This document shows positions 1-64,000 of a stretch of DNA of 64,000 nucleotides, one piece after another. Position numbers and translations under genes: made by a program. The stretch comes from Stygiobacter sp. RIFOXYC2_FULL_38_25. GTDB taxonomy: Bacteria; Bacteroidota; Ignavibacteria; Ignavibacteriales; Melioribacteraceae. The stretch spans positions 620,001 to 684,000 of the forward strand of contig MHAZ01000021.1 of NCBI GenBank assembly GCA_001803165.1. Reading direction: 5' to 3'. The stretch's first letter is position 1. Each line of letters opens with the position of its first letter. The notes below the pieces were generated by a model. The model searched no databases. It saw only the letters and a program-made list of their open reading frames with translations, and was not told where the DNA came from.

Positions 1-2
1 GC

Positions 3-1517
3 AGATACGCAACACGTACAAAGTTTTGTGAAGTTGTACTTAACAATCAGTACATAGGAATTTATATTCTTCAAGAAAAAATTAAGCGTGGTAAAAACCG
101 CGTTAATATTAAAAAGATAGAAACCACAGACATTACCGGCGACGCACTAACAGGCGGTTATATAATTCATATTGATCGAATTGATGCCGGCGATAAATAT
201 TTTGTTTCAGATTATCCTTCCGTATATCCAAAGGTTCCAAGGCAACCATCGCCAATTAATTATATTATATCATATCCAAATGAAGAAGATTTACAACCCG
301 CACAGCTTACCTATATCAAAAATTACGTTGGGCAGTTTGAGACCACGTTAACAAAAGCTACTTACAACGATCCTTTTGATGGTTACTATGATTACATAGA
401 TATAGACGCATGGGTAGATTATATTCTTGCCGCAGAGTTTACCAAAGCAACTGATGCATACAGACTAAGCGCATATTTGTATAAAAACCGGGACAGTGAA
501 AATGGAAAATTAGTTTACGGACCTATGTGGGATTATGATCTTGCCTTTGGTTTGGCGGATTATGGAGATGGATGGCCTTCCAGCAACTGGATAGCGCCGG
601 TTGATCCATCCGAAGGAAGTATTAATCGTCCTTTCTGGATTAAGAAAATTTTTAATGATCCGGTTATTTTCAACAAGATTGCAAAGCGATGGCATACTAT
701 AAAGCAAACAGTTTTTAATCCCCAAACAATTATGAAATTCATAGATGAAAGCGTGCTTTATCTTACAGAAGCGGGAAATAGAAATTTCCAGAAATGGCCG
801 GAACTTTTTAATCCGGCAGTTTATATCTGGCCTAATAAAAACCGCTTTACAAATTACAATGATGAGATTTTGTACTTAAAAGTTTGGATAAATCAAAGAT
901 ACACTTGGATGGATGCAAATTTGCCGGCGGATTATTCCGATATTGAATGGAAGCAGCCGGGCAAGCGCTGGCTGTTATATCAAACCGGAAAAACAATAAA
1001 GCTGCCGTTAAACTTATTCTACGGAAGCTATAGAAATTTATCCACACTAAGTTTTGTAAGCAAAGACCCAAGCATAACCTTTTCCATTTCAAGCGATTCA
1101 CTTTCGATAACTTCCAGTAAACTTGGCGAGTTTGTATTTAAAGCGCTTGCTAAGAAAGGAACAACTATTGTTTCCATTTCGCCGGAGTATAGAATTAATT
1201 TAGCTACCGGTATAGATGAGCAAAGTAATTTACCAGCTGAATTTAAGTTGGAGCAGAACTATCCTAATCCATTTAATCCCTCCACGACTATCAACTATCA
1301 ACTTTCGACTCCCGGATTTGTTACACTAAAAGTTTACGATGTTCTTGGAAGAGAAGTTGCAACACTTGTTGATGTATACCAACAACCCGGTAATTACAAA
1401 GTTACATTTAACGCGCGTCATCTCGAGCGGAGTCGAGAGATACACAGCGGAATTTATTTCTATAAGTTTACTGTAAACGGATTTTCTCAAACAAAAAAAA
1501 TGTTGCTGGTGAAATGA
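3..1517 (+). CDS. CotH-kinase family secreted protein with T9SS sorting domain (5' end missing)
   Basis: The frame is open from the left edge, so the N-terminus is missing and about 504 residues are visible. GGYIIHIDRID near the left edge and GPMWDYDLAFG further on are CotH-kinase hallmarks (protein kinase-like fold, usually in secreted or coat proteins). The last ~85 residues are a type A T9SS sorting domain: QNYPNPFNPSTTINYQL, then VTLKVYDVLGREVATLV and the basic end KKMLLVK. The protein is therefore expected to cross the outer membrane by the type IX system. The segment HLERSRE in that domain is encoded by a palindromic element at 1417-1443. The stop overlaps the next start in ATGA, suggesting translational coupling. 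The substrate is unknown, and kinase activity cannot be judged without the missing part. Confidence 0.85.
   Translation, partial: RYATRTKFCEVVLNNQYIGIYILQEKIKRGKNRVNIKKIETTDITGDALTGGYIIHIDRIDAGDKYFVSDYPSVYPKVPRQPSPINYIISYPNEEDLQPAQLTYIKNYVGQFETTLTKATYNDPFDGYYDYIDIDAWVDYILAAEFTKATDAYRLSAYLYKNRDSENGKLVYGPMWDYDLAFGLADYGDGWPSSNWIAPVDPSEGSINRPFWIKKIFNDPVIFNKIAKRWHTIKQTVFNPQTIMKFIDESVLYLTEAGNRNFQKWPELFNPAVYIWPNKNRFTNYNDEILYLKVWINQRYTWMDANLPADYSDIEWKQPGKRWLLYQTGKTIKLPLNLFYGSYRNLSTLSFVSKDPSITFSISSDSLSITSSKLGEFVFKALAKKGTTIVSISPEYRINLATGIDEQSNLPAEFKLEQNYPNPFNPSTTINYQLSTPGFVTLKVYDVLGREVATLVDVYQQPGNYKVTFNARHLERSREIHSGIYFYKFTVNGFSQTKKMLLVK
1417..1443. repeat. In-frame palindromic element (PAL-1) inside a T9SS sorting domain
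   Basis: The sequence begins GTCATCTCGAGCGG and continues AGTCGAGAGATAC, an imperfect inverted repeat. It is translated as HLERSREI between the conserved TFNAR and SGIYFY parts of the sorting domain. Copies lie at the same domain position at 22877-22904 (opposite orientation relative to its gene) and 25583-25609. A related core lies upstream of ruvC at 40235-40261. Confidence 0.75.
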
Positions 1518-2191
1518 CAGCGAAACAAATTATTGCCGAGCTAAGGAAAAACGGAAGCGAGTATGACCGCAAAGGAATGGCGCGCTTTGGAATTAATGTT
1601 GATAAAGCTTTTGGAGTTAACGTTCCGGTAATGCGCACGCTTGCTAAACTGATTGGAAAGAATCATGAACTTGCTATAGAGTTGTGGGAAAGCGGCTACC
1701 ACGAAGCCAGACATGTTGCCGCAATGATTGACGATCCTAAACTTGTTACAAAGGCACAGATGAATAAATGGGTTCGCGATTTTAATTCGTGGGATATTTG
1801 CGATGGCACTTGCAGCAATCTGTTTAGGAAAACTCCTTACGCAATCGAGAAAATTTATGAGTGGTGCGAAAAGAAAGACGAGTATGTACGCCGCGCCGGA
1901 TTTTCGTTAATGTGTTATGTTGCGGTTCATCATAAAACAAGAGACGATGAAGAGTTTTTAGAGTTTCTTCCTCTGATAAAAAAATATTCGGTTGATGAAA
2001 GAAACTTTGTGAAGAAAGCTGTAAACTGGGCGCTTAGACAAATAGGCAAACGAAGTAGATTCTTAAATGAAGAAGCGCTTAAAGTCGCGAGAGAAATTCA
2101 TGCACTCGATTCAAAATCCGCAAAGTGGATTGCCAGCGACGCAATACGTGAACTGACCGATCCTAAAATTCTCGCGCGAATAAAAAGGTAA
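1514..2191 (+). CDS. DNA alkylation repair protein, AlkD/HEAT-like family
   Basis: This 225-residue, all-helical protein resembles the AlkD family, HEAT-like DNA glycosylases that remove N3- and N7-alkylated purines without base flipping. Visible family features are FGINVDKAFGVNVPVMR near the N-terminus, the HEAT-like ELWESGYHEARHVAAMI, and FNSWDICDGTCSNLF in the middle, where AlkD proteins carry their DNA-contacting Trp/Asp. The length is normal for the family. The ATG overlaps the stop of the CotH gene (ATGA), so it is probably translated by coupling even though the two functions look unrelated. The family is fairly secure; the exact lesion specificity is not. Confidence 0.85.
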   Translation: MTAKQIIAELRKNGSEYDRKGMARFGINVDKAFGVNVPVMRTLAKLIGKNHELAIELWESGYHEARHVAAMIDDPKLVTKAQMNKWVRDFNSWDICDGTCSNLFRKTPYAIEKIYEWCEKKDEYVRRAGFSLMCYVAVHHKTRDDEEFLEFLPLIKKYSVDERNFVKKAVNWALRQIGKRSRFLNEEALKVAREIHALDSKSAKWIASDAIRELTDPKILARIKR

Positions 2192-2195
2192 TTTC

Positions 2196-2448
2196 TGTCA
2201 TATTGTGTCCGAGTCGTCGGGACGAAATATCTCCGCCTAATATTACTAACTCACCTTACGCAAGAAGTTTTATCTCGGTGTAACTCAGTGACTCCGCTGT
2301 GGCGCTCGGTGTAAAAAAATAGAAATTTCACAGAGAAACACAGAGCAAATACAGAGAATCACAGAGAAAAGATATTTATTCTGATTCTAGCGTAATGTGA
2401 ATTACTAAGTAATTCTTCTACCGCAATAAACGCGGGATCAGAATGACA
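2196..2448. repeat. Composite intergenic repeat bounded by TGTCAT / ATGACA
   Basis: This gene-free stretch starts with TGTCATATTGTG and ends with CGGGATCAGAATGACA, an inverted pair of the termini seen at 19560, 42439 and 40811-40922. Inside are a run of CACAGAG-type units (about 2325-2370), a GGTGTAACTCAGTG segment and the palindrome GAATTACTAAGTAATTC. I see no gene in it. It looks like nested dispersed elements between a plus- and a minus-strand gene. Confidence 0.55.
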
Positions 2449-2450
2449 AA

Positions 2451-2708
2451 CTACTCAACTACCAACTCAATAAGCTTCGAAGAAACTCCCGGCAGAACAG
2501 AAAGCTTGCGTGCTATTTCTTGGTTCTGCTCATCACTGCCAACCATTTCTAAAATTACCAATCCGGAATCTGAACAGTTATCAAGCACGCCGTCATGAAT
2601 TCCCAGACGAGTTTTAATTAAACAGCCCCAGCCTGTTAATATCTGCTGAACTTTTACAGCTTCGTCTTTTCTCTTTCCAATCAAAACTAAAAGGATTGTC
2701 TTTTTCAT
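2451..2708 (-). CDS. TM1266-like small ferredoxin-fold (ACT/NikR-C-like) protein
   Basis: This is an 85-residue protein if translated from the ATG at 2708, which has a GGAG ribosome site seven bases upstream; an open extension of 20 residues beyond it has no such site. The pattern MKKTILLVLIGKRK, LGIHDGVLDNCSDSGLVILEMVGS and LSVLPGVSSKLIEL resembles the TM1266 family, which carries an ACT-like fold and is annotated as a putative iron-only hydrogenase system regulator. No hydrogenase gene lies in this window, so the regulatory role is not supported by context. It is divergent from the DUF2975 operon. The fold assignment is moderately sure and the function open. Confidence 0.6.
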   Translation of the reverse strand: MKKTILLVLIGKRKDEAVKVQQILTGWGCLIKTRLGIHDGVLDNCSDSGLVILEMVGSDEQNQEIARKLSVLPGVSSKLIELVVE

Positions 2709-2813
2709 TTTGGCTCCAGAAATTGAATTGTGCAAACCGAAAATAGACCAATCCCCCCGAAGTAGCAATACAAGTTTTACGGCAAAAATATATTGATAAA
2801 CGATAAAATCATC

Positions 2814-2842
2814 TTGACAAACAGAATTTGACTAATTAAATT
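2814..2842 (+). promoter_or_regulatory. Candidate promoter of the DUF2975 operon
   Basis: TTGACA at 2814-2819, a 17-base spacer and TAAATT at 2837-2842 lie 28 bases before the first operon gene. That gene has a good ribosome site (AAGGTGAG, 2860-2867). The call is by pattern only; Bacteroidota-type sigma factors may use other signals. Confidence 0.4.
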
Positions 2843-2870
2843 GAAATCGAAATTCAGATAAGGTGAGAAA

Positions 2871-3509
2871 ATGAAAATGACGTCTATCAAAAATCTTCAA
2901 GTAAGCGGAGTTTACAGCATTCTAAGCATTTTGATGGGAATGACCGGATTGATGGCGGCACTTACAATAGTCGTTCCGGCTGTTACGGCAATTATTGGAG
3001 ATACAATGCCGTCTTGGTACGGCTTGCCGGTAAGTTTGGAGCTTCCTTTTTCAGAAGTAAAACGTGTTGCATCGGAAAACTACACCATCTTTCCAATTTG
3101 GGGCGAACTAAAAATTTTTCACTTAAACGCGCTAAACAACTTTCTATATAGTTTGATTCCAATTTTAGTTTTTATTTCGGCAACGTATGCAATTTATCTG
3201 CTCAGAAAATTCTTTAAGAATATTTACGAAGGAAAATTCTTCGCGACAGAAAATAAACGGGTAATGTACACGCTCGGAACGTTATGCATAATTATTCCTC
3301 CAATAATTAAGATGATACAGAAAGCAATATTGGTTGCTCTGCCAAAAGATTTAATTGTTGATGGAATGAAAGTTCTTCCGCCGGAAGGAATGGGTTTTAT
3401 GCAAAACTTTTTTAGCGAGTATTTGATACTCGGTTTGTTCTTAATAATTCTCGCCGATGTATTTAGCGAAGGTAAAAAACTGAAAGAAGAAAACGACTTA
3501 ACCGTGTGA
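2871..3509 (+). CDS. DUF2975 membrane protein, short (A) type, first copy
   Basis: This 212-residue integral membrane protein has about four hydrophobic segments (roughly residues 18-42, 88-110, 130-150 and 178-198). It carries the loop LRKFFKNIYEGKFFATEN and ends KKLKEENDLTV. That C-terminus and architecture match DUF2975, found next to YozG-like XRE regulators in Bacillus (YoaS/YozG) and in Bacteroidota. It opens a five-gene operon, with 6 bases to the next gene. It shares the arrangement LRK-KN-YE-FxxEN and the motif NGMKV/DGMKV with the third gene (4336), so the two are paralogues. The molecular function of DUF2975 is not known; a membrane sensor or partner of the XRE protein is inference. 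Confidence 0.8.
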   Translation: MKMTSIKNLQVSGVYSILSILMGMTGLMAALTIVVPAVTAIIGDTMPSWYGLPVSLELPFSEVKRVASENYTIFPIWGELKIFHLNALNNFLYSLIPILVFISATYAIYLLRKFFKNIYEGKFFATENKRVMYTLGTLCIIIPPIIKMIQKAILVALPKDLIVDGMKVLPPEGMGFMQNFFSEYLILGLFLIILADVFSEGKKLKEENDLTV

Positions 3510-3515
3510 GGGAAA

Positions 3516-4328
3516 ATGAAAAACGAAAGAATGAAATTAATTGCCAATTTGGTCTGGTACAGTGGAATAGCTGTTTCGTCTATACTGTTAATTGTAATAG
3601 TAATGATGAATCTTGCTGCTAAGAGAGTAATTAAGAATGAATTTTTTAATACCCCAATTACAGTAACAGTAAATGATTATTCCTATAAACTAGGTGTACA
3701 TTACTTTGAAGTTAGAAGGTTTGGCTCGATGTCAAGCAGATATGTAAATCAAGAGTTGGGATTCTTCTTTGCAAAAGAAAATCCGTTTTTCGACGAAGCA
3801 ATAAAAGAACTATATAATTATGATTACAGGCGAATACGTAACGACTATTCTTCGGAAAGACTCAAAACAATAGCAGAAAGAAAATTAGAAACTCCGTTTG
3901 CCAAACCATTCTTTTATGACCTAAATCCTTTAAGAATTAGCAGCTATGAATATGTTCCGGAAGTATTGTATGGATTCTCAATTATGCTAATTATGGTGCT
4001 GACTTTCTTCTTAATAATCATTAGAAATCTAAAACTGCTAATAAATAATTATGCTTCTGAAGGAAGCTTTACTAACGAAAATGCTACACTAGTAAAATTT
4101 ATAGGATTTTACTTTCTCATTGGAGAATTAATTAGAGTGGCTATTGTTTATTGGATTAATTCAGCAATAGCTAAAACAGAATGGGTCAATTCGGTACAGC
4201 AGTCCTACTCTCTCTCGGTTAATTCATTCAACTATGCACTGATTTTTGCGGGTATTGTTCTGCTTGTTATTTCAAAAATACTTGCATCAGCAGCCATAAT
4301 TAAACAAGAAAACGACTTAACCGTGTGA
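3516..4328 (+). CDS. DUF2975-like membrane protein, long (B) type, first copy
   Basis: This 270-residue protein has an N-terminal membrane segment (about 12-34), a ~110-residue extracytoplasmic region containing YKLGVHYFEVRRF, then three hydrophobic segments and the end IKQENDLTV. It is clearly the paralogue of the gene at 4988 (YRFGKEYVEVRR, same tail), and differs from the A type by the large soluble domain. Its GTGAGGG ribosome site overlaps the stop of the preceding gene. The second half (FTNENATLVKFIGFYFLIGELIR) is DUF2975-like. Function unknown; the soluble region is a plausible ligand- or partner-binding part. Confidence 0.75.
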   Translation: MKNERMKLIANLVWYSGIAVSSILLIVIVMMNLAAKRVIKNEFFNTPITVTVNDYSYKLGVHYFEVRRFGSMSSRYVNQELGFFFAKENPFFDEAIKELYNYDYRRIRNDYSSERLKTIAERKLETPFAKPFFYDLNPLRISSYEYVPEVLYGFSIMLIMVLTFFLIIIRNLKLLINNYASEGSFTNENATLVKFIGFYFLIGELIRVAIVYWINSAIAKTEWVNSVQQSYSLSVNSFNYALIFAGIVLLVISKILASAAIIKQENDLTV

Positions 4329-4335
4329 GGGAGAA

Positions 4336-4980
4336 ATGGAAACGAGAAAGCTTAAAAACACAACTTATTTAGCCTATTGCGGTATGAATATAGTTCTTGG
4401 AGCCTCAATTACAGCTGTTATGCTTTATCTAATTTTGACTATTTATTCTGTTTTAACTGGTACAGAGTTAATCGGCACAATGGGCTTGACAGTAAAACTT
4501 ATTCCTCAAGCTCCAAACTCAATGGTGTTAACTAACGAAGGAATCGCGTTTAACAAAGTATATGCAGAAATGCAAATTCTTAAAAAATCAAAGAGCATCT
4601 TTTGGCTGGCTGATATATTGCCAATCCTAGAACTAGTTACATGGACTCTGGTGATTTACTTCCTAAGGAAAGTGGTCAAGAATGTGTATGAAAGAAACCA
4701 CTTCGTTTCAGAGAATTTGAAAAGCATGAGAAGAATTGCATACATAGTAATGATTATTCCGCATGTAATAATTTATTTAGAAAATACTCTGATCTCATCT
4801 TTACCACAAAGTATAGTTATAAATGGAATGAAGGTTGGTAAAATTTTACATGGTATTATAAACATATTTAATTTCTCATTAAGTCACGTTTATATCTTAG
4901 CTGGCTTGCTAATTTTAATGTTAGCGGAAGTTTTTAAAGCTGGCAAAGTAATTCAACAAAAAAACGACTTAACAGTGTGA
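4336..4980 (+). CDS. DUF2975 membrane protein, short (A) type, second copy
   Basis: At 214 residues it has the same layout as the first operon gene: four hydrophobic segments, the loop LRKVVKNVYERNHFVSEN, the motif NGMKV before the last segment, and the tail IQQKNDLTV. It follows the B gene by seven bases and uses a GAGGGAG site that overlaps the upstream TGA. Sequence identity to the first copy is visibly low outside these motifs, so the duplication is old or the copies have diverged in specificity. Function unknown. Confidence 0.78.
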   Translation: METRKLKNTTYLAYCGMNIVLGASITAVMLYLILTIYSVLTGTELIGTMGLTVKLIPQAPNSMVLTNEGIAFNKVYAEMQILKKSKSIFWLADILPILELVTWTLVIYFLRKVVKNVYERNHFVSENLKSMRRIAYIVMIIPHVIIYLENTLISSLPQSIVINGMKVGKILHGIINIFNFSLSHVYILAGLLILMLAEVFKAGKVIQQKNDLTV

Positions 4981-4987
4981 GGGAAAA

Positions 4988-5776
4988 ATGAAAGGGAATA
5001 GGCTAAAAAGAGTATCAAAACTAATACAGTATAGTTCTATACTTATTTCTTTAGTTTTGATTTTAACGGCAAGTATATTTTGTCTTAACGCAGCAAAAAT
5101 AATTGGTATCAACATTCCATTCATCACACCCTCCGTTAGGATTGATAACCACACTTATAGGTTCGGAAAAGAATATGTAGAAGTTAGGAGAATAAACTCG
5201 GCGTTAGAGGAATTTACTGGTATAAAAATCGCAGAGCGAATTTACACACCAAAGTCTTACTTTGATTCGGCGATAAAAGATTTGTATAAACTTGATTTGG
5301 AGAAATTTCGCAAATATCCAAGTCACGGCACGAAAATATCTTTAGTATTATTTGATAAGCAACCGCGCTTGTTTCCACTGAGGTATTTTACTTATGAAAA
5401 GATTCCAGAAGTTGTAGTTGGATTCTCTCTCTTGTTGGTGTTCTTATCAGTACTAGTATTAATAGTTAGTAATAATATAGTTAAACTGATTGATAACGCT
5501 ATCGAGGAGAGCCTTTTTAAGATCGAAAACGCTGAGAGAATAAAATACATAGGATTCTACTTTTTAATAGGAGAAACCGTTCGACTGCTAATTTTCTTTT
5601 GGGTAAATAATTCAATTGCGCACATGGAGTGGTTTAATTCTCAAAGAATGTCATATTTTCCTTCAATAAGCGAAATTAATTTTTCTCTAATAGTTGCTGG
5701 AATTGTATTACTAATCATTTCAAAAATTGTTTCCATTAGTGCAGCAATTAAACAAGAAAACGATTTAACCGTGTGA
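4988..5776 (+). CDS. DUF2975-like membrane protein, long (B) type, second copy
   Basis: This 262-residue paralogue of the gene at 3516 has an N-terminal membrane segment, a soluble region with YRFGKEYVEVRR, then three membrane segments with IENAERIKYIGFYFLIGETVR and the tail IKQENDLTV. It is the fourth DUF2975 gene in the array, followed after seven bases by the XRE regulator. Conservation of the soluble domain core between the two B copies suggests that it matters for function, which is not known. Confidence 0.75.
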   Translation: MKGNRLKRVSKLIQYSSILISLVLILTASIFCLNAAKIIGINIPFITPSVRIDNHTYRFGKEYVEVRRINSALEEFTGIKIAERIYTPKSYFDSAIKDLYKLDLEKFRKYPSHGTKISLVLFDKQPRLFPLRYFTYEKIPEVVVGFSLLLVFLSVLVLIVSNNIVKLIDNAIEESLFKIENAERIKYIGFYFLIGETVRLLIFFWVNNSIAHMEWFNSQRMSYFPSISEINFSLIVAGIVLLIISKIVSISAAIKQENDLTV

Positions 5777-5783
5777 GGACGCG

Positions 5784-6005
5784 ATGATACGAATAAACTT
5801 AGATGTAATGATGGCAAGGCGGAAGATGTCGCTGACTGAGCTTGCGGAAAAAGTTGGGATAACAATGGCGAATCTTTCTGTACTCAAAACAGAAAAAGCG
5901 CGCGCGGTAAGGTTTTCAACGCTAGAAGCAATTTGCAAAGCGCTTGATTGCCAACCCGGCGATATTTTAGAATATATCCCGGACGCAACTCCACCGGAAA
6001 ATTAA
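5784..6005 (+). CDS. YozG-like XRE-family transcriptional regulator
   Basis: This 73-residue protein is almost only a helix-turn-helix: MIRINLDVMMARRKMSLTEL, then LAEKVGITMANLSVLKT as the HTH core, and the diagnostic end LEAICKALDCQPGDILEY. It matches the YozG/Cro-CI type small XRE proteins paired with DUF2975. It lacks a separate ligand domain, so any signal probably comes from the co-encoded membrane proteins (inference). It is the last gene of the operon, and a long hairpin follows. Autoregulation is likely by analogy but no operator was identified. Confidence 0.9.
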   Translation: MIRINLDVMMARRKMSLTELAEKVGITMANLSVLKTEKARAVRFSTLEAICKALDCQPGDILEYIPDATPPEN

Positions 6006-6016
6006 CTTTTCTATTG

Positions 6017-6051
6017 CGGGAAAGTGTTTTGTATAACAATACATTTTCCCG
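6017..6051 (+). terminator. Hairpin after the DUF2975-XRE operon
   Basis: CGGGAAA (6017-6023) pairs with TTTCCCG (6045-6051), and the inner GTGT/TTGT bases extend the stem. The downstream run TTCTCCTTATTTTT is only partly T-rich, so this is a probable but not textbook terminator. Confidence 0.5.
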
Positions 6052-6105
6052 TTCTCCTTATTTTTGCACCTATAACTTTACAACACAATTTGGTAAAACA
6101 GAATT

Positions 6106-6468
6106 ATGATTAACTACATTATAAATATGCCGGTAATTATCCGCGCAACATTTCTGCTAATTCTCTCAAATCTATTTATGACATTTGCTTGGTACGGACA
6201 CTTAAAAAACCACGCAGATAAGAAATGGTACATTGCCGCTCTTCTAAGCTGGGGAATTGCTCTCTTTGAATATCTCTTGCAAGTCCCGGCTAATAGAATT
6301 GGCTACTCCGAGCTGGATATTGCCCAGCTAAAAATTCTACAAGAAGTGATAACGCTTTCCGTTTTTGTTCCATTCGCAATTCTCTATATGCGTCAGCCAT
6401 TCAAGCTGGATTTTCTTTGGGCTGGTCTTTGTTTAATCGGCGCGGTCTATTTCATCTTCCGTTCATAA
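6106..6468 (+). CDS. DUF486 (DMT-like) small membrane protein
   Basis: This 120-residue protein has four predicted membrane helices. FMTFAWYGHLKN near the N-terminus, SWGIALFEYLLQVPANRIG in the middle and VPFAILYMRQPFKLDFLWAG near the end are the DUF486 pattern, a family related to half-size drug/metabolite transporters. The start has a poor ribosome site, so a nearby internal start cannot be excluded, but the family length fits. It stands alone between the XRE operon and the serine hydrolase. No substrate is known for the family. Confidence 0.8.
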   Translation: MINYIINMPVIIRATFLLILSNLFMTFAWYGHLKNHADKKWYIAALLSWGIALFEYLLQVPANRIGYSELDIAQLKILQEVITLSVFVPFAILYMRQPFKLDFLWAGLCLIGAVYFIFRS

Positions 6469-6540
6469 TTCTTTATAGCTTATGTAACTTAATTGATTTA
6501 GCAGGCATCTAAATCAACACCAATCATAAAGGAAATTAAG

Positions 6541-8271
6541 ATGAAGAAAATTACGATCATGCTTTTTCTCGTCCTATCTGTTTTCTCTCAATCCTATCTT
6601 TTAGCACAATCCAAAGCAGAAAAAATTGACCAGCTTATTTCAAAGTACAATGAGTATCGCTATTTCAACGGCAGCGCTCTTGTAGCGGATAACTTTGATG
6701 TAGTTCTCAAGAAGGGTTACGGTTTCGCAAATATGGAATGGAATATCCCAAATGCGGCGGAAACGAAACATCGCCTCGGTTCAATTACAAAACAATTCAC
6801 ATCAATGTTAATCATGCAGCTTGTTGAAAAAGGAAAAATTAAACTTGATGGAAAGCTGACGGAATATTTACCTTATTACCGCAAAGACACCGGCGACAAG
6901 ATTACAATTGAAATGCTTCTGACGCACACATCGGGCATTCCAAGTTATACTGCCGAAACGGATTTTCTCAAAAATGTAAGCCGTAAATTTTATAAGCCGG
7001 ATGATTTTGTAAAAGAACATTGCAGTGGTGATCTGGAATTCGAACCGGGCAAGCAATATGCTTACAACAATTCCGGCTATTTTATACTCGGAGCGATTAT
7101 AGAAAAGATAACCGGAAAAGCTTATGAAGCAGTTCTTAGAGAAAATATTTTTGAACCGCTTGGCATGAATAACTCCGGCTACGATTTAGCAGAAACGATT
7201 TTACTTAAACGCGCAGCCGGCTACCAAAAAACTTTCGATGGTTATACAAACGCACCTTTTCTTGATATGTCTCTGCCTTATGCTGCGGGCTCACTCTATT
7301 CAACTGTGGAAGACCTTTTTGTTTGGGATAAAGCGCTTCAGACAGAAAAGCTTTTACCAAAGAAATTTATGGATGAGATATTTAAATCGAGAGTAGAAGG
7401 ACTCGGGGCGAAGTATGGTTATGGCTTGAGTTTAGGGAAAAAGAAGATTGGTGATGAGGAATATGATGTAATTACACACGGTGGCGGAATCAATGGGTTT
7501 AACACAATCAATTATTTCATTCCCAAGAAAGGACAAGTTGTAATTCTATTTAGTAATGCCGGCGGCGCACCATTAAATGAAATAACGGAAAAAATTATTG
7601 ATATCTTAAATGGGAAAGAAGCTAAAATGCCGGCTCAATCGCTTGCCGAGCACCTCGCAAATGTTATTAAAGAAGATGGTGTTAAAGATGCGGTTGATCA
7701 GTTCAAACAGATGAAAGAAGAAAAGGATGCATTCATTCTAAGAGAAAACGAGATGAATCAGCTTGGATATTCTTTAATGAGTGAAAACAAGCTTGACGAA
7801 GCAATAGCAGTTTTCAAATTAAATGTAGGTGAATTTCCCAAATCGGCAAACGTGTACGATAGCTACGGCGAAGCGCTTCTAAAAAAAGGAAATAAGGAAG
7901 AAGCTTTAGTCAATTACAAAAAATCTCTTGAATTAAATCCAAGAAACACCGGTGCGGTAAAAGTGTTAAAGGAGAACGGTGTAACCGTTGATGAACCCAA
8001 AGAGATAAAACTTTCCGCCGAGATATTAAAACAATACGTGGGTAAATATCAGTTGGCTCCAAATTTTATTATGGCAGTAACGGTTAACGGCGAGAAGATA
8101 TTTGTTCAGGCAACAGGTCAGCCGCAAGCGGAAATATTTCCATTAGCCGAAGACAAGTTTTATCCGAAAGTTGTTGACGCGCAAATAAGGTTTGTTAGAG
8201 AGAATGGAATTGTTAACCAACTAATACTTTTGCAGAACGGAAGAGAGATGCCGGCTAAGAAAATCGAATAG
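6541..8271 (+). CDS. Exported beta-lactamase-fold serine hydrolase with TPR and C-terminal DUF3471-like domain
   Basis: The 576-residue protein starts with a signal peptide (about residues 1-22, ending LLAQ). Class C beta-lactamase/PBP4-like active-site motifs are intact: SITK at 81-84 (nucleophile Ser and general-base Lys), YNN at 175-177 and HGG at 313-315. After the catalytic domain (about 25-355) come two TPR-like helices pairs (about 410-480, AYDSYGEALLKKGNKEEALV-type) and a C-terminal beta domain like DUF3471. A clean AAAGGAA site precedes the ATG. The family includes D-aminopeptidases, esterases and PBPs; the substrate cannot be told from sequence. It is monocistronic, with a terminator 30 bases downstream. 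Confidence 0.9.
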   Translation: MKKITIMLFLVLSVFSQSYLLAQSKAEKIDQLISKYNEYRYFNGSALVADNFDVVLKKGYGFANMEWNIPNAAETKHRLGSITKQFTSMLIMQLVEKGKIKLDGKLTEYLPYYRKDTGDKITIEMLLTHTSGIPSYTAETDFLKNVSRKFYKPDDFVKEHCSGDLEFEPGKQYAYNNSGYFILGAIIEKITGKAYEAVLRENIFEPLGMNNSGYDLAETILLKRAAGYQKTFDGYTNAPFLDMSLPYAAGSLYSTVEDLFVWDKALQTEKLLPKKFMDEIFKSRVEGLGAKYGYGLSLGKKKIGDEEYDVITHGGGINGFNTINYFIPKKGQVVILFSNAGGAPLNEITEKIIDILNGKEAKMPAQSLAEHLANVIKEDGVKDAVDQFKQMKEEKDAFILRENEMNQLGYSLMSENKLDEAIAVFKLNVGEFPKSANVYDSYGEALLKKGNKEEALVNYKKSLELNPRNTGAVKVLKENGVTVDEPKEIKLSAEILKQYVGKYQLAPNFIMAVTVNGEKIFVQATGQPQAEIFPLAEDKFYPKVVDAQIRFVRENGIVNQLILLQNGREMPAKKIE

Positions 8272-8299
8272 ATTCATAACCTCAATAAATTTTTGACGG

Positions 8300-8328
8300 A
8301 ACCCGGTTTCAGCAGAGCCGGGTTTTTT
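8300..8328 (+). terminator. Rho-independent terminator after the serine hydrolase
   Basis: The stem AACCCGG / CCGGGTT is followed immediately by six T residues. It isolates the hydrolase gene from the arginine operon. Confidence 0.85.
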
Positions 8329-8355
8329 AATGCAAATTCCCCGGATTTTTAGCCT

Positions 8356-8389
8356 TGTATAATTATTCACAATTCTGTATAATTATACC
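8356..8389 (+). promoter_or_regulatory. Tandem ARG boxes (ArgR operator) overlapping the arg promoter
   Basis: Two near-palindromes, TGTATAATTATTCA (8356-8369) and TGTATAATTATACC (8376-8389), match the ArgR/AhrC box TGnATAATTATnCA. They start 20 bases apart, close to the 20-21 base spacing used by the ArgR hexamer. Each contains TATAAT, so repressor binding should block the -10 region. They lie 23 bases upstream of argC, in the operon that also encodes argR. Confidence 0.8.
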
Positions 8390-8411
8390 CCAAATTTGTT
8401 AAGGCTTTGTA

Positions 8412-9458
8412 GTGGTAAAAATAGGTATAGTTGGCGCAGCGGGTTACTCGGGTGTAGAGCTTATAAAACTTCTACTCGCCCATCCCGAAGCTGAAATTGT
8501 TAAGCTTTTTGGTCATTCTACTGTGGGAAGTAGAATAGACCAAGTGCATTCATCTCTGCGTGGAATGATTTCGCTTGAAATTGAAGGATTTAACAAAGAT
8601 GCATTAGCGGGGCTGGATTTAGTTTTTGTTGCGCTCCCATCGGGACAATCAATGCAAGTAATTTCCGAAGCCTACCAGACAAATGTGAAGATTATAGATC
8701 TCGGCGGAGATTTCCGGCTAAGTAATGTTACCGACTATGCAAAGTATTACAAGCATGATCATATGGCGATTAACTTGTTGGGCGAAGCTGTTTACGGCTT
8801 AAGTGAATGGAATGAAACTAATATTGCAAACGCCAAACTGATCGCAAATCCAGGCTGTTACCCAACAAGTGTTTTACTTCCGCTAATTCCACTTTTGAAG
8901 AATAAGGTTATTGACAGCGATTTTATAAATATCGTTTCCTACAGCGGAACAAGCGGCGCTGGAAAAACTCTTGCGCAGAATATGCTTTACAGCGAAGTGA
9001 ATGAAAGCGTACGCGCTTACAAAGTTGGCAATCACCAACACATTCCGGAAATAAAACAGTATTTGGATAAGTTCAGCGGTTCCACAACGCAGTTCTCGTT
9101 CATTCCTCATTTGCTTCCGGCAACTCGAGGAATATACACGACTATTCATTCTAAAATTAATAGCGGAACAACCGAAGCGGATATTAAAAAAGTATTTGAA
9201 AACGCTTACTCAGATAAACCGTTTATAAGATTAATCGCGCCGGAAATTCCAGAGTTGAAAGATATTCATCATACAAATTTTTGTGATATAAGCTGGAAGC
9301 TGGTTGGAAACGATACGTTAGTTACTTTTTCAACAATAGATAATTTAGTGAAAGGAGCGGCCGGACAAGCAATTCAGAACATGAACATAATGTTTGGCTT
9401 TGAACAAACAGAAGGATTATTAAAATGTTTCAAGAATCATACATTGAGTGTAAAGTGA
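8412..9458 (+). CDS. argC: N-acetyl-gamma-glutamyl-phosphate reductase
   Basis: It performs the third step of acetylated ornithine synthesis, NADPH-dependent reduction of N-acetylglutamyl phosphate. The 348-residue protein begins with the dinucleotide-binding motif VGAAGYSGVEL and carries the catalytic cysteine in ANPGCYPTS (Cys149), with the His-containing HQHIPEI region following. The start is GTG at 8412 with an AAGG site seven bases upstream; the ARG boxes lie directly before it. The 3' end overlaps argJ by 34 bases. First gene of the arg operon. Confidence 0.96.
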   Translation: MVKIGIVGAAGYSGVELIKLLLAHPEAEIVKLFGHSTVGSRIDQVHSSLRGMISLEIEGFNKDALAGLDLVFVALPSGQSMQVISEAYQTNVKIIDLGGDFRLSNVTDYAKYYKHDHMAINLLGEAVYGLSEWNETNIANAKLIANPGCYPTSVLLPLIPLLKNKVIDSDFINIVSYSGTSGAGKTLAQNMLYSEVNESVRAYKVGNHQHIPEIKQYLDKFSGSTTQFSFIPHLLPATRGIYTTIHSKINSGTTEADIKKVFENAYSDKPFIRLIAPEIPELKDIHHTNFCDISWKLVGNDTLVTFSTIDNLVKGAAGQAIQNMNIMFGFEQTEGLLKCFKNHTLSVK

Positions 9459-10645
9459 AAAAAGGAATAACAGCGGCAAAAGGATTTAAGTCGGTTGGAA
9501 TACACTGCGGAGTTAAGAGAGTTAAAAAGGATTTAGCTTTGATAGTTTCCGACGTGCCGGCAACAGCCGCGGGAGTTTTTACTTTAAACAAAGTTCAAGC
9601 AGCGCCCGTGTTGGTTTGCAAAGAACATCTTATGAATAATAATTCATTCCGCGCAATTGTATGCAACAGTGGTAACGCAAATGCTTGTACCGGTGAAAAA
9701 GGGTACAAAGATGCAGTTGCTATGGCAAATGAAACCGCGAGCGTGCTGGGTATTTCTCCACAAGAAGTTTTTGTTTCATCAACAGGTGTGATTGGAGAGA
9801 AACTTCCTATAGAAAAGATTACTACCGGAATTAAAAGAGCCGCTGCACACTTAAGCGAAAGCGGTTATCTTTCCGCAGCAGAAGCAATTATGACAACCGA
9901 TACATTTGCTAAATCACACGAAACTTCCTTCTTAGTTAACGGAATTGAAGTTAACATCGGTGGAATTTCAAAGGGAAGTGGAATGATTCATCCTAACATG
10001 GCAACAATGCTGGGCTTTGTTACTACCGATGCAGCGATTTCAAAATCCACACTTCAAGATTTGCTCAAAGCAACTTGCGATAAAACTTTTAATAGAATTA
10101 TTGTTGATGGCGATACAAGCACAAATGATATGGTAATAATGTTGGCAAACGGTGCGAGTGGTGTTACTATTGAAGAAGGAACCGATGAGTACAAATTATT
10201 TGAAGAAGAATTGTTTGAACTGCTTAAGAAACTTTCGATTGATATTGTTAAGGATGGAGAAGGTGCAACCAAAGTGATTGAAATAACGGTTGAAGGAGCG
10301 TTAACTGATGCCGATGCAGAGAAAGCAGCAAGAACGGTTGCGCTATCACCATTAGTAAAAACAGCAATTCATGGTGAAGACGCAAACTGGGGAAGAATTT
10401 TAGCTGCAGTTGGTTATTCGGGAATCGAATTCAATCCGGATAAGTTTGAAATAACGATAAATGAAATTCCAATTCTAAAAGAAAATTATTTTGTAACTCT
10501 GCCAAACGTGGTTGCAAACCAAACGCTGAAGCCGGAAAAAATAAATTTACTGTTAGAACTACATGGTGGAAATGGAAAAGCCACTTGCTGGACGTGTGAT
10601 TTTTCCGAAGAATATGTAAAGATTAACGGGAGCTACAGAACTTGA
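9425..10645 (+). CDS. argJ: Bifunctional ornithine acetyltransferase / N-acetylglutamate synthase
   Basis: ArgJ moves the acetyl group from N-acetylornithine to glutamate, making the pathway cyclic, and in bifunctional forms also uses acetyl-CoA. The precursor of 406 residues contains the self-cleavage site HPNMATMLGF with the nucleophile Thr194, and the conserved GDTSTNDM. The ATG at 9425 has an AGAAGGA site and lies inside argC. A GTG at 9455 that overlaps the argC stop as GTGA is an alternative start giving a protein ten residues shorter, closer to the usual N-terminus. Its presence explains the absence of argE here. Whether it is mono- or bifunctional cannot be read from sequence. Confidence 0.95.
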   Translation: MFQESYIECKVKKGITAAKGFKSVGIHCGVKRVKKDLALIVSDVPATAAGVFTLNKVQAAPVLVCKEHLMNNNSFRAIVCNSGNANACTGEKGYKDAVAMANETASVLGISPQEVFVSSTGVIGEKLPIEKITTGIKRAAAHLSESGYLSAAEAIMTTDTFAKSHETSFLVNGIEVNIGGISKGSGMIHPNMATMLGFVTTDAAISKSTLQDLLKATCDKTFNRIIVDGDTSTNDMVIMLANGASGVTIEEGTDEYKLFEEELFELLKKLSIDIVKDGEGATKVIEITVEGALTDADAEKAARTVALSPLVKTAIHGEDANWGRILAAVGYSGIEFNPDKFEITINEIPILKENYFVTLPNVVANQTLKPEKINLLLELHGGNGKATCWTCDFSEEYVKINGSYRT

Positions 10646-11487
10646 CAAAGCCGGTTTTTAGAAAAGAAGATGTATTAATAGAGGCGTTGCCTTACATACA
10701 ACAGTTTGAGAAAACCACGTTCGTGATAAAGTATGGCGGCGCGGTAATGACTGATGAAAATTTGAAAGCCATGGTTGCACAAGATGTAACATTGCTGCGC
10801 AAGATTGGAATTGAAGTTGTAGTTGTTCATGGCGGCGGAAAAGAAATTACCTCGCTCGCAGAGAAGCTTGATATAAAAACAAAGTTTGTTAACGGACAGC
10901 GCTACACAGACGAAGACATGCGCGATGTTGTGCAAATGGTTCTTGGTGGATTGATAAATAAAGATATCGTACGCCGCATAAACATCAATGGCGGAAGGGC
11001 TGTTGGCATTAGTGGAATAGATGCAAACTTAGTTACAGTAAAACAACTTGATAAAGCGTTAGGCTTGGTAGGTGAAGTAATAGATGTAAACGCATCGTTC
11101 ATTAGAAATTTATTAAATGACGGATACTTGCCGGTTATTGCGCCGATTGGTGTTGATGCCGAAGGAACAATTTTTAATGTGAATGCTGATATAGCTGCGG
11201 GTCCAATTGCTGCATCGCTCAGCGCTACTAAATTAGTTTACATGACTGATATTGATGGCGTGAAGATTAATGGTAAACTGGCTTCCCATCTAACACAAAG
11301 CGAAGCACAAAAATATATTGCAGATGGAACAATCAGCGGCGGAATGATTCCTAAAGTAGAATCTGCACTTGCTGCGCTTGAATCGGGTGTGCAGAAAGTT
11401 CACATAATTGATGGAAGAGTAGAACACGCGCTATTGCTTGAAATCTTTACCCAAGAAGGTATCGGTACGGAAATAGTAAGCGAATAA
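10642..11487 (+). CDS. argB: N-acetylglutamate kinase
   Basis: ArgB phosphorylates N-acetylglutamate, usually the arginine-feedback-controlled step in organisms that use ArgJ. The 281-residue amino-acid kinase shows FVIKYGGAVM, the glycine-rich VVVHGGGKEI and the C-terminal GGMIPKVESAL. It starts with TTG overlapping the argJ stop (TTGA) and has a GGGAG site. The N-terminal extension FRKEDVLIEALPYIQQF is the helix found in arginine-sensitive hexameric kinases, so feedback inhibition is likely (family knowledge). Confidence 0.95.
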   Translation: MTKPVFRKEDVLIEALPYIQQFEKTTFVIKYGGAVMTDENLKAMVAQDVTLLRKIGIEVVVVHGGGKEITSLAEKLDIKTKFVNGQRYTDEDMRDVVQMVLGGLINKDIVRRININGGRAVGISGIDANLVTVKQLDKALGLVGEVIDVNASFIRNLLNDGYLPVIAPIGVDAEGTIFNVNADIAAGPIAASLSATKLVYMTDIDGVKINGKLASHLTQSEAQKYIADGTISGGMIPKVESALAALESGVQKVHIIDGRVEHALLLEIFTQEGIGTEIVSE

Positions 11488-11516
11488 TAAACTCAACAAA
11501 AATCAAAGAGGAACAA

Positions 11517-11978
11517 ATGAGTAAGAAATTAGAAGACATTCACAAACGCCATGCAATAATTAAATCTATTATTTCTTCTCAAGAGATTTACAACCAGACG
11601 CAGCTTGTTAAAGTTTTGAAACACAATGGAATAAAGGTAACGCAGGCAACATTATCAAGAGATTTAACCGAATTAGGAGTGGGACGCGTTCCAACAGCAA
11701 AAGGCGCAACATACAAAATCAACGCAATGGGAGAAGAACCGTCCTTAAAGCTTCACGTTGCAGATGAAATTGTGTCTGTTATTTCAAACGAATCTTTGGT
11801 TGTTATTAAGACGTTGCAAGGAAGAGCGCAGGGTGTTGCTTTGTTCTTAGATAAAAGCATACTAACGGAAAGCATTGGTACATTAGCCGGCGACGATACT
11901 GTGATCGCAATTCCACGTTCAACAAAAACAATTGAAAAAACTATTAATCAACTAAAAAATATTTTAGGAATAAAATAA
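11517..11978 (+). CDS. argR: Arginine repressor
   Basis: The 153-residue ArgR/AhrC-type regulator has an N-terminal winged helix with the recognition segment [15 protein letters not shown] and a C-terminal hexamerisation/arginine-binding domain ending [16 protein letters not shown]. It lies inside the operon it should control, and the tandem ARG boxes before argC suggest negative autoregulation with arginine as co-repressor. A good AGAGGA ribosome site is present. The stop overlaps the argG start (TAATG). Confidence 0.95.
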
Positions 11979-13204
11979 TGGCAAAGAACAAAATAGTTGT
12001 TGCATACTCCGGCGGACTCGACACATCAGTAATGGTGAAATGGCTTAAAGAAAATTATGACGCCGAGATAATTACATTTACCGGAAACTTAGGGCAGACC
12101 AAAGAGCTTATTGGTCTTGAAGAGAAAGCTTTAAAGTCCGGCGCATCAAAATCATACATAGAAGATCTAACCAAGGAATTTATTGACGATTATGTTTTTC
12201 CGGCGTTGCGTGCCGGTGCAATGTATGAAGAAACATATCCGATGGCTTGCTCAATAGGAAGACCGCTTCTGGCTAAAACCCTTGTAGATATTGCCCGCAA
12301 AGAAGGCGCCAACATGGTTGCTCACGGCTGCACCGGTAAAGGAAACGATCAAGTTCGTTTTGAAGTTGCTGTTGGCGCGCTCGCACCGGATTTGGAAAAC
12401 TTAGCGCCGCTTAGAACATGGGAATTCAAAAGCCGTGAAGAAGAAATTGATTACGCCGCAAAGCATAACATTCCGGTTTTGGTAACAAAAGAAAATCCTT
12501 ATTCAATTGATGAAAACATTTGGGGAACCGCTATTGAGTGCGGTGTGCTCGAAGATCCAATGGTTGAACCACCGGCAGATGCATATCAACATACGGTTTC
12601 ACCGGAAGAAGCTCCGGACGTTGCAGAATATGTAACGATAGATTTTGAAAAAGGAATTCCGGTTGCGTTAAATGGTGTGGCAATGGAAAGTGTTGCGCTT
12701 GTGAAAGAGTTGAATAAGATTGGCGGAAGAAACGCGATTGGCAGAATTGATATGATTGAAAACAGATTGGTTGGAATTAAATCTCGCGAAGTTTACGAAG
12801 CACCAGCCGGAATGATTTTACACGCTGCTCATAAGGAATTAGAAAGAATCACTTTAGATAAAGCAGTAGCTCATTACAAAACTCACATTTCACAAGAGTA
12901 TGCAAACTTAATTTATAACGGCTTGTGGTTCTCGCCGCTTCGCGAAGCATTGCAAGCTTTCATTGATAAGACTCAAGAAAAAGTAACTGGTATGGTTAAG
13001 ATGAAACTCTACAAAGGAAACACAATTGTTTCCGGCAGAAAGTCGCCATATTCATTATACGATCCGGAACTTGCAACTTACACCGCTGCAGATCAGTTCG
13101 ATCACAAAGCATCGGAAGGGTTTATTAAAATTTACGGATTGCCTTACAAAACAATTAACCGAGTAATGCAAAAAGCAAACGCAACCAAGAAAGATGTGGC
13201 TTAA
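11978..13204 (+). CDS. argG: Argininosuccinate synthase
   Basis: ArgG joins citrulline and aspartate using ATP. The 408-residue protein has the N-type PP-loop [10 protein letters not shown] (residues 9-18) and the citrulline/aspartate-binding stretches [14 protein letters not shown] and YSIDENIWG. Length and motif order are standard. Translation is coupled to argR by a one-base overlap. The next gene, argH, follows after 156 bases that hold three hairpins, so argH may be expressed at a different level. Confidence 0.97.
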
Positions 13205-13231
13205 ACCAAGTTTAATAATCGGGCTTAATTT

Positions 13232-13321
13232 GGACTAAAGTCCGAGATAATTAGGCGAGTACTTAACCCCGCGCTTAAGCGTGGGGTTATTAATTTCACC
13301 ATACGACAAGGGCTTTAGCCC
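13232..13321. repeat. Three-palindrome intergenic element between argG and argH
   Basis: GGACTAAAGTCC (13232-13243), a 26-base palindrome with 13-bp arms including one G-U pair (13264-13289, core CGCTTAAGCG) and GGGCTTTAGCCC (13310-13321) follow each other. No run of T typical for a terminator follows the strong central hairpin. It looks like a dispersed element that could also act as an mRNA processing or stability structure. Confidence 0.6.
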
Positions 13322-13360
13322 AAGTGATTTTGAATTACAATTATTTTTGTAGAGAGAATT

Positions 13361-14731
13361 ATGGCACTTTGGAACAGCAGATTTAAGAAAAGTTTTGATA
13401 AAGGCGCGTTAAAGTTTTCAGCATCACTCGATGTAGATGGAAAACTTTACAACGAGGATATTGATGGAAGCAAAGCACACGTTAAGATGCTGATGAAACA
13501 GAAAATTGTTTCGAGCAATGACGGAAACGCAATTTTAAAAGCGCTTGAAGAAATTAGAAAAGAAATTTCTTCCGGCAAGCTAAAGTTTGATTGGCAAAAG
13601 GAAGATATTCATTCGTTGATTGAGGAGCGATTGGTTGATAAGATTGGCGAGCGCGGCAAGCGGCTGCACACGGCGCGCAGCAGAAACGACCAAGTTGCGC
13701 TTGATGAACGGCTTTATATGCGTAAAGAAATTGCTAATCTTGTCAAGCTCACAAAAATTTTTCAGCGTACACTTCTTAAACAAGCGCAGCAGCATAAAGA
13801 TACTATCGTAAGCGGGTACACGCATTTGCAGCGTGCGCAGCCGCTTTTGTTTGCGCATCATCTTATAGCTTACGTTTCTATGTTGGACCGTGATGTTGAA
13901 AGACTAAATGATTGCATGAAGCGCGCAAACAATTCGCCTTTGGGCGCCGCCGCGCTCGCCGGAACAACTCTTCCCATTGACCGCGAGTACACAGCTAAAC
14001 TTCTTGGAATGAATAGTGTAATTGTAAATTCGCTGGATGCTGTTGCCGACCGTGATGTTGTTATAGAACTAATCGGCGCTTGCGCAACAATAATGATGCA
14101 TCTTAGCCGCTTTTCGGAAGAAATGGTTTTGTGGAGCTCGCAAGAATTTTCCTTTGCAAACATTGATGATTCCTTTGCTACCGGAAGCAGTTTGATGCCG
14201 CAAAAGAAAAATCCCGACATTGCCGAATTGATACGCGGAAAAGTTGGACGTGTTTATGGTTCGTTGTTTGCAATACTCACAATTATGAAATCTCTTCCGC
14301 TTGCTTATAACCGCGATATGCAAGAGGATAAAGTTCATCTGCTTGAAGCTGTTGATACTACAAAAGATTCGCTTATCATGGCGTCTGAACTTCTGAAGAA
14401 TACAAAATTTGATAAGAAGCGTTTTGAAAAAGAACTAGATGGTGATTTGTTGCTGGCAACAGACTTAGTAGATTATTTGGTTCGCAAGCAGGTTCCTTTT
14501 AGAAAAGCTCACGAAATAATTGGAGAAATTGTTGCAACTTGTGTGGATAGCAATAAAAAGTTAAACGGTCTAACAATAGCCCAGTACAAACAGTTCTCAA
14601 CAAAGTTTGAAGAAGACATTTTCAAACTTCTCACATCAAGGACAAGCGTGAAGAATAAACTCTCGCTAGGAAGTACATCGCCGGCAGAGGTTGAAAAGCA
14701 GCTACAATTCTGGAAAAAGAAACTTAAATGA
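13361..14731 (+). CDS. argH: Argininosuccinate lyase
   Basis: ArgH splits argininosuccinate into arginine and fumarate, the last step of the pathway. The 456-residue fumarase/aspartase-superfamily protein has HTARSRNDQ, TVSGYTHLQ-like SGYTHLQRAQP and the signature GSSLMPQKKNPD, which carries the catalytic serine. N-terminal LWNSRFKK is typical. An AGAGAG site precedes the ATG. It is the last arg gene; a strong terminator follows about 70 bases later. Confidence 0.97.
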   Translation: MALWNSRFKKSFDKGALKFSASLDVDGKLYNEDIDGSKAHVKMLMKQKIVSSNDGNAILKALEEIRKEISSGKLKFDWQKEDIHSLIEERLVDKIGERGKRLHTARSRNDQVALDERLYMRKEIANLVKLTKIFQRTLLKQAQQHKDTIVSGYTHLQRAQPLLFAHHLIAYVSMLDRDVERLNDCMKRANNSPLGAAALAGTTLPIDREYTAKLLGMNSVIVNSLDAVADRDVVIELIGACATIMMHLSRFSEEMVLWSSQEFSFANIDDSFATGSSLMPQKKNPDIAELIRGKVGRVYGSLFAILTIMKSLPLAYNRDMQEDKVHLLEAVDTTKDSLIMASELLKNTKFDKKRFEKELDGDLLLATDLVDYLVRKQVPFRKAHEIIGEIVATCVDSNKKLNGLTIAQYKQFSTKFEEDIFKLLTSRTSVKNKLSLGSTSPAEVEKQLQFWKKKLK

Positions 14732-14803
14732 TATCGGACTTCATGAATGAAGCCCCTACAAAAAAGTAGGGGTTTGATTTATCAAACCCGCGCTTATATA
14801 CAC

Positions 14804-14837
14804 AACCGGCTTTGCAACAAGCGAAGCCGGTTTTTTT
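14804..14837 (+). terminator. Rho-independent terminator of the arg operon
   Basis: The stem AACCGGCTT / AAGCCGGTT has an 11-base loop and is followed by seven T residues. A smaller hairpin (GGGTTTGATTTATCAAACCC, 14770-14789) precedes it. Confidence 0.9.
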
Positions 14838-14864
14838 ATAAATGTAAAAAATTGTCACCGGTGT

Positions 14865-14888
14865 AACTTTTTTTGTTTGGTCATCGTC
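14865..14888 (+). promoter_or_regulatory. Candidate ECF-type promoter for the barrel receptor
   Basis: AAC at 14865-14867 and CGTC at 14885-14888 are separated by 17 bases that include a T tract. This AAC/CGTC arrangement is typical of ECF sigma factor promoters. It lies 28 bases before the receptor ATG. Which sigma factor would use it is unknown; two ECF sigma genes are encoded at 50827 and 54937. Confidence 0.4.
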
Positions 14889-14916
14889 CTAATAACAAAC
14901 AAACAAGAAAGTTCTT

Positions 14917-17355
14917 ATGAAAAAGATTTACATTTTATTACTGCTTACAGTTTTTTCGTTTAATGTGAGTGCACAAACCGGGCAGCAATTAGCATTAAAC
15001 ACAACCAAACCGGCAAACCAGGGAATAGTAACCGGAAAAATTTTAGATGCATCCTCCAACTCGCCCATTGAGTATGCCAGCGTTATTTTACTTTCAAAAC
15101 AAAATTCTCAAATGGTTAGCGGAATTGCTACAGATAAAAACGGCGAGTTTGCTCTGCGCGGAATTCCGACCGGAACATATATTCTAAATGTAACTTTTGT
15201 TGGTTTCAAGAAAAAAGATTTAACTGATGTCGAAATCACCGAAAGTAATCCTGTTGTAAATCTGAAAGAGATAAAATTGCAATCAGACGCAGTGCAGTTA
15301 AAGGAATCCGAAGTAGTTGGCGAACGTAGTGCCGTCGAATTCAAAATTGATAAAAAGGTTGTAAACGTTAGCCAGAATTTAGCTGCAACCGGCGGAACGG
15401 CGGTAGATGTTCTTCAAAACCAGCCCTCTATTCAAGTTGATGCAAACGGAAATTTAACTTTGCGTGGAAGCGGCAGCTTTACCGTTATGGTTGATGGAAG
15501 ACCGAGCGTATTGCAAGGAACTGACGCGCTTCGCCAAATTCCGGCAAATGCAATTGATAATATTGAGATCATAACAAATCCATCTGCTAAATATGATGCA
15601 GAAGGAACTGCCGGAATAATTAATATCGTTACTAAAAAGACAAATCTCACGACCACAAGCGGAATGGTAAACAGCGGGGTTGGCTCTCGCGATAAATACA
15701 ACGGTGATTTCAATTTTAGTTACAAGTCGGATGGTTATAATGTTACGGTAGGAGGCGATGCGCGCCGGAATAATTTTCTGCAAGATATTACTATAGACCG
15801 CACGCAGTTAAATACAACCGGAATTAATTCTGTAGCCGACCTTCACCAGAAGAGGGATGCTTACAATACACGTATTGGATTCGATAGATATTTCAGCGAT
15901 AAACTTACACTAGGTATTAACGGATCTTATGGTTACGTTGATATGAATATGACAGTTGGAACAACAAACAGTTCTGTTACGCTTGGCGAAACTTTACCAA
16001 GCAAATTTACCAAAACTAGCGATAGCAATAAGATGACAGCTGAATATTTCAACAGCTCCATTAATTTGACTAACGTTTTCGTTCCAAAGGTGAATGATCT
16101 TTATTTTGAAGCGACATTTACAAAACTTAGATTGCCGTCAAATCAAATCACAAACGAAAACACTTCACTTTCCGATGGAACAACTACTTCTACTCTAAGG
16201 GGAAGAGAAAACAATACTTCAAGAATTGATTCCAGAGTTAAACTGAATTACAAACACAATTTGGCAGAAAAAAATACTTTTGAAGCCGGTTTACAAACGA
16301 ATTTATTCTTCAAGGATTTAGAAATTATCAGCAGAGATTTTAACAATGCTTCCCAGCAATGGTTGATTAACAGCGGTTATTCTAACAACTTTGATTTCAG
16401 AAATAATATTTATGCCGCATACACAACTTATTCCGATCAGCTTTTGGGCTTTGAATACCAAGCCGGGTTACGCCTGGAATATACCGACAGAAAATTAGAT
16501 CAGCTTACCACTAAAGAAAGCTTTGGATATCAAAAATTGCATCTGTTCCCAACATTAAATATCTCGAAGAAAATTTCCGATGACCAACAATTGCAGTTTA
16601 GTTACAGCAGAAGAATCCAAAGACCATTTGACGGACAGCTAAATCCATTCACCTATTTCTCCGATACTTATACTTCAACCGGTGGAAATCCATACTTGCT
16701 TCCATCATTTACACATTCCGTAGAGTTGAATTACCAGAAATCATTTACAGGTGTTTATTTAACAACACAAACATACTTGAGAAAAACAGAAAACGGCATT
16801 GAACAATTGCAAACTCTTGACAACTCCGGAAGAATAAATCTTATTCCTCAAAATGTATTGAATACAACGGCTGTAGGAGCAGAGATTTCTGCAAACATAA
16901 CATTTGCGCCTTGGTTCAAAATGGATCCATCGGTGAACTTGTACAACTTTAACTTGCAAGAAAAACCGGAGTATGATATTGCCGGACAAAACCGCTTTAG
17001 CTGGGATTCTAGACTAAACACAACATTTATGTTTTCTGCCGCAACAAGATTGCAGTTCTTTGCAAATTACTTCCCGAACAATGTTACATCGCAAGGCGAA
17101 ATAAAAACATTTATGATAATCGGCGCGACAGTCCGCCAGGAATTATTTGAACGCAGTTTAATCGCAACATTAAGCGCGCAAAATTTATTCGGTCAGACAA
17201 AGTATAACATAGTTTCCAATGGAACCGGATTTACATCCAACTTAAATATTAGACCGGAAGCACCGATATTTAATCTTACACTTAGCTATAACTTCAACAA
17301 TTTCAAACGCCGCAACAATGAACAAGTTGATTTGAATGTAAACGGCGGTTTATAA
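14917..17355 (+). CDS. Outer-membrane beta-barrel receptor with carboxypeptidase-regulatory-like domain
   Basis: This 812-residue protein has a signal peptide (MKKIYILLLL...NVSAQ), then a carboxypeptidase-regulatory-like Ig fold (about 35-115, VTGKILDASSNSPIEYASVIL). A plug-like region follows (about 125-240, with VDGRPSVLQG and IEIITNPSAKYDAEGTAGII), then a long barrel rich in aromatic beta strands (outer-membrane protein beta-barrel family, PF14905 type). NPSAKYDAEGTAGIINIVTKK is the hallmark of that group, which resembles TonB-dependent receptors but often lacks an assigned substrate. It is monocistronic between two terminators, with a possible ECF promoter upstream. Confidence 0.88.
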   Translation: MKKIYILLLLTVFSFNVSAQTGQQLALNTTKPANQGIVTGKILDASSNSPIEYASVILLSKQNSQMVSGIATDKNGEFALRGIPTGTYILNVTFVGFKKKDLTDVEITESNPVVNLKEIKLQSDAVQLKESEVVGERSAVEFKIDKKVVNVSQNLAATGGTAVDVLQNQPSIQVDANGNLTLRGSGSFTVMVDGRPSVLQGTDALRQIPANAIDNIEIITNPSAKYDAEGTAGIINIVTKKTNLTTTSGMVNSGVGSRDKYNGDFNFSYKSDGYNVTVGGDARRNNFLQDITIDRTQLNTTGINSVADLHQKRDAYNTRIGFDRYFSDKLTLGINGSYGYVDMNMTVGTTNSSVTLGETLPSKFTKTSDSNKMTAEYFNSSINLTNVFVPKVNDLYFEATFTKLRLPSNQITNENTSLSDGTTTSTLRGRENNTSRIDSRVKLNYKHNLAEKNTFEAGLQTNLFFKDLEIISRDFNNASQQWLINSGYSNNFDFRNNIYAAYTTYSDQLLGFEYQAGLRLEYTDRKLDQLTTKESFGYQKLHLFPTLNISKKISDDQQLQFSYSRRIQRPFDGQLNPFTYFSDTYTSTGGNPYLLPSFTHSVELNYQKSFTGVYLTTQTYLRKTENGIEQLQTLDNSGRINLIPQNVLNTTAVGAEISANITFAPWFKMDPSVNLYNFNLQEKPEYDIAGQNRFSWDSRLNTTFMFSAATRLQFFANYFPNNVTSQGEIKTFMIIGATVRQELFERSLIATLSAQNLFGQTKYNIVSNGTGFTSNLNIRPEAPIFNLTLSYNFNNFKRRNNEQVDLNVNGGL

Positions 17356-17380
17356 TTTTCATTTGCTGATTAACTCCTTG

Positions 17381-17414
17381 AAGTCGCACGAGAAGCAGAA
17401 CCCGTGCGACTTTT
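17381..17414 (+). terminator. Terminator after the barrel receptor
   Basis: Ten-base arms AAGTCGCACG / CGTGCGACTT enclose a 12-base loop and are followed by TTTTAATTTA. Confidence 0.8.
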
Positions 17415-17501
17415 AATTTATCAATTTTAGGGTAAAACAAAATACCCTAATCTCCCGTCTAATCTTACCTAAATACCCATTCAATTCGAAAGGAGTTAAG
17501 T

Positions 17502-19550
17502 ATGCAATCCAAGCGCAGCCTGTGGTGGCTCTCAGCACTATTTCTTATAGTTTATTCATTTTTAGTTCTTAATGGAACAATTTCTGCACAAAGCAATAGC
17601 GGGTTTGATCTTAAAAACTTAGATAAGTTGGCAAACCCAGCACAAGATTTTTATCAATTCTCTGTCGGCGGTTGGGTGAAGAACAACCCAATTCCGGATG
17701 ATCAAGTTAGGTGGGGTTCTTTTACAATTTTGGCTGAAGACAACAATGTTGTTTTGAGAAAAATTATTGAAGAAGCTGCCGCTAATCAATCTTGGGGAAA
17801 AGGAACAGCAAAACAAAAGATTGGTGATTTCTACGCAGTGGCAATGGATTCTGTTCGTATAGAAAAAATGGGCTACAAACCAATCATTCCGGATTTGAAA
17901 AAAATTGATGCGCTTAAAGACAAAAAAGATTTGCTCAAATATCTTGCGCAAGAGTATGTAAACGGCAACGGACTGATTTTTAATTTTGGCGTAAGCGTGG
18001 ATGCTAAGAAAAGCGAAATGTACACGGCTTATTTGTCGCAAAGCGGTTTAGGATTGCCGGATGTTGAATACTATACAAAGGATGATGCACGCTCGAAAGA
18101 TATTCGTGAAAAATATACAGCGCATGTTGCAAATATGTTTAAGCTGATTGAAGTTGCACCGGAAACTGCTGCCGAATATTCTAAGACAATTATGAATGTA
18201 GAAGGTAAACTCGCTAAGGCTTCAAACACTCGTTTGGAGAACCGCGATCCGCTAAAAACTTACAACAAGATGACTCTTGATAACTTGATTAAACTTTCGG
18301 ACTCATTTGATTGGAAAAATTATTTTAAGTTGATCGGGTTACCGGATTTGGATTTGCTTGTAGTCAGCCAGCCAAAGTTCTTTTCTCAACTTGGCGCTAC
18401 ATTAGAAGAGGTTTCCCTCGACGATTGGAAAATTTATTTAAAGTGGAATGTACTGCGCGGTTCAGCTAACGCATTAAGTTCAGCTTTCGTAAATGAAAGA
18501 TTTGATTTTACACAAAGATTCATGAATGGCGCAAAAGCAATGCAGCCAAGATGGAAACGCATGGTTCAAGCCGTTAATGGTTCTTTAGGAGAATTGTTGG
18601 GACAGATTTATGTTGAAAAAGCTTTTCCGCCGGAAGCTAAACAAAGAGCAAAAGCTATTGTAAATAATTTGCTGGTAGCTATGGGTGAAAGCATTAAAGG
18701 TTTGGAATGGATGAGCGATGAAACAAAGAAACAAGCGCTCGTTAAGCTTGGAACCTTTGGCGTTAAGATTGGCTATCCTGATAAATGGAAAGACTACAGT
18801 GAACTCGAAATAGTTCGCGATTCTTACTACAAAAATTTAGAACGTGTTGGTGCTTGGGCAAGGAAACAAAATCTTGCAAAACTTGGTAAACCGGTTGATA
18901 AATTGGAATGGGGAATGAGTCCTCAAACTGTAAACGCTTCTTACAATCCTACAAAGAATGAAATTACTTTTCCAGCTGGAATTTTACAGCCCCCGTTCTT
19001 TAATCAAAAAGCTGATGACGCGATTAACTATGGTGCTATGGGTGCTGTAATCGGTCATGAAATTTCTCACGGCTTTGATGATCAAGGTAGAAAGTTTGAT
19101 CAAAAAGGAAACATTAGAGATTGGTGGACAAAAGAAGACAATGATAAATTTCAAGCGCGAGCAAAGAAATTAGTTGATGAATACAATAGTTTTGTTGTGG
19201 TTGATACTTTCAAAGTAAATGGTGCGCTTACACTCGGCGAAAACATTGGCGATCTTGGCGGCTTAACTATTTCATACGCGGCATTTAAGAACACAGAACA
19301 ATTCAAAAAGAATGAAATGATTGATAGCTTTACTCCGGCACAAAGATTTTTCTTAGGCTGGGCTCAAGTTTGGTCAACCAATGCTCGCGATGAATTCTTG
19401 AAAACGCAAGTTAAGACGGATGTTCACTCACCAAGCGTGCAAAGAGTTAACGGACCGTTGATGAATATGCCGGAATTCTTTGAAGCGTGGGGTGTTAAAC
19501 CGGGTGATAAAATGCGCGCTTCGGATGATAAGATTGTAAAGATTTGGTAG
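17502..19550 (+). CDS. Exported M13-family (neprilysin/PepO-like) zinc metallopeptidase
   Basis: The 682-residue peptidase carries a signal peptide (hydrophobic residues 9-30 followed by SAQ). Zinc ligands are in HEISH (His519, Glu520, His523) and ENIGDLGG (Glu580). The substrate-binding NASYNP and the C-terminal NGPLMNMPEF motif are also present, so it should be active on oligopeptides outside the cytoplasm. It has a strong AAAGGAG site and no co-transcribed neighbour; a dispersed repeat follows directly. Confidence 0.95.
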   Translation: MQSKRSLWWLSALFLIVYSFLVLNGTISAQSNSGFDLKNLDKLANPAQDFYQFSVGGWVKNNPIPDDQVRWGSFTILAEDNNVVLRKIIEEAAANQSWGKGTAKQKIGDFYAVAMDSVRIEKMGYKPIIPDLKKIDALKDKKDLLKYLAQEYVNGNGLIFNFGVSVDAKKSEMYTAYLSQSGLGLPDVEYYTKDDARSKDIREKYTAHVANMFKLIEVAPETAAEYSKTIMNVEGKLAKASNTRLENRDPLKTYNKMTLDNLIKLSDSFDWKNYFKLIGLPDLDLLVVSQPKFFSQLGATLEEVSLDDWKIYLKWNVLRGSANALSSAFVNERFDFTQRFMNGAKAMQPRWKRMVQAVNGSLGELLGQIYVEKAFPPEAKQRAKAIVNNLLVAMGESIKGLEWMSDETKKQALVKLGTFGVKIGYPDKWKDYSELEIVRDSYYKNLERVGAWARKQNLAKLGKPVDKLEWGMSPQTVNASYNPTKNEITFPAGILQPPFFNQKADDAINYGAMGAVIGHEISHGFDDQGRKFDQKGNIRDWWTKEDNDKFQARAKKLVDEYNSFVVVDTFKVNGALTLGENIGDLGGLTISYAAFKNTEQFKKNEMIDSFTPAQRFFLGWAQVWSTNARDEFLKTQVKTDVHSPSVQRVNGPLMNMPEFFEAWGVKPGDKMRASDDKIVKIW

Positions 19551-19559
19551 AGATTTCTA

Positions 19560-19630
19560 TGTCATTCTGAACGGAGTGAAGAATCTCTTCAAAAAATGAA
19601 TTGAGATATTTCACTTCGTTCAATATGACA
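19560..19630. repeat. 71-bp intergenic inverted repeat (TGTCATTCTGA ... ATGACA)
   Basis: The left arm TGTCATTCTGAACGGAGTGA pairs with the right arm TCACTTCGTTCAATATGACA. The inner AGAATCTC/GAGATATT also pair. A nearly identical element lies at 42439-42510, with partial copies at 21886 and 40811-40922. Confidence 0.85.
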
Positions 19631-19704
19631 ATTCACAAATCTATTTTTAATCCGGTTCTTGTTATATTTCAACGCGAAAACATTAACTCATATAAGGAAG
19701 ATAG

Positions 19705-20622
19705 ATGTATTCACTTGAAGTTAGAAATCTTACTAAAACCTTTAATAAGGTTGTTGCGGTGGATAACGCTTCGTTCGAAGTTCCGGACGGCTCGATCTTC
19801 GGGCTTATCGGTAGAAACGGCGCCGGCAAAACAACAACAATTAGAATGATGATGGGAATTTATCTGCCGGATAACGGAGATGTTGTTCTGAAAGGCGTAA
19901 AGGTTGGACAGGAATTTAAGAACCGCGTTGGTTATCTACCGGAAGAACGCGGACTTTACAAAAAAATGAAAGTAATGGATACGCTGCTTTACTTTGCCGA
20001 GCTAAAAGGTAAAACCGGCAGAACTGTTCATAAAAAAGCAGAAGAATACTTAAAGAGATTTGATTTATACGACCGCCGTTTGGCAAAAGTGGAAGATTTA
20101 TCAAAAGGTAATCAGCAAAAGTTACAATTCATTGGTACCATTCTTCACGATCCCGAGTTTATAATACTTGATGAACCATTCAGCGGACTCGATCCTGTAA
20201 ACACGAACATGCTTAAGGATATAATCTTAGAAATGAAGAGCCAGGGAAAGGTTATAATCTTTTCAACACACTTAATGGATTTTGCGGAGAAGATGTGCGA
20301 TCACATTGCGATGATTGATCATGGTAAGATTATTCTTAAAGGTTCTTTGAATGATATCAAAGCTAAACATTCTCAAAAAAATGTTAGCCTAAGTTATGAT
20401 GGAGACATTTCGTTTCTGCAAGGGCATCCTATAGTTGAAAAAATAGCAGACTACGGAAACACAACCGGTGTTAGACTTAAAGAGGCAAACCAAACGCAGC
20501 AGCTTCTTAAGTTATTAATGGAAAGAAATGTTATCGTCAAAAAGTTCGACGCTAACGACATTTCACTTCAGGAGATTTTTATTGAGTATGCCGGACAGGA
20601 AGAAGGAGGCGCCAATGTTTAA
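19705..20622 (+). CDS. ABC transporter ATP-binding protein (NatA-like)
   Basis: The 305-residue ATPase has Walker A GRNGAGKTTT, the signature LSKGNQQKLQF, Walker B FIILDEPFSGLDP and the switch His in FSTHLMDFAEKMCD. The C-terminal ~80 residues are a DUF4162-like domain typical of Na+/drug exporter ATPases such as NatA. It overlaps the permease gene by eight bases, forming a two-gene operon. The substrate is not defined; sodium or an antibiotic-like compound is family inference. Confidence 0.92.
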   Translation: MYSLEVRNLTKTFNKVVAVDNASFEVPDGSIFGLIGRNGAGKTTTIRMMMGIYLPDNGDVVLKGVKVGQEFKNRVGYLPEERGLYKKMKVMDTLLYFAELKGKTGRTVHKKAEEYLKRFDLYDRRLAKVEDLSKGNQQKLQFIGTILHDPEFIILDEPFSGLDPVNTNMLKDIILEMKSQGKVIIFSTHLMDFAEKMCDHIAMIDHGKIILKGSLNDIKAKHSQKNVSLSYDGDISFLQGHPIVEKIADYGNTTGVRLKEANQTQQLLKLLMERNVIVKKFDANDISLQEIFIEYAGQEEGGANV

Positions 20623-21883
20623 TTATAGAATTCTTGGCATTATAAAACGTGAGCTAAAAGAAAAGTTTTTATCCAAGTCGTTTATTATTACTACAATTAT
20701 GTTCCCGATGCTTTTGTTTGTTATAGGTGGTGTGCAAGCTTTTTTGGTAACGGACGAGGCTGCTTCCAAATTAAATATTGTCTGTGAAGACCAAAACCTA
20801 ACTCAATCATTTCAGAAAGAACTTGCAGTACCAGAATCCGATCTGATGAAGGAAGGTAAATTTTCTTTCAACTTCTACACAATGAACCGCGAAGAGTTGA
20901 AAAAACATTTGGACGATAACAAAAAATCCATGCTTGATGATAAGCTTACCGGAGTTATTTTTGTTCCCGATACTGTTTTTAATAATAAAATTATGGAGTA
21001 CTATTCCAAATCACCAAACAACCTTTCGCTCTCTCGTAAGCTGAACGAACCAATTAACAATGTATTAATCGGCGCATACTTTAGCAGTAAAGCTCTTTCT
21101 GCCAATGAACTCAAATTTATGCGCGGGGGAATTGAGGTAAACGGCTTCAAAATCTCTAAAGATGAGAATATCAAAGAAGAGGGCTTTGGTAGTATAGCTC
21201 TTTCATGGGTTTTTGGTCTTTTGCTTTATTTGAGCTTACTAATGTCCGGACAAATGATGCTTCAATCTGTAATTGAAGAGAAATCAAGCCGTATTGCGGA
21301 AGTGATACTATCGTCAGTCAGTCCGCGCGAAATGATGACCGGGAAAATTATTGGCTCGGCAATTACCGCGCTAATACAGATGGGTATTTGGCTTGCAACT
21401 GTGATTACGGTTGCTTCTCCTGCTCTGAATTTCCTTCCAGCTGATATTACAGTTAGTATTAAAGCGGTTCAAGTGATTTTCTTGATGGTAAACTTTGCCG
21501 TTGGATTAGTTTTATTCCTTAGTTTATTTGGGATGGTCGGTTCAATTTTCGATAATCCGCAAGACGCACAGAGCGGCATGTGGCCCGTAATGATGCTTAT
21601 TATGATTCCGTTTTTTGTAGCTATGTCTATGATGCAAAATCCCAACAGCCCAATTGGCAACGTAACGGCGCTTCTTCCATTTACATCTATTATGGTTATG
21701 CCGGTTAAGATGACAATTGTTGAGGTACCGATTTGGCAGCTTGCGCTTAGTATAGTAGTAAATATTGTTGCAATCTTCTTTGTCTTTCCAATTGCGGGCA
21801 AGATTTACCGTGTTGGAATTTTGCGCACCGGCAAAAAACCAAAGTGGAGCGAAGTTGTTAAGTGGCTTAAATACAAGTATTAA
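20615..21883 (+). CDS. ABC-2 type permease (NatB-like)
   Basis: This 422-residue permease starts at the ATG at 20615, which has a perfect AGGAGG site; an open extension to 20528 inside the ATPase gene lacks support. There is one N-terminal membrane helix (about 24-44), a ~150-residue extracytoplasmic domain, then five or six helices with the ABC-2 signature SGQMMLQSVIEEKSSRIAEV and LSSVSPREMMTGKIIG. It pairs with the ATPase at 19705 as a half-exporter system of the NatAB type. Confidence 0.9.
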   Translation: MFNYRILGIIKRELKEKFLSKSFIITTIMFPMLLFVIGGVQAFLVTDEAASKLNIVCEDQNLTQSFQKELAVPESDLMKEGKFSFNFYTMNREELKKHLDDNKKSMLDDKLTGVIFVPDTVFNNKIMEYYSKSPNNLSLSRKLNEPINNVLIGAYFSSKALSANELKFMRGGIEVNGFKISKDENIKEEGFGSIALSWVFGLLLYLSLLMSGQMMLQSVIEEKSSRIAEVILSSVSPREMMTGKIIGSAITALIQMGIWLATVITVASPALNFLPADITVSIKAVQVIFLMVNFAVGLVLFLSLFGMVGSIFDNPQDAQSGMWPVMMLIMIPFFVAMSMMQNPNSPIGNVTALLPFTSIMVMPVKMTIVEVPIWQLALSIVVNIVAIFFVFPIAGKIYRVGILRTGKKPKWSEVVKWLKYKY

Positions 21884-21885
21884 TC

Positions 21886-21920
21886 TGTCATTCTGAGGAG
21901 CTAAGCGACGAAGAATCTCC
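21886..21920. repeat. Partial copy of the TGTCATTCTGA intergenic element
   Basis: TGTCATTCTGAGGAG is followed by AAGAATCTCC, the left half of the element family seen complete at 19560 and 42439. The right arm is not obvious. Confidence 0.6.
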
Positions 21921-21974
21921 TAACCTTTAACGTTTGCAGTTCTTCTTAGACCAGAAAAACAAAACAGATTTAAA

Positions 21975-22007
21975 AAGAATCTCCAGACATTTAGTTTGGA
22001 GATTCTT
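21975..22007 (+). terminator. Hairpin after the ABC operon
   Basis: Perfect ten-base arms AAGAATCTCC / GGAGATTCTT enclose a 13-base loop and are followed by AGTTTTAAA. It reuses the AATCTCC part of the neighbouring repeat, so it may be repeat-derived. Confidence 0.45.
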
Positions 22008-22036
22008 AGTTTTAAACCAACGAAAGAAAGCGTATA

Positions 22037-22360
22037 GTGAAAGAAGAAGAAATTTATCCTTCGCTAATAGAAAAGCTGCACAAAGATTTTTCTTTGGAAA
22101 AAGAATCTTTGCCCGCCGTTGATAACTTAGATCTGATACGAAACCATTTGATTGTAAAAGTGAAAGAATTAATGTCCCGCGATTACGACCGCTTCCTTAA
22201 CAGCATGTATAGAATTGATGTAAACGAAAAGAAGGTGAGAGAAATTCTTCATTGCAAAGACAGAACCACAATTCCCGAAAAGTTAGCCGACCTAATTATA
22301 GAACGCCAGCTTATGCGTGTTAGAACGCAGATTATGTATAAAGAAGGAAAGCTGAAGTAA
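22037..22360 (+). CDS. Conserved hypothetical cytoplasmic protein, 107 aa
   Basis: I do not recognise a named family. The protein is highly charged and helical, with SRDYDRFLNSMYRIDVNEKKV in the middle and ELADLIIERQLMRVRTQ-like end (LADLIIERQLMRVRTQ). No signal peptide, membrane segment or metal motif is visible. It starts with GTG after a weak GAAAG site. Its stop abuts the stop of the convergent lipoprotein gene. Codon use looks like neighbouring genes, and the tidy frame with conserved-looking charged pattern argues that it is real. Confidence 0.6.
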   Translation: MKEEEIYPSLIEKLHKDFSLEKESLPAVDNLDLIRNHLIVKVKELMSRDYDRFLNSMYRIDVNEKKVREILHCKDRTTIPEKLADLIIERQLMRVRTQIMYKEGKLK

Positions 22361-22792
22361 CTATTTTTTAGGCAGAAACGTGTACTTAGCTGAGAAGGTA
22401 GAATCATTTGCGGTCGAGCCATCTTTATAGCCAAATAAAAATACAGTTGGATTAGATTTAATTTCAGTAGAAGTTCTAATTGTATCCGTAATGTGGTATA
22501 AAGTGTTTGCCTTAAGAGAAAGGCTTGCCCACCAGAAAACTACTTCTGTTGTTGAATCGTATTTAAGTCCATATCCATTGTGCACGCATTCTTCCAAAGT
22601 GAAGTAGCTGAACTCATAATAGTATTCTAACCACTTTGATGATCCCGTATCTATCTTCTTATAATAACCATCAGCGATATAGAGCTTCTTTCCATTCTTG
22701 AGCGAGTGTTCACTTTCAAACGGCGCAACGGTATCTTTGCATGAAAGAGTAAGTAATACAACTGCTAAAACAAAAACCAATACAGATTTCAT
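22361..22792 (-). CDS. Small lipoprotein of unknown function
   Basis: The 143-residue protein has a lipoprotein signal ending LTLSC (Cys18), so it should be lipid-anchored after cleavage by signal peptidase II. The mature part is beta-rich with several aromatic residues (WLEYYYEFSYF, VVFWWASLSL). No known domain is recognised. It lies 11 bases downstream of a T9SS cargo gene on the same strand and may be co-transcribed with it. Confidence 0.65.
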   Translation of the reverse strand: MKSVLVFVLAVVLLTLSCKDTVAPFESEHSLKNGKKLYIADGYYKKIDTGSSKWLEYYYEFSYFTLEECVHNGYGLKYDSTTEVVFWWASLSLKANTLYHITDTIRTSTEIKSNPTVFLFGYKDGSTANDSTFSAKYTFLPKK

Positions 22793-22803
22793 TTCGCGTG
22801 CCC

Positions 22804-24147
22804 TTATTTCATCAACACTAGTTTTTTTGTTTTTACAAAACTTCCGGCACGCAATTGATAAAAGTAAACTCCGCTGGTCATCTCGAGCGGAGTCGAGAGA
22901 TGACGTGCGTTGAATGTAACCTTGTAATTACCGGGCTGCTTGTATTCATCAACAAGAGTTGCAACTTCTCTCCCGAGTACATCGTAAACTTTTAAAGTAA
23001 CATGATTTGTAGTGGACGCAAAATTTGCGTCCACTACAGGTATTGTAAATTCCATTGTTGTTTCGGGATTGAATGGATTCGGATAGTTTTGGGATAACGT
23101 ATAATCTAGAGGTATTTCACTTGCACTTTCATCAATAGATGTAGTCACTAGTTTTTTCCTCATTATAAGTCCGTTACCACCTGATAACCAAACATAATTA
23201 CCATTATTCTCCATATCAGTTACATTCTCATTAACTTGAAATTCTTTCACCCATGATATTCCGCGGTCAGTTGTATAAAGAACATAGTGAGGCGAGACTT
23301 TTCGAAAATCTGTGTAGCAAACCCATCCCTTATTTCCACTTTGTGGCGATATGGTCTTAATGTATCTATATTCATTAAAATACGTATCCCAACTTAATCC
23401 ACCATTAGTAGTTGTTGACAAGGGTGCAACACCATATCCATCTGCCCAAAGAGTATCGCTATTTGCAATTTTCAACCGGCGAGCAGGTCCTTCAATATGT
23501 GACGATAATTTGTTCCAATTCTCACCCCCATCATCCGTTTTGTAAACATAGGTCAGAGAAAAATTATCAAAATAATCTCCGGCAATTGCCCAGCCTTCTT
23601 TATTGTTCTTCATCCTAATTGCCTTGAAGAATTTCACGCCAAATCGGTCTGTTGATTCTATTTCAAGTTGCTTTTGCCAGCTATTTCCACCATCAGAAGT
23701 GTGAACAATCATACCTCTGCCAAAGTTATCACCATAACGCTGTCCAGCAGCCCATCCTTCATTTTCATTTACAAATGAGAGATCCTGGAAATCAATTTCA
23801 AAATTACCAGCATAGCGAATCCATGTTTTTCCGCCATCCTTTGTTGAAAATAAACGACCTTGGGAAGCACAAGCATAACCAATTCCTTTGGTAACAAATT
23901 GGATTTGTTGTATTCCAAATTTTTCGTTTTGTATCTTTTCAATTATCCAATCGTTACCGCCATTTGTAGTATGTAAGAATATAATACTATCAGTTATTGC
24001 CCAGCCATTTAATGAATCAAGGAAACAAATGCTTCTAATTGATGCTTTTGTATTTGTACTTTGTACTTCCCAGTCTTGACACAGTACGGTTATTGTCATT
24101 AACTGAATCAACAAACAATAATTAGCAATTTGTTTGAATCTTCTCAT
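22804..24147 (-). CDS. T9SS-sorted protein with Ycf48/BNR-like beta-propeller repeats
   Basis: The 447-residue protein has an N-terminal signal-like segment (IANYCLLIQLMTITVLCQ), then six or so blades of the Ycf48/sialidase-like propeller with repeated TTNGGNDW, STKDGGKTW, TSDGGNSW, KTDDGGENW and TTNGGLSW. The end is a type A T9SS sorting domain (QNYPNPFNPETTMEFT ... KKLVLMK). That domain carries two in-frame palindromes, encoding VVDANFASTT and HLSTPLEMTS. It heads a block of three similar cargo genes on this strand. The ligand of the propeller is unknown. Confidence 0.85.
   Translation of the reverse strand: MRRFKQIANYCLLIQLMTITVLCQDWEVQSTNTKASIRSICFLDSLNGWAITDSIIFLHTTNGGNDWIIEKIQNEKFGIQQIQFVTKGIGYACASQGRLFSTKDGGKTWIRYAGNFEIDFQDLSFVNENEGWAAGQRYGDNFGRGMIVHTSDGGNSWQKQLEIESTDRFGVKFFKAIRMKNNKEGWAIAGDYFDNFSLTYVYKTDDGGENWNKLSSHIEGPARRLKIANSDTLWADGYGVAPLSTTTNGGLSWDTYFNEYRYIKTISPQSGNKGWVCYTDFRKVSPHYVLYTTDRGISWVKEFQVNENVTDMENNGNYVWLSGGNGLIMRKKLVTTSIDESASEIPLDYTLSQNYPNPFNPETTMEFTIPVVDANFASTTNHVTLKVYDVLGREVATLVDEYKQPGNYKVTFNARHLSTPLEMTSGVYFYQLRAGSFVKTKKLVLMK
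22877..22904. repeat. In-frame palindromic element PAL-1, reverse orientation relative to gene
   Basis: GTCATCTCGAGCGG and AGTCGAGAGATGAC on the plus strand form a near-perfect inverted repeat with GTCATCTC/GAGATGAC ends. Read on the minus strand it encodes RHLSTPLEMT, whereas the same element in the other orientation encodes HLERSRE in the genes ending at 1517 and 25509. Confidence 0.8.
23009..23037. repeat. In-frame perfect palindrome PAL-2 (29 bp)
   Basis: Fourteen-base arms GTAGTGGACGCAAA / TTTGCGTCCACTAC surround a single central base. It encodes VVDANFASTT within the T9SS sorting domain, between the EFTIP and HVTLKVYDVLG parts. Confidence 0.9.
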
Positions 24148-24282
24148 AACGTTTCCGAGTTAGTGATATCATTTTATAAATATAAGTTATGTCGACTTTT
24201 ATTGATTATTCTTTTTCAAACAACACAGTCTCATCTTAACAAGAGAGTTTGCAAACGCTGAAGATTTCATTTCGCGTGCCCT

Positions 24283-25494
24283 TTATTTCAGCAAAACCAA
24301 TTTTTTTGTCTCAATAAAACTTCCGGCACGCAATTGATAAAAGTAAACTCCACTTGGTAAAGAAGTTGCATGCGACGTCTTTACGTTAAATATAACTTTG
24401 TAATTGCCGGGTTGCTTGTATTCATCAACAAGAGTTGCAACTTCTCTCCCGAGCACATCGTAAACTTTTAAAGTAACATGATTTGTAGTGGACGCAAAAT
24501 TTGCGTCCACTACAGGTATTGTAAATTCCATTGTTGTTTCGGGATTGAATGGATTCGGATAGTTTTGGGAAAGAGAAAATTGCTTTGGAATTTCAGAATT
24601 CTCACCAATAGAGGAAACTTCTCTGATACGTAAAGTGGTTTTTCTTGAAAAGGTTTTTAAGTTACCATCAGTTACGTAAACAATCACTTCAGATTTGTTT
24701 GCGAATATGAAGTCGTTATTTGACGGAACCCAACCAAATAATCCGTTTTCTAGTAAAACCGACTGTTTGGGCAGCGGTGTCGAAGGGTAAAATTTCAATG
24801 AATCTCCATCAGGGTCAACGGCTTCGTACTTAAACAAATATTTCGTAGTTGCCATAATAGCTGTATCCGGCATTTCTTTAACAAACACCGGCGCATGGTT
24901 AACTCTAAAATTTGCAAAAATGTTTGCTCTGTCGTTTTCAAATAAACCATTTTTAATCGGGAGAGTATAAATTGAATCGCTCGACAGAACAGAATTTTCA
25001 TTTGACCAATTAATAAACCGGTAATCTTTATTTGCTCTGGCTGTTAGAGTAGCGCTAGTACTAGTAAATGATCGTAATACTAATCCTCCGTCCGGGGGTT
25101 TTGTGTCAACATAAAGACGAAATCCTCCATCAGAAGTCATTGCATCTAAAACTGTAATTACTGCAATCCTTGATAAGACGGTATCTTTGCCATCAGTTGA
25201 AAGAATTTGAATATAGTTTTTGCCTAGCTGTAACAGAGAAGGGCGCCAAATAAGTTTGCCATCTGCTGAGTTGAAAAATGAATTTGTCGGCACTAGTGAT
25301 TCTGCAAAATATTTTACAGAATCACCATCGGAATCTATCGCCTTGTAAGAAAATTGAATCGCGTTTCCAGCGCTTACAGTAGTATCTGGTATTTCTTTAA
25401 CAAACACCGGCGCGTGGTTTTCTGTTGTGTCTTTATTTTGAGCAAACAAAACCGAGAAAGAAATAATTACAAATACTAAAATGAATTGCTTCAT
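24283..25494 (-). CDS. T9SS-sorted protein with Ig/cadherin-like repeats
   Basis: The 403-residue protein has a signal peptide (about 1-18, ending LFAQ). Two copies of a ~100-residue Ig/cadherin-like unit begin NHAPVFVKEIPDTTV and NHAPVFVKEMPDTAI and contain AIDSDGDSVKY / AVDPDGDSLKF, probably calcium-binding loops (putative-Ig, He_PIG type). A Bacterial-repeat-like beta segment lies between them. The end is a type A T9SS sorting domain with KKLVLLK. Palindromes at 24358-24383 and 24485-24513 lie inside that domain. It is the middle member of the three-gene cargo block; the adhesive role is inference. Confidence 0.82.
   Translation of the reverse strand: MKQFILVFVIISFSVLFAQNKDTTENHAPVFVKEIPDTTVSAGNAIQFSYKAIDSDGDSVKYFAESLVPTNSFFNSADGKLIWRPSLLQLGKNYIQILSTDGKDTVLSRIAVITVLDAMTSDGGFRLYVDTKPPDGGLVLRSFTSTSATLTARANKDYRFINWSNENSVLSSDSIYTLPIKNGLFENDRANIFANFRVNHAPVFVKEMPDTAIMATTKYLFKYEAVDPDGDSLKFYPSTPLPKQSVLLENGLFGWVPSNNDFIFANKSEVIVYVTDGNLKTFSRKTTLRIREVSSIGENSEIPKQFSLSQNYPNPFNPETTMEFTIPVVDANFASTTNHVTLKVYDVLGREVATLVDEYKQPGNYKVIFNVKTSHATSLPSGVYFYQLRAGSFIETKKLVLLK
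24358..24383. repeat. In-frame imperfect palindrome PAL-3
   Basis: Thirteen-base arms (TAAAGAAGTTGCA / TGCGACGTCTTTA) have one mismatch and one G-T pair. It encodes VKTSHATSL and occupies the slot that PAL-1 fills in the neighbouring sorting domains. Confidence 0.65.
24485..24513. repeat. In-frame perfect palindrome PAL-2, second copy
   Basis: Its sequence is identical to the copy at 23009-23037 and it lies at the same position of the sorting domain. Confidence 0.9.
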
Positions 25495-25508
25495 TGCTTT
25501 CTATTCCA

Positions 25509-26519
25509 CTATTTTATAAAGCACAATTTTTTTGTCTCAATAAAACTTCCCGCTCGCAATTGATAAAAATAAACTCCACTGTTCATCTCTCGACTGCGCT
25601 CGAGGTGACGTGCGTTGAATGTAACCTTGTAGTTACCGGGTTGTTTGTATTCATCAACAAGAGTTGCAATTTCTCTTCCCAGAACATCATAAACCTTTAA
25701 AGTAACATGATTTGTAGAGGACGCAAAATTTGCGTCCTCTACGGGTATTGTATATTCTATTGTTGTTTCGGGATTGAATGGATTGGGATAGTTTTGAGAG
25801 AGAGAATATATATTCGGGATGGCTTCTTTTGTATAGTCAATGTCGGTTTCAAATTGTTTTGCAAAATATAAATCTCTTTTCGCCTGTATCCATCTCAGCC
25901 GTGGATCAGCCTTATATTTTGCCACTAAACTGTCGATCGACTTGTTACTTATACTCCATTCTTCATATTCGCGGGTGTTATATGATCGAGCTATTACCGA
26001 AGCATTTAATGAGTCTCTTAACTTGTTATATTCTTCATCAGAAACAGAGTCCTTAAGACCAACAAATACAATTCCCCCACAGTACTTTTGAGCGGTTATG
26101 TAGACAGAATCTTTAAACGGATAACAGTAGCCAACTATTTTTTGTTTACCATCAACAGTCGGAATTCCGAGCACTTTCGGATCTAAATACCAAATCCACA
26201 CTTTTGATTTTCCGGGTGCAAAGTAAAATTCACGGTAATCCGCCGTACAATATGTTACCATCTGAACATCGTTAAAATTAATTCTTGCAATGCAATTAGA
26301 GCTACCATAAATCGAAATTGGTTTATCTGTATTATTCGTGAACCACACTTTTACTTCAATCATATCCCCATAAGAGTATACCAACTTATCTGTAGTAACT
26401 TTTAAAATCCCTTGCCCATAATCAGTGCCAAATGCAAGTAAACAAAAAATATAAAGTACTTGAATTGCTTTAATTTTGATTGCTAAGTAATATCGACGTA
26501 ATCTTAAAATGGGTTTCAT
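25509..26519 (-). CDS. T9SS-sorted exported protein of unknown function
   Basis: The 336-residue protein has an N-terminal hydrophobic segment (about 14-34). Its first beta domain (VYSYGDMIEVKVWFTNNTDKP) vaguely recalls BsuPI-like/Ig folds with FAPGKSKVWIWYL; I would not name it. Four cysteines are visible in the mature part. A charged helical stretch (about 180-240) is followed by a type A sorting domain. The terminus reads KKLCFIK instead of the usual KKLVLLK, as if one base had been lost from the conserved end. Two palindromes (25583-25609, 25714-25742) sit in the sorting domain. Only 14 bases separate it from the next gene, so co-transcription is likely. Confidence 0.75.
   Translation of the reverse strand: MKPILRLRRYYLAIKIKAIQVLYIFCLLAFGTDYGQGILKVTTDKLVYSYGDMIEVKVWFTNNTDKPISIYGSSNCIARINFNDVQMVTYCTADYREFYFAPGKSKVWIWYLDPKVLGIPTVDGKQKIVGYCYPFKDSVYITAQKYCGGIVFVGLKDSVSDEEYNKLRDSLNASVIARSYNTREYEEWSISNKSIDSLVAKYKADPRLRWIQAKRDLYFAKQFETDIDYTKEAIPNIYSLSQNYPNPFNPETTIEYTIPVEDANFASSTNHVTLKVYDVLGREIATLVDEYKQPGNYKVTFNARHLERSREMNSGVYFYQLRAGSFIETKKLCFIK
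25583..25609. repeat. In-frame palindromic element PAL-1, third copy
   Basis: The plus strand reads TCATCTCTCGACTGCGCTCG then AGGTGAC. On the minus-strand gene it encodes HLERSREM, the same orientation relative to the gene as in the CotH protein. Confidence 0.75.
25714..25742. repeat. In-frame perfect palindrome PAL-2, variant copy
   Basis: The arms are GTAGAGGACGCAAA / TTTGCGTCCTCTAC. Compared with the copies at 23009 and 24485, both arms have changed (GTGG to GAGG and CCAC to CCTC), so pairing is kept. Confidence 0.9.
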
Positions 26520-26689
26520 TTTTCCCCGGGATTATTGTACTACAATATTTACGTGTCTAAATAAATCTCTTTCACTCTGATAATCAAGCCAATTTATTGG
26601 CAACCTAAAAGGACTTGGACTCTTGATCTTAATCTTGACCTTGATCTACTAAGTCTTTCTTAACCACCAGCTTTGAACACGCGTCTTCT

Positions 26690-26707
26690 GTGAGTATTTT
26701 TACTCAC
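26690..26707 (+). promoter_or_regulatory. Perfect hairpin/dyad upstream of the YitT gene
   Basis: GTGAGTA and TACTCAC flank a TTTT loop, followed by a second small dyad CGAAAATTTCG (26707-26717). The pair lies 20 bases before the ATG, so it could be an operator or a leader hairpin. A degenerate CTTGATCTTAATCTTGACCT repeat lies upstream at about 26620-26645. Confidence 0.4.
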
Positions 26708-26727
26708 GAAAATTTCGAGTTAATAAA

Positions 26728-27663
26728 ATGGGCAAATCGTTTCTGAAGAAGTACCCCATCATAGACTATTTTGCAATTGCCATAGGCTCGGCGTTAATGG
26801 CTATAGGTATTGGCGTTTTTCTTGTTGATGCAAAAGTAGTTCCCGGCGGTGTAAGCGGACTTGCAATGGCAATGCACTACTTATCCGGCAATAAAATTTC
26901 TGTTGGACTTTTAATCTGGGCGCTCAACATTCCGCTTTTCTTATGGGGAATGAAAGAACTGGGTAAGCAGTTTGGTCTAAGAACCTTTATAGGTTTTTCA
27001 CTCAACTCATTTTTCATTGATCTCTTCCGCGGCGACATTCCCGGCTTTGAATATTTGAAACTGCAAAACTCCGCCACCGTTCAAGACTTATACAAGAATG
27101 ATTTCTTATTCATGGTTCTTATCGGCTCGGTACTTCTTGGTGTTGGTCTCGGAATCATTTTCAAATTCAAAGGCACAACTGCCGGCTCGGATATCATTGC
27201 ATCAATAATGCATAAACGGTATGGAATAAAGCCCGGGCAATCAATTATGATAATAGATTTCTTTGTAATTGCTCTTGCCGGAATGATAATCGAACTGAAA
27301 GATTTATCGCCCGATAAGCCGGCGCTTTCACTCACATTCTATGCAATCTTTTTGCTCTTCATTTCATCCCGCTTGATAGATATAATAATAGATGGCTTCG
27401 ATTACGCCCGCGCAGCATATGTTATCTCTGATAAGTATGAAGAAATATCCGAAGCGATTTTAACTAAGATGGAGCGTGGTGTTACTGCGGTTGATACGCG
27501 CGGTGTTTATAAAAACATTGAACGGGAAATGCTTCTTACGGTTGTTCCGCTTCGGGAAGTGTCAAGATTAGTTGATATTGTAAAGGAGGTTGACCCGCAC
27601 GCGTTTGTTATTGTCTATAATGTTCACGAAGTTTTAGGCGAAGGATTTAGAAGAAGAATTTAA
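26728..27663 (+). CDS. YitT-family membrane protein (DUF161 + DUF2179)
   Basis: The 311-residue protein has five membrane helices in the first ~215 residues, with the family signature VPGGVSGLAMAMHYLSG and FKGTTAGSDIIASIMHKRYG. The C-terminal ~80 residues (YVISDKYEEISEAILTKMERGVT to HEVLGEGFRRR) are the cytoplasmic DUF2179 ACT-like domain. YitT proteins are widespread inner-membrane proteins without a firmly assigned substrate. It stands alone, with a dyad just upstream of its weak ribosome site. Confidence 0.9.
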   Translation: MGKSFLKKYPIIDYFAIAIGSALMAIGIGVFLVDAKVVPGGVSGLAMAMHYLSGNKISVGLLIWALNIPLFLWGMKELGKQFGLRTFIGFSLNSFFIDLFRGDIPGFEYLKLQNSATVQDLYKNDFLFMVLIGSVLLGVGLGIIFKFKGTTAGSDIIASIMHKRYGIKPGQSIMIIDFFVIALAGMIIELKDLSPDKPALSLTFYAIFLLFISSRLIDIIIDGFDYARAAYVISDKYEEISEAILTKMERGVTAVDTRGVYKNIEREMLLTVVPLREVSRLVDIVKEVDPHAFVIVYNVHEVLGEGFRRRI

Positions 27664-27768
27664 ATTGTAAAAGCGTGAGATCGTTTCGTGCTATGCCGGG
27701 TTTGCGAATTTTAGTTAACGGAGAGCGAGACTCATCGAAGTAAGCAAAATTTTATTCGAGGAGGAAGC

Positions 27769-28686
27769 ATGGGAAAAACTTCTTGTTTTATAAAATTTGC
27801 CGTAAGATTCTTGATAGCTGGTTACTCTCTTTTTCTCTCGCCGATGTTATATAGTCAAAGCAATGCAGCTATTGACAAGCTTGTTGAAAAGTATTCAAAA
27901 GAAAAAGGCTTAGATAAAAATTTAGTTAAGAGCATTATACTCATCTCTTCCGGCGGAGACGCTAATGCCAAATCGCAAAGCGGGGCTGCCGGGTTAATGC
28001 AGTTAGAACAATCCGTTGTTAACAATTTGGGAATTAAGAACCCCTTCGATCCGGAAGAAAACATTCGCGGTGGTTGTGCATATCTTAAAATGCTAATGGA
28101 TCAGTTCAATGATGTGGAAAAAATGTTAGCGGCATTTAATGCTGGACCTGCACAAGTTCAGAACTATGATGGAGTTCCGCCAATTCCGGAGACTCAAAAA
28201 TTTGTAAGGGACGTAATTAAAACCCGAACTTCTTTGAATGAGCTGTCAATCGAATCAAATGTTTACGGAGTGTGGAGTGGAATAGCCAAATACACAAAAT
28301 ATGTTTCGTCGCCTGCGCTGCCCGGTTCGATAGTTGGACAAACACAACCATTCGATATTGTTATAAATCCTTTGGGCGCAAATGTATCTCTGAGGATTGC
28401 TAATGTTCAATTGGGCGATCCATCACTTTATAAAACTGTTGTTGAGAAAAATAAATTGTATGTGGAATACAGCGGACCAAATCCGTATGCGACTCCAATT
28501 CCTAATACAACGGCAATTCAAAACATGTCCTATGTTTTAGATTTACGTTTTGTAGATGGAAATTTACTGGGCGATTTTATTGTGAAGGTTGTTACAAAAG
28601 TGCATTTTAATATTCCGGAGCTGAATCTGCCGGATAGCAATGCGGAAATTGATTATACGATGTCTCTAAATCTTAAGAAAAAATAA
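27769..28686 (+). CDS. Exported transglycosylase-like (SLT fold) protein, catalytic Glu apparently replaced
   Basis: The 305-residue protein has a signal peptide (about 1-30) and an SLT-like domain (about 35-150) with KGLDKNLVKSIILIS, SGAAGLMQLE and AAFNAGPAQV. In active soluble lytic transglycosylases the first motif reads ...ESxxNP-A-S; here the equivalent is ISSGGDANAKS, so the catalytic Glu appears to be Ser60. The remaining ~150 residues form a beta-rich domain I do not recognise. It has a strong GAGGAGG site. It may bind glycan strands without cutting them, or use another acid (Asp64); this is inference. Confidence 0.75.
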   Translation: MGKTSCFIKFAVRFLIAGYSLFLSPMLYSQSNAAIDKLVEKYSKEKGLDKNLVKSIILISSGGDANAKSQSGAAGLMQLEQSVVNNLGIKNPFDPEENIRGGCAYLKMLMDQFNDVEKMLAAFNAGPAQVQNYDGVPPIPETQKFVRDVIKTRTSLNELSIESNVYGVWSGIAKYTKYVSSPALPGSIVGQTQPFDIVINPLGANVSLRIANVQLGDPSLYKTVVEKNKLYVEYSGPNPYATPIPNTTAIQNMSYVLDLRFVDGNLLGDFIVKVVTKVHFNIPELNLPDSNAEIDYTMSLNLKKK

Positions 28687-28719
28687 ACGCTAACAAATTT
28701 TCAATAAACTGTGTTAATT

Positions 28720-29712
28720 ATGAACATGCAAAACGACTTATTAACTGCAAGTAAAATTCGTGAGCTGGCAAACGGTTTTCAAGTCAGCAGAATCATATTA
28801 ACCGCAGTTGAGCTTGGTATTTTCTCGCTGCTCGATAAACATTTAGTTTCGTCTGCAGAAGTGGCAAAACAAATTAGTGCCGATGCACGCGCAACAGACC
28901 GGTTGCTAAACGCGCTTGTTTCGCTCGGTTTTTTAAACAAGGTTCACGAAAAATTCTACAACACCGACGCAGCTTCTTCCTATCTGGTAAAAAGTAAACC
29001 GGAATTTATGGGAGGACTCTTTCATACAAACGAACTCTGGAAATCCTGGGGAACATTAACCAACGCTGTTAAAGTCGGAACTTCTGTATATGAAAGTGAA
29101 AAATCGGAGGGCGATTGGACAGAATCGTTTATTGCGGCAATGCATTACCGTGCTGCAAAAGAAGCAAAAATTCTTGCGATGATGCTGAATCTTAACTCTG
29201 CAAAAAAAATGTTAGATATTGGCGGCGGCTCCGGGGCTTTCTCAATGGGAATGATTGAAGACAACCCAGCTTTGAAAGCAATTGTTTTTGATTTGCCGAA
29301 CGTAATTCCGCTTACAAAAAAATATGTCGAATCATTTTCTCATAAAGAAAATATTAGCTATGTGGAAGGAAATTATTTAACCGATGAATTTGGAGACGGT
29401 TATGATTTGGTTTTGCTCTCGGCAATTGTTCATATTAATAGTTATGAACAAAATAAAGCATTGATGAGCAAATGTTACAATTCTCTTAACATAGGCGGGC
29501 AAATTGTAATTAAAGATTGGGTGATGAGTGACGCCCGCATAGAACCACTCGGCGGAGCGTTATTTGCATTGAACATGCTTGTTGGTACCGAATGCGGAGA
29601 TACTTATACCGAAAAAGAAATGCGCGAGTGGCTTAGTAACGCGGGCATTACTAAAGTTGAAAGAAAAAATACAAGTTACGGTTGGTCATTAATTATTGGA
29701 ACTAAAAATTGA
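28720..29712 (+). CDS. SAM-dependent O-methyltransferase-like protein with N-terminal dimerisation domain
   Basis: About 330 residues. The N-terminal winged-helix dimerisation domain (about 15-95, RIILTAVELGIFSLLDK and RATDRLLNALVSLGFL) and the C-terminal Rossmann fold match the acetylserotonin/small-molecule O-methyltransferase family (Methyltransf_2). Motif I is MLDIGGGSGAFS, motif II IVFDLPNV, and the later IVIKDWVMSD follows the family. The catalytic His of plant members is not evident, so C-, N- or O-methylation is open. ATG 28720 is preferred over GTG 28711. Its end overlaps the region of the next gene's start, so the two are likely an operon. Confidence 0.85.
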   Translation: MNMQNDLLTASKIRELANGFQVSRIILTAVELGIFSLLDKHLVSSAEVAKQISADARATDRLLNALVSLGFLNKVHEKFYNTDAASSYLVKSKPEFMGGLFHTNELWKSWGTLTNAVKVGTSVYESEKSEGDWTESFIAAMHYRAAKEAKILAMMLNLNSAKKMLDIGGGSGAFSMGMIEDNPALKAIVFDLPNVIPLTKKYVESFSHKENISYVEGNYLTDEFGDGYDLVLLSAIVHINSYEQNKALMSKCYNSLNIGGQIVIKDWVMSDARIEPLGGALFALNMLVGTECGDTYTEKEMREWLSNAGITKVERKNTSYGWSLIIGTKN

Positions 29713-29720
29713 TTTACAAA

Positions 29721-30869
29721 ATGAAAAATATTGCTCTCACAATTGTATTGGCGGTTACAGTTGCGGCTTGCGGAAGCAAGAAAGAAATACCGGAGTTGAT
29801 TGAAGGAAATTACCGCGCCCATACTGTTTCGTTTGAGGAAAACAAACCGGTCATTAATCTTGAAAAAGACAATCTGAAAGAGATTTTGATTTTGCTTCAT
29901 CATAGAAAAAGTCCCGGCGAAATTAAAAAACATTATCAACTTAGTGACAGCATCTGGAACGAAAGGATAAACTATCTCTTCGGTGAAGGTTTAATAAAGA
30001 AGTTTGATGACAGCAGTTTTATCCCCACATTTTTTGTGCTTGATGAAGAAAACGGCGCTTCGCTTAAAAAGTTTACCGATTCTCTCGGAGCAGAAATGAG
30101 CGGGATTGCAATTGATCGGCTAAATAAGATCAGAGAGGTTTATGCTAAAATTCCATCGTTCAAAAACATCCCATTTGATTATGTATCAATGTTTATACTG
30201 GGCGGGCTTATTCACGATGGCGCACAGCTAAAAAATTATCAAGATCAGTTTGTCAAAGCCTTTATTCCTCATCGCGGCGGCAGCAACTATTATTTATCGC
30301 TTATTCAAAATGAAGAAGCTAATAGCAGCAGTCCCAAAATTTATGAAACACGTTACTATAATTATCCGGCGTTTACTCTTGGCTCGTTTGCATCAACCGT
30401 TTACGAAAGAAACATAGCAACGTACGCTACCTCGGAACTAACTAAAAATTTTGGAAAACCGGCAGCGGAAAGCGATTCGGTTTATCAGATTACTTTATTA
30501 AACGAACTTGTTTGGATGAGCAAATCCGGCGGATATAAACCACCGGCAAAAATATTGGATGGATTTAAACGCTATGGAATTCTGGCAAACGGAAAGTCAA
30601 CTATTCCGGTTTTATCAAAAGTTGATCGGCTAAGATTAGATGAGTTGAGTAATGTTGCGACCCAAGATATCATCAACTATTTCGAAAACCGGCAAACGCT
30701 TTTTGTAAAATGGTATTTGAATTCTCAGTACAGAGAAGAAACTTCTTACAAAGAATGGATGATCTGGGTTTATAAACTGATTACAGCTAAAACAATAGAT
30801 GTACTGATTGAGAAATCATACATTAAAACACTTGGCGGAAATACTGCTTCTTTCATTTTAGAAAAATGA
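29721..30869 (+). CDS. Lipoprotein of unknown function, 382 aa
   Basis: From ATG 29721 the signal MKNIALTIVLAVTVAAC has a clear lipobox (VAAC, Cys17); a TTG start 12 bases earlier would overlap the methyltransferase stop. The mature part begins with a helical segment that looks like a winged helix (EILILLHHRKSPGEIKKHYQL ... NYLFGEGLIKKF), which is odd for an envelope protein. The remainder is alpha/beta with FDYVSMFILGGLIHDG and a C-terminal helical part. No named family recognised. Tight linkage to the methyltransferase suggests co-expression. Confidence 0.7.
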   Translation: MKNIALTIVLAVTVAACGSKKEIPELIEGNYRAHTVSFEENKPVINLEKDNLKEILILLHHRKSPGEIKKHYQLSDSIWNERINYLFGEGLIKKFDDSSFIPTFFVLDEENGASLKKFTDSLGAEMSGIAIDRLNKIREVYAKIPSFKNIPFDYVSMFILGGLIHDGAQLKNYQDQFVKAFIPHRGGSNYYLSLIQNEEANSSSPKIYETRYYNYPAFTLGSFASTVYERNIATYATSELTKNFGKPAAESDSVYQITLLNELVWMSKSGGYKPPAKILDGFKRYGILANGKSTIPVLSKVDRLRLDELSNVATQDIINYFENRQTLFVKWYLNSQYREETSYKEWMIWVYKLITAKTIDVLIEKSYIKTLGGNTASFILEK

Positions 30870-30883
30870 AAGAAGCGTAAAGT

Positions 30884-31402
30884 TTAGTTGGCTAATTCTT
30901 TCTTAATTACTTTAATCATTTCGTCAAACTCTTCCTGTCTAAAACCGATAGAAGACCATTTAACTTTGCCATCTTTTCCAATTACAAAATTTCTTGGGAT
31001 GTATTTGCTGGCGAAGAGTTTATAAACCGTTGTTTCTTTGTCAAGATATATAGGAAATGTGTACTTGTTCAATTCGATAAACCGTTTTACTAAGCCTGTC
31101 TCTTCGCCACGACTGATTGCAGCCATAACAAAGTTTTTATCCTTTATTTTTTCGAAAATTTCCTTTTGCATCAAAGGCATTTCGGCTTTGCACGGACCGC
31201 ACCAAGTTGCCCAAAAATTAATAAGCGCAACTTTACCTTTTAAATCGGCAGATGATATATCCGTGCCCGCAAGAGCTTTAGCAGTAAACTCGGGAAGATT
31301 ATCACCAACATTTATTAATGTGGTTTCTTTCAAATCATCTTGTGCAAATGAGAAACCGGCAGTTAGAAATAAAAAAAACGCAACAAATAACTTTCTCTTC
31401 AT
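30884..31402 (-). CDS. TlpA/ResA-like thioredoxin-fold protein
   Basis: Translated from ATG 31402 (AGAGG site), the 172-residue protein has a signal peptide (about 1-20, SFAQ) and a thioredoxin domain with NFWATWCGPCKAEMP (Cys68, Cys71) and the cis-Pro region YIPRNFVIG. It should act as a periplasmic thiol-disulfide reductase. The open frame extends 66 codons upstream into the GNAT gene, but that part looks like shadow sequence. It is the last gene of a minus-strand operon. Confidence 0.9.
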   Translation of the reverse strand: MKRKLFVAFFLFLTAGFSFAQDDLKETTLINVGDNLPEFTAKALAGTDISSADLKGKVALINFWATWCGPCKAEMPLMQKEIFEKIKDKNFVMAAISRGEETGLVKRFIELNKYTFPIYLDKETTVYKLFASKYIPRNFVIGKDGKVKWSSIGFRQEEFDEMIKVIKKELAN

Positions 31403-31428
31403 GTAAACCTCTTTTCTGTTTTGGAAAT

Positions 31429-31989
31429 CTATAAATAATATCTCATAATTGGGCGAGCCTTGCTGCGGCGCGCTACTTCTACAAATCCGGCTTTTACAAA
31501 GGAAGATGGAATTCCAGTCCATGCAAATGCTGCCGGAATTGTATTGGAATAAGGAACGGTCGGATATCCTTCTAAAATTTTCACCTTTTTCTTTTTGCAA
31601 AACTCAATTGCAAACTTTAACAGTTCGGAAGAGACACCTTTTCGTCTGTAATCTTTCGCCATAAAAAAACAAGTTATAGACCAGACTGCTTTATCATCAA
31701 CAGGAGAAAGTACTTTGGAGTTCTCTAAACGTAAGTATTTTTCGCGCGGGGCAAACGAACACCAGCCGACCGGAGTTTTTCCATCATACGCTACAACTCC
31801 AATTTGCTCTTTGTTTTCTACAAGATGCTTCATTGCTCTCTTATTGCCGTTACCCTTTTGCTTTTCGAACAGAGAAGATTTTAAGCGCCACGCCATGCAC
31901 CAGCAACCGCCGCAGGCGCCGCGCTCACCAAATAAGGTTTCAAAATCATTCCAATTCTTTACTGTTAACGGTTTGTAAGTGAGCTTCAT
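31429..31989 (-). CDS. GNAT-family N-acetyltransferase
   Basis: The 186-residue protein shows the acetyl-CoA loop FFMAKDYRRKGVSSELLKFA and an N-terminal cysteine-rich GACGGCWCMAWR seen in a GNAT subgroup of Gram-negative and actinobacterial proteins. The substrate is unknown. It starts five bases after the kinase stop and is part of the minus-strand operon with the histidine kinase and TlpA-like protein. Confidence 0.85.
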   Translation of the reverse strand: MKLTYKPLTVKNWNDFETLFGERGACGGCWCMAWRLKSSLFEKQKGNGNKRAMKHLVENKEQIGVVAYDGKTPVGWCSFAPREKYLRLENSKVLSPVDDKAVWSITCFFMAKDYRRKGVSSELLKFAIEFCKKKKVKILEGYPTVPYSNTIPAAFAWTGIPSSFVKAGFVEVARRSKARPIMRYYL

Positions 31990-31994
31990 AGAAG

Positions 31995-34547
31995 TTACGC
32001 GGAAAATATGACGCGGAAAGTTGAGCCCTTTCCCTTTTGACTGATTACTTTGATTTCGGCATTGTTTAGTTCGCAGTAACGTTTAACAAGAGCTAAACCG
32101 AGTCCATTACCTTCGAAATTGCGTGTGTAACCTTTTTCTTCTCGTGTAAATGGTGTGAACAACATATTGAAGTATTCATCATCAATACCAATTCCGGTAT
32201 CAACCACATCTATGTATAATTGATTATTCGGGGTGCGGTTTACTGCAACAGCGACTTTGCCGGAGCTGGTGTATTTAACGGCGTTATCAATCAAGTGATA
32301 AAAAATTTGATTAACCGAATACTCATCTCCGCGAACAAACACATCACTTCCCTGTGGCGTTATATCAAACAAAACTTTTTTCGAAGTTGCAATTGGTTCA
32401 AATTCTTTCCGAAGCTTCTTCAAAATCTCAGTAACATTTACGGTTGTTGATCGGAAGGAATAATTTCCTGTTTGAAGCTCCGACATATTTAAGATAAGCT
32501 CAACCGTTCGCATAATTCGTTTGCCTTCCATATCAATCACATCAAACGAACTCTTGAGTTCGTCATCAACCTGACTTTGGAGCTCTTCTTTAAGCATTGA
32601 TGAAAAGTTAAGAATTACATTAAGAGGAGTTCTAATTTCGTGAGACATCTGCGCAAGGAATTCAGACTTGAGCCTGTCTGATTTTTCCGCTTTTTCTTTT
32701 GCCTGGATTATTTCTTCTTCTGCTTTTTTCTTTTCTGTGATATCTTCAACGGTTCCTTCGTAGTATGTAATTTTACCGTCGCTATCATTTATTGCGCGCG
32801 CGCTTTCTCTAACGTAAATAACTAATCCATCTGCACGCCGCCACTTGGATTCAAATCCAAAAATTCTTCCTTTCAATTCCAGTTCGTGCTGAAAAATATT
32901 GCGTGTAGTTGGATCGGCATAAATTTGTTCTGCGTGCATTTTTTTAAGTTCTTCAAGATTATCAACACCGAATATTTTTAACAGCGTAGGATTGCCCATC
33001 AAGATTTGACCATCCGGAGTAGTTCTGTACAAACCAATTGTTGCGTTTTCATACAAGCCGCGGAAACGGTTTTCACTTTCTTTCAAGGCTTCTTCGGCTA
33101 ACTTACGCTCGGTAATATCTTGTTTAATAGCCACATAATAAGTGATTTCACCAATAGAAGATTTTACCGGAGTGATCGTCATTTCCTCTGTGTACTCGGT
33201 TCCATCTTTTCTTTTATTTATGATTTCACCACGCCATGTTTCGCCAAGCGAAATTTTAGTCCACATATATTCATAGTAATCATTAGGGTGATGACCGCTT
33301 TTAAGAAAATTGGTTTTTCTTCCAAGAACTTCATTCAAAGTGTAACCGGTTAATTTTGTGAAAGCGGTGTTAACCCAAACCACCAAACCTTCTTTATCGG
33401 TAATTACAATGCCGTTTGCCGTAGCTTCAAGCGCATTGCTCTGTAAATTTATTTGGTCCTCAACGGCTTTCTGCTCGGTTACGTCAGTTATAAAACCTTC
33501 GAGCGCTGTTAACTCATCATTAGAATCATTAAAAATTCCGATGCCCTGTTCCCAAACCCATTTATCGTAGCCGCTTGCCGTTTTTATTCTATAAATTAAT
33601 TGATAAGGTTTTCTTTCCTCAATGGCTTTTTGTACCTGCTCGAAAATCTTCTTTCTATCATCTTGATGGATTAAGTTGTAGTAAGAAATTTCCTTATCAT
33701 CAATAAGTTGTTCCGGCGTATAGCCTGTAATTACTAATGACTTATTGCTTACAAAATTCATAGACCAAATAGAATCGGCTTTAAATCTATAAACCAATCC
33801 GGGCAGATTATTGATAAGAGTGTTTAGTTGCCGCTGGCTTTCATGCAGCGCTTCTTCGGCTCGCGTAGCTTTTCGCGAGCCGATAGCTAAATTGTTGCTT
33901 GCTTCTTCAATTTTACGCAAGTAAGCAGAACTTTGATTTTCGTATCGGAAGAAAATAAATATTGCTACAAGTGTAAGAAGTATTGAAGACACTACTAAAC
34001 CAAGCTGTGCGAACCGGAAAATTTGTGATTGCTTGGTTATAAGTTTGTTAAGTTCAACTTCAATAATCTCGTTTTGATCGGAAATATGCCCGTATGTGTG
34101 ATTCCACTCTTTCAAAGTAGAATCGCTTGGAGCTGCTTTTTCTCCTAGCACTGTTGCGAATTGCGCCCGGTATTCTCCGAGCAATTGCTGCAATGTTTGC
34201 ACGCTTATTTTAAAAGAGAGATCATCGAAAGGAATCAATGACATTAGAAATGAATCGTTTTCTTCTGTAAGCGCGATAGATAGGAGCTCTGCCTGACTTA
34301 TTTCATCCCAAGCTTCTTTTCTGGTTTCACCTGATGGGTTGCTAAGTGAAATAATAGCAGCGGTTCTTGCCTTTGAGACGTGAGTTTCAATTTTTATTGC
34401 CGAATTGAAGACGTTTGTATAAAGAGAATTAATTCTGTTCTGAATAAGAACATTTGCAATTGCAGTTGCCAAAATAAAAAGCGTAGCAATAGACGCAATT
34501 ACATAAATAAATTTTCTAGAGGACGATATTTTATTCAGATGATTCAC
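31995..34547 (-). CDS. Membrane PAS-domain sensor histidine kinase
   Basis: The 850-residue kinase has two membrane helices (about 13-33 and 178-200) enclosing a ~140-residue helical periplasmic sensor (CHASE3-like). Three PAS/PAC modules follow (about 240-365, 370-490, 495-615), then HisKA with MSHEIRTPLN (phospho-acceptor His636) and a HATPase domain (about 735-850, DTGIGIDDEYF and GNGLGLALVKRY). No receiver domain or partner response regulator is adjacent, so it probably phosphorylates a distant regulator. It lies between the amylase (25-base gap) and the acetyltransferase, all on the minus strand. Confidence 0.93.
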   Translation of the reverse strand: MNHLNKISSSRKFIYVIASIATLFILATAIANVLIQNRINSLYTNVFNSAIKIETHVSKARTAAIISLSNPSGETRKEAWDEISQAELLSIALTEENDSFLMSLIPFDDLSFKISVQTLQQLLGEYRAQFATVLGEKAAPSDSTLKEWNHTYGHISDQNEIIEVELNKLITKQSQIFRFAQLGLVVSSILLTLVAIFIFFRYENQSSAYLRKIEEASNNLAIGSRKATRAEEALHESQRQLNTLINNLPGLVYRFKADSIWSMNFVSNKSLVITGYTPEQLIDDKEISYYNLIHQDDRKKIFEQVQKAIEERKPYQLIYRIKTASGYDKWVWEQGIGIFNDSNDELTALEGFITDVTEQKAVEDQINLQSNALEATANGIVITDKEGLVVWVNTAFTKLTGYTLNEVLGRKTNFLKSGHHPNDYYEYMWTKISLGETWRGEIINKRKDGTEYTEEMTITPVKSSIGEITYYVAIKQDITERKLAEEALKESENRFRGLYENATIGLYRTTPDGQILMGNPTLLKIFGVDNLEELKKMHAEQIYADPTTRNIFQHELELKGRIFGFESKWRRADGLVIYVRESARAINDSDGKITYYEGTVEDITEKKKAEEEIIQAKEKAEKSDRLKSEFLAQMSHEIRTPLNVILNFSSMLKEELQSQVDDELKSSFDVIDMEGKRIMRTVELILNMSELQTGNYSFRSTTVNVTEILKKLRKEFEPIATSKKVLFDITPQGSDVFVRGDEYSVNQIFYHLIDNAVKYTSSGKVAVAVNRTPNNQLYIDVVDTGIGIDDEYFNMLFTPFTREEKGYTRNFEGNGLGLALVKRYCELNNAEIKVISQKGKGSTFRVIFSA

Positions 34548-34572
34548 TTATAAAAATGCTAAACCAGCTTTC

Positions 34573-35940
34573 TCATTTGTAAAGCAATTTATAACCCCAA
34601 GCCCCAAGCTTGGCGGAATAGTTTTTATCAACAACAGATTTTTTACCGCTAATAAAGTCTTTATAAACTCCAACAGCTATTTCATCTTTCAATTGTACTT
34701 CTACCGGAGCTCCGGAAATATTGAAGAGAGCGAAAATCTTTTTACCGGACTTTTCTCTTACAAAAGAAAAAACTGATTCTTTATTTGTCACAACTTTACG
34801 AAACTCTCCGCCGCTTTCGCCGTTCCACAATGCTTTATTGTTTTTCTTGAGGTCGAATAATTGTGTGTATAGATTTCTCATTTCACTTTGCTTCCATTCT
34901 ATGGGATCTTTTTCGAAAAACAAAAGACGCTTATCTAAATCGGCTTCTTGTCCTGAGTAAACCAACGGCATTCCCGGAACTATATTCGAAAGTACTGCAA
35001 ACATTTGTCTCGCGTCGCCAAATCTTTCTTTGTCGGTTCCATTCCAAGAGTTTTCATCGTGGTTGGAAGTGAAGGTCATACGGTAAGCATCTTTTGGATA
35101 TTCGGCTTTTTCTTTTTCGAAATGATTATAAAAATCCGCGGCGGTTTTTTCATTTTTACCTACACCAACAAATAAGTCTTTTAACTGCCAGCCGTAAGTC
35201 ATATCGAATGCTTCGTGCAGTTCCGGCTCTGTTGCTTCGGCAAGCATAAATATTTTTTTCTTTGCTTCTAATTGCGGTGTAACCCAAGTCCAGAATTCAA
35301 GGGGAACCATTGCTGCTACATCGCAGCGGAAACCATCAATGTTACATTCATCGAGCCAGAATTTCATTGCGTCTCGCATCGCATTCCACAACTCTTTGTT
35401 ATCGTAATTCAAATCAGCAACATCACTCCAATCAAACGGAGAAACGAATTTGCCCTCTTTATCTTTAGTATAAAATTCCGGATGAGATTTCATCCAAACA
35501 TTATCCCAAGAAGTATGGTTTGCGACCCAATCTATAATAACATACATACCGAGCTTGTGCGCTTGTTTAACAACCGCTTTAAAATCTGCAAGTATACCAA
35601 ACTCCGGATTGAGAGCTGTATAATCCTTCACAGAATAATAACTGCCAAGAGTTCCTTTTCTGTTTAATTCACCAATTGGATTTATCGGCATAAACCAAAG
35701 GATGCCAACATTCATTTTTTTCAATTTTGGCAGATGAGAAGCAAAAGCTTTAAGCGTTCCTTCTTTAGTGTATTGACGAAGATTCACTTCATAAATAGAA
35801 ATATTTTTTGACCAGGACGGATGCTCTTTTTGCTTCTTATCGTTCTGAGCAGAAAGGGTCGAAAATAAAATTGAGTGAAAAAATAGAAGTGTAAAAACAG
35901 AGAAGGCAAAAAATCCAGCTCTCTTTAGTTGACAGGGCAT
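34573..35940 (-). CDS. Exported GH13 alpha-amylase family glycoside hydrolase
   Basis: The 455-residue enzyme has a signal peptide (about 1-31, LSAQ) and a complete TIM barrel. All four GH13 regions are visible: VIIDWVANHTS, GFRCDVAAMVP (nucleophile Asp), MLAEATEPELH (acid/base Glu) and FTSNHDENSW (His-Asp). A short C-terminal beta domain follows. It is expected to hydrolyse alpha-glucans in the periplasm or outside; exact specificity is open. It is the first gene of the minus-strand operon with the kinase. Confidence 0.93.
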   Translation of the reverse strand: MPCQLKRAGFFAFSVFTLLFFHSILFSTLSAQNDKKQKEHPSWSKNISIYEVNLRQYTKEGTLKAFASHLPKLKKMNVGILWFMPINPIGELNRKGTLGSYYSVKDYTALNPEFGILADFKAVVKQAHKLGMYVIIDWVANHTSWDNVWMKSHPEFYTKDKEGKFVSPFDWSDVADLNYDNKELWNAMRDAMKFWLDECNIDGFRCDVAAMVPLEFWTWVTPQLEAKKKIFMLAEATEPELHEAFDMTYGWQLKDLFVGVGKNEKTAADFYNHFEKEKAEYPKDAYRMTFTSNHDENSWNGTDKERFGDARQMFAVLSNIVPGMPLVYSGQEADLDKRLLFFEKDPIEWKQSEMRNLYTQLFDLKKNNKALWNGESGGEFRKVVTNKESVFSFVREKSGKKIFALFNISGAPVEVQLKDEIAVGVYKDFISGKKSVVDKNYSAKLGAWGYKLLYK

Positions 35941-36045
35941 TTATTCTCCAGAGTGTTCATCCTTTATGTAAATTAAGGAAAAATTTGCGCGTTATAAAAC
36001 CAAATTTTGGTATTTTTATTAGGTATTTATTGGAATCGCACAGAA

Positions 36046-37197
36046 ATGAAACGGCTGCTTACAGACCCAACGGTAAAATTTTTCGTCTCGGTTTTGGGAA
36101 TATTTGCAATCTTCATTTTTCTAAGGGAGTTGCAGCATATTTTCATTCCTCTGGTTATAGCTTACTTTATGTTTTTCTTCTTTGAACCGCTAAATACATT
36201 TTTAGAGCGGCACAAAATTCCACTCGGAATAGTAATCTTTATAGATGTCGTGCTCACGGCTTCGCTCCTTTATGGTGTTTCCCGGGTGATAATAGATTCG
36301 TTAATTCAATTTGGTGAGCAGATTCCGCTATATGAGCAGAAGCTGAACAGAATTGTAAGCGAAACGGCTAAATCTTTTGAGATTAGAGATTATTCCCTTA
36401 CGCACTTCAATATAGCCCGCGTTCTAAAGAAGTTGGATTATTCGGTGTTGGCAAGTGGTGTGTTTGAATCAACGTTATCAGTGGTAACAAGCGTGCTGCT
36501 AGTTCTTTTCTTTTTCATTTTCATTTCGAGTGGACACGAAAAAACTTTGCAGGCAATACGAGCGCGTTTTGTTGAAAAAGAACTGAAGAACTCACTGAAG
36601 AAAATGAAAAGAGAACACAAAAACTCTTCTTTGGAAGATGAACACACTGCTTACGACGCTTACGACGAAGAAAATTTTGAAACTATTACACATCAGAGGG
36701 AAGAAACGCTTCAGAGAACCTCAAGAGACATTACTGAACAAGTTCAAAAATATATCATCACCAAATTTTTGATTAGCATTTCCGTTGGTGTTGTTATGGG
36801 TTTTATACTGTGGGCTTTTGATGTAGAGTTCTTTATTATCTGGGCAGCACTTGCTGTGATTCTAAATTTCATTCCAAACATCGGTTCGGTTATCTCTGTA
36901 ATAATGCCGGCGCTGATGACACTCGTTCAATACGAATCTTTTGGCTACGCATTTCTTGTTACGGCAGTTTTAATTGTTGTACAAAATATTATTGGCAACA
37001 TAATAGAACCTAAAATTTTTGGAAATAGACTTGGACTTAATCCGCTGGTGATTTTACTTTCCTTGCTGCTTTGGGGTTATCTATGGGGAATTGTTGGAAT
37101 GTTCATTTCCGTACCTCTTACTGCTGTGCTAAAAATTATTTTTTCTAATTCCACAAGCCGTAATATGCGGTTTATAACCCACCTGATGAGTAATTAG
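36046..37197 (+). CDS. AI-2E/PerM-family permease
   Basis: Starting at ATG 36046 (an upstream TTG at 36007 is less likely), the 383-residue protein has eight membrane segments in the AI-2E/PerM order, including the C-terminal IEPKIFGNRLGLNPLVILLSLL. Between the third and fourth segments lies an unusually acidic/basic cytoplasmic insert (about 170-235, KKMKREHKNSSLEDEH and TITHQREETLQRTSRD). Despite the name, family members include Na+/H+ antiporters, and transport of AI-2 cannot be assumed. It is monocistronic. Confidence 0.88.
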   Translation: MKRLLTDPTVKFFVSVLGIFAIFIFLRELQHIFIPLVIAYFMFFFFEPLNTFLERHKIPLGIVIFIDVVLTASLLYGVSRVIIDSLIQFGEQIPLYEQKLNRIVSETAKSFEIRDYSLTHFNIARVLKKLDYSVLASGVFESTLSVVTSVLLVLFFFIFISSGHEKTLQAIRARFVEKELKNSLKKMKREHKNSSLEDEHTAYDAYDEENFETITHQREETLQRTSRDITEQVQKYIITKFLISISVGVVMGFILWAFDVEFFIIWAALAVILNFIPNIGSVISVIMPALMTLVQYESFGYAFLVTAVLIVVQNIIGNIIEPKIFGNRLGLNPLVILLSLLLWGYLWGIVGMFISVPLTAVLKIIFSNSTSRNMRFITHLMSN

Positions 37198-37314
37198 CTT
37201 TTCTTTGTAAAGGATTTGGTCCCCATCCATCTGCTTTCTTCTCATTATAATTTCATTATATTTGTCCAGTTATAATTGTTAATTGTTAAATAAATAAGTA
37301 AGTAGAAGAACAGC

Positions 37315-37723
37315 AGATGGTTTATGTTGGGCAGTTGATCCGCATTATGCGGGTAGGAAAGTCCGAACACCACAGAGCATGGTGCCGGGTAACACCCGGG
37401 GTCTCTTTGTTGGGACACGGAAAGTGCCACAGAAAAAATACCGCCCCAATTTAGTTTGGGGTAAGGGTGAAAAGGCGAGGTAAAAGCTCACCGCGTTAAT
37501 AGTAATATTAACGGTCCCGTAAGGGATCCCGCTTTGCGGGACAGGGCAAACCCCACCTGGTGCAAGGTCAAGCAGAAGGTTCCGTTTTCGGACGGAGGAG
37601 TTGCTCGCTTCAAATCCTTCGGGTAGACCGCAAGATTACAGCAGTAATGCTGTGGCTAGATAAATAATTGCCATCCCGCCTAAAGCGGGATTACAGAATT
37701 CGGCTTATAGATATAAGCCATCT
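37315..37723 (+). ncRNA. rnpB: RNase P RNA (bacterial type A)
   Basis: The conserved 5' core AGGAAAGTCCGAAC and ACAGAAAAAATACCGCC, the middle AAGGGTGAAAAGGCGAGGTA, CAAACCCCACCTGGTGCAAG and the 3' core ACAGAATTCGGCTTATAG are all present in order. The ends are set by helix P1: AGATGGTTTAT (37315-37325) pairs with ATAAGCCATCT (37713-37723). Two small hairpins (TCCCGC/GCGGGA at 37527-37541 and ATCCCGC/GCGGGAT at 37673-37691) lie in variable positions and resemble the dispersed CCCGC palindromes of this genome. Confidence 0.95.
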
Positions 37724-37749
37724 CTTGATTTTCTGCTTCCAAGGACGTT

Positions 37750-39480
37750 ATGCAAACTAAACGTTGGAAGCTAAAAGAACCGGCGGATGAAAAATCTGTT
37801 CTGGCTCTTGCAGATAGTCTTAATGTATCGAATGTTCTCGCCTCACTTCTTATAAACCGGGGAGTTACAAACTTCTTCGAAGCAAAATCTTTTTTCCGCC
37901 CTTCTTTAGAAACTTTGCACGATCCTTTTTTAATGGATGGAATGCAAGAAGCAACTCAGCGGGTAATCAAAGCGCTTACTGGTAACGAAAAAATTTGTGT
38001 CTATGGCGATTACGATGTTGACGGTACTTGCTCTGCTGCGCTGATGTATCTCTTCTTAAAAGACCTTGGCGCAAAGGTTGAAACATACATTCCCAACCGC
38101 CTAACAGAAGGTTACGGAATGTCTAATCAAAGCATTGATATTCTGAAAGAGCGGGGAATAAATCTTATTATTTCTGTTGATTGCGGAATTACCGCAGTAG
38201 AAGAAGTTGATCACGCGAACACATACGGAATAGATACTATTGTTTGCGATCATCATCAGTCAAAAGAAGTTCTTCCCAAAGCATACGCAATTCTTGATCC
38301 GATAAAGCCGGGCTGTAATTATCCTTTCAAACATCTTTCCGGTGCTGGAGTAGCTTTTAAATTAGCTTGTGCGGTTGCAGAGCGTATCGGTAAAAAGGAA
38401 CTGCCTCTTAAATATCTTGATCTTGTTGCGCTAGCTGGCGCCGCGGATATTGTTTCTCTTACTGATGAGAATAGAGTTTTAGTAAGAGAAGGCTTGGAAC
38501 TGATAAATTCAAATCCAAGACCGGGAATTGCTGCGTTGATTCGTTCCGCTAGAATGGAGCCGGGCAATCTTACAGCTGGACAAGTTGTGTTCACAATAGC
38601 GCCAAGAGTTAATGCTGTTGGCAGATTAGGCGATGCAAACCGGGCTGTTGATTTATTCACAACCGAAGATCATCAAAAAGCAATTGAGTTTGCGCGTGTG
38701 CTGGAAGAAGAAAACACCGAACGCCGCAAAATTGATGAGATGACTTTCTCTCACGCAATGAGTTTACTCGAAGAAACTATTGATCTCGATAATGAAATGG
38801 CAATTGTACTTCATTACGAAGATTGGCATCCCGGTGTAATTGGAATTGTAGCTTCGCGAATGGTTGAGAAATTTCACCGCCCAACAATTATGCTTACAAC
38901 TATTGATGGTGTAGCAAAAGGTTCTGCCAGAAGTATTCCGGGATTTAATATTTACGAAGCGCTTCAAAATTGCGAAGAACTTCTCGTTCAGTTTGGCGGA
39001 CACGAAGCTGCAGCTGGCTTAGCGATAGACGTTGATAAGCTTGATGAATTCAAAGCTAAGTTTAATACAGTTCTAAAAAATTGCATGACCGAAGAACACG
39101 TAGTGCAAGAAATTAAGATTGATGCAAAAATTAATCTAACAGAAATTTCTCCAAAGTTTATCCGCATACTTGATCAGTTCGCTCCGTTTGGACCGGGAAA
39201 TATGCGCCCAACATTTTTAAGCGAAAATGTTTCGTTAGCAACTCAGCCAAAAATTGTTGGTACAAATCATCTTGTAACAACATTTAAGCAGAACGGGCAC
39301 GATAAAGTTTTCGATTCAATTGGTTTTAATCTCGGTTCGTTTGTAAAACTTATTGATAAAGAAAAGAATTTGGTGGATATTGTTTATACGATTGAATCAA
39401 TTCAAAAAGATGGAAAGCCTTATCCGCAAATTCGTTTAAGAGATATAAACGTAAAAGAAAAGAGCAACGAAAATATTTAG
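37750..39480 (+). CDS. recJ: Single-stranded-DNA-specific exonuclease
   Basis: RecJ is the 5'-3' single-strand exonuclease of the DHH superfamily, acting in recombination and mismatch repair. In 576 residues the phosphoesterase motifs are VYGDYDVDGTCSAALM, VDCGITA, VCDHHQ and a C-terminal DHHA1-type GFNIYEALQNCEELLVQFGGH. The C-terminal OB-like domain (FAPFGPGNMRPTF) is complete. An AAGGA site precedes the ATG, which follows the RNase P RNA by 26 bases. It is followed after nine bases by yebC, forming a recJ-yebC-ruvC DNA maintenance group. Confidence 0.96.
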   Translation: MQTKRWKLKEPADEKSVLALADSLNVSNVLASLLINRGVTNFFEAKSFFRPSLETLHDPFLMDGMQEATQRVIKALTGNEKICVYGDYDVDGTCSAALMYLFLKDLGAKVETYIPNRLTEGYGMSNQSIDILKERGINLIISVDCGITAVEEVDHANTYGIDTIVCDHHQSKEVLPKAYAILDPIKPGCNYPFKHLSGAGVAFKLACAVAERIGKKELPLKYLDLVALAGAADIVSLTDENRVLVREGLELINSNPRPGIAALIRSARMEPGNLTAGQVVFTIAPRVNAVGRLGDANRAVDLFTTEDHQKAIEFARVLEEENTERRKIDEMTFSHAMSLLEETIDLDNEMAIVLHYEDWHPGVIGIVASRMVEKFHRPTIMLTTIDGVAKGSARSIPGFNIYEALQNCEELLVQFGGHEAAAGLAIDVDKLDEFKAKFNTVLKNCMTEEHVVQEIKIDAKINLTEISPKFIRILDQFAPFGPGNMRPTFLSENVSLATQPKIVGTNHLVTTFKQNGHDKVFDSIGFNLGSFVKLIDKEKNLVDIVYTIESIQKDGKPYPQIRLRDINVKEKSNENI

Positions 39481-39489
39481 AGGTGCAGA

Positions 39490-40215
39490 ATGTCGGGGCA
39501 TTCCAAGTGGGCAACAATAAGAAGAAAGAAAGCGGTACTTGATGCGAAACGGGGAAAGACTTTTACTAGACTAATCAAAGAGTTGATGATAGCAACACGG
39601 CAAGGGGGAAGCGACCCGGATGGAAATCCGAGATTGCGTTTAGCAATTGATAACGCAAAAGCCGCAAATATGCCTGCCGATAATATTGAACGAGCAATTA
39701 AAAAAGCAGCCGGCGAACTCGAAGGTCAGCAAATTATCGAAGTAATGTATGAAGGTTACGGACCCGGAGGAGCTGCAATTGTTGTTGAAGCAGCAACAGA
39801 TAATAAGAATAGAACAGTTCAGGAAGTGCGTCATTGGTTTTCTAAGATTGGCGGCAACATGGCGGAGAGCAACGCCGTTGCGTGGATGTTTGAGCATAAA
39901 GGAATAATTACCGTTAAGCGTGATGGAAAAAGCGAAGATGAGATGATGGAAATTCTTCTTGAAGTCGGCGCCGACGACTTTGTAACGGAAGATGAATTTT
40001 TTGAAGTAAGAACCTCGCTCGAAGAGTTTGAACATGTCCGCCGAGCATTGATTGATAAGAATTTAATTGTTGAGAATGCTTCGCTTCAGTGGGTTGCAAA
40101 GACACAGACTCAAGTTGGCAAAGATGATATTGAAAAGTTTGAAAAACTTATTGAAGCACTCGAAGATATTGATGATGTTCAGAATGTTTATACCAACGCG
40201 GAGTTTACGGATTGA
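39490..40215 (+). CDS. yebC: YebC/TACO1-family protein
   Basis: The 241-residue protein starts MSGHSKWATIRRKKAVLDAKRGK, the invariant family start, and contains the RLRLAIDNAKAANMPADNIERAIKKA segment and GYGPGGAAIVVEA. YebC proteins act as transcription regulators in some species and as ribosome factors that ease polyproline stalling in others. The order yebC-ruvC-ruvA is widely conserved. The ribosome site overlaps the recJ stop. Confidence 0.95.
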   Translation: MSGHSKWATIRRKKAVLDAKRGKTFTRLIKELMIATRQGGSDPDGNPRLRLAIDNAKAANMPADNIERAIKKAAGELEGQQIIEVMYEGYGPGGAAIVVEAATDNKNRTVQEVRHWFSKIGGNMAESNAVAWMFEHKGIITVKRDGKSEDEMMEILLEVGADDFVTEDEFFEVRTSLEEFEHVRRALIDKNLIVENASLQWVAKTQTQVGKDDIEKFEKLIEALEDIDDVQNVYTNAEFTD

Positions 40216-40234
40216 TTTCAATTTATGAAAAATC

Positions 40235-40261
40235 TTGTCAGACCGAGCGGAGTCGAGGTCA
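40235..40261. repeat. PAL-1-like element between yebC and ruvC
   Basis: TTGTCAGACCGAGCGGAGTC then GAGGTCA shares the GAGCGGAGTCGAG core with the coding palindromes at 1417 and 22877. Here it is intergenic and not in frame with any clear gene. Confidence 0.55.
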
Positions 40262-40273
40262 ATTGGTGATGAA

Positions 40274-40810
40274 ATGAGAATAATAGGAATTGACCCCGGA
40301 ACGTTATTTACCGGCTACGGAGTTATTGATTACGAGAAGAATGAAATAACACATGTGGCTTCCGGTGTAATCAAAATTCCGCCTACCAAAGAACAGGCCC
40401 CGCGCTTAAAAAAAATCTACGAAGAAATAAATCTCATTATCAAAAAATATAAACCGGAAGAGTTTGCGCTTGAGACTGCTTTTTATGGTAAGAACGCGCA
40501 ATCGGCATTAAAAATTGGCTACGCGCGCGGAGTATCCATGCTAGTAGCAATTCACAATGAATTACCGGTTAAAGAATACGCGCCGAGAGAAATTAAGAAA
40601 GCAGTTGTAGGCAATGGTGCCGCATCCAAAGAGCAAGTTCAGTATATGATGAAGAAACTTCTCTCGCTAAAGAAAGCCAAAATGAAATTAGATGAAACTG
40701 ACGCGCTTGCCGTTGCAGTTTGCCACGCATTCAAAGTCGCTATGCCAATCAAAAAAAGCAAGAACTGGAAAGAGTTTATTGCCGCAAATCCGGATAGGGT
40801 GATTTTTTAA
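40274..40810 (+). CDS. ruvC: Holliday junction resolvase
   Basis: RuvC cuts Holliday junctions together with RuvAB. The 178-residue protein from ATG 40274 (GGTGA site) begins MRIIGIDPGTLFTGYGV with catalytic Asp7; further acidic residues are in FALETAFYG and DETDALAVAVCH. The open frame upstream to 40235 only covers a repeat and is not coding. Length fits the family. ruvA lies about 1 kb downstream beyond an unrelated gene. Confidence 0.95.
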   Translation: MRIIGIDPGTLFTGYGVIDYEKNEITHVASGVIKIPPTKEQAPRLKKIYEEINLIIKKYKPEEFALETAFYGKNAQSALKIGYARGVSMLVAIHNELPVKEYAPREIKKAVVGNGAASKEQVQYMMKKLLSLKKAKMKLDETDALAVAVCHAFKVAMPIKKSKNWKEFIAANPDRVIF

Positions 40811-40922
40811 TGTTGAGTCCCGTTTTTTGGGCGAAACATCTCTAACAAATAAGTAGATGGGGATTCTCCCAAAGGGATGCCTTCGGCATTCCTCCCGATA
40901 AATCGGGATTCAGAATGACAAA
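40811..40922. repeat. Composite intergenic element ending in CAGAATGACA
   Basis: GAGTCCCGTTTTTTGGGCGA and the hairpins GGATGCCTTCGGCATTCC and TCCCGATAAATCGGGA stand in a row and end in TTCAGAATGACA, the inverted terminus of the TGTCATTCTGA family. No gene is visible; the region up to 41015 contains only the leader of the next gene. Confidence 0.6.
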
Positions 40923-41015
40923 GAGAAAGTTTTTCCCCTTGGAATTTAAGTTCGAATAGTATTTTTTTGAATCAGTAATAATTGATAATTCTTCCACAAA
41001 ACTCGCGGGGACACC

Positions 41016-41732
41016 ATGCGTAAATTCACACTTGCTTCACTGCTTCTTACAACTATTTTATTAACCAACTTTTCTTTTGCACAAACATGTGATTCAACTT
41101 GTACAAAAGACCAAATTCAGTTTCACTTAGTTAACGACTATTCCGTTTCCTATCTCAAAATGCTTTCGCCAACTTCCGGATTAAGGTACAAAATTGATCT
41201 GGGATTAAGTGGTAGCAGTGGAGACACAGACGCAACAAACAAACAAGTTTACGGTACTAATCAGACATCCACTCAAGACAGAACTGAAGATAATAATAGC
41301 AGTTCTCAATATGTAAATCTTGTGTTTAATTATATGATGTTCTACAAATTGGCGGATGAGGTTAGTTTCTACTGGGGCGCCGGACCATTACTCGGCTATT
41401 CTCGCTTTTCCTCAGAAACAAATTCAGATTGGCACTACGTTAATCAAAACCAAAACGATGTTCATAAAGGTAAATCGGAATATTCCAATAGTACACTAGG
41501 TATTGGACTACAATTAGCACTTGGGATGGAAGTATTAATAACACAAAAACTTTCATTAGTGGCAGAGTTTAATCTTAACGGAACATACAGTTGGAATAAT
41601 TATTCCAGTTCTTCAAAAGACGAAACTAAAGGTTCCAATCAATATAACTCGGAATCTAAATATGAATCTGATGGTACTTCTTGGAATTACGGTTTAAACC
41701 GACTTAAACTTGGCATCGCTTACCGTTTCTAA
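41016..41732 (+). CDS. Probable outer-membrane beta-barrel protein, 238 aa
   Basis: A signal peptide (about 1-23, FSFAQ) precedes a protein with alternating hydrophobic strands such as VNLVFNYMMFYKLADEVSFYWGAG and a terminal aromatic residue (LGIAYRF), typical of small OmpW/OmpA-like barrels. Ser/Asn/Asp-rich loops (TSTQDRTEDNNSSSQ, NNYSSSSKDETKGSNQ) would face outside. No enzyme motif is seen. It interrupts the usual ruvC-ruvA order. Function unknown. Confidence 0.7.
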   Translation: MRKFTLASLLLTTILLTNFSFAQTCDSTCTKDQIQFHLVNDYSVSYLKMLSPTSGLRYKIDLGLSGSSGDTDATNKQVYGTNQTSTQDRTEDNNSSSQYVNLVFNYMMFYKLADEVSFYWGAGPLLGYSRFSSETNSDWHYVNQNQNDVHKGKSEYSNSTLGIGLQLALGMEVLITQKLSLVAEFNLNGTYSWNNYSSSSKDETKGSNQYNSESKYESDGTSWNYGLNRLKLGIAYRF

Positions 41733-41845
41733 AATCTTGCCTTTAGCAGCCGCAAACTTTAGCTTGCAATTAAAGATTTGCAAACATAAGCTTGCGGCTT
41801 TATCTAACTACTCAATACTAATTACTAATTACTAAGTACTAAACA
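41733..41845. other. Intergenic region with GC-hairpin and CTAATTA repeats
   Basis: GCCGCAA ... TTGCGGC arms (about 41750-41797) form a long-loop hairpin after the barrel gene. A degenerate run CTAATTACTAATTACTAAGT (about 41817-41840) precedes ruvA. No gene or clear promoter identified. Confidence 0.4.
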
Positions 41846-42433
41846 ATGATCGGCTACATAAGCGGAAAAATAATCTCTAAGAAACCCACCAAAATTTTGG
41901 TAGATGTTGGCGGAGTTGGTTACCTAATCAATATTTCCATCACTACGTTTGAAAAACTAGCTGACAAAGAAGAAGTTGCTCTCTACACACATTTGAGTGT
42001 AAAAGAAGACGCGCTCGATCTCTTCGGGTTCTACACTCTCTCAGAAAAAGAAATGTTCGAACTACTGATAAGTGTTAATGGAATTGGTCCAAAATCAGCG
42101 CAAAGTATTTTGTCCGGAATTCAAATTGTTGATTTGAAAGAAGCGCTTAAAACCGGAAATGTAGCGCGGTTAATTTCCATTCCCGGTATTGGCAGAAAAA
42201 CAGCGGAACGGTTGATGATAGAACTTCGCGACAAAGTTGAATCGCTTGCCGACTCCGGCGAGTTCGGTTCTGTTAGTCCATCTAACGTACGCGGCGATGC
42301 AATTACCGCGCTTGTAAATCTTGGATATAATCAAAAAGTTGCAGAGCGGGTGGTTAGAGCTATTACAGATCGCGCTCCGAATGCAACAATAGAAGATTTG
42401 ATTAAAGAAGCTTTGGCGAGTTTGAATAATTAG
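41846..42433 (+). CDS. ruvA: Holliday junction branch migration protein
   Basis: RuvA forms the tetramer that holds Holliday junctions for the RuvB motor. The 195-residue protein starts MIGYISGKI, has the OB domain (1-62), helix-hairpin-helix motifs LISVNGIGPKSAQSIL and LISIPGIGRKTAERLM, and the flexible linker leading to domain III (about 145-195), which contacts RuvB. Ribosome site is weak. ruvB is not in the window. Confidence 0.96.
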   Translation: MIGYISGKIISKKPTKILVDVGGVGYLINISITTFEKLADKEEVALYTHLSVKEDALDLFGFYTLSEKEMFELLISVNGIGPKSAQSILSGIQIVDLKEALKTGNVARLISIPGIGRKTAERLMIELRDKVESLADSGEFGSVSPSNVRGDAITALVNLGYNQKVAERVVRAITDRAPNATIEDLIKEALASLNN

Positions 42434-42438
42434 GTATT

Positions 42439-42510
42439 TGTCATTCTGAACGAAGTGAAGAATCTCTGTAATTAATTGTATCGAGATGTTTCACTTCGTT
42501 CAACATGACA
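42439..42510. repeat. 72-bp intergenic inverted repeat, second full copy
   Basis: The left arm TGTCATTCTGAACGAAGTGA pairs with the right arm TCACTTCGTTCAACATGACA. It is nearly identical to 19560-19630 and lies between convergent genes, where it could also act as a bidirectional terminator. Confidence 0.85.
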
Positions 42511-42514
42511 AGCT

Positions 42515-44608
42515 TTAGAAGTTAATCTTCTGATCGTCGTCCAAATCTTTTCCGTAATGTTTTTTGTAAATCTGTAAATACTTTTTATGCAATTCCGGCG
42601 ATACAACTTTCCCATTCACTTTCATTTCCGATTTGGATAAATAAAACTTATCAAGATCATCTTCATCGTTAACAAGCTTATCGTTTACTAATTCATCTTT
42701 AACATCGTTCAAATACTCTTTCAAAATTTTCACATCAGCTTTTAACTTGCTCATATTAACTTTAAGTTCTTTCATGCTTTCTTTGAACTCTTTGCTGTTT
42801 ACAGAGTTCTTAATTTCTTCAGCAAGTTTCTTGCTGTCGAAATGCTTCATCTCTTTGTTAAACTCTTTCATTCCAGCTTCGAATTCTTTCTTCCACTCTT
42901 TCATAGATTCGTTGAATTCTTCTTTGTCGAATTCGTAATCACAATCATCGTCTTCTCCATCAATATGGATCGGAGGTATTGGCGGAATAGGAGGAATGTG
43001 TACCGGCGGAACATGAATAGGTGGAATCTTTATAGAATGATGAGCGAAATGTTCTTTTAGATTAGCCTGAACCTCCGCCATAATTTTATGCATGTGAGCT
43101 GAATCGAATTCCGGAATCGAAATGTTATTCGGGAAATCAAAGTCATAGTCGAAATCAAAATCCGTATGTTTTCTATCTAACTTACCAAGCTTCTTGTGAA
43201 GTTGCGAAAGCTTTTGTTTGTGAGATTTCATTTCCTCTCTGAATTTTTTCATTCCTTCACGATATTCTTTCATGCCGGAATCATACTCACTTACACGGCT
43301 GGAGATTTTGTTTTCATACTTATCAAAATCTTTCGCATCAACTTTATCGCCATCAATGTAAAGCTCTTCAAGCTTGCCATTGTTTAGTTTAGCCTTGAAA
43401 CGTTTCTCTTCACCGTTTACATCTTCGGAAAACTTAAACGTATGTTTTCCTTTCTTTATAGAAGTTGTATCCGGACTTTCTGTTTGAATAGATGAAACAT
43501 TATCGTTGCCGGTTAATCCGTAGAAATCTATAATAGACGCTTTGTTTACTCCGGCAGTGTTGGAAGAAGCTGGCGTTGATGAGAAAACCAGAACAGCCGC
43601 TACAATTGCAAATACCAACATGAACGCGGCGAATCTTCCCCCGTACGAGAACTTACTTTTTTCTCCGTTCATTCTTTTTATTCTCCTTAATAATTGATTG
43701 ACTTTTCCGCTTGCAGCTAACGCAAGTTCGGGATGATTATGCTGAATCTGTAACAGATTGTAGAGCGCTTTGGAATAAGCGAGAGAATCGCCACAGACGT
43801 TGACGGTTATATCGTCGCAGCAGTTTTCCCGTTCTTCCTTAATCTGGTTGGATATCCACCACACCGCCGGGTGATAGAAGAATATTGTTTCAACCAAAGT
43901 TTGTAGTACGTTTGTTACAAAATCATATCTCTTGATGTGAGCAAACTCGTGTGCTATTAGCGCTTCAACTTGCGTGTATGGCAAACCGTTTATCATTCCA
44001 AGAGGAAGAAGAATTATTGGTTTGATGTATCCGATTGCCAATGGTACTTTTACATTTATAGATTCAAAGACCGAAACAAATTTTTTAATACCGAGCTTTC
44101 TGCCTATTTCGCGGGAGCGATATAACCACTCAACATCAAGTTCATTTATTCCGCGCGTACGCAATTTTTGAACAAACAGAACACTTCCGATAAATCTTAA
44201 TGAGAAGAAAAACAATCCGCTTAACCAGAGCATAACAAACAATGGCAAGTTTTGATTAAAGTAAGTATTGATGGAATCCCAAATTGTTGTTTCTGAAGTT
44301 GTGCTGGAAATTGGATTAACAAAAAACTTATCTGTCGCACTTACCATAGTTGGTTGATTTGCTGTGGCTGCAATAGAAGTAGCGGTTGTTTTGTACTCGA
44401 TTGAAAAAGTAACAACACAGCTTGTAACGAAAAGAATTATCGCCGCAACAGAAATAATATATCTAGAGCGTGCGCTATTTTTGCTGCTTATAAACAAAAT
44501 CAAACCAAGCGCGAAAGCAATTACTGCTCCTTGCCAGAACGAATGAAATATCATTCTGCCGAGCGCGTTAACCAATTCTTCCGGTAAGTATTGATAAAGA
44601 AAATTCAT
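42515..44608 (-). CDS. BlaR1/M56-family membrane metallopeptidase with charged C-terminal domain
   Basis: The 697-residue protein has four membrane helices in the first ~350 residues (about 12-35, 48-70, 118-142, 325-345). The M56 active site is LIAHEFAHIKRYDF (His220, Glu221, His224). In BlaR1/MecR1 systems this protease inactivates the BlaI repressor, and a blaI gene overlaps it by four bases here. Instead of a penicillin-binding sensor, the C-terminal ~340 residues are a long Lys/Glu/Asp-rich coiled coil. It is interrupted by a proline-rich stretch IPPIHVPPVHIPPIPP, so the signal sensed must differ from beta-lactams (inference). Confidence 0.9.
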   Translation of the reverse strand: MNFLYQYLPEELVNALGRMIFHSFWQGAVIAFALGLILFISSKNSARSRYIISVAAIILFVTSCVVTFSIEYKTTATSIAATANQPTMVSATDKFFVNPISSTTSETTIWDSINTYFNQNLPLFVMLWLSGLFFFSLRFIGSVLFVQKLRTRGINELDVEWLYRSREIGRKLGIKKFVSVFESINVKVPLAIGYIKPIILLPLGMINGLPYTQVEALIAHEFAHIKRYDFVTNVLQTLVETIFFYHPAVWWISNQIKEERENCCDDITVNVCGDSLAYSKALYNLLQIQHNHPELALAASGKVNQLLRRIKRMNGEKSKFSYGGRFAAFMLVFAIVAAVLVFSSTPASSNTAGVNKASIIDFYGLTGNDNVSSIQTESPDTTSIKKGKHTFKFSEDVNGEEKRFKAKLNNGKLEELYIDGDKVDAKDFDKYENKISSRVSEYDSGMKEYREGMKKFREEMKSHKQKLSQLHKKLGKLDRKHTDFDFDYDFDFPNNISIPEFDSAHMHKIMAEVQANLKEHFAHHSIKIPPIHVPPVHIPPIPPIPPIHIDGEDDDCDYEFDKEEFNESMKEWKKEFEAGMKEFNKEMKHFDSKKLAEEIKNSVNSKEFKESMKELKVNMSKLKADVKILKEYLNDVKDELVNDKLVNDEDDLDKFYLSKSEMKVNGKVVSPELHKKYLQIYKKHYGKDLDDDQKINF

Positions 44609-44994
44609 CTCTTTCCCTTTTCAATTTCTGTTAGATAAGCACGTATTTGTTCTAACTCTTCTTTTGATGTTTGCGAGTTGCCAATTGCCTGCATTACCAA
44701 TTTTGTTGCCGAACCGCTAAATGCCGATTCAAGAAGTCTATCTACCAGAGCTTTTTGAATATCGCCTTCCCCAATGGCGGCAGAATACACATGACTGCGC
44801 TCTTCTTCGTTGCGAACAACAATTTCTTTTTCATACATAATTTGAAGAAGCTTCAGCGTAGTTGTGTATCCGGTTTCCTTTTTTTCGTTCAGCTTTTCGT
44901 TAACGGCTTTTACGGTTGAAGGTCCGGACTGCCAAAGAATCTGGAGTATTTCGAGCTCGGAATCGGTTGGTTTTAGCAGCGACTTCTTAGACAT
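44605..44994 (-). CDS. BlaI/MecI/CopY-family repressor
   Basis: The 129-residue winged-helix repressor starts LKPTDSELEILQILWQSGPSTVKAVNEKL and contains GYTTTLKLLQIMYEKEIVVR, the BlaI DNA-recognition region, then a C-terminal dimerisation part. The cleavage-prone site of BlaI-type proteins lies between these. It is coupled to the M56 peptidase gene by a four-base overlap, the usual sensor-protease/repressor unit. A perfect dyad lies 43 bases upstream. Confidence 0.93.
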   Translation of the reverse strand: MSKKSLLKPTDSELEILQILWQSGPSTVKAVNEKLNEKKETGYTTTLKLLQIMYEKEIVVRNEEERSHVYSAAIGEGDIQKALVDRLLESAFSGSATKLVMQAIGNSQTSKEELEQIRAYLTEIEKGKR

Positions 44995-45036
44995 TTCTAG
45001 TTCCTTTTCGTTTACAATTCTTGAGACGGATGGTTA

Positions 45037-45052
45037 TACGAAAAGTTTCGTA
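45037..45052 (-). promoter_or_regulatory. Candidate BlaI operator
   Basis: TACGAAA and TTTCGTA flank AG in a perfect 7-2-7 dyad, similar in form to the TACA/TGTA-type operators of BlaI/MecI. On the minus strand it abuts TATAAC, a possible -10, so binding would autoregulate blaI-M56. It could also affect the divergent receptor gene at 45257. Confidence 0.6.
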
Positions 45053-45256
45053 CAAAGAAAGAAAAAATTTCCTCTATTAATGCAGACTGATTTAGGGTGT
45101 TTGAGAAATAAATAATTCGAATTAAAAACGGACAAAGAATGATGGATAATTTAGTCTCCAATTGCTTATTTTTCTGATAAGTTAAAAAGAAACCACATTT
45201 TGAAAGCACACTACAAATAGCAATCCGCATTTTCCCGAATCAACAAGGACACAAAA

Positions 45257-47881
45257 ATGAAAAAACTTTCTACTTTGTTAATGATTGCTTTGCTCTTTTC
45301 GGCAAGCAGTTTTGTATCGGCGCAAAATTTCAAAGTTAGCGGCGTTATAAGCGATGCCTCTAACGGCGAAAAACTAATTGGCGCAACAGTTATGATAAAA
45401 GACTTAAACATTGGCGCTACTACAGATCTAAACGGCAACTACGCTATTGAAGATGTGAAAGAAGGCGTTTATGAGGTTACTGTTACTTATATCGGCTATT
45501 CATCAAAAACAAAAAATATTGATGTGGATAAAAACATAAAGGTAGATTTCCTTCTCGAGCCCAGTTCTGTTCTGCTAAACGAAACAATAGTTAAAAGTAC
45601 AAAAGCAGTTTTAAGAGAAACACCGGTTGCTTTTTCTGATGTTAGGGGAGCTGACTTAGAATTCAAACTTGCTTCACGAGACATTCCTCAAGAACTATCA
45701 ACAACACCAAGCGTTTATTCATCGGCTTCCGGCGGCGGTGCAGGCGATGCAACTCTCTATGTGCGCGGATTTTCTCAGAGAAACGTTGCTGTAATGGTTA
45801 ATGGTGTTCCGGTAAACGACATGGAAAATAAATGGGTTTACTGGTCAAACTGGGCTGGATTAGGCGATGTTCTTGAAGACTCACAAATTCAAAGAGGAAT
45901 CGGTGCTTCGCCATATTCTACCAATGCTGTGGGCGGTGTTTTGAACATGACTACAAAGGGAATTGGAAGCGAAGAAGAATTTGCTAAAATTAAAACCGAG
46001 TACGGTTCAGATAACCTGATTAAAGGAAGCATTTCGTTTCATAAAAAGTTTTCTCAAAATTTTGCAGTAACAGCTCTCTTTTCCAGAAAAAATTGGGATG
46101 GTTATGCTATAGGCACATACAACAAAGAATTTTCATATTTCTTCGCAGTAGGCGGTGTCTTTGGAGATCATTCAATTGAATTACGAGGCGTTGGTTCTCC
46201 GCAAGAGCACGGACAAAGACCATTTAGTTATGCAAGGTTAACCGCTGCGGATTGGGAAAAATACGGACGTGATTTTAACTATGCGATGGGAAGGTTACAA
46301 GGCGGATGGATTAACGAAACTGTAAATAAATTTCACAAGCCACAATTCAATATAGATTGGAACTGGCAGATCAGTCCTAAATCCGTTCTTTCAACTATTG
46401 TTTATCATTCAATAGGAAGAGGATACGGCTCGGGTACGTTAGGACCATTCGCGCCGGCAATAACCAAAACGCAAGATCCAGTTTATCAAAACTACAGAGA
46501 CTATGATAAAGTTTGGAGTATAAATTCAAAACAAGTTGATATTAAATATGATGCAACTAAGCACCGTTCAATTTCAACTGTATTGAGAAACTCGGTTAAC
46601 AATCATAATTGGACCGGATTGCTTTCTACTTATAAGACTGAATTAAGTCCTGAACTTACTTTGAATCTAGGTATTGACGGACGTTATTATATTGGTGTGC
46701 ATTATCAAGAAATAAGAGATCTATTGGGCGGTGATTATTATGTTGATTTCAAAGACGTAAATGGAGTTGGACCAAATAACACCGGCAAAAAAGTTGAAGT
46801 TGGAGGAAAAGTAAATTACTACAATGATTTTTATGTTCGTCAATATGGCGGGTTCGGACAGTTAGAATATAAGACCGGAAACCTATCTTCCTTTATCAAT
46901 TTGTCGGCATCATCTCAAGGGGCAAAAAGATTGGATTATTTCTTGTATCTAAATTCTGATCCTTTTAGAGAAACAGAATGGCAAAATTTCTTTGGCTACA
47001 CAGCAAAGGCAGGCTTAAACTACAACTTAGATTCTTACAATCAAGTTTTTGCCAACGTTGGATATTTTTCTTCTGCGCCAATGGTAAATAATATTTTCGC
47101 TAACAATACAAACCTTGTCTCCGGAAATGCAAGAAATGAAAAAGTGCTTGGTTTTGAATTGGGTTACCTATTATCAACTAAAGATATTTTATTTAGAGCT
47201 AACGGTTTTTATACAAAATGGAGAGATAGAGCCATTACGGTTTCTTATTCAGATAGAGATCCCGATACCGATGAACTTGTAACAAAGTACGCTAATATTT
47301 CCGGTTCAGAGCAACTTCACTCCGGGGCAGAGTTTGAAGGTGTGCTCAGAATTATGAAAGGATTAGAACTTAAGGGTGCTGCTTCTTACGTGGTTGGTAA
47401 TTTCCAAAACGATGTTGAAGCTTTAATAGCGCCGGAAAATAACCCGACCGCAATTAAAAAAGTAAATTTATATGTAAAGGACTTATATGTAAGCGAATTT
47501 CCGCAGCAGCAGGCAAACATTCAAATTAATTATAGAATAAATCTGATGCGCGGATTAAACATGTTTATCAATCCGGTGTATAAGTTTGAAGGAAAGAACT
47601 TTTCCAGCTTTAACCCAGATTCAAGAACTAATGCTAACGACCGCACTCAGTCGTGGGAATTGCCGACGGTTAATATTGTAGATTTTCATATAGGATTCAC
47701 TTATTACTTCTCGGATTTCTTTGTTAAGAAGGCAAACTTGAATTTCCATGTCTTCAATTTGTTGGACAATAAAGATTATATATTAGATGCTCTTGATGGA
47801 GCCTCCCATGCATTTAACACGGCAAAATTCTTCTATGGAAGAGAAAGATGGTATAACGTGCAATTTGCTTTTACATTCTAA
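45257..47881 (+). CDS. TonB-dependent receptor with carboxypeptidase-regulatory-like domain
   Basis: The 874-residue protein has a signal peptide (about 1-23, VSAQ), a carboxypeptidase-regulatory-like domain (24-110, VSGVISDASNGEKLIGATV), a plug domain (about 120-240, TLYVRGFSQRNVAVMVNGVPVNDMENKWVYW split over two strands) and a 22-strand-type barrel ending in FAFTF. It is a high-affinity outer-membrane transporter; the ligand is unknown and no SusD partner follows. A good AAGGA site is present. Confidence 0.92.
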   Translation: MKKLSTLLMIALLFSASSFVSAQNFKVSGVISDASNGEKLIGATVMIKDLNIGATTDLNGNYAIEDVKEGVYEVTVTYIGYSSKTKNIDVDKNIKVDFLLEPSSVLLNETIVKSTKAVLRETPVAFSDVRGADLEFKLASRDIPQELSTTPSVYSSASGGGAGDATLYVRGFSQRNVAVMVNGVPVNDMENKWVYWSNWAGLGDVLEDSQIQRGIGASPYSTNAVGGVLNMTTKGIGSEEEFAKIKTEYGSDNLIKGSISFHKKFSQNFAVTALFSRKNWDGYAIGTYNKEFSYFFAVGGVFGDHSIELRGVGSPQEHGQRPFSYARLTAADWEKYGRDFNYAMGRLQGGWINETVNKFHKPQFNIDWNWQISPKSVLSTIVYHSIGRGYGSGTLGPFAPAITKTQDPVYQNYRDYDKVWSINSKQVDIKYDATKHRSISTVLRNSVNNHNWTGLLSTYKTELSPELTLNLGIDGRYYIGVHYQEIRDLLGGDYYVDFKDVNGVGPNNTGKKVEVGGKVNYYNDFYVRQYGGFGQLEYKTGNLSSFINLSASSQGAKRLDYFLYLNSDPFRETEWQNFFGYTAKAGLNYNLDSYNQVFANVGYFSSAPMVNNIFANNTNLVSGNARNEKVLGFELGYLLSTKDILFRANGFYTKWRDRAITVSYSDRDPDTDELVTKYANISGSEQLHSGAEFEGVLRIMKGLELKGAASYVVGNFQNDVEALIAPENNPTAIKKVNLYVKDLYVSEFPQQQANIQINYRINLMRGLNMFINPVYKFEGKNFSSFNPDSRTNANDRTQSWELPTVNIVDFHIGFTYYFSDFFVKKANLNFHVFNLLDNKDYILDALDGASHAFNTAKFFYGRERWYNVQFAFTF

Positions 47882-48021
47882 AATAATTTTTGCGGAGCTT
47901 ATTACAAGCCCTGGTTGCATTATTAATATTTTCATAACATTGCAACCGAGCATCTTAATCAACTTTTACATAGTTTTATTTTGAAATTGAGAGTTTATTA
48001 ATTAATCGAAAAGAGGTCATC

Positions 48022-49080
48022 ATGAAAAAAGCTTTACAAATACTTTTCTTATTTCTAGCTGTTTCCGTTAGTACAAGCAATGCTCAAGCATTGTTTGTAG
48101 AAGATTTTAGCTACAATGCCGGTGATTTATTAACGGCAAAAGGATGGTTAGTTAGCTCGGGAACAACAAATGCATTAACAGTAATCTCACCCGGCTTAAC
48201 ATTTACGGGTTATCCATCGGTTGCAGGTAATGCAATTAAGCTTACAACAACTGGTGAGGACGTATATAAAACATTTCCAGCTGTATCCACCGGAAGTGTT
48301 TATCTGGCATTTTTAATGAATGCGGCGTCAGCACAAACCGGGGATTATTTTGTTGCTCTTTCACCTCAATACTTTGTTAATTCTTCTGGTGCCCAGTCTT
48401 CAGGTCAAACTAACTATTACGCGAGAACACACTTAAAATCAAACGGTGCAGGTTATTCTATTGGTATAAGTAAATCCAGCGAGCTTAGCGGCGGTTATGT
48501 TTACGGAAACACTGTCCTTTCGTTTAATAAAACTTATGTGGTTGTAGTAAAACATACATTCAGTGCTGCAACAGCAGATGACGATGCAGAAAGTATTTAC
48601 GTTTTTGGAACCTCAATTTCTTCAACGGAACCGGCAACTCCGGAAGTAGGTCCTCATGTTTACAGCGCAAAAGCAGACCCAGCAGATTTGTATCATATTA
48701 CACTCCGTCAGGGTACCGCCTCAGCTGCAGCGGCAATGACATTGGATGGAATACGCATTGCAACAACCTGGAATGCTTTGTTAACGGCTACAGATGTTGA
48801 AGAAACATCAATCCCAACTAAATATGAATTGAACCAAAACTACCCGAATCCATTTAATCCAAGTACGGTAATTAATTATCAATTACCGGAAGCTGGAAAT
48901 GTTACTCTTAAAGTTTATGATGTATTGGGAAATGAAGTCGCTACATTGGTAAATGAATTCAAACAAGCCGGTGTTTACAATGCTAAGTTCGCTAACTCTA
49001 ATTTATCTTCGGGAATTTATTTATACAGATTGCAAGCAGGTAATTTTGTATCAGTAAAGAGAATGATGCTGATTAAATAA
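48022..49080 (+). CDS. T9SS-sorted exported protein, 352 aa
   Basis: A signal peptide (about 1-24, SNAQ) is followed by a ~240-residue beta-sandwich-like domain (LFVEDFSYNAGDLLTAKGW) of the kind found in Ignavibacteria surface proteins with jelly-roll or LamG-like folds; I do not assign a function. The last ~85 residues are a type A sorting domain (QNYPNPFNPSTVINYQL, VTLKVYDVLGNEVATLV, KRMMLIK). This domain has no palindromic insertion and is a useful reference for those that do. AGAGG site; a terminator follows. Confidence 0.85.
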   Translation: MKKALQILFLFLAVSVSTSNAQALFVEDFSYNAGDLLTAKGWLVSSGTTNALTVISPGLTFTGYPSVAGNAIKLTTTGEDVYKTFPAVSTGSVYLAFLMNAASAQTGDYFVALSPQYFVNSSGAQSSGQTNYYARTHLKSNGAGYSIGISKSSELSGGYVYGNTVLSFNKTYVVVVKHTFSAATADDDAESIYVFGTSISSTEPATPEVGPHVYSAKADPADLYHITLRQGTASAAAAMTLDGIRIATTWNALLTATDVEETSIPTKYELNQNYPNPFNPSTVINYQLPEAGNVTLKVYDVLGNEVATLVNEFKQAGVYNAKFANSNLSSGIYLYRLQAGNFVSVKRMMLIK

Positions 49081-49104
49081 TTTGGTTGGAAATTTCTGAT
49101 AAGG

Positions 49105-49138
49105 AAAAACCTCTCTTAGAAATAAGAGAGGTTTTTTT
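49105..49138. terminator. Bidirectional terminator between the T9SS protein and amt
   Basis: Arms ACCTCTCTTA / TAAGAGAGGT have a short GAAA loop and are flanked by five A on the left and seven T on the right, so the structure can stop transcription from both strands. Confidence 0.9.
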
Positions 49139-49186
49139 ATGTACAACCATTATTGTTTCAGTCCAGCCGAAAAAATATTCCCGATA

Positions 49187-50494
49187 TTAAAAATGAGAGT
49201 GAACGCTTTCTTCGTGTTGACTAAGATCGAGACCAATTTTTTCTTCTTCTTTGGTTACTCTAAGCGGAATGATCATATCTGTTACTTTATATAAAAGGTA
49301 TGAACCGCCAAATGCAAAGACAGATACTATTACTAATCCAAGTAGATGCATAAAAAATGTTTGTGTTTGTCCGGCAATTAGACCAACATCTTTTGCAAAA
49401 ACAGCTGTCATAATCATTCCAACAATTCCACCTAAACCATGGCAAGGGAATACGTCGAGAGCATCATCAAGAGTGGATTTTGATTTCCAAGTGACTGCGA
49501 GGTTACTAATAACAGCGGCGGCAAATCCAATAAAAATACTGGCGCCTATGGAAACGAATCCGGCAGCCGGTGTAATAGCAACTAAACCAACTACAGCGCC
49601 TATGCTGGCGCCGGAAGCAGAAGGTTTTCTGCCCAGTAAAATATCGAAGAAAATCCATGCTAATGCAGCCGCGGCAGAAGCCGTATTTGTTGTTGCAAAT
49701 GCAAGTGCTGCTAAACTATTGGCACCAAGAGCCGAACCGGCATTAAATCCAAACCAGCCAAACCATAGTAATCCGGTTCCTAGTATTACATAAGGAATAT
49801 TTGCCGGAACGTGTTTTTCTTCTTTTACATGTGAATGTCTTCTTCCTAATAGAATTGCGCCGGCAAGTGCAGCAAAACCGGCGGACATATGAACAACTGT
49901 TCCGCCCGCGAAATCAAGCACACCCAGCTTTCTTAAAAATCCGTCGGGATGCCAGGTCCAATGAGCAAGTGGCGCATATATTACAATAGAAAATAAAATC
50001 ATAAAAAGTAAGTATGCTGAAAAATGCACGCGCTCTGCAAATGAACCTGTAATTAGCGCAGGAGTAATAATTGCAAACTTCAGTTGAAACATAGCAAATA
50101 GGAGTAGGGGAATTGTAGGAGATAAAGTTGGATGAGTAGCTTCGCCCACACCGCGAAACATAAAGTAAGTAAAAGGATTACCAATTAATCCGCCTATTGA
50201 ATCGCCAAAAGAAAGACTAAAGCCTACTACAACCCAGACGACGCTAATCACACTCATAGCAATTACACTTTGCAGCATTGTGGAAATAATGTTCTTGTTG
50301 CTAACCATTCCGCCATAAAAGAAAGATAAACCCGGAGTCATTAGCAAGACTAATCCTGTCGCAGTTAACATCCATGCAATATCTGCGGGATTAGAAGGTC
50401 CGCCTTCTACATGCGAATAATTATAATTGAGAAAAGCTCCCATTATTGCAATGACAAGCATAATAAGAAACGGTAAAACCTTGTATTTAGCCAT
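49187..50494 (-). CDS. amt: Ammonium transporter
   Basis: The 435-residue Amt/MEP protein has eleven membrane helices. LDFAGGTVVHMSAGFAALAGA carries the first pore histidine, DVFPCHGLGGIVGMI the second, and WMLTATGLVLLMTPGLSFFYGGMV is the N-terminal family signature. The C-terminal tail LRVTKEEEKIGLDLSQHEES is the cytoplasmic region that normally contacts a PII protein, but no glnK/glnB gene lies next to it. An N-terminal helix could be a cleaved signal as in E. coli AmtB. Confidence 0.95.
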   Translation of the reverse strand: MAKYKVLPFLIMLVIAIMGAFLNYNYSHVEGGPSNPADIAWMLTATGLVLLMTPGLSFFYGGMVSNKNIISTMLQSVIAMSVISVVWVVVGFSLSFGDSIGGLIGNPFTYFMFRGVGEATHPTLSPTIPLLLFAMFQLKFAIITPALITGSFAERVHFSAYLLFMILFSIVIYAPLAHWTWHPDGFLRKLGVLDFAGGTVVHMSAGFAALAGAILLGRRHSHVKEEKHVPANIPYVILGTGLLWFGWFGFNAGSALGANSLAALAFATTNTASAAAALAWIFFDILLGRKPSASGASIGAVVGLVAITPAAGFVSIGASIFIGFAAAVISNLAVTWKSKSTLDDALDVFPCHGLGGIVGMIMTAVFAKDVGLIAGQTQTFFMHLLGLVIVSVFAFGGSYLLYKVTDMIIPLRVTKEEEKIGLDLSQHEESVHSHF

Positions 50495-50826
50495 ATTTGC
50501 TGCCTTATATCAGTTGGGTGTTAAAGAATTGCACCTTATTATTTAAGTGAGCGGCGCAAAAATACCTAATTTACTAATATATAATCAAGGTTCGCATGAA
50601 ATCATAATAATCACTGCTTTACTTTAATCCAGAACAAGGCGTCATCCTTATTTTGATAATACAAATTCTATTGCATTATCAACAAAATAACAGAAGGAGT
50701 GGGCGCTTCGACAAAAATTTTCGAAGCAAGGCATCCGATCTAGGTACCTTCTCAATACAAATTTTTCCATTTTAGCAAAACCTTTTCACACCACACCGAG
50801 TCCAAACGCATAGAGATTGGCAACAG
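50495..50826. other. 332-bp intergenic region between amt and the ECF operon
   Basis: This divergent region must hold both promoters. I see one hairpin, GCTTCGA / TCGAAGC at 50705-50727, and no open frame, repeat copy or recognised operator. No convincing NtrC/PII-type site or AAC-N16-CGTC ECF promoter was found. Confidence 0.4.
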
Positions 50827-51408
50827 ATGAATAACACAGACTACCAGCTCATATTAGATGCTCAAAAAGGCGATAAACAAGCCTTCGAGGAATTGGTGTT
50901 CAAATATGACCGTCATGTGTTGAGTATTGCCCGCTCGTATAGAAATAGTGAAGATGATGCCAAAGATATTTATCAAGAAGTTTTTATGCGTGTTTACCGT
51001 GGACTGAATAGCTTTCAATTCAAGAGTGAGTTTGCTACATGGTTGTTTAGAATTACGACAAACGTATGTCTAACGCACAAATCAAGAAAGCGCGATCATG
51101 AATCAATTGATAAAGAAATTATGAGCGAAGAAGAAAGCGGCAAAACTTTAGCTGAAATAATTCCCAGCGATGATAATGTTGAAAGAGCGGCATCGAACAA
51201 AGATTTACTTAGTTATATACGCGCGGCAATGGAGTTGCTGCCAAACAAACAAAAGATGGTTTTCTCGTTAAGATACCTGGAAGAATATAAGATTAAAGAG
51301 ATTGCGGAAATGATGCAGTGTACCGAAGGCGCAGTAAAAAGTTATCTGTTTACGGCAACACATAAGATGAGAGCAAAATTAAAAAACATTGTTTTGGAAG
51401 AATTATGA
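50827..51408 (+). CDS. ECF sigma factor
   Basis: The 193-residue sigma-70 family protein has region 2 (about 20-90, DAKDIYQEVFMRVYRGLNSF and FATWLFRITTNVCL) and region 4 (about 130-185, LPNKQKMVFSLRYLEEYKIKEIAEMM and CTEGAVKSYLF), without regions 1 and 3. It opens an operon with a membrane-bound antagonist-like protein that overlaps it by four bases, and two exported DUF4097 proteins. It probably directs an envelope-related regulon including its own operon (inference). Confidence 0.93.
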   Translation: MNNTDYQLILDAQKGDKQAFEELVFKYDRHVLSIARSYRNSEDDAKDIYQEVFMRVYRGLNSFQFKSEFATWLFRITTNVCLTHKSRKRDHESIDKEIMSEEESGKTLAEIIPSDDNVERAASNKDLLSYIRAAMELLPNKQKMVFSLRYLEEYKIKEIAEMMQCTEGAVKSYLFTATHKMRAKLKNIVLEEL

Positions 51409-52361
51409 ACATAGAAAAATTTTCTGAGAACGCTTACCTCTATCTTCTTGATGAAATGGAAGCAGAAGAAAGGATCGAATTCGAAAATATTCTTATGCAA
51501 GATGATGTGTTGAAACGAGAATTTGATAAAATAAAAGCAGATATAGCTTTATTTGAAGGGGCGAAACCAGCCGAAGTTACTGAAGCGGAACTTACTTCAA
51601 TAAGGAATAATCTTTTCCGTACGATTAGAAATCAAGATGCAGTTCTTCAGCCGGAGAGTCTGAAAAATAAAATCAGAAGAATGTTACTAAATAATTACAG
51701 CTTGGCTTTTGGAGGTATTGCAACATTTGTACTAGGTATTGGAATTGGTTACATGTTTTTATTCTCAAAAGGAGTAACAAACTCGCTGAAGCAAGAAGCG
51801 CCAATAGAAATTAGTTTACAGAAAAAAGCTGAAGTAATTGATGAAAGCACGCCAGCTTTGAAAGCAAGCACGGCAAGCGAAACAGAAAAAACAAGCGGAA
51901 CCCAATCAACAGTAGTCAGAGGCGGTTTTAATGAAGCGTCTGTCAAACACGCTCTAATTAATGCGCTGCTGGGGAAAAGCAATCCGGGAATTAGAATTAA
52001 AAGTATTAGTATGCTGTCGGATCAAGTAGAAAGAGAAGCATTTAAACCGGATGTAAAAATTAAAAATGCACTCGTTAAATCTATGAAAGAAGATTCGAAT
52101 CCGGTAGTAAGAAGCGAAGCTTTAAATGTTCTTAAAAAATATCCATTTGATAATGAAATAAGAGATGCGCTGCTGTTTGTTCTTGCTAACGATAAAAATT
52201 CCGGACTTCGAGTTTCGGCAATAAATGCTTTAACAGATATAGAACTGCAAGGAATATTTATAGATGAAGTAATAAAACAAGTACTAACTAAAAGAGTAGA
52301 AGCCGATAGAAATACATTTGTAAAATACCGGGCGGCTTCAATACTTAAGGAGGCTGAATAA
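51405..52361 (+). CDS. Probable membrane anti-sigma protein with extracytoplasmic HEAT repeats
   Basis: The 318-residue protein overlaps the sigma gene (ATGA). The N-terminus FSENAYLYLLDEMEAEERIEFE resembles the cytoplasmic anti-sigma domain of ECF antagonists but lacks the zinc-finger HxxxCxxC. A single membrane helix follows (about 99-120), then a linker, and about four HEAT-like repeats (about 175-318, NPGIRIKSISMLSDQVER, NPVVRSEALNVLKKY, NSGLRVSAINALTD). The outside HEAT domain is a plausible protein-protein sensor. Position and topology support the anti-sigma role; it is not proven by motif. Confidence 0.78.
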   Translation: MNIEKFSENAYLYLLDEMEAEERIEFENILMQDDVLKREFDKIKADIALFEGAKPAEVTEAELTSIRNNLFRTIRNQDAVLQPESLKNKIRRMLLNNYSLAFGGIATFVLGIGIGYMFLFSKGVTNSLKQEAPIEISLQKKAEVIDESTPALKASTASETEKTSGTQSTVVRGGFNEASVKHALINALLGKSNPGIRIKSISMLSDQVEREAFKPDVKIKNALVKSMKEDSNPVVRSEALNVLKKYPFDNEIRDALLFVLANDKNSGLRVSAINALTDIELQGIFIDEVIKQVLTKRVEADRNTFVKYRAASILKEAE

Positions 52362-52362
52362 C

Positions 52363-53508
52363 ATGAAAAAGATAAAATTATTATCGCTTGCACTTTTGAT
52401 TTTAGCGGCAGCAGTTGGTTCGGTTACAGCGAAAGATAATGAAGGTAAATCGAAATCATTTAAAATTGCCAAAGGTGGAACGCTAATAGTTGAAGTACAA
52501 CGTGGCAATATAATGGTTCAAACTTCGGATAAAGACGAAATTCAATTAGATGCCGTGGGCATAAGCAGCGAAGGGCAAGAGAACATTGAAGCCACCGTAA
52601 GCGGAAACAAATTGACAGTAAGATATAATCAAAGTGAATTTGATTCGGATGAGGTTTCGTTCAACTTTATTGTTCCGACTAAATTGAATTTTGATCTTAA
52701 AACGAATTCCGGCGACATCAAATTCAAAAACAATATTGACGGAAATATTTTTGCAGATACTTACGGCGGCAATATTTTAACAAAAAATGTTGCGGGCAAT
52801 CTTAAAGCAGAAACCAAGGGCGGCGATATTGTTCTAGGTGATATTTCCGGTGGTTGTAATGTTAATACTTACGGAGGTGATATTTCAATAGGCGCTTTAA
52901 CAGGCAACGATACAAAAATCTCTACAAGCGGCGGCGATATTAAGATTAAAAAATCCACCACCGGTGTTAGCGCGAAAACATACGGCGGCGATATAATTGT
53001 TGGTGATCTTGGCGGGGATTCCGAGTTAGTTACTTCCGGAGGCGATGTTATCGCGGCTAATGTTATCGGTAATATTAGAATGGAAACATACGGCGGCGAT
53101 CTTAAACTCGATGGTGCTAAAGGAAGTGTTCGTGCTAAAACTAGCGGCGGAAATATTGAGATGAAGAATATCGAAGGAAGTGTTGATATTAAAACGATGT
53201 CCGGTTCAATTTCTATTGAGCTAAATCCTGCCCGGAATAGTACAAGCAGAATTTCAACTAATGCAGGCTCAATAGAGTTAACTGTTCCTTCATTTGCAAA
53301 AACAACTATTGACGCGCGCATTTATGTTTTGGGGTGGTGGAAAGAAGCCAAGGATACTTATAAGATTAATTCGGAATTTGAAGTAACAACGGAAGATTTT
53401 GACGCTGAAGACAAAAGCATAAAGTCTAATTATGTGTTGAACGGGGGCGGAAGTGTCATACATCTTAAAACAACTAATGACGACATAACTATTAGAAAGA
53501 GCAAATAA
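52363..53508 (+). CDS. Exported DUF4097 beta-solenoid protein (TYGG/TSGG repeats)
   Basis: The 381-residue protein has a signal peptide (about 1-23). From about residue 110 it contains nine to ten repeats of about 18 residues beginning T-x-G-G-D/N-I, for example TYGGDISIGALTG and TSGGDIKIKKSTTG. The sequence x after T alternates between Tyr and Ser in the central part. This is the DUF4097 right-handed beta-solenoid pattern. AGGAGG overlaps the upstream stop. It is likely periplasmic or surface-exposed and may be the partner of the HEAT domain (inference). Confidence 0.85.
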   Translation: MKKIKLLSLALLILAAAVGSVTAKDNEGKSKSFKIAKGGTLIVEVQRGNIMVQTSDKDEIQLDAVGISSEGQENIEATVSGNKLTVRYNQSEFDSDEVSFNFIVPTKLNFDLKTNSGDIKFKNNIDGNIFADTYGGNILTKNVAGNLKAETKGGDIVLGDISGGCNVNTYGGDISIGALTGNDTKISTSGGDIKIKKSTTGVSAKTYGGDIIVGDLGGDSELVTSGGDVIAANVIGNIRMETYGGDLKLDGAKGSVRAKTSGGNIEMKNIEGSVDIKTMSGSISIELNPARNSTSRISTNAGSIELTVPSFAKTTIDARIYVLGWWKEAKDTYKINSEFEVTTEDFDAEDKSIKSNYVLNGGGSVIHLKTTNDDITIRKSK

Positions 53509-53518
53509 GGAGTTTACA

Positions 53519-54670
53519 ATGAAAAAGAGTTTAGTGTTTGGAATGTTTCTAATTGCGGTTTTTCTCACTGCTTCTGCATTCCGGTTTGCCGGACGCACTG
53601 GTGAGGATGATAAGAAATTAAATAAAGAATTTAATGTTAAGCCCGGCGGCAAATTAAATTTGGATTTAAACACCGGTGGTTCAATTCAAATTGAGGGCTG
53701 GGAAAAGGATGTTGTTAAAGTAGCGGCAACTATTAATGGAGATGATGCCGAAGATGTTGAGTTTACAATTGACCAAAACGGAAACGATGTCAATGTAACT
53801 TCGAAATACAAAACAAGGGAAAAATCGCGTAGTGTTGATGTGAAACTTTTTGTAACTATACCTAAAAAGTATAACGTTGATTATCAGACTATGGGTGGAA
53901 CCGTTTTAATATCTAAAGCCGAAGGAAGTTTTGAAGGACAAACAATGGGTGGCGAAATTAAATTAAGTTCTCTTAAGGGTAAGGTCGAAATGAAAACAAT
54001 GGGCGGTGGTATCAACATTAAGAATTGCGACCTTGACGGAAAAGTTGAAACAATGGGTGGTGCTATTGATGTTGACGATCTTGTAGGTACAGTAAACTTA
54101 TCAACAATGGGTGGCAGCATTAAACAAAGTAATGTGCGTTCAAGAAACTCAGAAGATAGAAATGGAGTTACAATTTCTACAATGGGCGGCGAGATTATTG
54201 TTGATGAAGCAATGAACGGCGCTAAAGTAAAAACAATGGGAGGCGGAATAACCGTAAATAAAGCTGCAAAATTTGTTGAAGCTGAAACCATGGGCGGGAA
54301 TATCGAGATAAAAGAAATTGATGGAAAAGTTAAAGCAACAACTATGGGAGGGAATATCGAAGTTAAAATGACCGGCAATCCGGCAAGTGGTGATAGGGAA
54401 GTTTATTTAAGATCTATGGGCGGAAAAGTTTATCTAACCGTTCCGGAAAAACTATCCATGGATGTTGAAATAGAAATCGGTTATGACAAGAAACATGATG
54501 ATGTGAAAATTGAGAGTGACTTTGATCTTAAGCTAATGAAAGATGTAACAAAGAATGATTCAAAGAGCTATAACAAAAAGTATTTAATTGGTACCGGTTC
54601 TTTTAACGGAGGGAAAAACAAATTAACTATCAAAACATTTGGCGGCGACGTCCATTTGAAGAAGGGATAG
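53519..54670 (+). CDS. Exported DUF4097 beta-solenoid protein (TMGG repeats)
   Basis: The 383-residue paralogue of the preceding gene has a signal peptide (about 1-20). From residue 124 it carries nine TMGG and one SMGG repeats, most exactly 18 residues apart, e.g. TMGGEIKLSSLKGKVEMK and TMGGGINIKNCDLDGKVE. Two repeats are longer (25 and 24 residues), which would place loops on the solenoid. No catalytic motif. AAGGAG site, ten bases after the first DUF4097 gene; last gene of the ECF operon, followed by a shared terminator. Confidence 0.87.
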   Translation: MKKSLVFGMFLIAVFLTASAFRFAGRTGEDDKKLNKEFNVKPGGKLNLDLNTGGSIQIEGWEKDVVKVAATINGDDAEDVEFTIDQNGNDVNVTSKYKTREKSRSVDVKLFVTIPKKYNVDYQTMGGTVLISKAEGSFEGQTMGGEIKLSSLKGKVEMKTMGGGINIKNCDLDGKVETMGGAIDVDDLVGTVNLSTMGGSIKQSNVRSRNSEDRNGVTISTMGGEIIVDEAMNGAKVKTMGGGITVNKAAKFVEAETMGGNIEIKEIDGKVKATTMGGNIEVKMTGNPASGDREVYLRSMGGKVYLTVPEKLSMDVEIEIGYDKKHDDVKIESDFDLKLMKDVTKNDSKSYNKKYLIGTGSFNGGKNKLTIKTFGGDVHLKKG

Positions 54671-54689
54671 AATTTCTTTCGAAGGAAGC

Positions 54690-54709
54690 AGCCCGTAATA
54701 GTGCGGGCT
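54690..54709. terminator. Hairpin between the convergent ECF operons
   Basis: AGCCCG / CGGGCT arms with an eight-base loop are followed on the plus strand by ATTCTTTC. It overlaps the stop of the minus-strand anti-sigma gene and could serve both strands. Confidence 0.6.
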
Positions 54710-54944
54710 ATTCTTTCAATCCGAGAATATCCAAAAGTCTGTTGTGAGCTTCGTCAGGAAGTTCAACATTATATTTCTTGTAAAACTCTATTGTTGTTTC
54801 TACGGAATTGAAATAATGCTTACAGTTGTCGCAATTTTCCATGTGCGCTTTGATTGAAATACACTTAGCCGAGTTTAATTCCTCTCCCAAATTGTCGCAA
54901 ATGTGAAGCATTACTTCTTTGCAAGTTGGTTTTATTTCACTCAT
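54708..54944 (-). CDS. Zinc-finger anti-sigma factor (zf-HC2 type)
   Basis: The 78-residue cytoplasmic protein has the anti-sigma zinc motif with HMENCDNCKHYF (His-x3-Cys-x2-Cys) preceded by CKEVMLHICDNLGEEL. It lacks a membrane helix, so it is a soluble ASD-type antagonist, perhaps redox- or zinc-sensitive through its cysteines (family inference). It overlaps the sigma gene by eight bases, a standard sigma/anti-sigma pair. Confidence 0.88.
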   Translation of the reverse strand: MSEIKPTCKEVMLHICDNLGEELNSAKCISIKAHMENCDNCKHYFNSVETTIEFYKKYNVELPDEAHNRLLDILGLKE

Positions 54945-55500
54945 AAGCTAACACCTTGTTTAATTCATTTCTCAAAAACGATCTTGCGCGGTGAAGTCTG
55001 GACTTGGTAGCCGCAACGGAAAGCTCTACCATCTTCGCCGTTTCCTCTGTAGAGAATCCTTCAACATCACGCAACAAGAAGACAACTCTATATTCAGCCG
55101 GTAGTTTCTGAATTGCTGCATCCAACATGTTTTTCAATTCAACGTTCTCGGTAACTTTATCCGGCGTTACTTTCCAGTCGGCAATTTCTTTCTCATCAAT
55201 TGAAGCGTTATCATCTTCAAACGAAGAGTATTCGTGTTTACTCTGAGAGCGCGCTAACATTAAGCAATGATTAGACACAACACGGTAAAGCCAAGTAGAG
55301 AGTTTCGATTGTCCGCTGAACTGGTTTAGGCTTTTTACCATGCTCAGAAAAGTTTCCTGCATAGTGTTTTCGGCTTTTTCCTTGTTACGGCAAATTTTAA
55401 ATGAGAAATTGTAAACAGTCTGCTCGTAAAGTTTAACCAATTCACTAAGGGCTTTTCTATCGCCGCTCTGCGCTAATGCAATAAGTTTTTCTTCTTCCAT
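54937..55500 (-). CDS. ECF sigma factor (second)
   Basis: From ATG 55500 the 187-residue protein has region 2 (KAENTMQETFLSMVKSLNQF, STWLYRVVSNHCLM) and region 4 (LPAEYRVVFLLRDVEGFSTEE, LSVAATKSRLHRARSFL), RpoE/SigW-like. An open extension begins with a TTG at 55533 but has no ribosome site. It pairs with the zinc-finger anti-sigma gene downstream and follows an AlkA-like gene by 36 bases. It faces the other ECF operon tail to tail. Confidence 0.92.
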   Translation of the reverse strand: MEEEKLIALAQSGDRKALSELVKLYEQTVYNFSFKICRNKEKAENTMQETFLSMVKSLNQFSGQSKLSTWLYRVVSNHCLMLARSQSKHEYSSFEDDNASIDEKEIADWKVTPDKVTENVELKNMLDAAIQKLPAEYRVVFLLRDVEGFSTEETAKMVELSVAATKSRLHRARSFLRNELNKVLAYE

Positions 55501-55536
55501 AATAAGATGATTCTTTTCCGCTGAAGATTCCAAAAT

Positions 55537-56151
55537 TTATTTGTTATCTAAACTTCGCCACATATACAAACTTGCAATTGTACAGTAAGGATGCCAATTG
55601 TTTTTCTTGGCAACCAGCTCAACCTTTTGTTCAGTGGGCATTTTTTTCAGTTGGTAATTTAACATAACCGCTTTGCGAATGCCAAGATCGCCGGTGGGTA
55701 AAATATTTGGTCTGCCAAGCGTAAACATTAAAAACATGTGTGCGCTCCACACTCCAATTCCTTTAACTTTGGTCAGTTCGGCAATTACTTCATCGTCGGT
55801 TTTGCGTGAGATACCTGTGAGACTAACTTCTTTAGAGAGCACTTTTTGTGATAAATCTTTTACGTAACTTACCTTTGCGTTGGAAAGACCAATGCCGCGT
55901 AAAACAGAATGCTCTGTTGCAAGAATTAACTCCGGTTCCGGTTTATTGGCAAAATAATCCATAAACCGCTTTTGGATGGAATCCGCAGCTTTTGTGGAAA
56001 GCTGCTGCCCGATAATAGCTCCTAATAATAAATTGAAGTATTTGCGGTGAGAACGTAAATTACGGATGCCATAGTTTTTTATTATTTCACTTAGTATTTT
56101 ATCGTGCTTGCATAGATGCTTTATTCCTTTATCGAATTCACTTTTGTGCAT
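55537..56151 (-). CDS. AlkA-like DNA-3-methyladenine glycosylase (HhH-GPD)
   Basis: From ATG 56151 (GAGGA site; GTG 56166 is less likely) the 204-residue protein has the HhH-GPD fold: LLLGAIIGQQLSTKAADSI near the N-terminus, the helix-hairpin-helix LTKVKGIGVWSAHMFLMFTLG and the catalytic aspartate in LPTGDLGIRKAV. It removes alkylated purines by flipping the base, complementing the AlkD protein at 1514. It lacks the AlkA N-terminal domain, like short AlkA/MagIII-type enzymes. It is divergent from the following kinase gene. Confidence 0.9.
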   Translation of the reverse strand: MHKSEFDKGIKHLCKHDKILSEIIKNYGIRNLRSHRKYFNLLLGAIIGQQLSTKAADSIQKRFMDYFANKPEPELILATEHSVLRGIGLSNAKVSYVKDLSQKVLSKEVSLTGISRKTDDEVIAELTKVKGIGVWSAHMFLMFTLGRPNILPTGDLGIRKAVMLNYQLKKMPTEQKVELVAKKNNWHPYCTIASLYMWRSLDNK

Positions 56152-56180
56152 AAATTTTTTCCTCACTTATAGGCGTACAA

Positions 56181-58607
56181 ATGGAAAATCAGTTGATGGT
56201 TTCGTTAAGTAAGAACAAGTTACTTAAAAACGCGGATATAGAAAATATTGACCTGAGAGGAATTAAGGGCAGACTGATAACAATTGGCGAGGGGGAAATA
56301 CTTTTCCGTGAAGGCGATTATGCAGACCATATATTCCTTGTTGTAAGCGGTGAAATTAATCTATTAAAAAAACGCCTGCTTGGCAAAACAAAATCTTTCA
56401 TTTTTAACGAGAATGATTTCTTTGGGCAGGAAGAATTTTTTGAAGAAACTTCGAGAACATCAACCGCGGTAGCGCTTAGAGATACGTACTTAATTTCGTT
56501 AATGAAAGAAGAAGTTGATGAGCTGATAAGGCAAGATCATCAAGTGATGCTTAATCTCCGTGAGCCAATGTCTGAAATTGAAGAAGAAATGAATTTCAAG
56601 CGAGCAGCAACCATGGAAACAAAAAGAGAAGAAAAACTCACTCCGCCAACTTGGACAGAACCAATTGATGAAACTCCTCCTGCACAAAGTGAAGAAAAAG
56701 TCGAAGACCATTCCAACACTCATTTATTCTTCCAATCAATTTCTGATTCCAGCCGCTTCGAAGAAGAGAATCTAGTTCATTCTTTAGAAAAAGTTGAAGA
56801 ACCTAAAAAAGAAAATCCGTTTGACGATACCATGACTTTTGGTTCCGACATTTATAACGAAGATGGAATAATAAAAGCTGAATTTGAATTGCCGGGAGAA
56901 CCGCCGGTTGAAAAAGAACCGGTCATTAAAAAGGAAGAACCCAAACCATTTGTTGAAATGCCGCAGCCGGGCATAAGCGTAAAGCCGGAAGAAGATCTAA
57001 ACGACGCTTTGTTTAATATGCTTAGCGGTAGTTCTCTTCCCATAGATGAGCCATTTCAGAAAATTGAAGCTTCACAAACTCCCGGTCAAAAACATGAAGT
57101 GCCTGCACCAGCTCAGCCAAAAGAAGATGATAATCAATTCTTTGCTGCTATGGGATTTGAAGAGCCCAAAGAAACTATCCCGCCGGTTAAAGAAGAGCCA
57201 AAATATAATATAGAATCAATGGCGCCAACTACAGCCGAGTTAGAACCGCCTCAAAACCCTCCGCCTTTTAAACCGGTTCCGCATGATTATGAAAGCGAAG
57301 ATATTTTTGCTGAGGCAGATGCTCAAATTAAAGCATTGGCTAAGGAAGAAGAACCAGCGCCTACTCCGGTTGATGAAACCCCAGCAGCACCTCCTATTAG
57401 AAATTATACCCTTCCCGCTACAGAAGATTCCCGAATGTCTAAAGATGAACTTGAGATGATTTTGCGTGCAGCGGAAATGGTTAACTCAACAATTAAGATT
57501 GATGAGCTGCTGCGTAACATTGTTGATGTAGCCACAGAGTTAACCGGCGCCGATAGGGGAACTCTTTATCTTGTTGATAAAGAGAAAAATGAATTATGGT
57601 CGCTTGTTCTAATTGGCAACAATGTAAAAGAAATCAGATTAAGAATTGGGGAAGGACTTGCCGGATATGTAGCTAAAAGCGGTGAAACTCTAAATATTAA
57701 AGATGTACAGGGCGACCCTCGCTTCAATAAAGACTTCGATAGAACAAGCGGTTACGTAACAAGAAATATGATCTGTTTCCCAATAAAAAATAATACCGGC
57801 TTGATAATTGGCGTTCTACAATTACTTAACAGTAAGAAAGGTGAATTTTCCGGTCGCGATGAAGTATTTCTTGCGGCATTATCTATTCACTCTGCCATAG
57901 CTTTACAAAACGCGGAACTTGTAGAAAAACTTTTAACTGCAGAACGTGTTCACTCACTTGGCAAGATGGCAAACTTCTTAATTCAAGATATAAAGAAGCC
58001 GGTTTTGGTTAGCAAACGCTACGCGGAACATCTTCTTCATAAACAACTGCCGCAAGATTCAATTCAGATTATTGAAATGCTTTTGGAACAGCTTGTGCAA
58101 GTTGCCGATCTTGTTCAAACGACATCCAGCTATTCGGAAGGGAAAACAATTCTTCGTGCGGTCAATGTTAGTTTAAACAATACTTTGGCAGATTACACGT
58201 CACGCGTTGAAACCTTTGTAGTTTCGCGCAACTGCCAGATATACAACGAGTTTGAAAAAGATGTAACCGTAAAGGTTGATATAAAAGAATTCTTCCAGTG
58301 TTACATGCACATCATAAAGAATGCTTGCGATGCTATGCCGGAAGGAGGAAGCATTTATGTTTCAACTAAACGGGATAACAAAAACATTAAAATATTTATT
58401 CGGGATAACGGACTAGGGATTCCGGAAGGCTTTACGGAAAAAATATTTGAGCCGTTTATGTCTTACGGAAAAAAAGAAGGAACCGGTCTCGGACTTGCAA
58501 TCACAAAGAAAATAGTTGAAGCACATAGTGGAAAAATTGAAGTTGAGAGCACAACCGGAACCGGCGCAACTTTTATCATTACGCTTCCCGTAGCTTCTTT
58601 ATTTTAA
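56181..58607 (+). CDS. Cyclic-nucleotide-binding / GAF histidine kinase-like protein, H-box His replaced
   Basis: The 808-residue soluble protein begins with a cNMP-binding beta barrel (about 15-125, ILFREGDYADHIFLVVSGEI). A ~280-residue Pro/Glu-rich, probably disordered linker follows, then a GAF domain (about 425-575, GADRGTLYLVDKEKNELWS), a dimerisation/H-box-like helix and a HATPase domain (about 690-805, IFIRDNGLGIPEGF, GTGLGLAITKKIVEAH). Related kinases have a HD-IK-NP type H-box; here the line reads FLIQDIKKPV with Gln602 where the phospho-acceptor His is expected. No membrane helix and no adjacent response regulator. It may act as a pseudo-kinase or ATP-driven switch. Confidence 0.85.
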   Translation: MENQLMVSLSKNKLLKNADIENIDLRGIKGRLITIGEGEILFREGDYADHIFLVVSGEINLLKKRLLGKTKSFIFNENDFFGQEEFFEETSRTSTAVALRDTYLISLMKEEVDELIRQDHQVMLNLREPMSEIEEEMNFKRAATMETKREEKLTPPTWTEPIDETPPAQSEEKVEDHSNTHLFFQSISDSSRFEEENLVHSLEKVEEPKKENPFDDTMTFGSDIYNEDGIIKAEFELPGEPPVEKEPVIKKEEPKPFVEMPQPGISVKPEEDLNDALFNMLSGSSLPIDEPFQKIEASQTPGQKHEVPAPAQPKEDDNQFFAAMGFEEPKETIPPVKEEPKYNIESMAPTTAELEPPQNPPPFKPVPHDYESEDIFAEADAQIKALAKEEEPAPTPVDETPAAPPIRNYTLPATEDSRMSKDELEMILRAAEMVNSTIKIDELLRNIVDVATELTGADRGTLYLVDKEKNELWSLVLIGNNVKEIRLRIGEGLAGYVAKSGETLNIKDVQGDPRFNKDFDRTSGYVTRNMICFPIKNNTGLIIGVLQLLNSKKGEFSGRDEVFLAALSIHSAIALQNAELVEKLLTAERVHSLGKMANFLIQDIKKPVLVSKRYAEHLLHKQLPQDSIQIIEMLLEQLVQVADLVQTTSSYSEGKTILRAVNVSLNNTLADYTSRVETFVVSRNCQIYNEFEKDVTVKVDIKEFFQCYMHIIKNACDAMPEGGSIYVSTKRDNKNIKIFIRDNGLGIPEGFTEKIFEPFMSYGKKEGTGLGLAITKKIVEAHSGKIEVESTTGTGATFIITLPVASLF

Positions 58608-58628
58608 TAATGCATAGGTAGAAACTCT

Positions 58629-59534
58629 ATGCAATATAATCTTATTACCATTCTAGGTCCTACCGCAGTTGGTAAAACACGTTTAGCAGCACTTCTGGCG
58701 CACAAGTTTGATGGAGAAATTATTTCTGCCGATTCGCGTCAAGTGTACCGCGGAATGGATATTGGAACCGGCAAAGATTTAAAAGATTATGAAGTTGAGG
58801 GGAAAATTATCCCTTACCATCTAATTGATGTTTACGATCCGCAGCACGAATACAACTTATTCTACTTCTACAAAATGTTTTTCAGCGCATATCATAAAAT
58901 TGAACTGAACAAAAAAGCACCTTTTCTTGCCGGCGGAACCGGATTGTTCATTCATTCCATTTTAAAAGATTATGGTTTGGGTGAAGTAGAGTTCAACAAG
59001 CATCGCTATGATGAATTAAACGAAATGGATTATGATGAACTAGCTTATAGATTGGTAGAGCTTCAGCCAAAGCAGCACAACACAACCGATCTAGTAACTA
59101 AAGAAAGAGTTATTCGTGCCTTGATGATTGCAGAAGAAAAGGACTCGAAAACGATTGAGTACAAGAAGGAAATCAAATCACTGGTGATTGGAGTAGCATT
59201 ACCTAGAGAAATTGTGAGGAAACGGATAACGCTTCGGTTAAAAGAAAGATTGCAAAACGGAATGATTGAAGAAGTGGAAAGACTAATTGCGGAAGGAGTT
59301 ACGTTTGAGCGCCTCGAACAACTTGGACTTGAATATAAATTTGTCGCAAAGTATCTGCAGAATCAATTGTCTAAAGAAGAAATGTTTGAGAGATTAAATA
59401 CCGCCATTCATCAATTTGCTAAACGGCAGATGACCTGGTACCGCAAAATGGAACGTGAAGGAATTGAGATCAACTGGATAGAGGGACCAGATTATAAGCA
59501 AGCAGAAAAGCTAATCCGGGAAAAATATTTCTGA
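58629..59534 (+). CDS. miaA: tRNA dimethylallyltransferase
   Basis: MiaA adds a dimethylallyl group to A37 of tRNAs reading UNN codons. The 301-residue protein has the P-loop GPTAVGKT (residues 9-16), SADSRQVYRGMDIGTGK, GGTGLFIHSIL and the C-terminal RQMTWYRK motif of the tRNA-binding domain. The stop overlaps the start of the next gene (TGATG), indicating coupling. Confidence 0.96.
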   Translation: MQYNLITILGPTAVGKTRLAALLAHKFDGEIISADSRQVYRGMDIGTGKDLKDYEVEGKIIPYHLIDVYDPQHEYNLFYFYKMFFSAYHKIELNKKAPFLAGGTGLFIHSILKDYGLGEVEFNKHRYDELNEMDYDELAYRLVELQPKQHNTTDLVTKERVIRALMIAEEKDSKTIEYKKEIKSLVIGVALPREIVRKRITLRLKERLQNGMIEEVERLIAEGVTFERLEQLGLEYKFVAKYLQNQLSKEEMFERLNTAIHQFAKRQMTWYRKMEREGIEINWIEGPDYKQAEKLIREKYF

Positions 59535-60853
59535 TGCAAGAATTACCAGCTTATGTTACTAACTATCTCCGCAAATTCGGCGTTACTAAATGGCAGTTAG
59601 AGCTAAACTCTGAAAAACGATTCCAAAATATTATAGTTATTCCCGCTATTCAAGAAAGCGAGAACCTACCAAAGCTGTTGGCGTCACTCTTGCAGTGTGA
59701 CAAAAGTATGTTTACAAAAACACTTTTCGTTTTTGTGATTAACAATCTTGAATCATCTTCACCGGAAGTGAAAAAAGACAACCTAAGATTGCTTCAATAT
59801 CTTCGGAATGTTTTACGTGGAAATGCTGATGAACTCTCGCAAGAAATTATTTCTGCCGGAATGAACATAGGCGTTGTTGATGCATCATCAGTGGGATTTG
59901 AAATGCCGGAGAAAGATGGCGGTGTAGGCTATGCCAGGAAAATTGGAATGGACTTAGCACTTAACTACTTTGATTATGTTTCGTCCCAACCCAGAATCTT
60001 AGTCTGTCTCGATGCTGACTGCACTGTCTCCCCAAATTATCTTTCCGCGTTAAATGAGATAGCTGAAAAAAAGTATTCAGCCGGATATTTTGAGTACGAG
60101 CATATTCTACCGGCAGATGATGACGAGAGGTCAGCAATTATTACTTACGAGATATTTTTACGTTATTATGTTCTCGGACTCAAATTAGCCGGATCGTCTT
60201 TTGCCTTTGATACAATTGGCTCAACAATGTATTGCGATGCAGAATCTTACGTGCGAATTGGCGGAATGAATAAGAAAAAAGCTGCTGAAGATTTTTACTT
60301 TTTGGAAAAGTTGGCAAAGATTACGGACATCAATAAAATATCTTCTGCAAAAGTTTATCCATCTTCGCGGCGTTCATGGCGGGTGCCTTTTGGTACAGGT
60401 CAACGTATCAACCGTTACTTTGCAGGAACGCACAACGAAGATTCGCTCTACGATCCCAAGAGTTTTGATATTCTTAAACAGTGGCTCAAGACGTTTTTCG
60501 GTGACGATATTCTGACTGCTGAAAAATATCTCGATCTCGCCGGGCAAATTGATTCTTCGCTATCTGAGTTTCTGCTCAATCAATCTTTCCCTGAAGCGTG
60601 GACAAAAATCATAAATGAAACCGGTAAATCAGATCAGCTGCAAAAGCAAAAATATTTCTGGTTTGATGGCTTCCGCACACTTAAACTGATTCATTATTTA
60701 CGCGATACTCGTTATCCAATGATTAATATGTTCGAAGCACTGGATCAGCTTCTGGTAAATTATGATGTTAAAGTTGCTCAAAGTAATTTTGTCTCGGATT
60801 GGCAAACTCAATTTGAATATCTGAAAATACTCCGCTATTTTTCCGTAAAATAG
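59534..60853 (+). CDS. GT2-like glycosyltransferase, 439 aa
   Basis: The protein has a GT-A nucleotide-sugar fold: IIVIPAIQESENLPKLLASLL, GVGYARKIGMDLAL and the metal-binding LVCLDADCTVSPNYL (D-x-D), then GGMNKKKAAEDFYFLEKL typical of the GT2 family ED-motif. The C-terminal ~130 residues are helical and unassigned. No membrane helix, so it acts in the cytoplasm or at the membrane surface. It is translationally coupled to miaA and lies 58 bases before prfA. Acceptor and sugar are unknown. Confidence 0.8.
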   Translation: MQELPAYVTNYLRKFGVTKWQLELNSEKRFQNIIVIPAIQESENLPKLLASLLQCDKSMFTKTLFVFVINNLESSSPEVKKDNLRLLQYLRNVLRGNADELSQEIISAGMNIGVVDASSVGFEMPEKDGGVGYARKIGMDLALNYFDYVSSQPRILVCLDADCTVSPNYLSALNEIAEKKYSAGYFEYEHILPADDDERSAIITYEIFLRYYVLGLKLAGSSFAFDTIGSTMYCDAESYVRIGGMNKKKAAEDFYFLEKLAKITDINKISSAKVYPSSRRSWRVPFGTGQRINRYFAGTHNEDSLYDPKSFDILKQWLKTFFGDDILTAEKYLDLAGQIDSSLSEFLLNQSFPEAWTKIINETGKSDQLQKQKYFWFDGFRTLKLIHYLRDTRYPMINMFEALDQLLVNYDVKVAQSNFVSDWQTQFEYLKILRYFSVK

Positions 60854-60911
60854 CTTACTTAGGCACTTATCTACTTTATAATTATATTTCGCCCGCATTT
60901 TTGAGAATACA

Positions 60912-61985
60912 ATGGACCTTCACGATAAACTAAAAACAATAAAAGAAAAATATGACAGGATTGACGAACAACTTTCCGATCATAATATAGTTTCAAATCA
61001 AGCAAAGCATATTGCTCTTGGAAAAGAGAGAAGAGAACTTAGCGAGATTGTTGAAGCATATAAATCTTACGACCAGCTTATCCGCAATATCAATGGAAAC
61101 CAGGAAATAATAGATTCTGCCGAAGATAAAGAGCTTACCGAGATTGCTGAGAACGAATTAAAAGAGCTGAAAGAAAAAAAAATCCAAATGGAAGAGCAGA
61201 TAAAATTATTGCTCATACCAAAAGATCCCGATGATGATAAAAACGTGATTTTTGAAATCCGTGCCGGAACCGGCGGAGATGAAGCCGGGCTTTTCGCCGC
61301 AGATCTTTACCGCATGTACACAAGATATGCAGAAGTACGCGGCTGGAAAGCAGAAGTAATTGATTACAGCGATACGGGCATTGGCGGTATAAAAGAAGTT
61401 GTGTTTAGCTTAATCGGTCAAAGTGTATATGGCGATTTGAAATTTGAAAGCGGTGTTCACCGCGTTCAGCGTGTGCCGGCAACAGAAGGAAGCGGGCGCG
61501 TTCATACATCGGCTGCTTCTGTTGTTGTTCTGCCTGAAGTTGAAGACGTAGAAGTTGAAGTAGATCCAAACGATTTGCGTATTGATGTCTTTAGAAGCGG
61601 CGGTGCAGGCGGTCAGAACGTAAACAAAGTTGAAACTGCAATTCGCATCACGCACATTCCTTCCGGATTGGTTGTTCAGTGTCAGGATGAAAGATCGCAA
61701 TTGAAGAATAGACAGAAAGCTATGAAGGTTTTGAAATCGCGTTTGTATGATATGAAAACGCAAGAACAAACGAGCGAAATAGCGGCGCAAAGAAAATCTA
61801 TGGTTCGTAAAGGTGATAGAAGCGATAAGATCAGAACATATAATTTTCCTCAGAACAGAGTTACCGATCATAGAATCGGTGTTACACTCTACAATCTCTC
61901 GGAAATTATTGAAGGGGATTTAAATGAGTTGATCGAAAAACTCAAAATTGCCGATAGAACAGAACGGCTTCAAGCTGCCGTCTGA
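60912..61985 (+). CDS. prfA: Peptide chain release factor 1
   Basis: RF1 releases the polypeptide at UAA and UAG codons. The 357-residue protein has the catalytic GGQ (residues 233-235, GGAGGQNVNKVE) and the codon-recognition tripeptide PAT in VQRVPATEGSGRVHTS, which distinguishes RF1 from RF2. The N-terminal helical domain (about 1-105) is intact. Weak GAGA ribosome site. No prmC methyltransferase gene follows. Confidence 0.96.
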   Translation: MDLHDKLKTIKEKYDRIDEQLSDHNIVSNQAKHIALGKERRELSEIVEAYKSYDQLIRNINGNQEIIDSAEDKELTEIAENELKELKEKKIQMEEQIKLLLIPKDPDDDKNVIFEIRAGTGGDEAGLFAADLYRMYTRYAEVRGWKAEVIDYSDTGIGGIKEVVFSLIGQSVYGDLKFESGVHRVQRVPATEGSGRVHTSAASVVVLPEVEDVEVEVDPNDLRIDVFRSGGAGGQNVNKVETAIRITHIPSGLVVQCQDERSQLKNRQKAMKVLKSRLYDMKTQEQTSEIAAQRKSMVRKGDRSDKIRTYNFPQNRVTDHRIGVTLYNLSEIIEGDLNELIEKLKIADRTERLQAAV

Positions 61986-62009
61986 TTTTTCTTATTAATT
62001 TTAAAACAA

Positions 62010-62035
62010 CAAGAGCCCCGCTCCGGGGACTCTTG
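62010..62035. terminator. Hairpin between prfA and the minus-strand membrane gene
   Basis: CAAGAG and CTCTTG with inner CCCCG/CGGGG pairs form a strong stem. On the minus strand it is followed by TTGTTGTTTT, fitting a terminator for the gene at 62054; on the plus strand the T tail is missing, so it may still fold at the prfA end. Confidence 0.65.
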
Positions 62036-62053
62036 TAATCTCGCGAGTCTCTT

Positions 62054-62302
62054 CTAATTTTTAACTTGTTCAGCTTCCTTCGATTTGAAGTTATCTAAAA
62101 ATCTAATTAGCGCTAATAAAATAAACCCAACAGAAGATAATATTAGATCCTCAGTCTCGAGCCGAAACGACGATTGTGTTCCTAGCCAAAAAGCTAACAG
62201 CTTGGTTAAAAGAAGAATGGATAAAAATAAAAAGAAACCACCAACTCCGTGTAATACTGGCTGTAAAAGGAAATTGGAATAGAAAGTTTTCTTTGCTCTC
62301 AT
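62054..62302 (-). CDS. Small membrane protein, 82 aa
   Basis: From ATG 62302, with an excellent AAAGGAGG site, the protein has two hydrophobic helices (about 15-35 and 50-70) with a charged ends and the end KEAEQVKN. No named family recognised; the ribosome site and terminator argue it is real. It lies between prfA and the asparaginase gene, which is on the same strand upstream. Confidence 0.65.
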   Translation of the reverse strand: MRAKKTFYSNFLLQPVLHGVGGFFLFLSILLLTKLLAFWLGTQSSFRLETEDLILSSVGFILLALIRFLDNFKSKEAEQVKN

Positions 62303-62436
62303 GAAGACCCTCCTTTCTTCGAGCAATTTCGTTGAACTAAACGAAATAGATTGTGTTCTTTGGCACCCCGAATACCCTCCGGAATCACGGACTGAAACTA
62401 ATAATTTTTAGCAGAGAAGAAAAGTTAAATTATTGT

Positions 62437-63420
62437 TTATTTAGTGCGATAAAAGGCGCTCTTGTACGATTTGTTTCCGTTTTTGTCGGCTAAACAATAT
62501 GAGAAATCCGGATAGAGGGAATGAGCTCCCATAACTCCATCTTTTCTTAAAGCAACATAGCCAACTTGAATGTCCTCTCCATTCTTGTTTAATTTATTAA
62601 CACGCTCAATTGCAATTTTGCAGGCCTCTTCAGGCGAATAACCTTCACGCATTTTCTCTACAATTAAAAAACAGCCGCAAGAGCGCATAACCCATTCGCC
62701 ATTGCCGGTTGCAACAGCTCCACCAACCTCATTATCAACAAAGAGTGCTGCACCAATAATCGGCGAATCGCCGACACGCCCATGAATTTTCCAAGCCATA
62801 CCGCTTGTTGAAACTCCGCCGCTCATATTTCCATCTCTGTCAATTGCAAGCAGTCCAATAGTATCGTGATTATTTGGAGAAACCCGGTTGTTATTTTTTA
62901 TGTTTTTGCCCTTCCATTCTTCCCAAGCCGCACGTGATTTTTCAGTAAGTAAATCTTCTTCTTTAAAATTATTAGCAAGCGCAAACTTTTTAGCGCCTTC
63001 GCCAACCAGCATAACATGTTTAGTAGTTTGCATTACACTGCGAGCGAGCGAAATTACATGCCGAATATTTTCTACTGCTGCAACGGAACCGGCATTACCG
63101 TTCCAATCCATAATTGAAGCATCAAGAGTTACAATTCCATCTTCATCCGGGAATCCGCCATAGCCTACTGTTGTATTGGTAGGATCGTCCTCGGCAACCA
63201 TAATGCCTGCCTCAATAGCGTCCAACGAATTTTTTCCGCTTTGCAGAAGTTCAAAAGTCCGCCATGTGGATTTAAGAGTATTCTCCCAAGTTGAAACCGT
63301 AATCAGCCCGGAAGATTTAACTATCGAGCCGAACAATTTTTGTGGTGTAGATTGGCTCATCAATAATCCGGCTCCGGCAACTGCAGATGTTCTAACAAAA
63401 GAACGGCGGCTAATCTTCAT
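62437..63420 (-). CDS. Tat-exported glycosylasparaginase / isoaspartyl peptidase family (Ntn hydrolase)
   Basis: From ATG 63420 (GGAGAG site) the 327-residue precursor has a twin-arginine signal (MKISRRSFVRTSAVAGAGLL). The autocleavage site is NHDTIGLLA with nucleophile Thr187, followed by the SGGVSTSGMAWKIHGRVGD and ATGNGEWVMRSCG motifs of N4-(beta-N-acetylglucosaminyl)-L-asparaginase. It would cut the Asn-GlcNAc linkage of glycopeptides in the periplasm. Its start lies two bases from the stop of the upstream cytidylyltransferase gene, so they may be co-transcribed. Confidence 0.92.
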   Translation of the reverse strand: MKISRRSFVRTSAVAGAGLLMSQSTPQKLFGSIVKSSGLITVSTWENTLKSTWRTFELLQSGKNSLDAIEAGIMVAEDDPTNTTVGYGGFPDEDGIVTLDASIMDWNGNAGSVAAVENIRHVISLARSVMQTTKHVMLVGEGAKKFALANNFKEEDLLTEKSRAAWEEWKGKNIKNNNRVSPNNHDTIGLLAIDRDGNMSGGVSTSGMAWKIHGRVGDSPIIGAALFVDNEVGGAVATGNGEWVMRSCGCFLIVEKMREGYSPEEACKIAIERVNKLNKNGEDIQVGYVALRKDGVMGAHSLYPDFSYCLADKNGNKSYKSAFYRTK

Positions 63421-63421
63421 T

Positions 63422-64000
63422 CTACTCTCCAAGTTTTTTCTGCTCAACATGTTGGTTGATTTTTATTAGGTCGGGGTTTTCTGCAAACAGTTTCAGTATA
63501 TCTTCAAGTAAAAAGATTTCTTTTTTGTGATATAAAGCATCATAAATAAATTTAATAAGAGCAAAATCCTCTTCGGTATCAACAGTCCACCGGTGAAACG
63601 AAAGGTCATCCGTATTTAGAAAACTTTTCAGTGAAAATAATTCCGGGTGGCGGTAAATGTAAGGAGTTACGTGCTCTCTTTCGTAATCAAGTTTGGCTTT
63701 GTTAAAAACGTGTTCTAAAATTTCAAAAGAAAAAATTTCAACATCAAGACCACGTGGAAAAGTGCGCACCATGCCGTTGCTCATGTAATCAACTTTTTCC
63801 GATATGTACGAATAAATTAAATGGTCAATAACTGTCGGATCAATAACCGGGCAATCTGCTGTAACTCTTATAATTGTGCCGGCATTATATTTCTTGGCGG
63901 CTTCGTAGTAGCGGCTCAGTACATCATCCGAACTGCCGCGATAAAAAGGAATATTATATTCCTCACAGAAAGCTTGAATGGAATCGTCTTCGGGAAGAAT
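63422..64000 (-). CDS. SpsF-like nucleotidyltransferase (cytidylyltransferase-type), 5' end beyond window
   Basis: The frame runs off the right edge, so the N-terminal catalytic start (usually MKIxAIIQARMGSSRLPGK) is not visible; about 192 residues remain. FYRGSSDDVLSRYYEAAKKY and IIRVTADCPVIDP match the SpsF/acylneuraminate-cytidylyltransferase-like family, which activates sugars as nucleotide derivatives for surface polysaccharide or flagellin glycosylation. The C-terminal part (YREHVTPYIYRHPELF-like) is the family's lid region. The neighbouring glycosylasparaginase suggests a carbohydrate theme, but this is weak. Confidence 0.82.
   Translation of the reverse strand: MLPEDDSIQAFCEEYNIPFYRGSSDDVLSRYYEAAKKYNAGTIIRVTADCPVIDPTVIDHLIYSYISEKVDYMSNGMVRTFPRGLDVEIFSFEILEHVFNKAKLDYEREHVTPYIYRHPELFSLKSFLNTDDLSFHRWTVDTEEDFALIKFIYDALYHKKEIFLLEDILKLFAENPDLIKINQHVEQKKLGE

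Follow-up and report, generated by a model that had tools for sequence, protein, structure and literature searches.

The locus described here raises the question of how three perfect palindromes came to be translated within the secretion signals of three neighboring genes of Stygiobacter sp. RIFOXYC2_FULL_38_25. The window, the whole stretch of 64,000 nucleotides that was analyzed, contains the palindrome, PAL-2, on the minus strand at positions 23009–23037, 24485–24513 and 25714–25742. Copies 1 and 2 are identical (GTAGTGGACGCAAAATTTGCGTCCACTAC) and copy 3 is a variant (GTAGAGGACGCAAAATTTGCGTCCTCTAC); all consist of 14+1+14 bp without a mismatch, and in the first two the perfect pairing extends to 31 bp. 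Copy 1 (VVDANFASTT) belongs to the gene at 22804–24147, copy 2, the identical element (VVDANFASTT), to the gene at 24283–25494, and copy 3 (VEDANFASST) to the gene at 25509–26519. Read on the minus strand with the residue that follows, the peptides are VVDANFASTTN in copies 1 and 2 and VEDANFASSTN in copy 3, located between TIP and HVTLK. This confirms the sequence-only reading, in which the three stretches had been described as in-frame palindromes of 29 bp that encode V-x-DANFAS. A PAL-2 pattern that leaves base 5 and the center free matches the whole 4.4-Mb genome at these three places only, and the reversed control of the pattern gave 0 matches in the same genome.

The three genes terminate in T9SS sorting domains, with C-terminal profile matches to PF18962 and TIGR04183 that lie above both cut-offs. 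On the minus strand, these domains span residues encoded by 22807–23100 (copy 1, in a gene with a YCF48-like match), 24286–24576 (copy 2, in a gene with Ig-like matches) and 25512–25805 (copy 3). A structural model of the copy-3 domain (mean pLDDT 78.8, built with 17 sequences) predicts two loops at which inserts are found. Site A, between TIP and HVTLKVYD, corresponds to the loop between strands 13–20 and 32–39, and site B, before SGVYFY, to the loop between strands 57–64 and 77–85. PAL-2 occupies site A in each gene. A structure search with the model returned nothing at E values below 0.001, a T9SS substrate chain (8glk_D) appearing at 7.7e-3, and the sequence profile of the domain matches 8glj_D with an E value of 0.002. 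Two more sorting domains of the window, both on the plus strand, had been placed at 1514 and 48022 and described as lacking the palindromic insert. That description is correct for the domain at 48826–49077, which is of canonical length with neither site filled. A DNA alkylation repair gene starts at 1514; the other domain extends over 1245–1514 and is empty at site A only, site B being filled by ARHLERSREI.

The genes carrying PAL-2 are adjacent paralogues, and their 212-nt 3' ends are 92% (copy 2) and 85% (copy 3) identical to that of copy 1. The copies are therefore not independent, and three independent insertions in the window are rejected on the same grounds. Copies 1 and 2 are identical at 29/29 positions of the element, whereas their flanks differ at 26/192 (binomial P 0.015); for copies 1 and 3 the corresponding differences are 2/29 and 33/192 (binomial P 0.10). 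Judged from these alignments, PAL-2 was probably inserted once and then copied with the domain into the three paralogues.

By its sequence features, PAL-2 belongs to the GTAG-tagged REPs that have two feet, one per end (the "double foot"), the type that is linked to subclass 2.4 of TnpA-REP (RAYT). It matches the double-foot REPs of this subclass, as characterized in the available part of PMC6006769, because it shares with them the two feet, the perfect stem and the location inside RAYT genes. In all three window copies, one end reads GT[AG]G and the opposite end C[TC]AC, and the 14+1+14 bp fall within the length of 20–40 bp for such palindromes. Double-foot GTAG REPs of subclass 2.4 are known from Cyanobacteria, Bacteroidetes and other phyla (PMC6006769, same part).

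A search for the 19-base core of PAL-2 revealed 36 stretches of named genomes: 20 from Melioribacteraceae or Melioribacter, 1 from Ignavibacteriales, 1 from a "Bacteroidetes bacterium" and 14 from other taxa. The last 14 lack the GTAG foot and were excluded as PAL-2. Across the order, the 19-base core is present in 11 of 164 genomes, every one in the window's own family. Among the 6 genomes that represent the genus, only the window's own contains a 17-base core, which its 5 genus-mates lack. Outside this genome, PAL-2 occurs order-wide at 24 places, which a simple script assigned to 4 sorting domains, 1 RAYT-like gene, 9 intergenic positions and 10 doubtful frames of 61–169 aa. The four foreign sorting-domain copies (G118, G139, G146 and G152) are all located at site A, with the odd center of the G146 copy in the opposite sense (VVDAKFAS). 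The earlier proposal that a small palindrome had entered a T9SS sorting domain is thus supported by copies elsewhere, some of them outside genes, one within a RAYT-like gene and others in the sorting domains of other genomes. This dispersal indicates that PAL-2 is probably mobile, and we infer from the sequence links described below that a RAYT may mobilize it.

The genome has 13 matches to the protein L010, which is termed RAYT-like because it scores above the cut-off of PF01797 but misses that of NF047646, its sole NCBIfam match (58.8 bits, curated cut-off 80). In L010, PNHVHGIIIIN is followed in frame by VETRHASSLQ; the core of the element that encodes this peptide, AGGCATGCCT, recurs at four further genomic places, one of which is a sorting domain. 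The RAYT genes of this genome contain no PAL-2, its three copies all being in the sorting-domain paralogues. The link to RAYT is seen here through the related core AGGCATGCCT, and in relatives through PAL-2 itself, which is translated as part of a RAYT-like gene in G113 and in G146 lies at a distance of about 130 bp from a RAYT-like match. Among the 30 loci of the best order-wide L010 matches, 28 contain the motif (identified by script), and 25 of these 28 have a palindrome with an arm of at least 8 in the loop that follows. A second set of 40 hand-picked, mostly more distant loci includes 33 with the motif (34 instances); 14 of the 34 instances have a palindrome with an arm of at least 9, and one of the 14 has no clear GTAG foot. 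Across the order, many genomes use a palindrome to encode the loop behind the HuH motif of their RAYT-like proteins, and its core varies from gene to gene (L250–L319). In-frame palindromes in RAYT genes are a known feature of subclass 2.4, reported in the available part of PMC6006769, and were dropped as a new finding.

Double-foot elements of the type GTAGAGACG are present in 57 of the 164 genomes of the order. The contexts of 72 distinct foreign elements were classed: all 24 places of PAL-2, 17 of 31 that have the AGGCATGCCT core, and another 31 double-foot elements in loci from 30 genomes, one duplicate having been set aside. Sorting-domain loops account for 10 of the 72, RAYT or RAYT-like frames for 7 (two assigned by eye) and other contexts for 55. 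One of the 55 is the double-foot element at positions 1501–1528 of L344 from G037, which is translated (VETMHASSLH) within a different domain of a putative secreted protein, upstream of its sorting domain; the latter is, therefore, not the sole coding host. A parse of the 30 best-scoring loci from three further genomes yielded 27 sorting domains, none with a GTAG-type palindrome, which speaks against a general rule, although such a sample favors insert-free domains. In one of these 27 domains (L397), site A is lengthened, with no palindrome clearly discernible.

In the window's genome, the wider pattern AGACG...CGTCTNTAC has 62 forward and 61 reverse matches. Among the 100 of these 123 matches that were listed, 22 of 66 distinct elements are located in sorting domains, which represent 0.8% of the genome; the binomial P of 1e-29 for these listed matches overstates the concentration because the domains are copied. 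Both feet are present in 20/22 of the listed elements in domains versus 15/44 outside (p 1.4e-5), and the element at C21:135955 is outside the domains with both feet. GTAG-type elements were found in 36 of the 150 sorting domains of the genome (39 elements with several cores) when up to two substitutions were allowed and the domain with short flanks was scanned, a count that omits the decayed site-A element of C4:155616. Of these, a script placed 8 at site A and 29 at site B, and the two elements of C20:36040 were located by eye at A and B. Other palindromes fill the same loop elsewhere, which also supports the proposed entry of a small palindrome into a sorting domain. At least one mismatch, mostly at the foot, is seen in 25 of the 39 elements (site-assigned, unenlarged). 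Perfect pairing is not strictly kept, since most of the 39 are imperfect palindromes, and the suggestion that the palindrome is selected in the domain is unsupported, mismatched copies being common in the same genome.

A GTAG-type element or one of two other insert types recognized by their peptides is present in 51 of the 150 domains. Site A is of canonical length in 115 of the 142 domains that were parsed, although this parse missed some elements. Inserts without GTAG feet, identified by peptide pattern, also appear in the same two loops: the RHLERS type in 18/150 domains, LNLPKG/LNPSKG in 14/150 and NSQL in 7/150 (L041–L136). The regions C3:75–350 and C20:36040–36315 contain an enlarged site-A element, GTAGAGACGAGGCATTCCGCC...GGCGGATCGTCTTTAC, that resembles a palindrome nested in a palindrome. 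A sorting domain begins within 160 bases of the start of eight contigs (C3, C4, C5, C8, C12, C13, C17 and C21), and the assembly, therefore, probably breaks in such repeated DNA.

A comparison of filled and empty sites provides information on how the elements arrived. Homologues of the gene at 25509–26519 were found in 11 other genomes of the family, with identities of 27 to 57%, and the same homologous site A is filled differently among them. G100 has a GTAG-type element with one foot altered, and G092 a related core with GTTG/CAAC feet. By eye, G105, G088, G087 and G148 show other long inserts that are repeat-like in appearance, and G135, G102, G091, G128 and G129 have a site A of plain length. 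The other long site-A inserts of homologous domains in foreign genomes include PSPLQGEG, PLLGGVGGG and VIASGAKQSS...TPRNDN (L367–L378). When filled and empty domains of one genome are compared, the net gain at site A is 24 nt for PAL-2, 21 nt for AGGCATGCCT and 18 nt for the TTRRVV type. Because a gain of 18 to 24 nt is smaller than the element (28 to 29), a few target bases were replaced, and a clean insertion with target duplication is rejected for the same reason. In 11/11 site-A fillings compared by eye, which include several cores and genomes, the left boundary of the insert falls 0 or 3 nt past the same proline codon. This constancy may result from targeting, frame, descent or later trimming.

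In our judgment, PAL-2 is likely a RAYT-linked double-foot REP that landed once in site A and was copied with the domain, and the domains collect REPs through their number, their tolerance and their copying. A double-foot GTAG REP would have landed in the β-hairpin loop of site A in the sorting domain of an ancestral gene, with the replacement of a few codons and the frame left open, and the filled domain would then have been copied into the three adjacent paralogues. The concentration of elements in sorting domains would derive from the presence of about 150 such domains in this genome, from two loops that tolerate extra peptide, and from the copying of domains between genes. We infer that tolerance rather than targeting underlies this concentration. 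Points against the account as a whole are the restriction of PAL-2 in this genome to the three paralogues, the absence of its 17-base core from the 5 genus-mates, the net gains below element length and the 27 foreign domains without a GTAG-type palindrome. Direct targeting of the loops by RAYT or another enzyme, which would make the concentration an insertion preference, is unlikely. It would agree with the use of two loops, with the 22/66 elements in 0.8% of the genome among the matches listed, and with the nearly fixed left edge after the proline codon in the 11 fillings. However, inserts without GTAG feet occupy the same loops, which points to tolerance, and the edge is also explicable by common descent or reading frame. 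Copies within a genome are not independent, and the L344 element is in another domain of a sorting-domain protein. Sorting-domain loops might act as a recurrent acceptor of REPs and short inserts, and in the boldest form of this reading they would be a favored landing site of RAYT and the REP peptides would diversify secretion signals; we regard this reading as improbable. An origin of PAL-2 in place, as a coding feature with no mobile element involved, can hardly be upheld. Its confinement in this genome to three paralogues is consistent with such an origin, but the same core with GTAG feet exists outside genes and in the RAYT-like gene of related genomes, so that the dispersed copies contradict it, and most domains here are canonical at site A (115/142 parsed).

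The proposed landing of a RAYT-linked REP, followed by copying of the domain, leaves the paired change in copy 3 to be accounted for. Copy 3 differs from copy 1 by two changes, both nonsynonymous (V to E, T to S), which convert the pair at position 5 from T-A to A-T. An alteration of both arms with pairing kept, as the sequence-only reading had noted, is thus real and concerns one pair, with V replaced by E in the protein. The chance that two random arm changes produce a complementary pair is about 1.2%, and the single event is weak evidence alone. Among 26 distinct copies, with window copies 1 and 2 counted once, position 5 (free in the pattern) is G-C in 17, T-A in 7, A-T in 1 and unpaired in 1, and it is the only informative pair. 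All five outer pairs are intact in 14 of the 26, namely in 7/7 coding copies versus 7/19 others (Fisher p 0.006). Over all 14 pairs, covariation shows no excess, the score being reached by 55/500 shuffles (26 copies, 15 distinct rows). Position 5 is paired in 25/26 copies, in three states, and the structure as a whole stays within the shuffle range. A second rearrangement is seen at site B. The inserts of copy 1 (ARHLSTPLEM, 22877–22904, minus strand) and copy 3 (ARHLERSREM, 25582–25609, minus strand) are identical at 25/28 positions as reverse complement and at 16/28 in direct alignment, with flanks that are otherwise similar. Either an inversion in place or the insertion of an oppositely oriented element could explain this reversal.

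Template switching, instead of selection, may underlie the paired arm change and also the general upkeep of perfect arms. In this process, one arm mutates and the other is rewritten from it at a replication hairpin, with no selection on DNA or protein; template switching is described in the available parts of PMC8794818 and PMC8604942 to yield compensatory double changes, arm homogenization and spacer inversion. Two observations lead us to favor this explanation tentatively, as one that comes close to being probable: the neighboring site-B insert is reversed in copy 3 relative to copy 1, which spacer inversion would produce, and both copy-3 changes are nonsynonymous. Nevertheless, one-arm mismatches persist in the same genome, so that correction is slow if it occurs at all, and the reversed site-B insert might have been acquired separately, in the opposite orientation. 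Pairs would likewise be kept if RAYT transmitted intact hairpins only. PAL-2 would then be maintained as a RAYT substrate and paired changes would spread by transmission bias, which we consider possible, somewhat short of probable. This is consistent with a position 5 that is G-C, T-A or A-T in the 25 paired copies, with frequent disruption of the outer four pairs, and with both feet in 7/7 distinct coding copies versus 7/19 others. On the other hand, the A-T state is seen in copy 3 alone, in a duplicated rather than a newly filled domain; the whole-structure covariation lies within the shuffle range, and the copies are related.

In the literature on T9SS, sorting domains or Ignavibacteria in combination with palindromes, REPs or insertions, titles and the openings of abstracts contain no report of sorting domains as a recurrent landing site. 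Intergenic MITEs adjoin sorting-domain genes in Porphyromonas gingivalis (available part of PMC4596501), which is a different phenomenon. REPs that lie in frame within RAYT and other genes were previously known from the parts of PMC6006769 and PMC3733652 that were available, and the mechanism by which REPs spread is presented as an open question in that of PMC8266576. The presence of many homologous sites, filled and empty, in one genome and in homologues elsewhere makes junctions, frame, gain and loss directly readable. If the loops are indeed a recurrent acceptor, the roughly 150 homologous sites of one genome constitute a record of REP insertion. A secretion signal with translated repeat DNA in two fixed loops also gives a practical hint to the insertion-tolerant places of the domain.

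Several known systems resemble the elements described here. With Rickettsia palindromic elements, the parallel drawn in the sequence-only reading, they share the insertion of translated palindromes in frame within genes, a likeness at the level of description (PMC3733652, available part). The same source equates RPE-4 and RPE-6 with the intragenic CGTC-type repeats of R. conorii, and these are, therefore, not GTAG elements. The GTAG-tagged REPs that it covers share with PAL-2 the GTAG tag, palindromes of 20–40 bp, paired stem changes, some intragenic positions and a link to RAYT. Their intragenic hosts are of varied categories, many in DNA synthesis or repair, and mostly occupied at different sites, whereas the elements described here are present in many copies at two homologous sites of one domain family. 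The closer parallel to PAL-2 is the double-foot GTAG REP of TnpA-REP subclass 2.4 (PMC6006769, available part), from which the present case is distinguished by sorting domains that often serve as the coding host, at two loops.
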